From: Candidatus Equadaptatus faecalis
GTDB lineage: Bacteria > Synergistota > Synergistia > Synergistales > Synergistaceae
NCBI GenBank assembly: GCA_018065065.1
Contig: JAGHTZ010000087.1
Location: 1-36,809, forward strand
Reading direction: 5' to 3'
Length of the DNA: 36,809 nucleotides
Below the pieces are notes generated by a model. It was not told the DNA's origin, ran no database searches, and worked only from the letters and a program-made list of their open reading frames with translations. Made by a program: the position numbers and the translations under genes. Below are positions 1 through 36,809 of this stretch, piece by piece. Every line of letters begins with the position of its first letter. Positions within the stretch are counted from its first letter, which is position 1.

Positions 1-636
1 CTGCCGTTCTTGGAAACGGCAAACATTTATGATTGGACAAAAGCGCACGGAATAAACTTGTTCCAACGGACTGAAAAATCTCTGTTTGCTTCAGAGGAAA
101 ATATTGCTTTTGCAAAAAACATTCTCGCCCCGCTACAGGATAAGAAAAAAATTTTTTGTGTCATAGGAGCAAGTAGCATTAACAAAATGTGGCCGACAGA
201 ACACTGGATTGATTTCTTAAAACCGCTTGCAGAAGCAGGCTGGGGGATTGTCCTTAACGGCTATGGACCAACAGAACAAGCTGTAGCAGATAAAATAGCA
301 GATGCGCTGCCACAAACAAACACCTTAAATTTGGTTGGTAAACTCAACTTTGTGCACATGATTGGTGTTGCAAGTGCATGCCAAATTGCTGCTGGGCATG
401 ATACTGGACCTTTACACCTTGTAGCACTTTGCGGAGTACCAACTGTTGGAATTTTTGATTACATTCAACCTATTGAAGCAGGTTATAATGTTCCTTGGTT
501 AGTATTTGCTGTTGCGAGAGCAGAAAGACTGCAAACTTTTTATCATAAAAAACGTAATGCAAATGTCCTTGCTGAACTAAAAGTTGAAAAGGTTCGCGAA
601 AAATTTGACGAACTGGTTGAAAAATATAAGCTGTAA
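1..636 (+). CDS. GT9 family glycosyltransferase (heptosyltransferase-like), 5' end cut by window
   Basis: Reading frame 1 is open from the first base of the window, so this is the C-terminal part of a gene that begins outside it. The TTG at 10 is an internal codon and not a convincing start. The protein has the C-terminal Rossmann half of family 9 glycosyltransferases, the family that adds heptose to the LPS core. It shows a segment with K-x-W-P in the nucleotide-sugar half, then HDTGPLHL followed by GVPTVGIFD, the usual donor-binding region. The end EKVREKFDELVEKYKL is closely matched by a fragment at 1153-1203, which suggests a small family of related copies here. The base composition is more AT-rich than the housekeeping genes further along. 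The acceptor sugar cannot be inferred. Confidence 0.85.
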   Translation: MPFLETANIYDWTKAHGINLFQRTEKSLFASEENIAFAKNILAPLQDKKKIFCVIGASSINKMWPTEHWIDFLKPLAEAGWGIVLNGYGPTEQAVADKIADALPQTNTLNLVGKLNFVHMIGVASACQIAAGHDTGPLHLVALCGVPTVGIFDYIQPIEAGYNVPWLVFAVARAERLQTFYHKKRNANVLAELKVEKVREKFDELVEKYKL

Positions 637-660
637 CAGAAAATGACTATACACACACGT

Positions 661-783
661 TCAAAAGTTTTATAGCTTCGTTTCGGCGCATTCGGCGATG
701 TGTTTCAGACAGTCGCAAGGGCACGGCCGCTCAAATGCCGTTTTTCCGAAGCGGCTGAAAAATTCGGTTTGCAGCGCGGATAA
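661..783 (+). pseudogene. GT9 glycosyltransferase relic: N-terminus joined to a C-terminal tail
   Basis: Translated from 661 this reads SKVL-stop-LRFGAFGDVFQTVARARPLK and then AEKFGLQRG-stop. The first part matches the N-terminus of the intact GT9 gene at 4371 (SKVLWIRFGAFGDVLQAIARARLFK), with its Trp codon changed to TAG. The last part matches the C-terminal tail seen at 1153-1203. The gene has therefore lost its whole middle by deletion and also carries a stop. It lies directly after the partial GT9 gene and is followed by the hairpin at 793-820. Confidence 0.8.
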
Positions 784-792
784 CAGTTTACC

Positions 793-820
793 CTGCGCCC
801 TGTCATCTGACAGGGCGCAG
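793..820 (+). terminator. Hairpin, copy 1 of 3 (terminator-like)
   Basis: A perfect 12-bp stem CTGCGCCCTGTC / GACAGGGCGCAG closes a 4-base loop ATCT and is followed by GTTGTTT. It sits just after the stop of the GT9 relic. The same hairpin recurs at about 1221-1247 and 2639-2666, so besides acting as a terminator it is a dispersed repeat. Confidence 0.7.
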
Positions 821-880
821 TTGTTTGAAGGCAACAGGACAGTGAATTTTCGGTTGAGCTGTCTGCAAAATACCCGCCAA

Positions 881-1003
881 TTACGGTTGTATTTCCCAGT
901 TGCCGCCACGCGCTTTTCCAATACGCCTGATTATGTTTTTTTCTTCAAGCAACTTCATTATTCTCTGCAGGGTTCTCATATCTATTCCCCCAGTCAGCTG
1001 CCG
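881..1003 (-). pseudogene. Relic of a winged-helix C-terminal domain
   Basis: On the minus strand, 1003 to 881 reads QLTGGIDMRTLQRIMKLL, then EEKNIIRRIGKARGGNWEI and a stop. This is the recognition-helix and wing region of the winged-helix tail found on AlbA_2-type and Fic proteins. Compare the Fic gene at 33435 here, whose tail reads ELTKVSLITVKRI and ends in RNGRWEIV. An in-frame TGA lies directly upstream (1004-1006) and no remaining N-terminal domain is recognisable, so this is probably the last remnant of a decayed gene. A short ORF from the ATG at 979 could still encode about 32 residues. Confidence 0.6.
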
Positions 1004-1005
1004 TC

Positions 1006-1031
1006 AAAAATGCGGGAGCTAAACTCCCGCA
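1006..1031 (-). terminator. Hairpin with minus-strand U-tract
   Basis: An 8-bp stem TGCGGGAG / CTCCCGCA with a 5-base loop is followed on the minus strand by TTTTT, the form of a Rho-independent terminator. No intact minus-strand gene lies upstream of it. The sequence just upstream on that strand (about 1032-1060) can form a competing AACTC/GAGTT pairing, so a structured small RNA is conceivable but not established. Confidence 0.45.
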
Positions 1032-1152
1032 GTGTTTTCATTCCGCTGAGTTATAGAGCCGCGGGTCGCTCAGTGTTGATGCGAGAATTATATATTAATC
1101 ATAATTATTGTCAAATCTGCGTATTTTGGCAGAATTATACCTAAAAAGATCT

Positions 1153-1203
1153 GAGAACGTCCGCGAAAAGTTTGACAAACTGACTGAAAAATTCGGTTTG
1201 TAA
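1153..1203 (+). pseudogene. C-terminal fragment of a GT9 glycosyltransferase
   Basis: From 1153 the frame reads ENVREKFDKLTEKFGL-stop. This nearly matches the C-terminus of the partial GT9 gene ending at 636 (EKVREKFDELVEKYKL). Nothing GT9-like precedes it. The DNA after it repeats the sequence after the relic at 661-783 (GCGGATAACAG, then the hairpin), so the two ends are duplicated copies of one 3' region. Confidence 0.7.
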
Positions 1204-1220
1204 CGCGGATAACAGATTAC

Positions 1221-1247
1221 CTGCGTCCTGTCATCTGACAGGGCACA
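1221..1247 (+). repeat. Hairpin, copy 2 of 3 (imperfect)
   Basis: TGCGTCCTGTC ATCT GACAGGGCACA is the same hairpin as at 793-820, but with one mismatch and one G-U pair. It is followed by ATTGTTTT. It sits after the GT9 C-terminal fragment, in the position of that gene's former terminator. Confidence 0.65.
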
Positions 1248-1328
1248 ATTGTTTTACAGGCAAAGACCGCCAAGCAAAAATTGGGGGAGGGGTAGTTTAT
1301 AATCAGAACTCTTACCCGTATTTTATGA

Positions 1329-1334
1329 TATAAT
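1329..1334 (+). promoter_or_regulatory. -10 element TATAAT, six bases before the start codon
   Basis: A perfect TATAAT ends six bases before the ATG at 1341, so transcription would begin at or beside the start codon and give a leaderless or nearly leaderless mRNA. No good -35 lies 16-18 bp upstream. A purine-rich stretch GGGGGAGGGG at 1283-1292 resembles a ribosome binding site but is about 49 bases from the ATG, too far to serve it. Confidence 0.45.
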
Positions 1335-1340
1335 CTCGAT

Positions 1341-2630
1341 ATGCAGACAACAGAAAGCAATACCATAGAGTATAAGCAGGAATTTTCGGATACAATTCTG
1401 AAAGATGTTATAGGTTTTCTGAATTATTCCTTAGGTGGACATATCTACGTTGGCGTAGATAATGTTGGTGTTGTGTACGGCGTTGAAAAACCTGACGAAA
1501 CACAGCTCAGAATAATCAACATGCTGCGGGATAGCATCCAACCGTCTGTTCTTGGCTTGTTTGACGTGCTGATAGAGCAAGTTGAGGGTAAAACTGTTCT
1601 CCATATTATTATTTCAAGCGGCAATGAAAAGCCTTATTACAACAAGTCAAAGGGCATGTCTCCCAAGGGTTGTTTCATACGCGTGGGGACTTCTGTTCAG
1701 GAAATGACTGAAGGACAGATTGCCGATTTATATTCAAGAAGAACACGCGACACGCTTAAAAATATTGTTTCACCTCATCAAGATTTAACTTTTGAGCAGC
1801 TAAGAATTTATTATCAGGAAAAAGGACTGTCTTTAAACGGTAATTTTGCAAAAAATCTTGATTTGCTTACAGCCGACGGGAAATATAATTACGCCGCATA
1901 TCTTTTGGCAGACAGGAACGCAACCTCTATTAAAGTAGCAAAATATTCCGGAACAGATAAACAAAATTTAACTGAGTACAGAGAATACGGCTATTGTTCG
2001 CTTATCAAGTCAACTAAGTCCGTGCTGGAGAAATTGGATATCGAAAATACTGTCTCTACTGAAATTACATATACAGGCAGAAACGATGTACCGCTGTGGA
2101 ATACACGTGCGGCGAAGGAAGCTGTTGTTAATTTTATCGTACATAACGACTATACGCGGGAAGTTCCGCCGCTGTTTGAAATTTATTCAGACAGGCTGGA
2201 GATAACGTCTTACGGCGGTTTGGTTACAGGCTTAAGCAGAGACGAGTTTTTCAGCGGCGTTTCTATGCCAAGAAACAGAGAGTTAATGCGTATTTTCAAA
2301 GACTTGGAGCTCGTAGAACATATCGGCTCCGGTATGGATAAGATTCTATCTGCTTACAGTCCGTCTGTTTTCACGTTTATGGAGCATTTTCTGCGAGTTA
2401 CTTTCCCATTTGAGAAAAACAGGGAGAAAAACAGGGAGAAAAACAGGGAGAAAAATACTGATGTCATTTTGTCTTTAATAAGAGAAAACCCGAATGTTAC
2501 AATAGCGGATTTGACACATACAACAAAGCTGTCGCACAGTACCGTTGAAAAAGCAATCAGACAGTTAAAGCAGGAAAAACGTCTGCTGCGCGAAGGTCCC
2601 GACAAGGGAGGATATTGGGTTGTGATATAA
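1341..2630 (+). CDS. AlbA_2 (Schlafen-like) / ATP-binding putative transcriptional regulator
   Basis: A 429-residue protein of the COG2865 type. The N-terminal AlbA_2 domain (about 1-120) starts with TIEYKQEFS and continues FLNYSLGGHIYVGVDN. The middle (about 255-345) has the ATPase-fold part with EAVVNFIVHNDYT and the IYSDRLEITSYGG segment. Residues 360-371 are three copies of NREK, encoded by 12-bp DNA repeats. The last 55 residues are a winged helix (TIADLTHTTKLSHSTVEKAI, ending GGYWVVI). Such proteins are usually annotated as putative regulators, often in mobile or defence neighbourhoods; the molecular role is unknown. The start is the ATG six bases after a TATAAT, without a Shine-Dalgarno site. 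The gene is flanked by copies of the hairpin repeat and interrupts a decayed GT9 region, suggesting acquisition by transfer. Confidence 0.85.
   Translation: MQTTESNTIEYKQEFSDTILKDVIGFLNYSLGGHIYVGVDNVGVVYGVEKPDETQLRIINMLRDSIQPSVLGLFDVLIEQVEGKTVLHIIISSGNEKPYYNKSKGMSPKGCFIRVGTSVQEMTEGQIADLYSRRTRDTLKNIVSPHQDLTFEQLRIYYQEKGLSLNGNFAKNLDLLTADGKYNYAAYLLADRNATSIKVAKYSGTDKQNLTEYREYGYCSLIKSTKSVLEKLDIENTVSTEITYTGRNDVPLWNTRAAKEAVVNFIVHNDYTREVPPLFEIYSDRLEITSYGGLVTGLSRDEFFSGVSMPRNRELMRIFKDLELVEHIGSGMDKILSAYSPSVFTFMEHFLRVTFPFEKNREKNREKNREKNTDVILSLIRENPNVTIADLTHTTKLSHSTVEKAIRQLKQEKRLLREGPDKGGYWVVI
2412..2456 (+). repeat. 12-bp in-frame tandem repeat (GAGAAAAACAGG)
   Basis: Three perfect copies and a fourth partial copy of GAGAAAAACAGG encode the (NREK)n linker between the ATPase-fold part and the winged helix of the AlbA_2 protein. 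Twelve bases keep the frame, so copy-number changes would only lengthen or shorten the charged linker. Confidence 0.9.
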
Positions 2631-2638
2631 GATATCCC

Positions 2639-2666
2639 CTGCGTCCTGTCATCTGACGGGGCGCAG
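2639..2666 (+). terminator. Hairpin, copy 3 of 3: terminator of the AlbA_2 gene
   Basis: CTGCGTCCTGTC ATCT GACGGGGCGCAG pairs along 12 bp with two G-U pairs and is followed by TTATTTTA. It lies 8 bases after the AlbA_2 stop codon and is a copy of the hairpins at 793-820 and 1221-1247. Confidence 0.75.
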
Positions 2667-2694
2667 TTATTTTACGACAATATTGCATAATAAG

Positions 2695-2747
2695 TTCCCT
2701 CGAAAAGTGTGATAATTTACCCTAAACTTCCCTCGAAAAGTGTGATA
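2695..2747. repeat. Two 20-bp direct repeats, 33-bp period
   Basis: TTCCCTCGAAAAGTGTGATA occurs at 2695-2714 and again, identically, at 2728-2747, separated by 13 bases. The pair lies in the non-coding gap between the AlbA_2 gene and the 3' end of the DUF4143 ATPase gene. It could be a binding site, a recombination site or a cassette edge; the sequence does not decide. Confidence 0.85.
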
Positions 2748-2821
2748 TAAATTCGTGTAAAGCGTGTGTTTATGCGGAAAAATCAATTTTTACCCAAAAA
2801 TCGGTAGGCGGCCTGCAAATT

Positions 2822-4129
2822 TTACAGAAATGCCGCTGCATAGAGCGGCATTGTTGTTATTTTGCCGCTGCTTCCAATATTGTAGTCGCCAAGCTTGAGA
2901 GCCTGCGAAACGTGGTATTTTTCTTCATGCGCAGCAACTGTTTTCAGGCTTTTCGCATTGCCGGTCGCGGCTTTTACTTCTACGGGAACGCACTTATTGT
3001 TTCTGCGTATTGCAAAATCAATTTCCAGTCCGCTGTCTTTTTTATAGTAGTAAAGTCTGCGTCCTGCTTTTACAAAGCAGTCAGCGGCAAGCGCTTCATA
3101 CAGCGCCCCTTTGTATATGTTCAGATTTCCTGTCAGAATGTCGCTTTGTGTCCCGTCTTCAAGCATACTCACAAAAAGCCCGGTATCGTTCATATAAACC
3201 TTGAAACAGCTTTTGTCCGCATTGCCTTCCAGCGGAAGCTCAAGGGCATTGAGATTATAGCAGCGGGATATTATTCCGGCGTCTTCTATCCACTGCAGGC
3301 TGCCTTCAAATTTTGAGGCGCTGCCTTTTTTCCGCACCGCTGAATACATAAATTTCTTGTTTTCCTTTGCAAGCTGCGCAGGGATTGAGTCAAAGCATTC
3401 GACTATTTTGCTTTTGTCGCTGTCAGGCGCATATTTAAGCATATCGTCCCTGTAATCCCTTATTATACCTCTCTGTATTTCCAGTACTTCGTTCAACCGC
3501 TTTGTATCTGCGAAAAGCTGTACTGCGCGGGGCATTCCCCCGACAATGGCATACTGCAGAAAAAGCTCGCGAAAGCGCAGATGCAGTGCAGTTTCAACAG
3601 GGGTCGCCGTTTCAATGCAGCCGCGCAGATACGCAATCGTTTCTTCCGCAATGCCGTTTGCCCACAGGAATTCCTCGAAGTCCATGGGGCGCATGTCAAT
3701 TATTGTTTCATAGCCTACAGGCACGGATTTAGGCTGCCCGTATCCGCTTATTCCAAGCAGCGAACCTGTACATATAACGTCAAATCGTCCGTCAAGCTGA
3801 AAAAATTTTAATGCCGTTCTTGCTTCCGGACATTCCTGTATTTCATCAAGAACTATAACTGTATTCCCTGCTTCAAAGGCAGCTGCACTGCCAAGAAAGG
3901 CTGTCATTTTCATAATTATGTCGTCAACGGAAAGAGAACCCTCGAAAATTGAGCGGTAGGCAGGATTTTGATAAAAATCAATCCTGATAACGTGCTTATA
4001 ATTTCTTTCCGCAAACGCAAGCACTGAAGACGTTTTTCCGCATTGTCTGCAGCCTTTTACAACAAGTGGATTCCGCACCGATCGGTTTTTCCACTGCGAA
4101 AACGCTGCCTCAATTTTTCGTTTAAGCAT
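2822..4129 (-). CDS. AAA_14 / DUF4143 family ATPase
   Basis: A 435-residue P-loop ATPase. The Walker A is VKGCRQCGKTS (residues about 24-34), a form usual in AAA_14 proteins, and the Walker B is TVIVLDEIQE (about 89-98). The sensor-like stretch CTGSLLGI follows. The C-terminal third is DUF4143 (KVYMNDTGLFVSML, then a nuclease-like segment GLEIDFAIRR...CVPVEVKA). That last part, a D-x-E-x-K-like arrangement, resembles the PD-(D/E)XK fold, but catalysis is unproven. These ATPases are common in anaerobes, often near toxin-antitoxin genes, and their function is unknown. The start is supported by AGGAG 9 bases upstream and a good promoter. It is bordered by the direct repeats at 2695-2747 and the 32-bp tandem repeat at 4178-4271. 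Confidence 0.85.
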   Translation of the reverse strand: MLKRKIEAAFSQWKNRSVRNPLVVKGCRQCGKTSSVLAFAERNYKHVIRIDFYQNPAYRSIFEGSLSVDDIIMKMTAFLGSAAAFEAGNTVIVLDEIQECPEARTALKFFQLDGRFDVICTGSLLGISGYGQPKSVPVGYETIIDMRPMDFEEFLWANGIAEETIAYLRGCIETATPVETALHLRFRELFLQYAIVGGMPRAVQLFADTKRLNEVLEIQRGIIRDYRDDMLKYAPDSDKSKIVECFDSIPAQLAKENKKFMYSAVRKKGSASKFEGSLQWIEDAGIISRCYNLNALELPLEGNADKSCFKVYMNDTGLFVSMLEDGTQSDILTGNLNIYKGALYEALAADCFVKAGRRLYYYKKDSGLEIDFAIRRNNKCVPVEVKAATGNAKSLKTVAAHEEKYHVSQALKLGDYNIGSSGKITTMPLYAAAFL

Positions 4130-4161
4130 TCAATCAGCTCCTGTCAGCTTTTTCGCTTTGT

Positions 4162-4189
4162 ATTATACTATACTTAAGGATTTTTTCAA
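4162..4189 (-). promoter_or_regulatory. Promoter of the DUF4143 ATPase gene
   Basis: On the minus strand TTGAAA (4184-4189) and TATAAT (4162-4167) are 16 bp apart, upstream of the ATG at 4129 and its AGGAG site. The -35 lies inside the first unit of the 32-bp tandem repeat, so each repeat carries the same potential -35 sequence. Confidence 0.65.
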
Positions 4190-4271
4190 GCGACTTTTTG
4201 TAAAAATCGGGATTTTTTCAAGCGACTTTTTGCAAAAATCGGGATTTTTTCAAGCGACTTTTTGCAAAACC
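4178..4271. repeat. 32-bp tandem repeat, three copies
   Basis: Units starting GGATTTTTTCAAGCGACTTT begin at 4178, 4210 and 4242, giving an exact 32-bp period. Units differ by one base (GTAAAAA versus GCAAAAA), and the third unit diverges at its end. The array lies directly upstream of the DUF4143 ATPase gene, between it and the divergent GT9 gene. Confidence 0.9.
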
Positions 4272-4370
4272 AAGAGCTGTTTTATAAAACTTGCATTTTG
4301 CCGCGAAATATATTAAACTGCGGACGTTAAGCCGTTCAGGCTTAAAATGCAGCAGAGACGAGGATATGCA

Positions 4371-5354
4371 ATGTTCACACCTTCAAAGGTTTTATGGATT
4401 CGTTTCGGAGCGTTCGGCGACGTGCTTCAGGCAATCGCAAGGGCGCGTCTGTTCAAACGCCGTTTTCCCGACGCAAAGCTTACAATGCTTACGCGCCCTG
4501 AATTTGCAAATATTGTTGAGCCTCAGGACTGTTTTGAGGATTTTATTTACTGGGACAGCAAACACAAACCTGCCGGGCTGCTGAACTGCGTTGCAGAAGT
4601 TCGGTCAAGACATTTTGATACTCTCGTTTCCGTTCACAACGCCGTTTCGGCCGCTTTTGTCGCCAAGCTTTCTGGCATCACGCAGTGTTACGGTTATAAA
4701 AGTATGTTTGAAAGTTTTTATTACGATAAGAACGTGTGGGAGCTGTTTGAAGAGCTCGGCATAGACAAAAACCTGCGAGACACACCAATGGTACAGCCTT
4801 CCAAAGCTGCGAAGGAATACGCCGCAAAACTGTATGAAGGCTTCCCGGAAAAAAGACTTTTTTGTATTACAATGGCGAGCAAACTGCATAAATTCTGGCC
4901 TGTTGAATATTGGCCGCAACTGCTGAACAGGCTGATTGCAGACGGTTGGTGCGTTGTTCTCAACGGTCACGGTGACGAAGAACGTAAAAACAATGATTAC
5001 TACATTTCGCAAATTTCGGATAAGTCAAAAATTCTTGATTTGACTGATAAACTTAATTATGACCAAATGTGTGCGGCAATTCAAGCTTGCAAAGCCGCTG
5101 TGGGAGTAGATACAGGTCCATTAAATTTGGCAGGACTTTCAGGAACTCCTACATTAGGTTTATTTGGCTGTACTCCAAGTCAAAAACTTGGTTTTACAAT
5201 GCCGTGGTATCGCGAAGTGCTTACAAATTGTCCTACACCCGGCTGCTGGAATTATGACTGCCCCAAACCGTGCATGGCACTCCTTACACCTGATATGGCT
5301 TACGACGGTTTCAAAAAATTTGAAAAGGAACTGTTATCCAAGCCTTCACTCTGA
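4371..5354 (+). CDS. GT9 family glycosyltransferase (heptosyltransferase-like), intact
   Basis: A complete 327-residue family 9 glycosyltransferase, of the type that adds heptose to the LPS inner core on the cytoplasmic face of the membrane. The N-terminus has VLWIRFGAFGDVLQA, the usual acceptor-side glycine loop. The C-terminal half has KFWPVEYWPQLLNRL, then GVDTGPLNLAGLSGTPTLGLFG. In most relatives the residue after DTGP-x is His; here it is Asn (DTGPLN), while the partial copy at 1-636 keeps His. The ATG at 4371 is preferred because GAGG lies 7 bases upstream; an in-frame ATG at 4347 lacks a site. It is the only whole copy among three or more GT9 traces, so it may carry the function the decayed copies lost. 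Confidence 0.87.
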   Translation: MFTPSKVLWIRFGAFGDVLQAIARARLFKRRFPDAKLTMLTRPEFANIVEPQDCFEDFIYWDSKHKPAGLLNCVAEVRSRHFDTLVSVHNAVSAAFVAKLSGITQCYGYKSMFESFYYDKNVWELFEELGIDKNLRDTPMVQPSKAAKEYAAKLYEGFPEKRLFCITMASKLHKFWPVEYWPQLLNRLIADGWCVVLNGHGDEERKNNDYYISQISDKSKILDLTDKLNYDQMCAAIQACKAAVGVDTGPLNLAGLSGTPTLGLFGCTPSQKLGFTMPWYREVLTNCPTPGCWNYDCPKPCMALLTPDMAYDGFKKFEKELLSKPSL

Positions 5355-5403
5355 TTGAAGCATACAGTTCTGACTCATACAACAGTGTCTAATTAATTTA
5401 TAT

Positions 5404-5463
5404 TATACCTTAAAGGGTATAATATATTTTTATATATTGACATTATCCCCGTTAGGGTATAAA
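5404..5463 (+). promoter_or_regulatory. Promoter with two HipB-type operators
   Basis: TATACC-N6-GGTATA lies at 5404-5421 and TATCCC-N6-GGTATA at 5444-5461, so two similar palindromes start 40 bp apart. TTGACA at 5437-5442 and a TATAAA/TAAATT -10 region at 5458-5465 form the promoter, and the second palindrome fills the spacer and -10. The half sites resemble the TATCC...GGATA operators bound by HipB, so the first gene product probably represses its own operon here. Confidence 0.75.
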
Positions 5464-5485
5464 TTATTTTGCGGAGGCGGTATGT

Positions 5486-5689
5486 GTGAATAAGGTCGCT
5501 GCTTTTATCAAGCAAAGCAGAAAAACTGCAGGACTTACCCAAAAGGAATTTGCTCTTCGTTCGGGATTAGGGCTGCGCTTCGTCCGTGATTTGGAACAGG
5601 GCAAGCCGTCTGTCCGCATGGATAAGGTTAACCAGGCGCTCGCAATGTTTGGCGCAGAGATTGTGCCGTGCAGGGTTGACAAGCAATAA
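5486..5689 (+). CDS. hipB: HipB-like XRE-family antitoxin / repressor
   Basis: A 67-residue helix-turn-helix protein spanning one XRE/HTH_3 domain: IKQSRKTAGLTQKEFALRSG, then GLRFVRDLEQGKPSVRMDKVNQALAMFG. This is the size and pattern of HipB (y4mF group) proteins, which bind operator DNA as dimers and hold the cognate kinase. The GTG at 5486 has GGAGG 8 bases upstream; the ATG at 5482 would stop after three codons. The stop TAA overlaps the next ATG by one base, so translation is probably coupled. Two palindromes at its promoter are the likely binding sites. Confidence 0.87.
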   Translation: MNKVAAFIKQSRKTAGLTQKEFALRSGLGLRFVRDLEQGKPSVRMDKVNQALAMFGAEIVPCRVDKQ

Positions 5690-6018
5690 TGGCGGCTTAC
5701 CGGGCAGCAGAAATTTACGTACACGACATTTTTGCCGGTATTCTGCGTGAAACCGACGAAGGTTATTCTTTTGTGTATGATACAGCATATTTAAAAAAGG
5801 ACAACGCTGTACCGGTCAGTTTAACCCTGCCTCTTAATAAAGAGCCATATTTTTCAAAAACTCTGTTCGCTTTTTTTGACGGGCTTATTCCTGAGGGCTG
5901 GCTGTTGGACGTTGTCGTTCGCAACTGGAAGCTGAGAGCAGACGACAGGTTTGGTATTTTGCTCGCCGCGTGCAGGGATTGTATCGGCTGCGTATCTGTC
6001 AGGGAGATTGTACAATGA
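5689..6018 (+). CDS. hipS: HipS-like small protein (HipA N-terminal subdomain)
   Basis: A 109-residue protein corresponding to the N-terminal subdomain of HipA (Couple_hipA) on its own. It shows the family pattern: FAGILRE near the start, PVSLTLPL at about 42-49, LFAFFDGLIPEGWLL at about 59-73, and CRDCIGCVSV near the end. In three-gene HipBST systems described from enteropathogenic E. coli this small protein, rather than HipB, neutralises the HipT kinase. Its ATG overlaps the hipB stop by one base and its TGA overlaps the hipT ATG (ATGA). An AGGG lies 13 bases upstream, a poor distance, so coupled translation is likely. The antitoxin role here is inferred from gene order and size. Confidence 0.83.
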   Translation: MAAYRAAEIYVHDIFAGILRETDEGYSFVYDTAYLKKDNAVPVSLTLPLNKEPYFSKTLFAFFDGLIPEGWLLDVVVRNWKLRADDRFGILLAACRDCIGCVSVREIVQ

Positions 6019-7001
6019 TAAATTGTCTTTGCTGCGGAAAACCTTTAGGCAAAAATCTTTCTCCCGATGAACTGCAAACCGGCTGGCATAATAAATGTGT
6101 CCGTAACTTTTTCGGAACAAGGTTTCTTCCTGACATCAGCATAACGAATAATGTTATAGAAGAGCTTGCAGAGAAAAGTACGCAGCGCGGTTATACAGTA
6201 CCGGGCGTACAGAAGAAGCTTTCACTGCATCTCTCAGCCGGCAGTGCTTCAGAAAAACCCCGTCTGACTCTTGTCGATTTTCCGTCAGGCTATATCCTTA
6301 AACCTCAAACAGTGGAATATCCTGCACTTCCCGAGGCGGAATACCTTGTTATGAGTATGGCACGGCTTTCAGGAATAAAAACTGTGCCATTTGCGCTGCT
6401 GAATGACGGCGGAAATAACGAGCCTGCCTACATAACAAAACGCATTGACAGAAAACTTGGTTTAAAAGACAATGCAGTGCAAATGTTTGCAATGGAAGAT
6501 TTTTGCCAACTGGCCGGGCGTATGACCCCTGATAAATATAAAGGTTCGTATGAGAGCTGCGCAAAGATAGTCTCGGAATATTCTTCACGTGCAGGTCTTG
6601 ATATGACCGAGTTGTATCTGCGTGTTGTCTTTTCGTTTGCAGTCGGCAATTCCGATATGCACCTGAAAAATTTCTCTCTTATCGAAACATCGCCCAAAAG
6701 CCGTGTATATGTGTTGTCGGAAGCCTACGACATGCTTCCCGTTAATCTTGTCATCCCTGCCGATACAGAGCAGCTCGCGCTTACGCTGAATGGCAAAAAA
6801 AATAACATACACAGAAAAGATTTCACCGAATTTGCAAGGGTGTGCGGTATTCCACCGCATGCAGCCGACAATCTGGTTGCAAGTATTGTGAACAGATATT
6901 CCCAATATACTGCTCTGTGCCGCAATTCGCTTCTGCCTGAACAGATGAAGATTGATTTTGAAAAACTGATATCGGAAAGGATAAAGATACTGGCAGAATA
7001 G
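6015..7001 (+). CDS. hipT: HipT-like serine/threonine kinase toxin (HipA C-terminal type)
   Basis: A 328-residue HipA-family kinase lacking the N-terminal subdomain, which is encoded separately by the gene before it. The ATG at 6015 has AGGGAG 8 bases upstream and overlaps hipS by ATGA. Residues 4-28 contain C-x2-C and H-x2-C, a possible metal site. The glycine-rich loop is YTVPGVQKKLSL (60-71), the catalytic loop GNSDMHLKNF (211-220, Asp214) and the metal-binding Asp is in EAYDM (Asp239). Characterised HipA-type toxins phosphorylate aminoacyl-tRNA synthetases (GltX for HipA, TrpS for E. coli HipT); the target here is unknown. E. coli HipT has an autophosphorylated S-x-S just before GVQ; here the place is Thr61-Val-Pro63, so the second Ser is missing. 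Confidence 0.87.
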   Translation: MINCLCCGKPLGKNLSPDELQTGWHNKCVRNFFGTRFLPDISITNNVIEELAEKSTQRGYTVPGVQKKLSLHLSAGSASEKPRLTLVDFPSGYILKPQTVEYPALPEAEYLVMSMARLSGIKTVPFALLNDGGNNEPAYITKRIDRKLGLKDNAVQMFAMEDFCQLAGRMTPDKYKGSYESCAKIVSEYSSRAGLDMTELYLRVVFSFAVGNSDMHLKNFSLIETSPKSRVYVLSEAYDMLPVNLVIPADTEQLALTLNGKKNNIHRKDFTEFARVCGIPPHAADNLVASIVNRYSQYTALCRNSLLPEQMKIDFEKLISERIKILAE

Positions 7002-7018
7002 CCGTGTGAATTACAACA

Positions 7019-7051
7019 AAAGCGCCGGAAACCGGCGCTTTGTTTTTTGTT
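7019..7051. terminator. Bidirectional terminator between hipT and the LPS operon
   Basis: AAAGCGCCGG AAA CCGGCGCTTT is a 10-bp stem, followed on the plus strand by GTTTTTTGTT and preceded on the minus strand side by T-rich sequence as well. It lies between the convergent 3' ends of hipT (7001) and the membrane-protein gene (7059) and can stop transcription from both sides. Confidence 0.85.
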
Positions 7052-7058
7052 CTAAAAT

Positions 7059-7823
7059 TTACCGTCCGTATTTTACCGAAAGCACGTCGCGCGCCGTGTA
7101 GTAAATTTCCATTACCTGATTGTCCCTGTGCTGCTGGAACATGAGGCAGCTGCAGGCAAGAAGCGCGAAGATGAGAACAAACTGTTTGAAGTTAAGGCTG
7201 CGGCCTTTTATTTTAGCGGCATGCCAGATAAAGCGGAGTATCAGCAGGCTGAAGAGGATTATCAGCGGTATGACGTACCAGCGCATTGCAAGCACGTATT
7301 CTATCGCGGACGCAAAGCTTGCGTGTTTGAATTCCCAGTAGCTTTCCGCCGTAAACCACTGTCCCGTAGTGAAATAGTAATTCCACAGTACTGAAACAGG
7401 CGCCAGTATCCACGCCCAAAGCAGATACGACGCCGCGTTTATGAAAACGCAGCGGTTAAGCAGAAAGGTTGTAAGCATTAGCGTGCAGGATATTCCCGTG
7501 CAGAAGCAGATGAAGTATTCGTTTTCCGCATAGGGTATCGCATCGTTGACAAGAAATTTAATGAGGTCGACCGAAAGGAACAGAAACATCAGTATTCCGT
7601 AAACTTTTGCGAATTTTTTTTCGTCAGCCGCAAAATATGCCGTTGCATTTATCAGCAGCGCGCAGGCAATAAACGGTAAAAAACTGTGAAGCAGCCCGTA
7701 CGCGTTCAAACGCCCTTCTCCAAATATCTGCAAAAGCACAAAGAACAGATACGCACCTGCAATGCGTATTCCGTATTTTTTTGCCGTTTCCCTGTCAATT
7801 CTGCCTTTGAGCAAGTTTAACAT
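7059..7823 (-). CDS. Polytopic membrane protein of unknown function, end of LPS operon
   Basis: 254 residues with about six hydrophobic segments: near 21-35, 44-65, 76-92, 104-122, 131-150 and 182-202, plus one near 215-230. The end is soluble and Tyr/Arg-rich (MEIYYTARDVLSVKYGR). I do not recognise the family. It begins 18 bases after the gmhA stop on the same strand and ends at the shared terminator, so it is the last gene of the heptose operon and may act in envelope assembly. The layout is loosely like the membrane half of phosphoethanolamine transferases, but no catalytic domain follows, so this remains only a resemblance. Confidence 0.7.
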   Translation of the reverse strand: MLNLLKGRIDRETAKKYGIRIAGAYLFFVLLQIFGEGRLNAYGLLHSFLPFIACALLINATAYFAADEKKFAKVYGILMFLFLSVDLIKFLVNDAIPYAENEYFICFCTGISCTLMLTTFLLNRCVFINAASYLLWAWILAPVSVLWNYYFTTGQWFTAESYWEFKHASFASAIEYVLAMRWYVIPLIILFSLLILRFIWHAAKIKGRSLNFKQFVLIFALLACSCLMFQQHRDNQVMEIYYTARDVLSVKYGR

Positions 7824-7841
7824 TCAATTTTTTCCCCGCGG

Positions 7842-8408
7842 TTAAAAATCTTTTTCCGCAGCTTCGCACAGCGTATGCCCGATAAGTATGTGCATTTCCT
7901 GTATTCTCGGCGTAAAAGAGGACGGAACATTGAGCAGAACGTCGGCGATTTCCGCCATTTTGCCGCCGCTTTCGCCCGTCATGGCTATTGTTTTCACTTC
8001 AAGTTCATGCGCCGCAAGCATTGCGTTCAGCACGTTTTTGCTGTTTCCGCTTGTGGAAATTCCCACAAGCAGGTCGCCTTTTCTGCCGTGCGCTTTAACC
8101 TGACGGGAATATATTTCGTCAAAGGAGAAATCGTTCGCGATTGCCGTAAGCGCCGACGTGTCGCAGTGAAGCGCCATGCCTGCAAGCGGACTGCGGTTTT
8201 TGAGGTAGCGTCCGCTGAGTTCTGCCGCAAGGTGCTGCGCGTCTGCCGCAGACCCACCGTTGCCGCAGAACATTACGCGTCCGCCGTTTGCCAGCGTTTC
8301 ACGAATTAAACTTCCCGCTTCGGCAACAGACCGGGCAAGAACGTCCATTTTTGCCGCAGTTTCCCTGTGTTCGTTCAGATTTTTAAGAAAGATTTCAGCG
8401 TCTGTCAT
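7842..8408 (-). CDS. gmhA: Phosphoheptose isomerase GmhA
   Basis: 188 residues of a SIS-domain isomerase that converts sedoheptulose 7-phosphate to D-glycero-D-manno-heptose 7-phosphate, the first step to ADP-heptose. It has FCGNGGSAADAQHLAAELSGRY (about 47-68), the family signature, GISTSGNSKNVLNA (SIS phosphosugar loop), and the C-terminal EMHILIGHTLCEAAE. The length is that of E. coli GmhA. The ATG overlaps the gmhB stop by 4 bases (ATGA), so the two are translationally coupled. Confidence 0.95.
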   Translation of the reverse strand: MTDAEIFLKNLNEHRETAAKMDVLARSVAEAGSLIRETLANGGRVMFCGNGGSAADAQHLAAELSGRYLKNRSPLAGMALHCDTSALTAIANDFSFDEIYSRQVKAHGRKGDLLVGISTSGNSKNVLNAMLAAHELEVKTIAMTGESGGKMAEIADVLLNVPSSFTPRIQEMHILIGHTLCEAAEKDF

Positions 8409-8944
8409 TTTTTCAGCACCCCAATCAGGATATCCGCCGCTTCGTTCAAATCTCTTGCATTGTACGTTCCGCGGACACCTTTTTCATACTGCTCTTTGCC
8501 GTAGCCTGTAAAAACAAGCACCGACGGCACTTCCAGTTTTTCCGCAAGCTGCACGTCAGATTTTTTGTCACCTATTGCGCAGAATATGTCGCTGCGCGAA
8601 AAACCGAGCTTTTTTGCCGCCTGCTCCACCAGTCCTGTTTCAGGTTTTCTGCAGCTGCATTCTGCTTCCGGCAGATGCGGGCAGCAGAAGAAAGCATCTA
8701 TTTTTACGCCTTGCTCTGCAAACAGAGACGCAATTTTTTCGTTCGTTGCGTTGAGTTCCCGTTTTGTAAAATAGCCCCTGCCTATCCCTGACTGATTTGA
8801 AACAACCACAAAATGAAAGCCTTCTGCGGCAAGCTTTTTCAGCCCTTCCGCAGCGCCTTCGCACAGCACCGCTTTTTCAGGCTCGTGCAGATAGCCTGTA
8901 TCTGCGTTAAGCGTTCCGTCCCTGTCAAGGATTATTATTTTCAT
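8405..8944 (-). CDS. gmhB: D-glycero-D-manno-heptose-1,7-bisphosphate 7-phosphatase GmhB
   Basis: 179 residues of the HAD superfamily. The nucleophile motif ILDRDGTLN is at 4-12, VVVSNQSGIGRG at about 46-57, the zinc-loop cysteines in CCPHLPEAECSCRKPETG at about 87-104, and the late acid motif GDKKSDVQLA at about 124-133. It removes the 7-phosphate from heptose 1,7-bisphosphate before ADP transfer. The C-terminus overlaps gmhA by ATGA, and its own ATG overlaps the hldE stop by ATGA, so hldE, gmhB and gmhA are tightly coupled. Confidence 0.95.
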   Translation of the reverse strand: MKIIILDRDGTLNADTGYLHEPEKAVLCEGAAEGLKKLAAEGFHFVVVSNQSGIGRGYFTKRELNATNEKIASLFAEQGVKIDAFFCCPHLPEAECSCRKPETGLVEQAAKKLGFSRSDIFCAIGDKKSDVQLAEKLEVPSVLVFTGYGKEQYEKGVRGTYNARDLNEAADILIGVLKK

Positions 8945-10413
8945 TTAATCTTTTCAATAATTCCGGTCGTCGAATAACCCTGCGTAAGCGGAATTATTGC
9001 AACTTCGTCCGCAAATTCGCGCCCTGCGACCTGCTCCGGCAAATAGTCGCCGCCCTTGGCGATTACGTTCGGATGCAGCACGGAAAGCAGTTCGTGCGGC
9101 GTATCTTCGCCGAAGATGACAACAAGGTCTACGGCTTCCAGCGCGGCAAGTATTTTTGCCCTGTCCGCTTCACCGTTTACAGGCCGTCTTTCGCCTTTAA
9201 GCCGCTTTACGGAGGCGTCGGAGTTAAGCCCGACAATAAGTCTGTCGCCAAGTTCTTTTGCCTTGTTGAGCGAGTCTATGTGGCCGCTGTGGATTATGTC
9301 AAAGCAGCCGTTTGTAAAGATTACTTTTCTGCCTGCGGCTTTCCACTCAGCACAGGTTTTTGCCGCCTCTTCCCTGCTGACAATTTTGTCCATGTAAGAA
9401 AAACCCGCTTCTTTGAGAAGCCCGAGCAGGTCTTCTGCTTTTATGGGATAAGTGCCGACCTTTCCAACGACAAACTGTGAAGCGAGGTTCGCAAGTTCGC
9501 AGCATTCCGGAAGTTCAAGCCCTGCTGCCAAAAATGCCGCTATCGTTGATATCGTGGTATCTCCGGCGCCCGATACGTCGTAGACCTCGACAGCGCTTGC
9601 CGGTATGTGCTTTACAAAATCGTCCGAAACAAGCGTTGAACCTTTTTCCGAACGGGTGACAAGAATATTTTCTATGTCATACTTTTCAATCAGCTCACGC
9701 GCCGCGTTGACAATTTCTGAGTCTTCGTTCTTTATTTCACGTCCTGACGCTTCTCCAAGCTCTTTAACGTTGGGGGTGATGAGATATGCGCCTGAATAGC
9801 AGCTCCAGTCTGCTTTTTTGGGGTCTATAAGCAGCGGAATGAATCTTTTTTCACATAATGCCGAAAGTCTTCGGCATAATGCCTCTGAACAATATCCCTT
9901 GCCGTAGTCTGAGATAACAACACAGTCCGGTTCATCGGCAAGAAGCCGCGAAGCTCTTTGCTTAGCCTCATTTTCCGTTGTTTCAATATAAACCTCTTTG
10001 TCCAGACGGAGCATTTGCTGATGTCCGCCGAGAATTCTTGTTTTAACGCTTGTCTGTCCTCTCATAATAATATTTGAACTATCAACGTCCCTCATTGCAG
10101 GATCTCCCAAAAACCGCGCCGCGTACATATCGCTGCCCAGTCTCCCAGCAGGAATAATCTGAACACCAAGCCCCGAAAGGTTTGCCAGCGCGTTTCCGGC
10201 GCCGCCAAGTACAAATTTCTCGTCTGTCATACGGACAACGGGAACAGGGGCTTCCGGGGAAATGCGTTTAACCTTGCCGCTTATGTAGCAGTCAAGCATG
10301 AGATCGCCCGCGACAGCAACGCGGCAGTCTTCAAATCTGCCGGAACAAATCTGCCTGGCTTTTTCAACCAGTCCTTTTGAAAGACCCAGTTCAGCTATAA
10401 AATTACGGGGCAT
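8941..10413 (-). CDS. hldE: Bifunctional heptose 7-phosphate kinase / heptose 1-phosphate adenylyltransferase HldE
   Basis: 490 residues, the full bifunctional length. The N-terminal ribokinase-like domain (about 1-330) has GDLMLDCYISGKVKRISPEAP, GGAGNALANL and the anion-hole motif DVSGAGDTTIS. The C-terminal nucleotidyltransferase domain (about 355-490) has FTNGCFDIIHSGHIDSL and ends GYSTTGIIEKIK. The kinase makes heptose 1,7-bisphosphate and, after GmhB acts, the second domain attaches ADP. Upstream hldD ends 25 bases away on the same strand. The ribosome binding site (GGTGAT) is weak. A near-perfect 12-bp inverted repeat within the kinase part encodes ordinary residues. Confidence 0.95.
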   Translation of the reverse strand: MPRNFIAELGLSKGLVEKARQICSGRFEDCRVAVAGDLMLDCYISGKVKRISPEAPVPVVRMTDEKFVLGGAGNALANLSGLGVQIIPAGRLGSDMYAARFLGDPAMRDVDSSNIIMRGQTSVKTRILGGHQQMLRLDKEVYIETTENEAKQRASRLLADEPDCVVISDYGKGYCSEALCRRLSALCEKRFIPLLIDPKKADWSCYSGAYLITPNVKELGEASGREIKNEDSEIVNAARELIEKYDIENILVTRSEKGSTLVSDDFVKHIPASAVEVYDVSGAGDTTISTIAAFLAAGLELPECCELANLASQFVVGKVGTYPIKAEDLLGLLKEAGFSYMDKIVSREEAAKTCAEWKAAGRKVIFTNGCFDIIHSGHIDSLNKAKELGDRLIVGLNSDASVKRLKGERRPVNGEADRAKILAALEAVDLVVIFGEDTPHELLSVLHPNVIAKGGDYLPEQVAGREFADEVAIIPLTQGYSTTGIIEKIK

Positions 10414-10438
10414 AAAATATCACCGGCTTTCGTTTCGT

Positions 10439-11404
10439 TTAATAGACTGCGCAATCCTTTGCCAGATAATTTCTGACGTAGTCCCCAGCACCTTCTTCAA
10501 GTGCCGCAAACGGCGCGTCATATCCGGCATTGCGAAGTTTTTCAATGTCCGCTTCCGTAAAATACTGATATTTCGCACGCAGACCTTCCGGCATTTCCGT
10601 GTACTCTATGGAAACTTTTCTGTCCAGCGCATGGAATACCGCTTTTGCCAGGTCGTTGAAGCTTTGGGCATGTCCTGTACCAAGGTTGAACAATCCGCTT
10701 TTGTCGGGATGCTCAAGGAAGAATTTTATAACGCTGCAAATGTCTTTCACATAGACAAAATCGCGTCTCTGTTCACCGTGCGCGTATTCCGGAAGATAGG
10801 ATTTGAAAAGCTTTATACTGTCATACTCTTTCAGCGTATTAAAAGAATGGAAAATAACGCTCGCCATGGAACCTTTGAAATATTCGTTGGGTCCGTAGAC
10901 ATTGAAAAATTTCATTCCGACGTGCTGCGGCGGACGTTTTGCCTTTTTTTCAGCCCAAAGGTCAAACAACTGTTTTGAGTAGCCGTAGCCGTTCAGAGGA
11001 CGCAGTTTTTTAATGTCACTTTTGTCGTCAAAGCCTTCGCTGCCGTCTCCGTAGGTCGCGGCACTGCTTGCGTAAAGGAACGGAATTCCGCGCTCAGCAC
11101 AATAATTCCAGAGTGTTTTGCTGTAATTCAGATTATTTTTGTAAAGGTAATCAAAATCTTTCTCGGTTGTTGCCGAGCAGGCACCGAGATGCACAACCGC
11201 TGAAACGTCCTTTATCTGCGGCAGAACGGGAAGGAACTCCGCTTTGTTGAAATATTCAATATAGCGTTTGTTGACAAGATTTCTCCATTTTTCAGTCGAA
11301 GCAATGTTGTCCACAACGATTACGTCATCGCATCCCGCATCGTTGAGCGTACGCAGCATGCAGCTTCCTATAAATCCTGCGCCGCCTGTTAATATAACTT
11401 TCAT
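10439..11404 (-). CDS. hldD: ADP-L-glycero-D-manno-heptose 6-epimerase HldD
   Basis: 321-residue extended short-chain dehydrogenase. It has TGGAGFIGSCMLRTLNDAG at the N-terminus for NAD(P), HLGACSATTEKDF (an HldD feature), the catalytic Tyr-x3-Lys in YGYSKQLFDLWA, and FFNVYGPNEYFKGSMASV. It epimerises ADP-D,D-heptose to the L,D form used by heptosyltransferases. The ATG has GGAGG 7 bases upstream. It sits 41 bases after ugd and 25 before hldE, in the middle of the operon. Confidence 0.95.
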   Translation of the reverse strand: MKVILTGGAGFIGSCMLRTLNDAGCDDVIVVDNIASTEKWRNLVNKRYIEYFNKAEFLPVLPQIKDVSAVVHLGACSATTEKDFDYLYKNNLNYSKTLWNYCAERGIPFLYASSAATYGDGSEGFDDKSDIKKLRPLNGYGYSKQLFDLWAEKKAKRPPQHVGMKFFNVYGPNEYFKGSMASVIFHSFNTLKEYDSIKLFKSYLPEYAHGEQRRDFVYVKDICSVIKFFLEHPDKSGLFNLGTGHAQSFNDLAKAVFHALDRKVSIEYTEMPEGLRAKYQYFTEADIEKLRNAGYDAPFAALEEGAGDYVRNYLAKDCAVY

Positions 11405-11445
11405 TGCAGTACCTCCGCAAATTTTGATTTACCGTTACAGATATT

Positions 11446-12684
11446 TTAATCTCTTCTGAACAAATCTCTTGAATACAGTTTTTCTTTTACGTCGTCAAGA
11501 CAGGCGTCCGAACGGTTGGCGATTATTACATCCGCCGTGCGTTTGAATTCGTCAAGGTCGTTGACGATTTTGCTGCCGAAGAATTCGCTGCCGTTTTCGA
11601 GCGTGGGTTCGTAGATTATTACCTGAGCCCCTTTTTGTTTTACTCTTTTCATTACTCCCTGTATGGCACTCTGCCGGAAGTTGTCGGAGTTGGATTTCAT
11701 GGTTAGGCGGTAGATGCCTATTGTCGCCGCTTTTTTGTTTATTATGTCTTCGTCTATGTCTTCGTAGTATTCTTTCCAGCCTGTTTTTTTGAGTACTCTG
11801 TCGGCTATGAAGGTTTTTCTTGTTCTGTTGCTTTCTACTATTGCTTTTATCAGGTTTTGCGGTACTCCTTCGTAGTTGGCAAGGAGCTGTTTGGTGTCTT
11901 TGGGGAGGCAGTAGCCTCCGTAGCCGAAGCTCGGGTTGTTGTAGTGTGTGCCTATTCTGGGATCTAAGCTTACTCCGTCTATTATTTGTTTTGTGTCGAG
12001 TCCTTTGAGTTCAGCGTAGGTGTCAAGTTCGTTGAAGTATGCTACTCTGAGCGCAAGGTAGCAGTTGGAGAACAGTTTTATTGCTTCTGCTTCCGTGAGT
12101 CCGACTATTTTTACGTCTATGTTTTCTTTTTTTGCTCCTTCAACGAGTAATTTTGCAAAGGTTTCGGCTTTTGCGTACATTTCTTTGTCGTCTTTGGGGC
12201 AGCCTACTATTATTCTGCTGGGGTAGAGGTTGTCGTAGAGCGCTTTTGATTCACGGAGGAATTCGGGGCTGAATATTATTTTGCCGCAGTTGTATTTTGC
12301 CCGTACGCTTTCTGTGTAGCCTACGGGTATTGTTGATTTGATTATCATTGTTGCTTTCGGGTTGAGTTTTATTACTTGTTCTATTACGTTTTCGACTGCC
12401 GAGGTGTCAAAGTACTGTTTGTCGGGGTCGTAGTTTGTGGGTGTGGCTATGATTACGTAGTCGGCTTCCGAGTACGCTTTTGTTCCGTCAAGGGTTGCGG
12501 TGAGGTTAAGTTCTTTTTCCGCAAGGTATTTTTCTATGCAGTCGTCCTGTATGGGCGATTTTTTGCTGTTTATGAGTTTTACTTTTTCCGGTATAACGTC
12601 AACCGCGGTTACTTCGTTGTGCTGTGCAAGGAGCACTGCAAGTGAGAGTCCTACGTATCCGGTGCCGGCTACTGCTATACGCAT
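11446..12684 (-). CDS. ugd: UDP-glucose / UDP-N-acetylmannosamine 6-dehydrogenase family, Ugd-like
   Basis: 412 residues. The N-terminal NAD fold has [19 protein letters not shown], followed by [13 protein letters not shown]. The catalytic Cys is in [15 protein letters not shown] (about 255-269), the UDP-binding domain follows, and the protein ends RDLFRRD. It oxidises a UDP-sugar to its uronate, supplying UDP-glucuronate-type precursors for envelope polysaccharide. GGAGG precedes the ATG by 8 bases. Codon use differs from neighbours over most of the gene: Ile is nearly always ATA, Arg AGA, Val GTA, with C-ending codons for Asn, Asp and Tyr. The last 250 bases look more ordinary. This could mean transfer or selection for expression. 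It is the first gene of the LPS operon. Confidence 0.9.
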
Positions 12685-12722
12685 TTCAATTACCTCCGTA
12701 AAATGCTGAATGAAGAATGAAT

Positions 12723-12739
12723 AATGAAGAATTAAGAAT
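12723..12739. repeat. Inverted-repeat arm, left, of the four-helix cassette
   Basis: AATGAAGAATTAAGAAT here is the exact reverse complement of 13203-13219 on the other side of the four-helix gene. Both arms lie in longer stretches of GAATGAAGAA-type sequence (12708-12740 and 13181-13226). Between them lies a single small gene and nothing else. Confidence 0.85.
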
Positions 12740-12773
12740 TAAAAACTTCTTTATCGTACTTCAAACAGAAGAT

Positions 12774-13151
12774 TTAGTTTTTCTTTGCTTTTTCTGCTTT
12801 AAGATTTTGTTCTGTTGTTCTGCATATTGAGGTCAGCATTCTGCAAATCTCATCAATATTGTTTTCAAAACCCGTAAAATCGTTCTCTGAAAGCTGTTTT
12901 GTGTTATAAAGCAACCTAAGCCAATAAGCAGTTTCTTTGGCTTCCTTATCCGCAATTTTCATCTTTGCAAAAAAGTCAGCCTTTGACAGCGCTCCCTGAG
13001 CTTCCACGACATTGGCGCCTATGCTTGTTGCACTCCTGTACAGTTGATTGGAAACAACAAATTCTTTGTGTTGCTGAAGCTGTTTGCACAATCCGGCGAC
13101 TTTAACGGCAAATTTTTCGCTTTTATCAAGAATAGGATTATCTTTTTTCAT
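12774..13151 (-). CDS. Four-helix-bundle protein (23S rRNA intervening-sequence family)
   Basis: 125 residues, all-helical. It matches the four helix bundle family known from intervening sequences in 23S rRNA: KSEKFAVKVAGLCKQLQQHKEF, then SNQLYRSATSIGANVVEAQGALSKADFFAKMKIADKEAKETAYWL. The SIGANVVEA motif and the ETAYWLRLL stretch are typical. The biological role is unknown, although a related fold serves as the accessory (Avd) protein of diversity-generating retroelements. No reverse transcriptase is present here. The gene stands between ugd and dnaB and is bracketed by a perfect 17-bp inverted repeat, which suggests a small mobile cassette. The start is ATG with AAGGCGG upstream. Confidence 0.9.
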   Translation of the reverse strand: MKKDNPILDKSEKFAVKVAGLCKQLQQHKEFVVSNQLYRSATSIGANVVEAQGALSKADFFAKMKIADKEAKETAYWLRLLYNTKQLSENDFTGFENNIDEICRMLTSICRTTEQNLKAEKAKKN

Positions 13152-13202
13152 CTAAACCGCCTTTAAACCACCTTGCCCTCATTCGTTCTTCATTCATTCT
13201 TC

Positions 13203-13219
13203 ATTCTTAATTCTTCATT
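13203..13219. repeat. Inverted-repeat arm, right, of the four-helix cassette
   Basis: ATTCTTAATTCTTCATT, exact reverse complement of 12723-12739. It sits in a TTCATTC-rich stretch immediately downstream (minus strand) of dnaB. Confidence 0.85.
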
Positions 13220-13229
13220 CATAATTGCT

Positions 13230-14585
13230 CTAATAGCTCTTTATCATAGGTTCAAAGCGCGTGTATTCGTTGAAGAATACAAAATCGACTTTGCCTGTTG
13301 CTCCGTTTCTGTTTTTTGCCACTATAAGCTCTGCGTTCTGGTCTGCCGCTTCCTGTTTGTAATAGGCTTCGCGGTAGATAAACATAACCATGTCTGCGTC
13401 CTGCTCGATTGCGCCGGATTCGCGCAGGTCTGAAAGCATCGGGCGTTTGTCCTGCCTGCTTTCAACAGCACGCGAAAGCTGTGACAAAGCAAGCACGGGA
13501 ACCTTGAATTCGCGCGCTATCGCCTTTAATGCGCGCGATATTTCGGAAACGTCCTGCTGTCTGTTGTCGGTGCGTCTGGACGCGTCCATAAGCTGCAGAT
13601 AGTCAAGCACTATAAGCCCCTTGTCCGTTTTCTGTTTTGCAAAGAAACGGCGGCATTTCGCGCGCAGTTCTATTGTGGACAGAGCTGCTGTTTCGTCAAT
13701 GTAGAGCGGACATTTTTCAAGCCTTCCTGCTGCGTCTGCCAGCTGCTTCCATTCTGCAGAGTTCATTGAAACGTTGCCCTTCGCTGAGTTAACGTCAAGC
13801 AGCTGGCGCAGGTTAACCCTGGATTCGGCGGCTATCATTCTGTTTGCCACCTGCTCTGCCGACATTTCAAGGCTGAAAATAAGAACCGGTATGTTTTCTT
13901 CAAGCGCTACATGCGCGCCGATGTTCAGCGCAAGCGCTGTTTTTCCCATTGACGGGCGTGCGGCAAGAATGTAGAGCGAGCCGGGCTGAAGCCCTCCGGA
14001 GATTTTGTCAAAATCGCGGAAGCCTGTGCTTATGCCAGTGAACGAGGTACCGTTTGCAAGCCTGCTTTCAATATCCCTGAACGCGTCGGTTACAACGTCT
14101 TTTGCTTCGCGTATCGTAGTCGTTCTGCCTGTACGCGCGAGTTCGTAAATGCTCTGCTCTGCTTTTTCAAGAGCCTCGTCGGAGGCAATGTTTTCAGTGT
14201 AGCCGAGCTTCGTTATGTCGGTGCCGACTGTGATAAGTCCCCGCAGAACAGCTTTTTCAAGCACTATGTCCGCATAATATTCGGTATTTGCGGAGGTGGA
14301 AACGCTGTCCATAATTGCGGCGATAAACGGCTGTCCGCCTACGTTCTGTTCAACACCCCTGCTTTGGATTTCGTTCAAAAAAGTTACGGCGTCAACCGCG
14401 GTTCCCTTTTCAAAAAGGGAAAGCAGCAGTTCAAACGCCTGTGCATGACGCGGGTCATAGAAATCCTCCGTGTGCAGCTTTTCAACCGCAAGCGCAAGAG
14501 CATCCTTGTCAAGCAGACATGCGCCGAGCACTGCACGCTCAGCTTCGAGATTAAACGGGGGCTGCCTGTCTATGACCTGTGCCAA
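13230..14585 (-). CDS. dnaB: Replicative DNA helicase DnaB
   Basis: 451 residues, hexameric helicase that unwinds DNA at the fork. The N-terminal domain begins with QPPFNLEAERAVLGACLLD. The RecA-like domain has Walker A AARPSMGKTALALN, Walker B LIVLDYLQLMD, and LSQLSRAVESRQDKRPMLSDLRESGAIEQDADMV. The start is TTG at 14585, two bases after the rplI stop, with GGAGG within the end of rplI. No intein was seen. It is the last gene of the DUF2232-rplI-dnaB unit; no good terminator was found after it, only the repeat-rich cassette edge. Confidence 0.96.
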   Translation of the reverse strand: MAQVIDRQPPFNLEAERAVLGACLLDKDALALAVEKLHTEDFYDPRHAQAFELLLSLFEKGTAVDAVTFLNEIQSRGVEQNVGGQPFIAAIMDSVSTSANTEYYADIVLEKAVLRGLITVGTDITKLGYTENIASDEALEKAEQSIYELARTGRTTTIREAKDVVTDAFRDIESRLANGTSFTGISTGFRDFDKISGGLQPGSLYILAARPSMGKTALALNIGAHVALEENIPVLIFSLEMSAEQVANRMIAAESRVNLRQLLDVNSAKGNVSMNSAEWKQLADAAGRLEKCPLYIDETAALSTIELRAKCRRFFAKQKTDKGLIVLDYLQLMDASRRTDNRQQDVSEISRALKAIAREFKVPVLALSQLSRAVESRQDKRPMLSDLRESGAIEQDADMVMFIYREAYYKQEAADQNAELIVAKNRNGATGKVDFVFFNEYTRFEPMIKSY

Positions 14586-14587
14586 AG

Positions 14588-15034
14588 CTATTCGCCCTCC
14601 ACTCTGAGCGTAAATTCGGCTTCAATGCCGCTGTAAAGCTTTGCTTTTGCCTTGTAATCGCCGAGCATTTTTACCGCTTCTTCGGCTTTAACGTCTTTTT
14701 TGTCAACCGTTACGTCGTACTGGGCAAGAATCGCTTCCGCAACGTCGCCGCTTGTGATGCTTCCGAAAAGTTTTCCACCTTCACCTGCTTTGGCTTTGAG
14801 CACAACGATTTTGCCGCTGAATTTTTTCTTTGCCTCTTCAGCTGCCGTGCGCGCCCTGTCGTCTTTGATCTTTGCGGTTTTGTTTTTCTCCGCAAGCTCG
14901 CGGACTTTTCCGGCTGTTGCTTCTTCCGCAAGACCGCGTGCTATCAGGAAATTTCTCCCGTAGCCGTCCGCGACTTCAAGCATTTCGCCTTTTTTGCCGA
15001 TTTTTTTGACGTCTTCCTTAAGAATTACTTTCAT
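14588..15034 (-). CDS. rplI: 50S ribosomal protein L9
   Basis: 148 residues. The start MKVILKEDVKKIGKKGEMLEVADGYGRNFLI is the L9 signature, followed by the long Lys/Ala-rich helix and the C-terminal domain with GKLFGSITSGDVAEAI. The ATG at 15034 has GGAGG 10 bases upstream; a longer frame to 15064 has no support. The gene begins inside the end of the DUF2232 gene (17-base overlap) and ends two bases before dnaB. Confidence 0.96.
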   Translation of the reverse strand: MKVILKEDVKKIGKKGEMLEVADGYGRNFLIARGLAEEATAGKVRELAEKNKTAKIKDDRARTAAEEAKKKFSGKIVVLKAKAGEGGKLFGSITSGDVAEAILAQYDVTVDKKDVKAEEAVKMLGDYKAKAKLYSGIEAEFTLRVEGE

Positions 15035-16001
15035 TTTTCTTTCCTCCCAACCTGCGCAGATCATACCAGATATCCACTATTCCGACAAAAGAATACGGGT
15101 ACGTGAAGAGCGCAAGAAATAGTATGCTGAATACCAAAAGCGACAGCCTCAGCGCTTTGAAAATTCTGTTTTTTCCGGCAAGATACCAGAATACGGACAT
15201 TCCTTCAAGCGTAAAGACAGCGCGAAGTACCATCATTAAATTTTCCGAAGCCATTGTCACCGCATAGGACGGCGCGAAATATTCCGACACTTTCAGCAGC
15301 AGCGCGGCAAGAACGGCTGTTGAAAGCTCTTTCGGGAAGCGCCATTCTCCGAACGGAATGAAAGCCGGAAGCGTTTCGCCCTTTCGTTTGAGCAGCTTTT
15401 CCGCAGCCTTGTAGGTGCAGAAACTGTCTGCGGCTGCGTATAAAATCAGCATTGACGGCAACAACATTTTCATCGTTGCAGCAAGCTCCTGAACGTAATC
15501 CTTTACCGCCTGCACGCTGCCTATATTCGCAACGGAGCCTGCGGCTGAAACTACGGAAGTCGCTATTGCCTCGTCTATTGCAAACGGATTTATTCCCGTT
15601 GACGCAATCAGGGAAACCATAAGGAAAATCTTGGCGGACAGCGACGCTGCTATTGCCTGCAGCAGCCAGCCTGCCGCGCTTTTCTGCAGTCTTGCCAGAG
15701 TGCCGAACAGCATCCCTGTAAAAACGAAAAGTGTTACAAACATTAAAACCGAAACAAGGTTAGCCTGCGAAACTGCTCCTGCCATGCCGTGCTCAAAAAC
15801 GTCGGGCAGATATATGGAAAGAACGGCTGTCAGCGCCGCGTACATTGCCGATCTTGTGCCGAAACGGTATTGCAGAAGCATAAACGGAAGCGGTGAAATT
15901 AAAAACAGTACGCCGAACAGAGGCGAAAAATAAAATTCCGCCATAAAGAGCACAACGCTCAGCAGTACGTAACAAAACCATTCGCGATATTCCCTGTTCA
16001 A
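15018..16001 (-). CDS. DUF2232-type membrane protein
   Basis: 327 residues with about eight hydrophobic segments, starting ...FCYVLLSVVLFMAEFYFSPLFGVLFLISPLPFMLLQYRFG. It is placed directly before rplI-dnaB, the usual location of the DUF2232 (YybS-like) family in Firmicutes and Synergistota. The function is not established; a transport or sporulation-related role is sometimes proposed elsewhere. The start is TTG at 16001, with AAGGA 10 bases upstream. The promoter at 16083-16112 lies just upstream, so it heads its own transcription unit. Confidence 0.8.
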   Translation of the reverse strand: MNREYREWFCYVLLSVVLFMAEFYFSPLFGVLFLISPLPFMLLQYRFGTRSAMYAALTAVLSIYLPDVFEHGMAGAVSQANLVSVLMFVTLFVFTGMLFGTLARLQKSAAGWLLQAIAASLSAKIFLMVSLIASTGINPFAIDEAIATSVVSAAGSVANIGSVQAVKDYVQELAATMKMLLPSMLILYAAADSFCTYKAAEKLLKRKGETLPAFIPFGEWRFPKELSTAVLAALLLKVSEYFAPSYAVTMASENLMMVLRAVFTLEGMSVFWYLAGKNRIFKALRLSLLVFSILFLALFTYPYSFVGIVDIWYDLRRLGGKKNESNS

Positions 16002-16082
16002 CCCTGCACCGTCCTTTAACTTCCGCAGCGGCGCGTCAGCACAACAAAAACTGCACCCGTACGCGTGCTTATTCTGCTGTTA

Positions 16083-16112
16083 AGTATACCATTAAACGGC
16101 GCAATTTGACAA
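16083..16112 (-). promoter_or_regulatory. Promoter of the DUF2232-rplI-dnaB unit
   Basis: On the minus strand TTGTCA (16107-16112) and TATACT (16083-16088) are 18 bp apart. It starts immediately after the terminator of the rpsR unit and about 80 bases before the TTG of the DUF2232 gene. The adjacent terminator uses the same A/T tract, so the two elements abut. Confidence 0.65.
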
Positions 16113-16139
16113 AAAAAGGCTTGGGAAATTTCCCAAGCC
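16111..16139 (-). terminator. Terminator of the rpsF-ssb-rpsR operon
   Basis: GGCTTGGG AAATTT CCCAAGCC is a fully palindromic 22-base element at 16118-16139, followed on the minus strand by seven T. It is 24 bases after the rpsR stop, a classical Rho-independent terminator. Confidence 0.9.
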
Positions 16140-16163
16140 GTTTGTGTTCTGATGATGAATTTT

Positions 16164-16418
16164 TTAATCCGCTGTGTACGGAAGCAATGCAATAATTCTT
16201 GCGCGTTTGATCGCTCTCGTAAGCTGGCGCTGATGTTTTGCGCAGGTGCCTGTTACGCGGCGCGGTACTATTTTGCCGCGTTCGGTAACGTAGCGTTTGA
16301 GTTTGTCAGCTTCTTTGTAGTCAATGTTTTCAATTTTATCCGCGCAGAAATGACAGATTTTTGGCCTGCGTTTGCGGTGTTTGCGGTTGAAGCCGCCGTC
16401 TTTTGCGTCCTTATCCAT
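16164..16418 (-). CDS. rpsR: 30S ribosomal protein S18
   Basis: 84 residues. It has a zinc-type start [21 protein letters not shown], with C-x2-C, then [35 protein letters not shown], the S18 signature. The fourth-type Cys in GTCAKHQ would complete the site. It follows ssb by 22 bases and is the last gene of the operon, ended by the terminator at 16111-16139. Confidence 0.96.
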
Positions 16419-16440
16419 TATGTTTCACCTCTTCCGGTTA

Positions 16441-16977
16441 CTAAAAAGGTATGTCGACGTCTCCCGAATCTTCTCCGCCGTCTTTTTTGATTTCGGAGAA
16501 GTCAAGCGGGAATTCGTCGTCAAAACCTGTCTCTTCTCTCAAGCTGCCCATGTCGCTGCTGCCGAAGCCGTCTGAAACAGGCGCCGAATACTGCTGCGGC
16601 TGAGCGTAGCCTGTATCCGCGGCAGAATCCTGTCTGTTCGGGGAACCCAGCAGTATGACGTTGTCAACGTTCACTTCCGTCACCCAGCGGTGCTGACCTG
16701 TTTTTGGGTCGTCAAAATCACGGCTCGTTATGCGGCCTTCGACAAAAACAGGACGACCTTTGCGGAGAAAACGCTCTATGATGTCCGCCGTGTTTCCCCA
16801 GGCAACGCAGCTGATAAAGTCAGTATGTTCCTGGAGCTCGCCGGTCGTGCGGTTTTTCCACTGTCTGCCGGTTGCTATCGTAAAACGGGCAACTTTCTGT
16901 TTGTTCGGAGTGTAACGCACGTCGGGATCTCTTGCAAGATTGCCCATGAGCATTACTTTGTTAAATCCGCGTGTCAT
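16441..16977 (-). CDS. ssb: Single-stranded DNA-binding protein
   Basis: 178 residues. The OB-fold domain (about 1-110) contains NKVMLMGNLARDPDVRYTPN and ending DNVILLGS. A Gln/Ser/Gly-rich linker follows, then the acidic tip DVDIPF, the conserved C-terminal peptide that recruits repair and replication partners. The gene starts two bases after the rpsF stop. Confidence 0.96.
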   Translation of the reverse strand: MTRGFNKVMLMGNLARDPDVRYTPNKQKVARFTIATGRQWKNRTTGELQEHTDFISCVAWGNTADIIERFLRKGRPVFVEGRITSRDFDDPKTGQHRWVTEVNVDNVILLGSPNRQDSAADTGYAQPQQYSAPVSDGFGSSDMGSLREETGFDDEFPLDFSEIKKDGGEDSGDVDIPF

Positions 16978-16979
16978 GA

Positions 16980-17264
16980 TTATTTCTCCTCCAGGTTGAC
17001 AACCATGTGGCGTATGACCTGATCTTTCAGGCTAAGGAGACGTTCCATTTCCTTAATCTGTGCAGGATCAAGCTTGAACGTGAACAGGACGTAGTAACCC
17101 TCGAATTCTTTTTCGATAAGGTAAGCAAATTTCTTTTTGCCCCAGAGGTCAGTTTTTACTTCCTCTGCACCCAATCCGCGCACGATCTCTGCAAGGCTTT
17201 CGGTTACGGCGTTAACGTCTTCAACGTCAGCCTTGAGAATTGTTACCATTTCGTATGATCGCAC
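16980..17264 (-). CDS. rpsF: 30S ribosomal protein S6
   Basis: 94 residues. The N-terminus VRSYEMVTILKADVEDVNAVTE and the LWGKKKFAYLIEKEFEGYYVLF stretch identify S6. The start is GTG at 17264, with AGGAGG 8 bases upstream; the longer ORF to 17357 has no support. It is first in rpsF-ssb-rpsR, from the promoter at 17329-17357. Its mRNA leader folds over its own ribosome binding site (see finding). Confidence 0.94.
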   Translation of the reverse strand: MRSYEMVTILKADVEDVNAVTESLAEIVRGLGAEEVKTDLWGKKKFAYLIEKEFEGYYVLFTFKLDPAQIKEMERLLSLKDQVIRHMVVNLEEK

Positions 17265-17277
17265 GTCTTTCACCTCC

Positions 17278-17315
17278 TCCCTTTGGACTCTGGCTTCCCT
17301 TACGGGAAGCAGGGA
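17278..17315 (-). promoter_or_regulatory. Possible rpsF leader structure over the ribosome binding site
   Basis: Within the mRNA, GCTTCCC GTAA GGGAAGC forms a 7-bp hairpin (17293-17310). The flanking TCCCT (17311-17315) and AGGGA (17278-17282) can close an outer helix that reaches the Shine-Dalgarno region (AGGAGG at 17273-17278). S6:S18 autoregulation of this operon is known elsewhere, but I do not see its conserved CCG bulge in the expected place, so this remains a possibility. Confidence 0.35.
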
Positions 17316-17328
17316 ACTGCAAGTGGGT

Positions 17329-17357
17329 AATATACCACTAAAAAACTCCTTTGGCAA
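17329..17357 (-). promoter_or_regulatory. Promoter of rpsF-ssb-rpsR
   Basis: TTGCCA (17352-17357) and TATATT (17329-17334) on the minus strand are 17 bp apart, about 65 bases before the GTG of rpsF. The spacing and sequences are close to the sigma-70 consensus. Confidence 0.7.
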
Positions 17358-17401
17358 TCACTTTTTTTCAGTTTTTTACGAAGAGCCGGATTTTGCCGGC
17401 T

Positions 17402-17695
17402 TTATTGCCCGTGCTTCCTGATTTCTATTTTGTACATTTTTTCTCCGGGCTTAAGCAGATTGTATTTGTCTCTTGCCTCGCGCTCCACTGCCGTGCTTGT
17501 TTTGGCGTTTTCCAGCCTCCGCTTAAGTTCCAGATTGGTTCTTTCCAGTTTCTCAAGTTCGGTCATTTTTTTGTCCAGCGAATTGTTGAGAACTTTTATT
17601 TTGGAAACTTCCGTAGAAAAAGTCGCCGCAATGACAGCGACTATAAAGCTGCTGACCGCAAAAAGCACAACGTAGCGCAGACGCGGCGCTCTCAT
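17402..17695 (-). CDS. Septum formation initiator (DivIC/FtsB-like)
   Basis: 97 residues: short basic N-terminus, one membrane helix (about 9-27, VVLFAVSSFIVAVIAATF), then a coiled coil (about 33-70, LNNSLDKKMTELEKLERTNLELKRRL) and a tail LLKPGEKMYKI. This is the layout of FtsB/DivIC, the small division protein that works in the FtsL-FtsQ complex at the septum. It is transcribed after argS, 6 bases away, in the same direction. A short GC-rich hairpin at its stop has no U-tract on this strand. Confidence 0.85.
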   Translation of the reverse strand: MRAPRLRYVVLFAVSSFIVAVIAATFSTEVSKIKVLNNSLDKKMTELEKLERTNLELKRRLENAKTSTAVEREARDKYNLLKPGEKMYKIEIRKHGQ

Positions 17696-17701
17696 TGCCC
17701 G

Positions 17702-19384
17702 TTACATTTTCTCCGGCGCGGAGATTCCGAGTATTTCAAGCACGCTGCGCAAAACAATTCTCGCTGCTTCGACAAGCAGCAGACGCGCTTTCATAACGTC
17801 TTCTTCTGCACCGAGTATTCTTGAACTGTTGTAGAACGCGTGGAAGCTTTCCGCTATTTCCTGCGCATAGTAGGCAATGCGGTGCGGCGCAAGCTCCGCC
17901 GCGGCTTTGCTGATTTCCTCAGGCATGCGGGAGATAACCTTCGCGAGCCTGATTTCATTGGCAGAAGAAAGTTTTCCGGCGTCAAATTCCGATACGTCAG
18001 GCAGTTCTGCCCCGCGTTCTTTAAGTTCGCGGTATATGCTGCATATTCTCGCGTAGGCGTACTGCACGTAGAAGACGGGGTTTTCGCTGCTTGCCTTTTT
18101 GGCAAGCTCAAGGTCAAAGTCAAGCGTGCTGTCGCTTTTTCGCATGACAAAGAAGAAGCGGGTAGCGTCGCGTCCGACTTCGTCCATGATTTCGCGCAGG
18201 GTAACTATTGTTCCGGCGCGTTTTGACATTTGCACCGGTTTGCCGTCGCGGAGCAGATTAACCATTTGTATAAGCAGAACTTCAAGCTGCTTATCCGTAT
18301 GGCCTAATGACGTGTTCACCGAACGTATGCGCGGAATGTAGCCGTGGTGGTCTGCGCCCCACACGTATATCAGTTTTTCAAAACCTCTGTCGTATTTGTT
18401 TTTGAGATAGGCAACGTCTGACATAAAGTACGTCGGCACCCCGTTCGCGCGGATAAGCACCCTGTCTTTGTCGTCGTCAAACGCCGTTGATTTGAACCAT
18501 ACCGCCTGTTCCTGCTCGTAGGCGTAACCGGCTTTTTTAAGCGATTCCAAAGCTTCGGGAACGGCATTCGCCGTGTAAAGCGATTTTTCGGAGAACCATA
18601 CGTCAAAATCTACGCCAAAATCGGATAAGTCTTTGCGTATTGATTCGATCACGATTTTTGCCGTTTCGCTTGTAAAGAATTCCTGCTGTTCCTCTTCAGG
18701 CTTTAAAGCGAGAGATTCGCCGTATTTTTCAACGTAACGCTTTGCAATGTCTGCAAGGTATTCACCCTGATAGCCGTCTTCGGGCATGGGCGCTTCAGCT
18801 TCTCTGCCAAGCGCCTCAAAATAGCGCGCTCTGGCGGATTTACCGAGCAGTTCCATTTGAAGCCCTGCGTCATTCACGTAGTATTCGCGCGTAACGTCGT
18901 AACCTGCAAATTTCAGCAGTCTTGCGGTTATGTCGCCGACTGCCGCTCCTCTGCCGTGTCCCATGTGAAGAGGTCCTGTTGGATTCGCGCTTACAAATTC
19001 CAACTGAACTTTTTCGCCTTTTCCGTCGTTTGTGTGTCCGAAGTTTTCCCCTTTGGCAAGTATTGTTTTTACCGCGCCGGCAATCCAGTCTGACGAAAGC
19101 CGCAAGTTTATAAACCCGGGTCCAGCAACCTCCGCGGAAGCCACCAGAGTGCTTTCTCCAAGCGCTGCAACAATCTGCTGCGCAAGCTCGCGCGGATTTT
19201 TGCCAAGCGGCTTTGCAAGCTGCATAGCAGCGTTTGTCGCCCAGTCTCCGTGTCCTTCCTGACGCGGACGTTCAAGCCTTACCGCGAAATTTTCAGGCAG
19301 TGCCGCACCATTTTCCGAAGCTGTTTTTTCAAGCGCTTTTTCAAGCAGGGTTTTAAGTTCAGTTGTCGTATCCAAATAAAACAC
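17702..19384 (-). CDS. argS: Arginyl-tRNA synthetase
   Basis: 560 residues of class I ArgS. The HIGH-type motif is in FVSANPTGPLHMGHGRGAAVGD and the KMSKS-type site in VQMSKRAGTIVTLRE. The N-terminal Add-1 and C-terminal DALR anticodon domains are both present. The start at 19384 is GTG. Its GGGAG lies only one base away, while a TTG three codons later (19375) has the same site 10 bases upstream and may be the true start. It follows the 625-residue secreted protein by 23 bases and precedes the DivIC-like gene by 6. Confidence 0.95.
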   Translation of the reverse strand: MFYLDTTTELKTLLEKALEKTASENGAALPENFAVRLERPRQEGHGDWATNAAMQLAKPLGKNPRELAQQIVAALGESTLVASAEVAGPGFINLRLSSDWIAGAVKTILAKGENFGHTNDGKGEKVQLEFVSANPTGPLHMGHGRGAAVGDITARLLKFAGYDVTREYYVNDAGLQMELLGKSARARYFEALGREAEAPMPEDGYQGEYLADIAKRYVEKYGESLALKPEEEQQEFFTSETAKIVIESIRKDLSDFGVDFDVWFSEKSLYTANAVPEALESLKKAGYAYEQEQAVWFKSTAFDDDKDRVLIRANGVPTYFMSDVAYLKNKYDRGFEKLIYVWGADHHGYIPRIRSVNTSLGHTDKQLEVLLIQMVNLLRDGKPVQMSKRAGTIVTLREIMDEVGRDATRFFFVMRKSDSTLDFDLELAKKASSENPVFYVQYAYARICSIYRELKERGAELPDVSEFDAGKLSSANEIRLAKVISRMPEEISKAAAELAPHRIAYYAQEIAESFHAFYNSSRILGAEEDVMKARLLLVEAARIVLRSVLEILGISAPEKM

Positions 19385-19407
19385 GCTCCCGTTTATGAAA
19401 AATCTAA

Positions 19408-21285
19408 TTACTTCCTGAACGGCAGGTTAAGGTTCGGCCAGCCGAGGAACGCCCCTATCTGCTGTTTCAGAACCTGCGCGTCGTCCATTTCCTGTTTCAG
19501 CCGTTTTACAATCCACACGCAGTCCGCTTCAAGAGTGTTTCTCGCATAGTTGTTGTGTATTTTTTCAACAAGGTAGGCTGTTTTTTTTGTGCCTATCACG
19601 TTGCTGAAATCGTTTGTAAAACATTTGTAGCCTTTGGGCGTGGACATTCTGACGCTTTGGCTGATCGTGAACGGGAAGCGGAAGGTTATGCTGTCATTAT
19701 CGTACAAGAGCTGTCCCAGAATTTCGGGAATGCCTCCCGGAAGCTTAAGCAGCATGTTTTTGCCCTGAACTATTCCGGGGGCGCAGCGCACTTTAAAATC
19801 AAGCCTGTAGCCGGACGGGCGCGGTTTAACGTCTGCTGCCGTGAGAACCATGCCCGGAATTGCGAAATTTATGCAACGGTTCAGCAGCTGCGCGGCGTTT
19901 TCTTTTGTGGGAACTGCACCGCCGGAGAAAATTCCCGCCCATGCACCGTCAATGTTGGCAGTCAGAGTACCTTCCGCAACTCCGCCGTCCGTAAGCCTTA
20001 GCGACCATGAAAGCGAAAGCTTGTGGTCGGAAGGGCTTCCCGCTTTGACTTCCTTTGTGTCAACTCCGTCGGACGCGTCTTTTTTGGCTTTCTTTTTCTT
20101 TGTCTGTTTTGCGTTGTCCGTGTCTGCCGCTGCCGGTTTTTTATCCGAACGGCGGTATATGTCGGTGCCTGCAAGGAACGGAGAAACGTCGCCGTAATCT
20201 ACGCCCTGACCCGCCTGATAGTAGAGCGTCTTTTTGCCGGAGGCGCTGACAATAACAGGACTGCTCCAAAAATCTTCCGCGACGGGATTGTAGGCGGCGA
20301 TTGTTGTGGGCGACTGCCACCAGATTTTTCTTCCCCCGTCATTTTTCATCCATCCGTTCAGCAAAAGCGTGCGTTCCGCAGGCGTCCAGGGACCTTCTTT
20401 CGGCAGACGTTCTGTCGGACGCAGAAAATTTTTCGGCAGTTTTGCTTCGTTTCTTTCCGGAGCTTCAAGCCAGCGCATAAGCCTGCCTGCGTCGGAAGGC
20501 GCCGCCGCCGGTTTTTCAACGCGCGCGTATTCTTCCGCTTTTTTCTGCATGTTTTCAAGCACGGGAAGCAGCGTTGACGATGAACTGAAGCTGATGTACG
20601 GACGCTGGAAAATTCTTATGCCTTCGCCGTGCCATGCAGGCTGGTTTGTAAGAGACCAGAAATATATTTTTTCATTTTTGCCGTTGATGATATCGGGGTC
20701 TTTCATTTTGTTGGCATACCATTTCAGCGGGTCATCCTTGGGCATCTGAACTGCAATGCGCTGCTCCCATACCGGCAGGTTTCCGGCAAGCATAACCGTC
20801 GCGTCTATGCCTTTCTGGTTAACCCGTTTTTCGTTTTCAACAATGACAACTGCTCTTCCGCGCGCGTCATCCGTAATTTCCGCTTCAACGACCTGCATGC
20901 CCCCAGGAAGTGTTTCTGTCTTGAAATTGAGCTTTTTATCCAAACTGCCTGTCATAGGATTGTATATTCCGGCATGTTCGAGGCTGAGGCTGCCGTCCGC
21001 AGGGACAACAGCCCTGTACACGCGCCAGCTTGCCGGTATTCTTTCACCGAAATTGACAATCAGGTAACGGAAGGTGTTTGTCGTTCCGTCGGCGTTCAGT
21101 TTCATTTCCTGATTTTTAAGCCATACCACCGCCGGAGGATTGCCTAACGTGTCAAAAGACGGCACCTCTTTGTTAAGCCGGAGTACCTCCTGCGACGGAT
21201 TCCAGGCAAAGCCCGCCGCTGCAAAAATTCCTGTCAGAACCAGAGCAAGAACAAAAGTTTTTAAAGTTTTCAAAATTTTTCGCAT
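19408..21285 (-). CDS. Secreted protein, DUF3857-like with a degenerate transglutaminase-like domain
   Basis: 625 residues with a signal peptide (about 1-27, basic then hydrophobic, ending FAAAGFA). Three parts are visible: an N-terminal beta-rich domain (about 45-215) with the layout of DUF3857; a middle (about 290-380); and a C-terminal domain ending in NLPFRK. A Lys-rich linker (TKKKKAKKD) lies near 400. The middle follows the transglutaminase-core order, with a helix TPAERTLLLNGWMKND, then YNPVAEDFWSSPVIVSASGKKTLYYQAGQGVDYGDVSPFLAGTDIY. At the expected catalytic Cys, His and Asp positions I see no match (PWTPAER, FWSSPVIV, LYYQA). If this alignment is right, the enzyme is inactive and serves in binding. 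It sits between secA and argS with 12 and 23 base gaps. The family call is inference. Confidence 0.6.
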   Translation of the reverse strand: MRKILKTLKTFVLALVLTGIFAAAGFAWNPSQEVLRLNKEVPSFDTLGNPPAVVWLKNQEMKLNADGTTNTFRYLIVNFGERIPASWRVYRAVVPADGSLSLEHAGIYNPMTGSLDKKLNFKTETLPGGMQVVEAEITDDARGRAVVIVENEKRVNQKGIDATVMLAGNLPVWEQRIAVQMPKDDPLKWYANKMKDPDIINGKNEKIYFWSLTNQPAWHGEGIRIFQRPYISFSSSSTLLPVLENMQKKAEEYARVEKPAAAPSDAGRLMRWLEAPERNEAKLPKNFLRPTERLPKEGPWTPAERTLLLNGWMKNDGGRKIWWQSPTTIAAYNPVAEDFWSSPVIVSASGKKTLYYQAGQGVDYGDVSPFLAGTDIYRRSDKKPAAADTDNAKQTKKKKAKKDASDGVDTKEVKAGSPSDHKLSLSWSLRLTDGGVAEGTLTANIDGAWAGIFSGGAVPTKENAAQLLNRCINFAIPGMVLTAADVKPRPSGYRLDFKVRCAPGIVQGKNMLLKLPGGIPEILGQLLYDNDSITFRFPFTISQSVRMSTPKGYKCFTNDFSNVIGTKKTAYLVEKIHNNYARNTLEADCVWIVKRLKQEMDDAQVLKQQIGAFLGWPNLNLPFRK

Positions 21286-21297
21286 AGCCGTACCTTC

Positions 21298-23982
21298 CTA
21301 TCTGCCGCAGCAATTTTTGTATTTTTTCCCGCTTCCGCACGGACACGGGTCGTTTCTGCCTATTTTGTTCGCGTTGACTATCGTTCCTGTTTTTGACGCA
21401 GTTGCCTGAACGCCGGGATTTTCGCGTCTTGCCGCTGCCTTCAAATCAAGTTTGTCGTGGCTTTCCGTCCACCTTCTGCGTCTGTTTGCTTCTTCTTCAT
21501 TGACAACGGAAACCTTCAGCGCAAATTCCGTCACGCTTTCGCGCACCTGGGCAAGCATCTGTCTGAACAGATTGTAGGACTCAAACTGGTATTCAAGCAG
21601 CGGATCCTTCTGCCCTATCGCACGCAGACCTATGCCGCGGCGCAGCTCGTCCATGGCAAGCAGATGTTCCTTCCAGTTCGCGTCAAGCGTTGTGAGAAGA
21701 ATATAGCGGAAAACGCCGGCAGACTGTTCCTCTCCCAGTTCCTCTTTCTTATCTTCAAAACGCCTGCTGACGGCTTCCACTATTCTGCCGGACGCCTCGC
21801 GGAGCGCCTCGTAATTTCCGTCAAGCTCTTCAAGACCCGCGGCAATTCCCGGCCAGAACAGTCTGTTTAGCTCTATCGCAACCGCCTTGACATCCATGCG
21901 CTGCTCATCTTCTTCCGCAAAAAGCCTGTCAAGTACGGCTTGGGCGGTGTCTTCCAGAATGCCCTGCACTCTGCCGGCAATGTTTTTGTCTGTCAGAATT
22001 TCGCCGCGCTCCTTGTAGACGGCTTCGCGCTGCTGATTCATAACGTTGTCGTAGGAAAGCAGCTGTTTGCGTATTTCAAAGTGCATCTGTTCCACTTTTT
22101 TCTGGGCATTTTCAATAGCCCTCGAAAGCAGCGGATGCTCTATTCTCTCGCCCTCTTCAAGACCCAGCGTCTGCAGCATTCCGTCAATCTTTTCACCGCC
22201 AAAAAGACGAACAAGGTCGTCCTGAAGCGATATATAGAAACGGCTCTCGCCTGGGTCACCCTGACGCCCCGAGCGTCCGCGCAACTGATTGTCTATGCGG
22301 CGTGACTCGTGGCGTTCAGTACCTATGATATGAAGTCCGCCGGCTGCAAGCACCTTTTCGTGCTCTTCCGCGCAGATTTTCTTAAAGTCGGCAAGAATTT
22401 CCGCATATTCGGCGGCATTTTCGGGCAAAGTCAGCCCGCGTTTCGCAAATTCCTCTTTCGCAAGAAATTCCGCATTGCCGCCCAAAACGATGTCTGTTCC
22501 GCGCCCCGCCATATTCGTCGCAACCGTGACTGCCCCGAAACGCCCAGCCTGCGCAACAATAAGCGCTTCTTTGTCATGCACCTTGGCGTTCAGCACGTTG
22601 TGCGGTATTTTTCTTGCGCGGAGCAGCTTGCTGACCTGCTCTGAATGTTCTATTGACGTGGTGCCCAGAAGAACAGGCTGACCCTTGGCATGGGCTTCGC
22701 ACGCTTCGTCAGCCGCAGCGTTGTATTTTTCAAGCTCCGTGCGGTAAATCGCGTCGTTGTTGTCCGTGCGTATCATCGGCTTGTGCGTCGGAATAACCGC
22801 GACGGGCAGATTGTAAATTTCCTTAAATTCCTCTTCTTCCGTAAGCGCGGTACCGGTCATGCCTCCGAGCTTTCTGTACATGCGGAAATAATTTTGCAGC
22901 GTAATGGTGGCAAGCGTCTGGCTCTCCCTGCCCACCTGTACGCGTTCCTTGGCTTCAATAGCCTGGTGCAGGCCGTCTGAATAGCGGCGTCCTTCCATAA
23001 GACGCCCTGTGAACTCGTCAACTATGATAATCTCGCCGTCTTTGACAACGTAATGAATATCGCGCTTGAAGAGATGATGCGCTTTCAGTGCCTGAGTGAT
23101 TTTGTGAGCCATCGCCGAATTCGCGTAATCGGTAAAAAGCTGCGGCATGTCAAGCAGCTGTTCAGCCCTTGCAATACCGGCTTCCGTAAGCGCAAGATTG
23201 CGTTCCTTCTCGTCAATTTCAAAATCGGTGTTCACGGACAACTGCTTCGCAACCGCGTCGGCAACGCGGTAAGGCTCCGTATCGTCCTCGGAAGGACCTG
23301 AAATGATAAGAGGCGTGCGCGCTTCGTCAATGAGGATAGAGTCAACCTCGTCAACGATGCAGAACTCATGCCCGCGCTGAACCTGCTGCGAAACGGCGAC
23401 AGCCATATTGTCGCGCAGATAGTCAAAGCCGAACTCGCTGTTTGTTCCGTAGGTTATGTCACAGCGGTAAGCCGCGAAACGCTCCTCTTCCTCCATCTGC
23501 GGGGTAATGACGCCTACCGTAAGCCCCATGCCTTTGTAAATCGGGCTCATCCACTCAGCGTCGCGTCCTGCAAGATAATCGTTGACTGTGATAACGTGAA
23601 CGCCCTTGCCGGTCATGGCGTTGAGAACGACCGCAAGAGTTGCGACAAGCGTCTTTCCTTCGCCCGTCTTCATTTCCGCTATTCTGCCTTCGTTCAGCGC
23701 CATAGCACCCATCAACTGCTCGGAGAAATGTCTCAGACCGAGAGTACGGACAGAAACCTCTCGCACACGCGCAAAAACCTCAGGCAGAATGTCTTCCAGC
23801 GTTTCTCCCTGCTCAAGCCTGCCGCGGAAAAACGCCGCAGACTGTGCAAGTTCTTCGTCAGAAAGCTTCTGAATTTCAGGCTCGTAGGAATCAATAATCT
23901 CGACAGTCTTCTCGTATCTTGCAATCAGCCTGTCGTTCGGATCAAGCCCTATTTTTTTGATAAACGATTTAACAAGACCCAT
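21298..23982 (-). CDS. secA: Protein translocase ATPase SecA
   Basis: 894 residues. It has Walker A MKTGEGKTLVATLA, DEVDSILIDEARTPLIISG, ATNMAGRGTDIVLGGN, and a C-terminal SEC-C zinc motif GRNDPCPCGSGKKYKNCCGR. It powers export through SecYEG at the membrane. The start has AAGGAG 8 bases upstream, and a near-consensus promoter precedes it. It is probably the first gene of a unit that also reads the secreted 625-residue protein and argS. The length is typical. Confidence 0.97.
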   Translation of the reverse strand: MGLVKSFIKKIGLDPNDRLIARYEKTVEIIDSYEPEIQKLSDEELAQSAAFFRGRLEQGETLEDILPEVFARVREVSVRTLGLRHFSEQLMGAMALNEGRIAEMKTGEGKTLVATLAVVLNAMTGKGVHVITVNDYLAGRDAEWMSPIYKGMGLTVGVITPQMEEEERFAAYRCDITYGTNSEFGFDYLRDNMAVAVSQQVQRGHEFCIVDEVDSILIDEARTPLIISGPSEDDTEPYRVADAVAKQLSVNTDFEIDEKERNLALTEAGIARAEQLLDMPQLFTDYANSAMAHKITQALKAHHLFKRDIHYVVKDGEIIIVDEFTGRLMEGRRYSDGLHQAIEAKERVQVGRESQTLATITLQNYFRMYRKLGGMTGTALTEEEEFKEIYNLPVAVIPTHKPMIRTDNNDAIYRTELEKYNAAADEACEAHAKGQPVLLGTTSIEHSEQVSKLLRARKIPHNVLNAKVHDKEALIVAQAGRFGAVTVATNMAGRGTDIVLGGNAEFLAKEEFAKRGLTLPENAAEYAEILADFKKICAEEHEKVLAAGGLHIIGTERHESRRIDNQLRGRSGRQGDPGESRFYISLQDDLVRLFGGEKIDGMLQTLGLEEGERIEHPLLSRAIENAQKKVEQMHFEIRKQLLSYDNVMNQQREAVYKERGEILTDKNIAGRVQGILEDTAQAVLDRLFAEEDEQRMDVKAVAIELNRLFWPGIAAGLEELDGNYEALREASGRIVEAVSRRFEDKKEELGEEQSAGVFRYILLTTLDANWKEHLLAMDELRRGIGLRAIGQKDPLLEYQFESYNLFRQMLAQVRESVTEFALKVSVVNEEEANRRRRWTESHDKLDLKAAARRENPGVQATASKTGTIVNANKIGRNDPCPCGSGKKYKNCCGR

Positions 23983-24077
23983 ATATATTCTCCTTTAATT
24001 TCCGCAGTCCGCGCCGGGCTGCAGGAATATGTCTTCTACACCAAAAGCAGCCGCCGGCTTCAGCCGTCGACCGTACT

Positions 24078-24106
24078 ATTATATATGTTTGCGGCACGGA
24101 GGTCAA
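24078..24106 (-). promoter_or_regulatory. Promoter of secA
   Basis: TTGACC (24101-24106) and TATAAT (24078-24083) on the minus strand are exactly 17 bp apart, about 95 bases before the secA ATG. This is one of the best sigma-70 type matches in the window. Confidence 0.8.
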
Positions 24107-24136
24107 AAAATATCTCATGTGCCCCGTCAGTAGATT

Positions 24137-24179
24137 AAAAAACGGAATGCTCCGGTGTTAAAAATTTAAAGTCATTCCG
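24137..24179 (-). terminator. Terminator overlapping the activase stop codon
   Basis: CGGAATG and CATTCCG (24173-24179 and 24143-24149) pair across a 23-base loop, and six T follow on the minus strand. The stop codon of the activase gene lies within the 5' arm/loop boundary. Its long loop makes it weaker than the others. Confidence 0.55.
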
Positions 24180-27100
24180 CAGACGAGCTTGCCATGAGCA
24201 GCTTAAGCCTGTTCAGCCTGTTTGCGTCGCTGACGCTTGCGTCAAAGTCGAGCGCCAGTATGTTCGCGTTTTCGTAGAGCCGTTTCAACTCTTTGATTAC
24301 CCCTTTGCCCGTTATGTGGTCGGGCAGACAGGCAAACGGCTGTATGCAGAGTATGTTTTTTATGCCGTTTTCAAGCATTGCAGCCATTTCTGCCGTGAGC
24401 AGCCAGCCTTCTCCCGCCTGGTTGCTGAAGGAGACGATGCCGCTTGATTTTTCCGCAAGCTCGTGAATGTCGTGTATTTCGCCGAAGCGCGTTCCTTTGA
24501 GCGCTTTTTTTACCGGCGCGCGGAAGCGGTTGAGAAGCTTTATGCCGAACCAACCGCGTATTGCAGGCAGCCAGCTTCCGCCAAGCCTCATTCCTTTGTA
24601 CACGGGATCCATAAGGCAGTAGAAAGCAAAGTTTATGAGGTCGGGCACGTATGCTTCACCGCCTTCTTTTTCTATCGCCGCGACAAGGTTGTCATTCGCT
24701 CCGGCGTGGTATTTGACAAGTATTTCGCCGACAATGCCGATGCGCGGTTTTTTGCCCTCCGTTACGGGCAGGGCGGAAAATTCTTCTATCATTTTCCTGA
24801 TTTCTTTTTTGAACAGCCGCCAGCCGCCTTTGCGGACGTCTTCGCTTACGCGCCGTTTCCAGCGCGCGTACAGCCTTTCCGCGTCTCCTTTGTATATTTC
24901 ATAGGGACGGGTGCGCAGTAGAAGTCTCATCATAAGGTCGCCGTAGAGTACGGAGAGCAGTATGCGCCAGATTATTTTTCGGGATAATTTCAAGCCCTGC
25001 ACGCCGCTGCCTTCCTGCGCGTTGAGCGCTACGACACGCACCTGCGGGTAGCCTGCCGCGTCAAGCGCATGGCGCAGAAGCTTTACGTAGTTGCTTGCAC
25101 GGCAGATTCCGCCTGTCTGCGCGTAGAGGCAGTCTGTCGTTTCAGGGTCGTATTCGCCGCTTTGCATTGCGGTTATGAATTGCCCCACAACTATCGCCGC
25201 CGGATAGCACATATCGTTGTTTATGTAGCGCAGTCCTGTTTCTGCCGCTTCCCTGCCTCCCTGCGGAAGCACCTTAAGCCTTATGCCGCCGGCGGCAAAT
25301 GCCGCCTCAAGAAACTGGAACTGATGTTCGGACATCGGCGGGCAGAGCAGCGTTCTCTGTTTTCCGTGTTTTTCGTGTTCTGTCCGGCACTCTGCCGACG
25401 GGCTGCCTTCTGTTTTTGCCGCAGACGGGCGCCTGCCGGCGTTTATCGCCGCAAGCAGCGAGCGTACGCGTATTCTGACTGCGCCGTTGTTGTTTCCTTC
25501 GTCAACCTTGAGCAGAGTGTAGAGCCTGCCGTGTTTTTCAAGCAGTTCCTGCGTCTGCCCTGAGCTTATGGCATCCAGTCCGCAGCCAAAGGAATCTATC
25601 TGCACAAGCTCCGCTTTTTTGAAGCGTTTGTCCTGCACAACCGCCATTGCCGCCCGGTAAAGCCGCGAGTGGAATACCCACTGGTCTATTACTCCTTCGC
25701 CCGATTCGCCGAGCTCCCCAAGTTCTGTTACGGAGTCTTCGGTAAAGACGGTTACGCCGTATTCGTTTATAAGCCGCGGTATGCCGTGGTTGATTTCGGG
25801 GTCGAGATGGTACGGGTGCCCTGCAAGAATTATTCCGGCTGTGCCGTGTTCCGCCATGTAATCTGCCGCTTCCCTGCCGAAACGCGCGACATCTTCCCTG
25901 AATTTTCTCTGTTCAAGCATGGCAAGGTCTGCCGCCTGCGTTATCCGTCTGCGCGTGATTTCAAATTCTTCAAGACATTCGCACATTGTTTCAATCAGCT
26001 GTTCGCGGCTTTCTATGTTCACTGCAGGGCGCATGAAACTGACGCTTTCTTCGCGCAGTCCGTCTATATTGAGGTACGCAACGTCAGGACAGCCGATTAC
26101 AACGGGACAGTTGAAATTTTTGTCCGCGTCTTTGAATTCTTTTTTTTCCGTCATGAGTATCGGATAGAAGATGCGTTTTACGCCGCGCGCGAGCAGTTCA
26201 GATATGTGGCAGTGCACAAGCTTCGCCGGATAGCAAACAGTCTGCGACGGTATCGTGTCTATCCCCAAATTTTTGTCCGGCCGTTCGGGAGAGAGCTCCA
26301 CGCGGAAGCCAAGCTCCGTAAAGAAGGTGAACCAGAAAGGATAATCTTCATACATGTTAAGCACGCGGGGTATTCCTATTCTGCCGTGCTCCGCTTTTTC
26401 TTCGTCAAGCGGCTTGTAATAATCAAAAAGTCTGGCGTATTTCTGTTCGTACACGTTCGGCGGCAGCTGTTTTTTCTTCGTTTCGCCCGCGCCTGCCGAA
26501 CAGCGGTTTCCGCTGACAAAACGCCTTCCGTCGCTGAATTCCGTGCGCGTCAGCAGACAGTTGTTTCCGCAGCCTCCGCATCTGAAGGTGTGCGCCTCTG
26601 CGGAAAATTTTTCCAAAGCCTCTCTGCCGATAAGACTGCTTTTGTTTTCTCCGCAGCGGTCTTTCGCAAGCAGCGCGGCGCCGTACGCGCCCATAAGCTC
26701 GGGGATGTCAGGACGCACGGCTTCGCGCCCCGAAAGCAGTTCAAAGGCGCGGAGCAGTGCGTTGTTTTTGAAGGTTCCGCCCTGCACGACGATTTTTTTG
26801 CCAAGTTCGTCGCTGCTTCGGATTTTCAGCACCTTGTACAGCGCGTTTTTGACTATTGAATAGACAAGCCCTGCCGATATGTCGCACACATCCGCACCGT
26901 CTTTCTGCGCCTGACGGACGCGCGAATTCATAAATACCGTACAGCGGGAGCCCAAATCAACGGGGGCTTTTGATTTCAGCGCTTCTTCTGCAAATTCCTC
27001 CGCATTCATTTTCAGCGATTCGGCAAAGGTCTGCAGAAACGAGCCGCAGCCTGAGGAACAGGCTTCGTTGAGAAATACTTTGTCTATCGCTCCGTCTTTT

Positions 27101-28395
27101 ATGGTGAGGCATTTCATGTCCTGCCCGCCTATGTCAATAAGAAAATCAACGTCCGGCAGAAATTCGCACGCCGCGCGGCTGTGGGCAACCGTTTCAACTT
27201 CGCCTGTGTCGGCTCCGAAGGCTGCGCGTATCAGATTTTCGCCGTAGCCTGTAACCGCGCTGTATGCAATCTGCGCCGTTTCAGGCAGCTCCCCGTAAAG
27301 CTCTGAAAGAATTGCACGGACGGAGGCAACAGGTTTTCCGGCGCCAAAAACGTAGCGGGAAAAGAGAAGTTCACCGTTTTCGCCGGCAAGCACGGCTTTT
27401 ACGGTCGTGGAACCCGCGTCTATTCCGAGGTAACAGCGTCCGGAATAGCGTGAAAGCTCAGCGCGGTTTACGCGTCCGCTCGAATGTCTTTCAATAAATT
27501 TTTCGTACTCTGCACCGTTTTCAAAAAGCGGAGGCAGAGAGGCAGTTTTACTTCCACTTCGCGACAGGAAATATTTTTCGGCGCGCGACAGAATTTCAGC
27601 GGCGGGCAGGGGCTGTTCCTTTTTTGAAACAAGGGCAGCCCCCGCCGCTACGAAGAGATGCGGATTGTCAGGCACTATGCACTGATCTTCGGACAGTTTC
27701 AGCGTCTCGGCAAAACGCTTTCTGAGTTCGGGAAGAAAATACAGGGGGCCTCCCAGAAACGCCGTCCTTCCGCAAATTCTCCGGCCGCACGCCAGACCGC
27801 TTATCGTCTGGTTTACTATCGCCTGAAAAACAGATGCCGCCGTGTCGGAGCGCGAAGCGCCGTCGTTCATAAGCGCCTGCACGTCCGTTTTCGCAAAAAC
27901 CCCACAGCGCGAGGCTATCGGATAAATTGTGGTGCTGTCTGCGGCAAGTCTGTTCAGTTCCTCAAGCTCAACGCCGAGCAGCGCAGCCATCTGGTCAAGA
28001 AAAGCTCCGGTGCCGCCTGCGCAGGTTTCGTTCATGCGCTGGTCTGCTCCGGAAGTGTCAAAAAAAGTAAGTTTGGCGTCTTCTCCGCCAAGTTCAATGC
28101 TTGCGTCAACGTTTTTGAGAAAGGTTTTTATGCTGCATGAGCATGCAATCTGTTCCTGCACAAAGGCAGCTCCCATTCCTTCGCTCAGGTCAAGGGCGCC
28201 TGAGCCCGTCGTGCAGAGGGTGAACGTGCAGTCGGGAAATTCCCGTGCAAGCTCTGCCGTGAGTTGTTTTACAGTTGTTTTTACGTCTGAAAAATGTCTG
28301 GCGTAACGGCTGAAAAGCAGATTGTTGTCATCGTCAAGAACAACGGCTTTAACCGTTGTGGAGCCTACGTCCAGACCTGCGTGAAGTACGCGCAT
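24172..28395 (-). CDS. Acyl-CoA dehydratase activase-related protein (two ASKHA domains + DUF2229/HgdB-like)
   Basis: 1407 residues. Two activase (BcrA/BadF/BzdG) modules come first: GLDVGSTTVKAVVLD (7-21) with Cys125 (NETCAGGTG) and Cys164 (SRCGVF), and GIDAGSTTVKAVLAG (324-338) with Cys446 (NEACSSGCGSF) and Cys485 (SRCTVF). In HgdC-type activases such Cys pairs bind a [4Fe-4S] cluster between two subunits, and ATP drives an electron to the dehydratase. A Cys cluster follows: C606, C609, C613 and C632. The rest (about 650-1400) is the DUF2229 / HgdB-like region typical of these giant fusions, with C-x-P-type segments (VCYPAKLVHCHI, DMCYPAAIVVGQ). No separate dehydratase gene is next to it, so the substrate is unknown. 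A strong AAGGAGGA site precedes the ATG. Confidence 0.9.
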   Translation of the reverse strand: MRVLHAGLDVGSTTVKAVVLDDDNNLLFSRYARHFSDVKTTVKQLTAELAREFPDCTFTLCTTGSGALDLSEGMGAAFVQEQIACSCSIKTFLKNVDASIELGGEDAKLTFFDTSGADQRMNETCAGGTGAFLDQMAALLGVELEELNRLAADSTTIYPIASRCGVFAKTDVQALMNDGASRSDTAASVFQAIVNQTISGLACGRRICGRTAFLGGPLYFLPELRKRFAETLKLSEDQCIVPDNPHLFVAAGAALVSKKEQPLPAAEILSRAEKYFLSRSGSKTASLPPLFENGAEYEKFIERHSSGRVNRAELSRYSGRCYLGIDAGSTTVKAVLAGENGELLFSRYVFGAGKPVASVRAILSELYGELPETAQIAYSAVTGYGENLIRAAFGADTGEVETVAHSRAACEFLPDVDFLIDIGGQDMKCLTIKDGAIDKVFLNEACSSGCGSFLQTFAESLKMNAEEFAEEALKSKAPVDLGSRCTVFMNSRVRQAQKDGADVCDISAGLVYSIVKNALYKVLKIRSSDELGKKIVVQGGTFKNNALLRAFELLSGREAVRPDIPELMGAYGAALLAKDRCGENKSSLIGREALEKFSAEAHTFRCGGCGNNCLLTRTEFSDGRRFVSGNRCSAGAGETKKKQLPPNVYEQKYARLFDYYKPLDEEKAEHGRIGIPRVLNMYEDYPFWFTFFTELGFRVELSPERPDKNLGIDTIPSQTVCYPAKLVHCHISELLARGVKRIFYPILMTEKKEFKDADKNFNCPVVIGCPDVAYLNIDGLREESVSFMRPAVNIESREQLIETMCECLEEFEITRRRITQAADLAMLEQRKFREDVARFGREAADYMAEHGTAGIILAGHPYHLDPEINHGIPRLINEYGVTVFTEDSVTELGELGESGEGVIDQWVFHSRLYRAAMAVVQDKRFKKAELVQIDSFGCGLDAISSGQTQELLEKHGRLYTLLKVDEGNNNGAVRIRVRSLLAAINAGRRPSAAKTEGSPSAECRTEHEKHGKQRTLLCPPMSEHQFQFLEAAFAAGGIRLKVLPQGGREAAETGLRYINNDMCYPAAIVVGQFITAMQSGEYDPETTDCLYAQTGGICRASNYVKLLRHALDAAGYPQVRVVALNAQEGSGVQGLKLSRKIIWRILLSVLYGDLMMRLLLRTRPYEIYKGDAERLYARWKRRVSEDVRKGGWRLFKKEIRKMIEEFSALPVTEGKKPRIGIVGEILVKYHAGANDNLVAAIEKEGGEAYVPDLINFAFYCLMDPVYKGMRLGGSWLPAIRGWFGIKLLNRFRAPVKKALKGTRFGEIHDIHELAEKSSGIVSFSNQAGEGWLLTAEMAAMLENGIKNILCIQPFACLPDHITGKGVIKELKRLYENANILALDFDASVSDANRLNRLKLLMASSSAE

Positions 28396-28422
28396 GGATA
28401 CTCCTCCTTTTCACGTTTAAAT

Positions 28423-28445
28423 TGCAGGGCACAATACACCCTGCA
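28423..28445 (-). terminator. Weak inverted repeat between the small gene and the activase
   Basis: TGCAGGG and CCCTGCA pair across a 9-base loop in the gap between 28395 and 28462. The minus-strand tail is AT-rich but lacks a T run, so termination is doubtful and it could instead shape the activase leader. Confidence 0.3.
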
Positions 28446-28461
28446 GCGGAAAAGAGGGGGT

Positions 28462-28818
28462 TTAAAGTCTGAGTATTACGCTGCCGGTTTTTTCGGAAAG
28501 AGAATTTGGAATGTCAGACGCGGGCGACTCTGCCGCGCGTCCGCAGGAAAGCTCCGGCGCTGTGCGGAAAGCAGACGCGGCGGAACTGTTTTTGAGCAGT
28601 GCGAGAAGTTTGTGCGCCGAACTGGCGCGTTTAATAATGCCGGAAGCCGAAGCGGTGCTGCAGACCGCAGACAAAACTCCGTTTTCTCCGGAGGAAAGCA
28701 CTCCGGGGACAGACGCCGAAACAAGACAGAAAGACGACAGACAGTGAAGCAGTACAAAAACGGCAAGCACACAGAAAGCAAGACAGCTCCTGTTTCCAAA
28801 AACCGCTCTGTTTTTCAC
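28462..28818 (-). CDS. Small secreted or membrane protein, unknown
   Basis: 118 residues from GTG at 28818, which has GGAGG 9 bases upstream. The N-terminus is basic (KNRAVFGNR), followed by a hydrophobic stretch SCLAFCVLAVFVLLHCLSSF and a likely signal-peptidase cleavage after VSA. The mature part is Ala/Ser-rich (SAVCSTASASGIIKRASSAHKLLALLKNSSAAS) with no recognised domain. It could be one membrane segment rather than a cleaved signal. A promoter about 170-200 bases upstream and the ribosome binding site support it. A longer frame up to 29037 has only a TTG without support. I do not recognise the family. Confidence 0.5.
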   Translation of the reverse strand: MKNRAVFGNRSCLAFCVLAVFVLLHCLSSFCLVSASVPGVLSSGENGVLSAVCSTASASGIIKRASSAHKLLALLKNSSAASAFRTAPELSCGRAAESPASDIPNSLSEKTGSVILRL

Positions 28819-28918
28819 CGCGCGCCACCTCCAGTCAACTCGTTTCAGGTCATAAGGATAACATACAAACACGCAGTCTGTACAGGTAAAATTACTAATA
28901 CCGTTAAAGACTCCGTTA

Positions 28919-28941
28919 TTTGAAAGGCATTCCCTTTCAAA
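28919..28941. repeat. 9-bp inverted repeat in the leader of the small gene
   Basis: TTTGAAAGG CATTC CCTTTCAAA is a perfect 9-bp inverted repeat with a 5-base loop. It lies between the promoter at 28999-29027 and the GTG at 28818, so it would be in the mRNA leader. There is no T-tract on either side, so it is more likely an operator or RNA element than a terminator. The rest of this leader shows nothing I can identify. Confidence 0.5.
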
Positions 28942-28998
28942 GCTGTCACTTACAGAACCTTTCACTTTCAGGAGCTTCCACTTGAGAAGATTGAAAGT

Positions 28999-29027
28999 AA
29001 TGTAAAACAAGAGTAAAGCCTTTTCAA
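28999..29027 (-). promoter_or_regulatory. Promoter for the small secreted-protein gene
   Basis: TTGAAA (29022-29027) and TACATT (28999-29004) on the minus strand are 17 bp apart, between mnmA and the small gene. It could also feed the activase gene through the weak inverted repeat at 28423. Confidence 0.5.
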
Positions 29028-29068
29028 GTGCTGCCAAGCAAAAGTAAATGTGTTAAGCGGACTTTTTC

Positions 29069-30133
29069 CTATTCTATTATTCCTCCGCCGAGGACGCGTT
29101 CCCCGTCGTAAAGAACAACCGACTGCCCGGGGGCAATGCCGCGCTGCGGAGCGTCAAAGGTAATTTTCAGGGAAGCTTCTCCCGTCTGCTCAACCGTTAC
29201 AAACTGTTCAGGCTGGCGGTAACGGAATTTCGCGCAGCAGCGCAGCGGCTCGGATATTGTATCGTATGCAATTAAATTGCATTCCTTTGCCGTCAGTTCT
29301 TTCCTTTCAAGCTGCTTTCCGGTGCCGAGCAGCACTGTGTTTGTCTTTGCGTTTTTCCCGCACACGTACAGCGTTTCCGCTTCCGGAGGAAGGCTGATGC
29401 CGAGATGTTTTCTCTGCCCTGTCGTGTAGTTTATCATTCCCTTGTGGGTGCCGAGAATTTTACCATTTGCGTCAACAAAATTGCCGGGGAGATTTTTCTC
29501 TCCCGTTTTTTTTTCTATAAACTCCGCATATTTTCCGTCAGGAACAAAGCAGATGTCCTGGCTTTCGCTTTTCCGCGCGTTAAGCAGTCCGCTTGCCTCC
29601 GCAAGCGCACGGACTTCCGTCTTTGTCAGCTTTCCGAGAGGAAAGAGCGTGTGCGCAAGCTGCTTCTGAGTCATGCCGTAAAGCACGTAGCTCTGGTCTT
29701 TGCTTTTGTCCGTGCCTTTGGAAAGCGTGTATCTTCCGTTCTCAAAGCCTGTGACCGCGTAGTGCCCCGTGGCGATAAAATCAAAACCGCGGTCAAGCGC
29801 ACGGTCAAGGAACAAGCCGAATTTCAATTTCCGGTTGCACACAATGCAAGGGTTCGGCGTCGCGCCGTTTTTATATACGCTGATGAAATTTTGGATTACT
29901 TCCCGCCTGAATTCAGCACGGCAGTCAAAGACGTGAAACGGGATGCCGAGCCTTTTTGCAACGGTTTCGGCATCTGAAATATCGGACGCTGCGCTTTCGG
30001 AAAGGCTGTCGTCCAAAAGCCTCATTACAGCGCCTTCAACCTCGAAGCCCTGCCGTTTGAGCAGCAGGGCGGCGGCGGAGCTGTCAACTCCGCCGGACAT
30101 TGCAACAAGGACTTTTCCGTCTTTTTCCGTCAT
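29069..30133 (-). CDS. mnmA: tRNA-specific 2-thiouridylase MnmA
   Basis: 354 residues. It has the PP-loop VAMSGGVDSSAAALLLK at about 10-26, the catalytic Cys in NPCIVCNRKLKFG and the second Cys in SQDICFVPDG, and GHYAV. It transfers sulfur to U34 of tRNAs for Glu, Gln and Lys. It starts 15 bases after the HD-domain gene, in the same direction, and is read from the same unit. Length is typical. Confidence 0.96.
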   Translation of the reverse strand: MTEKDGKVLVAMSGGVDSSAAALLLKRQGFEVEGAVMRLLDDSLSESAASDISDAETVAKRLGIPFHVFDCRAEFRREVIQNFISVYKNGATPNPCIVCNRKLKFGLFLDRALDRGFDFIATGHYAVTGFENGRYTLSKGTDKSKDQSYVLYGMTQKQLAHTLFPLGKLTKTEVRALAEASGLLNARKSESQDICFVPDGKYAEFIEKKTGEKNLPGNFVDANGKILGTHKGMINYTTGQRKHLGISLPPEAETLYVCGKNAKTNTVLLGTGKQLERKELTAKECNLIAYDTISEPLRCCAKFRYRQPEQFVTVEQTGEASLKITFDAPQRGIAPGQSVVLYDGERVLGGGIIE

Positions 30134-30148
30134 GCCGGTTTCAGCCGT

Positions 30149-30727
30149 CTAAAGCTTTGCGATTTCTTCGTTAAGTTCAGTTTCGCACGCTCTCATGGCT
30201 TCAAGTGTTTTTGAAAGCAGTTCATCAAGCTCCCAGCCGAGCATTTCGGCGCCCTGGCGTATTACGTCGCGCGAACAGCCTGCCGCAAACGATTTGTCTT
30301 TGAATTTCTTTTTGAGACTTTTCAGCTCCATGTCCTGCACCGATTTTGACGGGCGCATAAGGGCGGCGGCGCCTATCAGGCCTGTAAGCTCGTCCGTTGC
30401 AAAGAGAATTTTTTCCATAAGCAGTTCAGGCTTCACATCGCTGCAAAGTCCGTATCCGTGGCTGCACACCGCATGTATCACGCCGTCGTCCGCGCCTGCT
30501 TCGCGCAGCATTTCAGGCGCTTTCTGACAGTGCTGCTCCGGATAGAGCTCGAAATCGACGTCGTGGAGCATACCGATTATTTCCCAGTATTCCGCGTCTT
30601 CGCCCACTTCCAGGGCAAACTGTTTCATTACCTTGCCGACCGTCAGCGCGTGCTGAAGATGGAATTTGTCCTTATTGTACTTTCTTACCGTTTCCCATGC
30701 CTGTTCCTTCGTAATTGAACCGTTCAC
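30149..30727 (-). CDS. HD-domain phosphohydrolase-like protein
   Basis: 192 residues. HLQHALTVGKVMKQFA (23-38) and the HD pair at 55-56 in MLHDVDFELYPEQH give the metal-binding set, with a later VIHAVCSHGYGLC. The substrate is unknown; relatives are annotated as HDIG-domain hydrolases. The start is GTG at 30727, with GGAGG 8 bases upstream. A TATAAT on the minus strand (30767-30772) precedes it, with a weak -35. Confidence 0.8.
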   Translation of the reverse strand: MNGSITKEQAWETVRKYNKDKFHLQHALTVGKVMKQFALEVGEDAEYWEIIGMLHDVDFELYPEQHCQKAPEMLREAGADDGVIHAVCSHGYGLCSDVKPELLMEKILFATDELTGLIGAAALMRPSKSVQDMELKSLKKKFKDKSFAAGCSRDVIRQGAEMLGWELDELLSKTLEAMRACETELNEEIAKL

Positions 30728-30766
30728 AGCAAAAGCCTCCGTATGTTGAATTTTGTCGCTTGAACA

Positions 30767-30802
30767 ATTATAAGCGTTTTTTTCGAAGTTTTGTTATATA
30801 AT
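30767..30802. promoter_or_regulatory. Divergent promoter region
   Basis: Two TATAAT elements face away from each other: minus strand at 30767-30772 for the HD-mnmA unit and plus strand at 30797-30802 for the papain-like gene. The -35 boxes on both sides are poor. The plus transcript would start right before the AGGG site at 30811-30814. Confidence 0.5.
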
Positions 30803-30819
30803 TGTCCCACAGGGATGTG

Positions 30820-31467
30820 ATGACTATGGAGAAAAAACAGATTTCCAGCCTCGAACTGCTCAAACTCACAACCGACAAGGGCGAGACAAGCTACGGCGCA
30901 GACCAGAAATGGTTCTTCGGGCCTGTTAAGCAGCGTTCAGGCTGCGGACCCGCAACCGCCGCAAACATTTTCTATTATATCGACAGGAAAAAGGAGCCGG
31001 AAAAACCTCCCATGGCTTTCCGTTTCTTCAGAATTTTCCTTGAAAGAATGTGGGGCATCGTCACTCCGACACGACACGGCATCCCCGAAGCAAGAATGCT
31101 TGCGACGCGCATAAAGAATTACGCCAGCCTGAGACATTACCACGTTGACGTAAAATCAATGGAAATTTCTGAAAATCCGTCCGACAGACCGCATATTTCA
31201 GAGGCTTTCAGAATGCTTTTTGAAGCAATGGACAATGACGTTCCCGCCGCATTCCTGAATCTTGAAAACACGTCCTGCCCCGACCTTGACACGTGGCACT
31301 GGGTGACGGTTATCGGAATTGACTGCGACAACGCTGGCTTTGCGCGCGTTACTTTCCTCGACAACGGCAACGTGAAATATTTTGACCTCGCTCACTGGTG
31401 GACACAGGGCAAGGGCGCAGGCGGAATTGTCACCGTTATTCCGAAAAACGACCGGAGATTTTGGTAG
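30820..31467 (+). CDS. Papain-like (C39-like) protein, probable cysteine peptidase fold
   Basis: 215 residues. RSGCGPATAANIFYYI gives Cys42, WHWVTVIGI gives His160 and VTFLDNG gives Asp181, in the order and spacing of a papain-like Cys-His-Asp triad. The C-terminus (AHWWTQGKGAGGIVTVIP) continues the C39-like beta region. No signal peptide or membrane segment is visible, so it may be cytoplasmic. The substrate is unknown. The ATG at 30820 has AGGG 5 bases before it, and a second ATG two codons later is also possible. It is monocistronic, with its own promoter and terminator. Confidence 0.65.
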   Translation: MTMEKKQISSLELLKLTTDKGETSYGADQKWFFGPVKQRSGCGPATAANIFYYIDRKKEPEKPPMAFRFFRIFLERMWGIVTPTRHGIPEARMLATRIKNYASLRHYHVDVKSMEISENPSDRPHISEAFRMLFEAMDNDVPAAFLNLENTSCPDLDTWHWVTVIGIDCDNAGFARVTFLDNGNVKYFDLAHWWTQGKGAGGIVTVIPKNDRRFW

Positions 31468-31484
31468 AAAGTATAAAAACATTA

Positions 31485-31515
31485 AAAAATCAGCCTCACG
31501 GCTGATTTTTGTTTT
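31485..31515. terminator. Bidirectional terminator after the papain-like gene
   Basis: AAAAATCAGCC TCAC GGCTGATTTTT is an 11-bp stem, followed by GTTTT. It serves the plus-strand gene ending at 31467 and, with its A-tract, also the minus-strand azoreductase-like gene ending at 31528. Confidence 0.85.
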
Positions 31516-31527
31516 GGCCTGTTAAAG

Positions 31528-32085
31528 CTACAGCTTCGCAATCGCTTCCGTGAGCAGCGTTTCCCTCTGCGAAGTGTCAATGTCCATTCCTTCAACCGTA
31601 TATTCCTCAAACTCATCTATGCCGAACATTTTGCACAATGCCCGCGCGTATTCGGCACCGAGATGTCTGCCGTTTGTAAAGCCGCCGCAGGTTGAAAAAT
31701 ATCTGGCGGTTTTTGCCGCACAGCAGCCTACGCTTTCCGCCCCTTCATAGCGGAAAGTTATGCCGCAGACGGACACGTTTTCAAAATAGATTCTAAGCAG
31801 CGCGGGGAAGGACAAATCCCAGTAGGGCGCCGCTATTACGATTTCATCCGCCTCTTTGAACTGCCGGGCATAACGGAACATGGCATCGTCCGTTTTCCCC
31901 GCGTCCAGCAGCGCGTCACGTTTTTCAAGGCGTGCGGCGCTGTGCGGAGTCAGGTTCTCTTCCGCAAGCCGCAGAATTTCAATTTCGTCAGACTCTTTTT
32001 TGTATTTTTCAAGCCACGCTTCTGCATAGCGTCTTGTGGCGGAAAGCTCTCCGCGCACGCAGCTGTCTATAAAAAGTATTTTCAT
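31528..32085 (-). CDS. NAD(P)H:FMN oxidoreductase / azoreductase-like flavodoxin-fold protein
   Basis: 185 residues of the flavodoxin_2 fold. It begins MKILFIDSCVRGELSATRRYAEAWLE, with the phosphate loop in place, and has EADEIVIAAPYWDLSFPALLRIYFENV, the AzoR/quinone-reductase pattern. It probably reduces quinones or azo compounds with NAD(P)H. Its ATG overlaps the queuosine-transporter stop by 4 bases, so it is the last gene of a three-gene operon. Confidence 0.82.
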   Translation of the reverse strand: MKILFIDSCVRGELSATRRYAEAWLEKYKKESDEIEILRLAEENLTPHSAARLEKRDALLDAGKTDDAMFRYARQFKEADEIVIAAPYWDLSFPALLRIYFENVSVCGITFRYEGAESVGCCAAKTARYFSTCGGFTNGRHLGAEYARALCKMFGIDEFEEYTVEGMDIDTSQRETLLTEAIAKL

Positions 32086-32780
32086 TCGGTACCGCCTCTT
32101 TCGTAAATTTTTCTTGCAAGGTAGAGAAACGGCGTATCGGCAAGACTTGTTGCGCAGAAGAACGCGAAGGAGGAAACAATTATCTGAACAAGCGTTCTCC
32201 CGCCGTAGACACCGTAAAAAGCTCCGAGTGTGAACAGCACGGAGTTAAGCAGCTGCGCTGCCATAGTTGAAAAATTGTTGCGAAGCCACAGGAAACGTCT
32301 GCGTGTTCCGCACAGCTTTGTCGTAAAATTCCACCAGAGATGGTAGCACCAGACGTCGAAAAACTGCACAACGGCATAAACTGCAAGACTTGCCGCGATA
32401 ACTCTCGGCGTCCGCGAGAACACGGCGCGGAATTCCTCCGCTCCGCAGCCGGGCAGCGTTTCATAAAATCTCCACGAGAAGGAAACCGCAAAGAAAATCG
32501 CAGCCGACAGCACGCCGAGCAGAACCGCTTTCTGTGCCTCCTGCTTACCGTACAGCTCGCTCAGAATGTCCGTAACGAGAAAGGTGGAAGCAAACAGCAC
32601 GTTGCCGAGCGTCATGTCAATTCCGAAAGCGCGGACAAGCAGCAGAACCTCAATGTTGGCAAGAACTGTCGCCGCCGACATCCACATGTAAAGTCCCTGT
32701 TTGCCGAGAAATCTGAAGCAGAGCAGAACAAGCGCAAACAATACCGGTATTGTTGAAACAAGCAAAATTTCGTTCGTCAT
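32082..32780 (-). CDS. Queuosine precursor transporter (YhhQ family)
   Basis: 232 residues, about six membrane segments. The family stretch LASTFLVTDILSELYGKQEAQKAV is at about 61-85, then FFDVWCYHLWWNFT and LWLRNNFSTMAAQLLNSVLF. YhhQ-type carriers import 7-cyano-7-deazaguanine or related queuosine precursors. ATGA overlaps join it to the GNAT gene before and the flavoprotein gene after. No preQ1 riboswitch was recognised upstream of the operon. Confidence 0.88.
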   Translation of the reverse strand: MTNEILLVSTIPVLFALVLLCFRFLGKQGLYMWMSAATVLANIEVLLLVRAFGIDMTLGNVLFASTFLVTDILSELYGKQEAQKAVLLGVLSAAIFFAVSFSWRFYETLPGCGAEEFRAVFSRTPRVIAASLAVYAVVQFFDVWCYHLWWNFTTKLCGTRRRFLWLRNNFSTMAAQLLNSVLFTLGAFYGVYGGRTLVQIIVSSFAFFCATSLADTPFLYLARKIYERGGTE

Positions 32781-33274
32781 TTTGCAGCCCCGTCAAAGGT
32801 CAGTCTCATTTTGTACCAGACTGCGCCGCCGTGCACGGATTCCGAAATGCCTTCGCTGACAAAACCGAATTTTTCGTAATAGTGCAGCAGCCTGTCCTTG
32901 CAGGTAAGCACAAGACCTTTCCTGCCCTGCGCCTTCGCGTCTTCGACCGCGCGGCGCAGCAGCATTGCCGCACAGCCTTTTCTGCGGTATGCGGGAATAG
33001 TATTAACGCCGAAAAGCATCTGCCACGCGCCTTTTTCATCGTGCAGCGAAGCATCTTCGTACAGGTCATCGGTCAGCTCGCTTCTGTCAGTCACCATGCC
33101 GTCAACAAAAGAAACAAGCTTTTCGCCGTCAAAAAGCAGCCAGAAATGATTAGGATAATATTTAAGCCTCTGCTTAAAACTTTCGAGCGTTGCGGCTTCC
33201 TCAGGCGGAAAACATTCCGCTTCAACCGCCGAAACGGCGTCAAGATCCGAAATTTCTGCATATCTTATTTCCAT
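32777..33274 (-). CDS. GNAT-family N-acetyltransferase
   Basis: 165 residues. MEIRYAEISDLDAVSAVEAECFPPEEAA is the usual start, and VNTIPAYRRKGCAAMLLRRAVEDAKAQG is the acetyl-CoA binding loop (Q/R-x-x-G-x-G/A type). HYYEKFGFVSEG follows near the end. The substrate is unknown. The ATG at 33274 has GGGGTG 7 bases upstream; a longer frame to 33316 is less likely. First gene of the GNAT-YhhQ-flavoprotein operon, joined by ATGA overlap. Confidence 0.87.
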   Translation of the reverse strand: MEIRYAEISDLDAVSAVEAECFPPEEAATLESFKQRLKYYPNHFWLLFDGEKLVSFVDGMVTDRSELTDDLYEDASLHDEKGAWQMLFGVNTIPAYRRKGCAAMLLRRAVEDAKAQGRKGLVLTCKDRLLHYYEKFGFVSEGISESVHGGAVWYKMRLTFDGAAK

Positions 33275-33434
33275 TTTCACACCCCGAATAAAAAACGGCC
33301 GCATCGTAATCAACAAACGCCCGCGCAGACGAATTTACACCGGTATTTGTGCAAATGCGCCGGGCAGTTTATTCAGCACGTTCTTTCAATTACATTTATG
33401 ATAGGTTCTATGCCGTCAACAACACTCTTACATT

Positions 33435-34499
33435 TCAGACAATTTCCCACCTGCCGTTGCGTTTGCCGTTAATTCTTTTGATTAACCTCTTTTCCTGCAG
33501 CACAACCGTAATGCGTTTTACTGTAATTAATGATACTTTGGTGAGTTCCGCTATTTCTTTCTGCGTCGCCTCAGGATTGGCTGTTACCGCATTATATACA
33601 GCAAGTTCTTTTGGTGTCAATTTCAAAGTACCATTTTTCAAAGTATCATTTTGGACATTTTGAACTTTTGGGACATCTATATGCAGATTTCTGTTTCTAA
33701 GCTGGTGTTGTGTACCGATAAGCAGATTTTCAAAAAATCTCTCGAGGTAATCAGTCTTTGCGTATATTCCTTTACTGAAGTTGTTATAGTTTGCCCGTAC
33801 AAGCGCATTCCTAAAGTACAATGAATTTTTTTCAAAAGCATCGTTGCTGATGGCAAAACCAAATGTATTGAGATATTTGATAATAAACACTGCCGTCGCT
33901 CTTGTATTGCCTTCAATGAATGGGTGTATCTGCCAAATGTCCGCCGTAAATTTTGCTATATGTTTAATCATATCTTGAACTGTCAAATTTTCGTACGAAT
34001 ATTTTTTTTCCTGTTCAAAATCGTACTCGACCGTGTTTTTTATACTTTCAAACGAGGCATACAGTACAGTGTCTCCGTTGAGAATCCATTCTTTTTTCGT
34101 AATGTTGCAGTCTCTGTATTTCCCTGCATTACCAAGTATGCCGTCAAAAAGACGGTTGTGTATTATTTTCCACTCTACAGGTGAAAATTGGAATGTTTTC
34201 TCGCTAAGCAGTTCGGTTATTCTTGTCGATACAACATCTGCTTCCCTGTTGTCTGATTCGAAAACTCTGTGTTTTGAGATTTCTTCATAGTAACTTTTGA
34301 TGCGCTGCTTTACCGCCGCCATATCTATTTTTCCCTCAATATGCTCTTTGGCTGTTCTGATGAGGTATTCTGACGGCTCAAGTCCGTCTACAGCCTGAAG
34401 CCCTATTGCGGTTTGCCATGCTGCGCATTTTTCTGTTTTTTCCGGTTCGCCTTGTTTAATGTAGCCTTCAAGTTCGACCTGCCAGTTTTTGTTTGCCAT
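33435..34499 (-). CDS. Fic-domain protein with VbhA-like N-terminus and winged-helix tail
   Basis: 354 residues in three parts. The first (about 1-75) resembles VbhA-type antitoxin domains (AVDGLEPSEYLI...IEGKIDMAAVKQRI). The Fic core (about 100-260) has HPFIEGNTR at 192-200, the AMP-transfer motif with Thr where Gly or Lys is common. The last 60 residues are a winged helix, TPKELAVYNAV...VSLITVKRITVVL, ending RWEIV. The inhibitory motif of Fic antitoxins is (S/T)-x3-E-(G/N); here the aligned position reads KEHIEG (51-56), with Lys in the S/T place. Relatives AMPylate proteins or are self-regulated DNA-binding proteins; the target is unknown. ATG at 34499 has AGAGG 9 bases upstream; the ORF start at 34523 does not. 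Confidence 0.85.
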   Translation of the reverse strand: MANKNWQVELEGYIKQGEPEKTEKCAAWQTAIGLQAVDGLEPSEYLIRTAKEHIEGKIDMAAVKQRIKSYYEEISKHRVFESDNREADVVSTRITELLSEKTFQFSPVEWKIIHNRLFDGILGNAGKYRDCNITKKEWILNGDTVLYASFESIKNTVEYDFEQEKKYSYENLTVQDMIKHIAKFTADIWQIHPFIEGNTRATAVFIIKYLNTFGFAISNDAFEKNSLYFRNALVRANYNNFSKGIYAKTDYLERFFENLLIGTQHQLRNRNLHIDVPKVQNVQNDTLKNGTLKLTPKELAVYNAVTANPEATQKEIAELTKVSLITVKRITVVLQEKRLIKRINGKRNGRWEIV

Positions 34500-34529
34500 A
34501 GCTAATGTCCTCTGATTTTTCATGTCTGT

Positions 34530-34535
34530 ATTATC
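34530..34535 (-). promoter_or_regulatory. -10 of the fic gene
   Basis: GATAAT on the minus strand lies about 30 bases before the ATG at 34499, and gives a short leader that includes AGAGG. No strong -35 was found 17 bp upstream. Confidence 0.4.
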
Positions 34536-34564
34536 TCATATCAGCATCGATTTGTCTTGCTATG

Positions 34565-34604
34565 CCGAAAAAACAGAAGGCATTTTTGCCTTTTTTGCCT
34601 TCTG
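34565..34604 (-). terminator. Terminator of the dehydrogenase / small-gene unit
   Basis: On the minus strand CAGAAGGCA and TGCCTTCTG (34596-34604 and 34574-34582) form a 9-bp stem followed by six T. It lies 29 bases after the 96-residue gene and before the fic gene, separating the two units. Confidence 0.8.
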
Positions 34605-34633
34605 CTACCTTCTGTTTGTCATACAGATTATGT

Positions 34634-34924
34634 TTATTGTTCAAAGTTTTTTGTTTTCCTAACGCGGCTTTCATTCGGAACCGGCGTTTCTTTCAGCTTT
34701 TCCGCCATCAGCCTGTACAATTTCTGCGGCAGAACAACTTCGCCGCTTTTTATTGCGGAAACAAGACGCAGCCTTTCGCGTTCAAGCCGCCTGAACAGCC
34801 GTTCGTCCCACAGGCGCGTTTCCATGCAGCTGCCTATTGCCCTGCGAAACTCAAGCCACAGCGCGTCATTTTCATAAACAAGCTCCAGATTGTCAAGAAA
34901 CAGCGTTTCAGCGCTTTTTGCCAA
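34634..34924 (-). CDS. Hypothetical protein, 96 residues
   Basis: A charged, helix-rich protein: SAETLFLDNLELVYENDALWLEFRRAIG, then RLWDERLFRRLERERLRLVSAIKSGEV, ending in a basic tail. No membrane segment or known motif is visible. It starts two bases after the stop of the small Cys-rich gene on the same strand and shares its terminator, so the two are probably co-expressed. I do not recognise the family. Confidence 0.65.
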   Translation of the reverse strand: MAKSAETLFLDNLELVYENDALWLEFRRAIGSCMETRLWDERLFRRLERERLRLVSAIKSGEVVLPQKLYRLMAEKLKETPVPNESRVRKTKNFEQ

Positions 34925-34926
34925 GC

Positions 34927-35256
34927 TTAAAGGGCTCCGAACTTCTCAAGAATTTTAAGTCCAGCCGCGCATGCGGGGCAGTCACAGTACTGTCCGCCGG
35001 CTGCTTTAAGCTCTGCCATGTGTTTCTGATAAATCTTCTGCTGTTCTTCGCCGAAAATTTCAGCCGCCTGCGGCGAATTGAAGAAAGCAATTACTTCGTC
35101 CACCGGCAGTACGTCTTCTTTCAGCTCGGCAATCAGCTTTGCCGTCGTTTCGGCTTCGCATTCCGTACCTTCATCGGCAAGCCACTGCTGTGCAAGCGCT
35201 TTCAACTCCGCGCAGCAGCTCGGCGCATTGACAAGTTCAGTTACGAGTTCCTTCAT
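34927..35256 (-). CDS. Small Cys-rich protein (often annotated 'heat-shock protein Hsp90-like')
   Basis: 109 residues. The start MKELVTELVNAPSCCAELKALAQQWL and the ending GGQYCDCPACAAGLKILEKFG match a family of small proteins in anaerobes that is often mislabelled Hsp90. The Cys pairs (SCC near 13-15 and CDCPAC near the end) suggest metal or redox binding. No function is established. The ATG at 35256 has GGAGGG 8 bases upstream; the longer frame to 35289 lacks support. It lies between the dehydrogenase and the 96-residue gene. Confidence 0.8.
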   Translation of the reverse strand: MKELVTELVNAPSCCAELKALAQQWLADEGTECEAETTAKLIAELKEDVLPVDEVIAFFNSPQAAEIFGEEQQKIYQKHMAELKAAGGQYCDCPACAAGLKILEKFGAL

Positions 35257-35302
35257 TTTCGTTCCCTCCGTCAAATTTTTTTGCCTCAATTAAAGCATCA
35301 GC

Positions 35303-36292
35303 CTAATATCCTGTTTTTCTGTTGACAACGTGGTCAGCGGGCTCGCCCTTAAGCCAGTGAGCAATGTTGTTTGAAGCAATTTCGGCAACGTTGTCAAAGG
35401 TCTTTTCAAGGAAGAACCAGCCTGCAATGTGCGGGGTGATTACAACGTTGTCCATTGTCCAAAGCTCGTCGTCCGCAGGCAGAGGCTCAGGTTCTGTAAC
35501 GTCAAGCCCCGCGCCTGCTATCCTGCCGCTTTTCAGAGCGTTCTTCAATGCTGCCGGGTCTATTGCGTTTCCGCGTCCGGCATTGATGATATAGGCTCCG
35601 TTTTTGCAGAGACCAAACAGCTTTTCGTCAAAAAGATGCTCCGTCTGCCTGCCGCCCGGAAGCACCATGGCTATTATGTCTGCGCGGCCGACAACCGAGA
35701 GAAGGCTCTCAATCGTGTACTGCTCGTCCAGATACTCCGGCTTTGCCTTCTCTGTTCTGCGAATGCCGATAACGTGCGCGCCCATGGCTTTAACCGCCCT
35801 TGCGTAACGCCCCCCGATGTCGCCGAGCCCGAGCACCAGAACAGTGGAATCCTCTATTGAAATTACTCTGCCAAGCGATTCCCACTTCTTTGCCGCCTGA
35901 TTTTTCATATAGCCGTCGAGATGGCGGATAAGAGAAAAAGTCACGGCAAGCATCCACTCTGAAACGGAAGTTCCGTAGGCGCCTGCACAGTTGCAAAGCA
36001 GCACGCTTTCGTCAACAACTCCCGGCGCCGAATGGGCATCGGCTCCCGCCGAGGTGAGCTGCAGCAGTTCAAGCTTCTTGGCGGCGGCAAGCTTCTTGGG
36101 TGACACCGTGCCTATAATCGCGTTTGCCTCCGCAATCTCTTCCACAGTCACGCCGCCCTGCGTATTCATCATAAATTCACAATCAAAACCGGCGCACTTT
36201 TCCTTAACGCGCTCCGCAAAAAGCCGAAGCCTTTCCCCGTCAAGCGGCGGGGCAACAAGAATCTTCTTCATACCGTCATTCACGTCCTTCAT
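35303..36292 (-). CDS. D-2-hydroxyacid dehydrogenase (NAD-dependent)
   Basis: 329 residues. NAD-binding VLVLGLGDIGGRYARAVKAMGAHVIG is at about 155-180, NAGRGNAIDPAALKNAL, LDVTEPEPLPADDELW (Glu of the catalytic set) and ITPHIAGW (His) follow in the family order. It interconverts a 2-hydroxy acid and its 2-oxo acid; the substrate could be glycerate, glyoxylate or lactate-like. The start may be ATG at 36292 or, seven codons later, at 36271; neither has a good site. It heads the unit with the two small genes, about 45 bases from a TATAAT promoter. Confidence 0.88.
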   Translation of the reverse strand: MKDVNDGMKKILVAPPLDGERLRLFAERVKEKCAGFDCEFMMNTQGGVTVEEIAEANAIIGTVSPKKLAAAKKLELLQLTSAGADAHSAPGVVDESVLLCNCAGAYGTSVSEWMLAVTFSLIRHLDGYMKNQAAKKWESLGRVISIEDSTVLVLGLGDIGGRYARAVKAMGAHVIGIRRTEKAKPEYLDEQYTIESLLSVVGRADIIAMVLPGGRQTEHLFDEKLFGLCKNGAYIINAGRGNAIDPAALKNALKSGRIAGAGLDVTEPEPLPADDELWTMDNVVITPHIAGWFFLEKTFDNVAEIASNNIAHWLKGEPADHVVNRKTGY

Positions 36293-36333
36293 TTAAAGCG
36301 TGATGCTGAATCATACTCTGTCAACTGTACAGC

Positions 36334-36345
36334 AACATTATAGCA
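36334..36345 (-). promoter_or_regulatory. Extended -10 promoter of the dehydrogenase unit
   Basis: The minus strand reads TGCTATAAT, where TATAAT is 36337-36342 and the TG lies one base further upstream. The extended -10 form can work without a strong -35. The inverted repeats at 36353-36430 lie directly upstream, where a -35 and activator or repressor site would be. Confidence 0.55.
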
Positions 36346-36352
36346 CCGCCTG

Positions 36353-36430
36353 TTTCCCAAATATCAAATTTTTTTGTTTTTGGGAAATAGAGTTATTTCC
36401 CAAATTTGAAATTTTTTCATTTTTGGGAAA
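36353..36430. repeat. Tandem pair of inverted repeats, TTTCCCAAA ... TTTGGGAAA
   Basis: Two units of the same build: arms at 36353-36361 / 36379-36387 and 36396-36404 / 36422-36430, each with a 17-base AT-rich spacer. The units repeat with a 43-bp period. They lie just upstream of the dehydrogenase promoter, so they look like an operator pair. They could also be hairpins. Confidence 0.8.
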
Positions 36431-36809
36431 CAGAACACCGGCGCAAAAAAATTTTCGCACCCTATACTGCTCTTTTTATCTTTTTTACCCCGAATAAGAC
36501 TTCCCTGTTAAGGGGCGCTTAACCTGAGGGGTACCCCACGGGTTATTCATTATACACAGCAGACAAAACAAGCAAAATTCATAAATTAAGCATTTGCAGA
36601 CATCCGCGCGTTTCAGCCATTCAGACAATACCGCCTGTTACACCTTAAAAACACAAAACTTTTCAAAAACTTTCCAGAAATTTTTTATTTCTTTTTCATT
36701 TCTGCCCCTGTTACAAATTTCTTATTCTGTGAACATTACAGTGCAGAGAGTGACGGGGAACAGAATTGTTGTTTTTAATCCTGTTCCGGCTCGGTGGTTT
36801 TGAAACGTT
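36431..36809. other. Non-coding stretch at the window end
   Basis: No convincing gene was found. An inverted repeat GGAACAG / CTGTTCC lies at about 36758-36788, and GGGGTACCCC occurs at about 36528-36537. The composition is AT-rich with some GC islands. A gene on either strand beyond the edge would use this as upstream or downstream sequence. Confidence 0.5.

Follow-up and report, generated by a model that had tools for sequence, protein, structure and literature searches.

Among the closest described counterparts of the element reported here, which was found in a window of 36,809 nucleotides (the whole stretch of DNA that was analysed), are the intervening sequences (IVSs) of 23S rRNA genes with an S23p/IVP open reading frame in Coxiella and Leptospira, with which it shares the protein family, a size of ~0.4-0.5 kb and complementary ends (PMC4990558). 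Both are also patchily distributed and apparently selfish, and the function of the protein is not established (PMC4990558). In contrast to these IVSs the window element lies outside rRNA. Its own ends are formed by 7-bp tandem arrays with a word that covaries with the protein.

RAYT proteins are HUH nucleases of the Y1 type. In REP/REPIN-RAYT systems (for REPINs, PMC3116915) short palindromic dispersed repeats are apparently matched to one resident protein gene, as in the present case; unlike RAYT, IVP folds as a four-helix bundle and has no known catalytic motif. Y1 is missing from the host genome. MITEs resemble the IVP element as short units with inverted ends that lack a transposase gene and occur in gene-less copies, but the IVP element has no visible target-site duplication, ends in degenerate tandem arrays and encodes a protein that appears to read its ends. 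Avd, a protein of diversity-generating retroelements (DGRs), forms a pentamer. It has the same fold as the window IVP (4DWL, 8UB7); however, the window locus is without RT, TR and VR, and the DGR-linked Avd genes near RT (L070 and L089), together with the relative L238, are without arrays. A study of TAACTGA and other heptamer repeats reported TAACTGA from Beggiatoaceae, cyanobacteria and Bacteroidetes and saw no evident mechanism (MacGregor 2015, PMC4679880). For these dispersed arrays horizontal spread was suspected and no source gene was reported, and the terms 'four helix', 'IVP' and 'intervening' do not occur in the main text of that paper (PMC4679880).

The window element spans positions 12702-13226, and its IVP gene (12774..13151, minus strand; 125 amino acids, PF05635, four-helix bundle) is the sole gene between two terminal arrays. 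The left array (12702..12746, plus strand) consists of about six inward-reading 7-bp units (AATGCTG, AATGAAG, AATGAAT, AATGAAG, AATTAAG and AATTAAA), and the right array (13186..13226, minus strand) consists of the same unit in inverted orientation and ends 4 bp from the stop codon of dnaB. Outside the element lie a gene for a ugd-like UDP-glucose/GDP-mannose dehydrogenase (11446..12684) and dnaB (13230..14585); dnaB, IVP and ugd are all on the minus strand. Within the arrays, the perfect 17-bp arm AATGAAGAATTAAGAAT (12723..12739, plus strand) recurs as its exact reverse complement at 13203..13219 (minus strand). Allowing up to three mismatches, AATGAAGAATTAAGAAT was matched eight times in the window, always within the two arms, while 100 shuffled windows gave a mean of 0.15 and a maximum of 3 matches, none reaching 8. 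Because these matches overlap in 7-bp steps, the arms are tandem arrays of a degenerate heptamer of the AATGAAG type, and their reading as a plain 17-bp TIR was rejected. The sequence-only reading was right that a perfect inverted 17-bp repeat is present, and that it encloses only a gene of the 23S-IVS four-helix type at a ugd-dnaB site; it missed that the arms are 7-bp arrays and that repeat and protein are linked.

Against the PF05635 profile the window IVP scored 96.4 bits (E-value 1.4e-27), above the curated cut-off of 33.8. The arms pair in the predicted RNA fold, giving complementary ends, and RNA folding of the entire element was unexceptional (z -1.3). The element has terminal inverted repeats without a transposase gene, and its site is not in a 16S or 23S rRNA gene but between ugd and dnaB. 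This gene order was absent in the relatives examined, and the sole genome of the same genus that was compared yielded no dnaB. Accessory-looking genes elsewhere in the window, at 1341-2630, 2822-4129, 5689-7001 and 33435-34523, were assigned to a Schlafen/AlbA_2 protein, an AAA_14/DUF4143 ATPase, a protein read by eye as a HipA-like kinase, and a Fic protein.

In the model of the window IVP (pLDDT 96.7), residues 6-27, 31-52, 57-83 and 89-124 form helices. The fold of this protein matches 2RLD, the closest solved structure, and 2GSC, each of which has five chains, and also Avd; the Xanthomonas IVP homologue is a homopentamer.

The host genome (G000; 1.6 Mb in 100 contigs) holds six PF05635 genes. 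Further copies of the arms, which the sequence-only reading had proposed to look for, were found: the perfect 17-mer occurs at two more places, and similar heptamer arrays with up to three mismatches gave 86 matches vs 26 for a reversed-pattern control. Arrays of the window's heptamer type occur at ~40 places, these genome-wide counts being pattern searches, and many are gene-less pairs of a plus and then a minus array ~40-150 bp apart. Other IVP genes of the host are flanked by inverted arrays of different words, namely AACGAAG (L002), GCTGACA (L065) and a GCTATAT type (L071), and the paralogue L003 (contig C14, 1327-1450 and 1900-2000) by inverted arrays with a 17-bp period around AATGAC. 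Composites without a gene, where a heptamer array runs into others (ATTCTTC, TGCATTT and AGCTTAT types), were seen at L010, L015, L022, L024, L025, L028 and L031; such composites often lie beside other repeated intergenic sequences.

Within the phylum IVP genes are patchy, with 16 of 167 genomes above the cut-off and most relatives without the gene. The loci sampled came from relatives, viral contigs and 80 named genomes (Bacteroidota, Bacillota, Cyanobacteria, Verrucomicrobia, Spirochaetota and others), and the same array-gene-array layout was found in all three sets, across many phyla. No close relatives of the window protein were obtained by a single-protein search of the viral contigs. Flanks of 137 non-redundant IVP loci, plasmid loci among them, were scored for lag-7 segments above the 99.5% shuffle level. 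Such a segment was present in 72.6% of flanks, and on both sides in 60.6% of loci; the harmonic lag 14 was present in 67.5% of flanks and every other lag from 4 to 15 in at most 6.6%. At least one tandem array (median length 34 nt) was recorded in 82% of the loci. Where two arrays were present they were inverted in 79 of 82 loci. An exact inverted repeat of at least 13 bp between the flanks occurred in 52% of loci; the corresponding values were 1.3% for mismatched flank pairs and 6% for 34 control genes. By the lag test ~18% of loci are without a 7-bp array; two of these have 8-bp arrays and a few others inverted or tandem arrays of 11, 15 or 17 bp. The inverted arrays of 8-bp period (L183, L249) form a less common sister type to the 7-bp design. 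An rRNA location for weak-array loci was rejected, no rRNA having been found around 20 of them. Among additional plasmid and phage loci 13 of 15 have arrays on both sides, and several of these elements lie within operons, such as those between cas2 and cas1 and between hsdS and hsdR. The cas2-cas1 cases are on two Nostocales plasmids (L274, L275), and elements between restriction-modification genes were seen at L270, L188 and L189.

Gain and loss could be followed at two junctions. The element of G026, which has a word of the AGGTAGG type, sits between two genes that are adjacent in G172, G090, G111, G082 and G175. G026 and G172 are 93% identical at this junction, and the filled site reads ...TTTGAAAAG|CAGGTAGGAATTAGG...CCTAACTCCTACCTG|ATAAAAAATTATG... 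vs ...AAAAACTAAAAATTG... for the empty site; the insertion starts and stops with the arrays, and the relatives are without any array here. The upstream gene apparently takes its stop codon from the left array of this element. No target-site duplication was evident at the G026/G172 empty site, where ~7% divergence blurs the joint. At the second junction G090 has a full element, G172 and G175 have a gene-less array hairpin, G082 has half, and G092 and G094 have nothing; a PF05635 match was absent in G172, G175 and G082, which are 74-80% complete. In G111, whose genome has many arrays of the type that matches, the PF05635 match is broken by two stop codons (L090, G111:C17). The flanks of a further locus (L066) had no match in two sister genomes of its genus. 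Duplicate copies in Calothrix belong to a larger plasmid duplication and were left out. Since empty sites and gene-less hairpins are found at the same junctions, arrays and gene behave as a single insertion, and from these genome comparisons we consider it very probable that they form one mobile unit. The proposal of the sequence-only reading that this is a minimal mobile unit without a recognisable recombinase gained support from the empty sites of two sister elements, the gene missing in most relatives and the arms recurring in the genome; its further proposal that the unit is moved by a host or rival enzyme did not gain such support, Y1 and RT being missing from several carrier genomes.

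A resident enzyme of a different family (a Y1 transposase, a reverse transcriptase or similar) might move the element in trans, IVP being a passenger or chaperone; this was examined for the Y1 and RT families. IVP has no known nuclease signature, its relative Avd has a reverse transcriptase as partner, and Y1 or RT genes are present in some IVP genomes: among 16 genomes of the phylum with a true IVP, Y1 transposase occurs in 6 and RT in 3. However, Y1 is about equally frequent in genomes with and without IVP; G003 and G026, both IVP carriers of 100% estimated completeness, have neither a Y1 nor an RT match; and Y1 (PF01797) is absent from G000 with its six IVP genes. No RT lies on the window contig, the two RT matches of G000 being on contigs C34 and C88. 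Neither Y1 transposase nor RT is therefore supported as an obligatory partner, several IVP genomes having neither, and we regard movement in trans as unlikely. The arrays could instead be operators of an autoregulated, non-mobile host gene, its patchiness reflecting the usual horizontal spread of a gene and its control region together. An operator would be in keeping with specific recognition of both flanks and with the lack of a transposase, but empty sites that are without arrays and gene together while the flanking genes are otherwise adjacent, gene-less hairpins at many places with hundreds of arrays per genome, and the inverted, end-like layout of the arrays make this explanation improbable.

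The array word varies from element to element, with 82 distinct words among 113 elements. Cyclic alignment of 88 words of the window subfamily gave the core N-A(97%)-R(95%)-T(94%)-K(92%)-N-N with 4.14 bits of information vs a maximum of 2.94 in shuffled words; a second subfamily (A3) has no significant common core. The window unit GAATGAA fits the core and places the window element among the proposed IVP-heptamer elements. Word distance tracks protein distance after correction for GC (r = 0.37, p = 0.001) and in pairs from different phyla alone (r = 0.38, p = 0.001); among the latter, words are within one letter of each other in 24% of pairs if the proteins are more than 60% identical and in 0.4% if they are less than 20% identical. 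Stops in all three frames are more frequent in inward than in outward arrays (52% vs 19%). Stop codons as the reason for the word were nevertheless rejected: 72% of words contain a stop vs 67% after letter shuffling, so letter composition accounts for most of the excess. The word TCAGTTA/TAACTGA itself is found in the IVP elements of a Microcystis (L152) and a Nostocales genome (L163). In these genomes the TAACTGA dimer TAACTGATAACTGA has 846 and 755 copies (control 0 and 1); the last of the three genomes compared, from a cyanobacterium with a different IVP word, has none. IVP elements would be a likely source of dispersed heptamer repeats whose origin had lacked an explanation.

The window protein residues tied to the repeat word are N5, G53, D68 and C110. 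Mutual information pointed to residue 53 as the column for letter 6 (z 16 vs a mean of 1.5 over 114 columns), with G going with A in 20/20 cases, A with T in 11/12, Q with G in 7/8, H with G in 4/4 and R with C in 8/12. Residue 68 also goes with letter 6 (Y with A, 19/19; S with T, 11/11), residue 110 with letter 7 (Q with C, 8/9; T with G, 9/13) and residue 5 with letter 3 (N with A, 51/52; S with G, 10/14). In the window, which was a training locus, N5, G53 and C110 go with the letters A, A and A, as in other members. Alignment gives N5, Q53, L68 and I110 for BT_0352 (2RLD) of B. thetaiotaomicron VPI-5482, for which the code predicts flanking words of the form N-A-A-T-(T/G)-G-(A/T). When all proteins at least 50% identical to the target were left out, residues 53 and 68 predicted letter 6 in 15/16 cases (majority guess 5/16), residues 110 and 68 letter 7 in 19/22 (7/22) and residue 5 letter 3 in 61/66 (55/66). 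Letter 7 was predicted wrongly for two hold-outs (L271 and L272), and no prediction was achieved for letter 5. We also used 35 edge-disjoint pairs from a tree built without the columns of these residues; the best residues had been found on largely the same set, and this pair test re-ranks all 114 columns. All 14 pairs with a change of letter 6 also differ at residue 53, as do 4 of the 21 pairs without one (p = 1.3e-6, best of 114 columns). The best columns for letter 3 (residue 5, p = 1e-3) and letter 5 (residue 57, p = 0.012) were not significant after correction for all columns. By helix topology, residues 5, 53 and 57 would lie at one end of the bundle, with 68 and 110 in the adjoining half. 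From the strength of this covariation we infer recognition of the word by IVP, and judge it highly likely that the protein directly reads the word of its own arrays.

The heptamer arrays might also be pre-existing intergenic repeats grown by slippage, where IVP genes land by recombination and whose sequence the protein does not read. Array length does shift in whole 7-bp units between near-identical loci (L100/L101, L188/L189), and relatives have gene-less arrays at the second junction (G172, G175), but relatives have no array whatever at the G026 junction, the words differ between IVP genes of one genome, and the residue-letter code with its phylogeny-independent test speaks against this origin, which we consider very improbable. 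The correlation might also come from nothing more than the shared ancestry of a gene and arrays that are linked, with no recognition involved. Closely related proteins do have words in common, and linkage by itself would make gene and arrays travel together, but linkage would not single out particular residues, whereas residue 53 stands out alone among 114 columns for letter 6, and the predictions also succeed between proteins below 50% identity. This reading too is very improbable.

Based on sequence comparison, the window unit is probably a member of a widespread family of selfish mobile elements, in which an IVP gene lies between inward-facing arrays of an element-specific 7-bp word and IVP reads its own array. 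The four-helix protein would act as a sequence-specific reader, as the covariation suggests, with residue 53 together with 68 setting letter 6, 68 and 110 setting letter 7, and residue 5 setting letter 3. Genome comparison showed arrays and gene to be gained or lost together, between genes, and the gene-less array hairpins may be non-autonomous or decayed copies. Each subunit of the ring may bind one repeat of a single strand, ~5 x 7 = 35 nt, compared with the median array of 34 nt. The bound form could be RNA, or ssDNA at a fork, and the element may be copied by host replication and repair, with IVP possibly participating; no catalytic enzyme was found.

No description of a link between IVP and heptamers was found in open PMC papers, to which the search was confined, so that priority is not certain. 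The reading would offer a possible role for the protein family of 2RLD and 2GSC, two solved structures of 'unknown function', and a testable amino-acid-to-base code. Among mobile elements this would be an additional kind, with tandem 7-mers as ends that match a tiny ring protein, instead of the cut ends of known transposases. Tentatively, and with more doubt than confidence, IVP rings may be repeat readers of a new protein class and serve as mobility factor for an unnamed, very widespread class of mobile elements, in which each subunit would read one 7-nt word by a short residue code and the ring would drive copying by a new mechanism; the classical rRNA IVSs, along with several enigmatic families of heptamer repeats, would then be branches or debris of this class.
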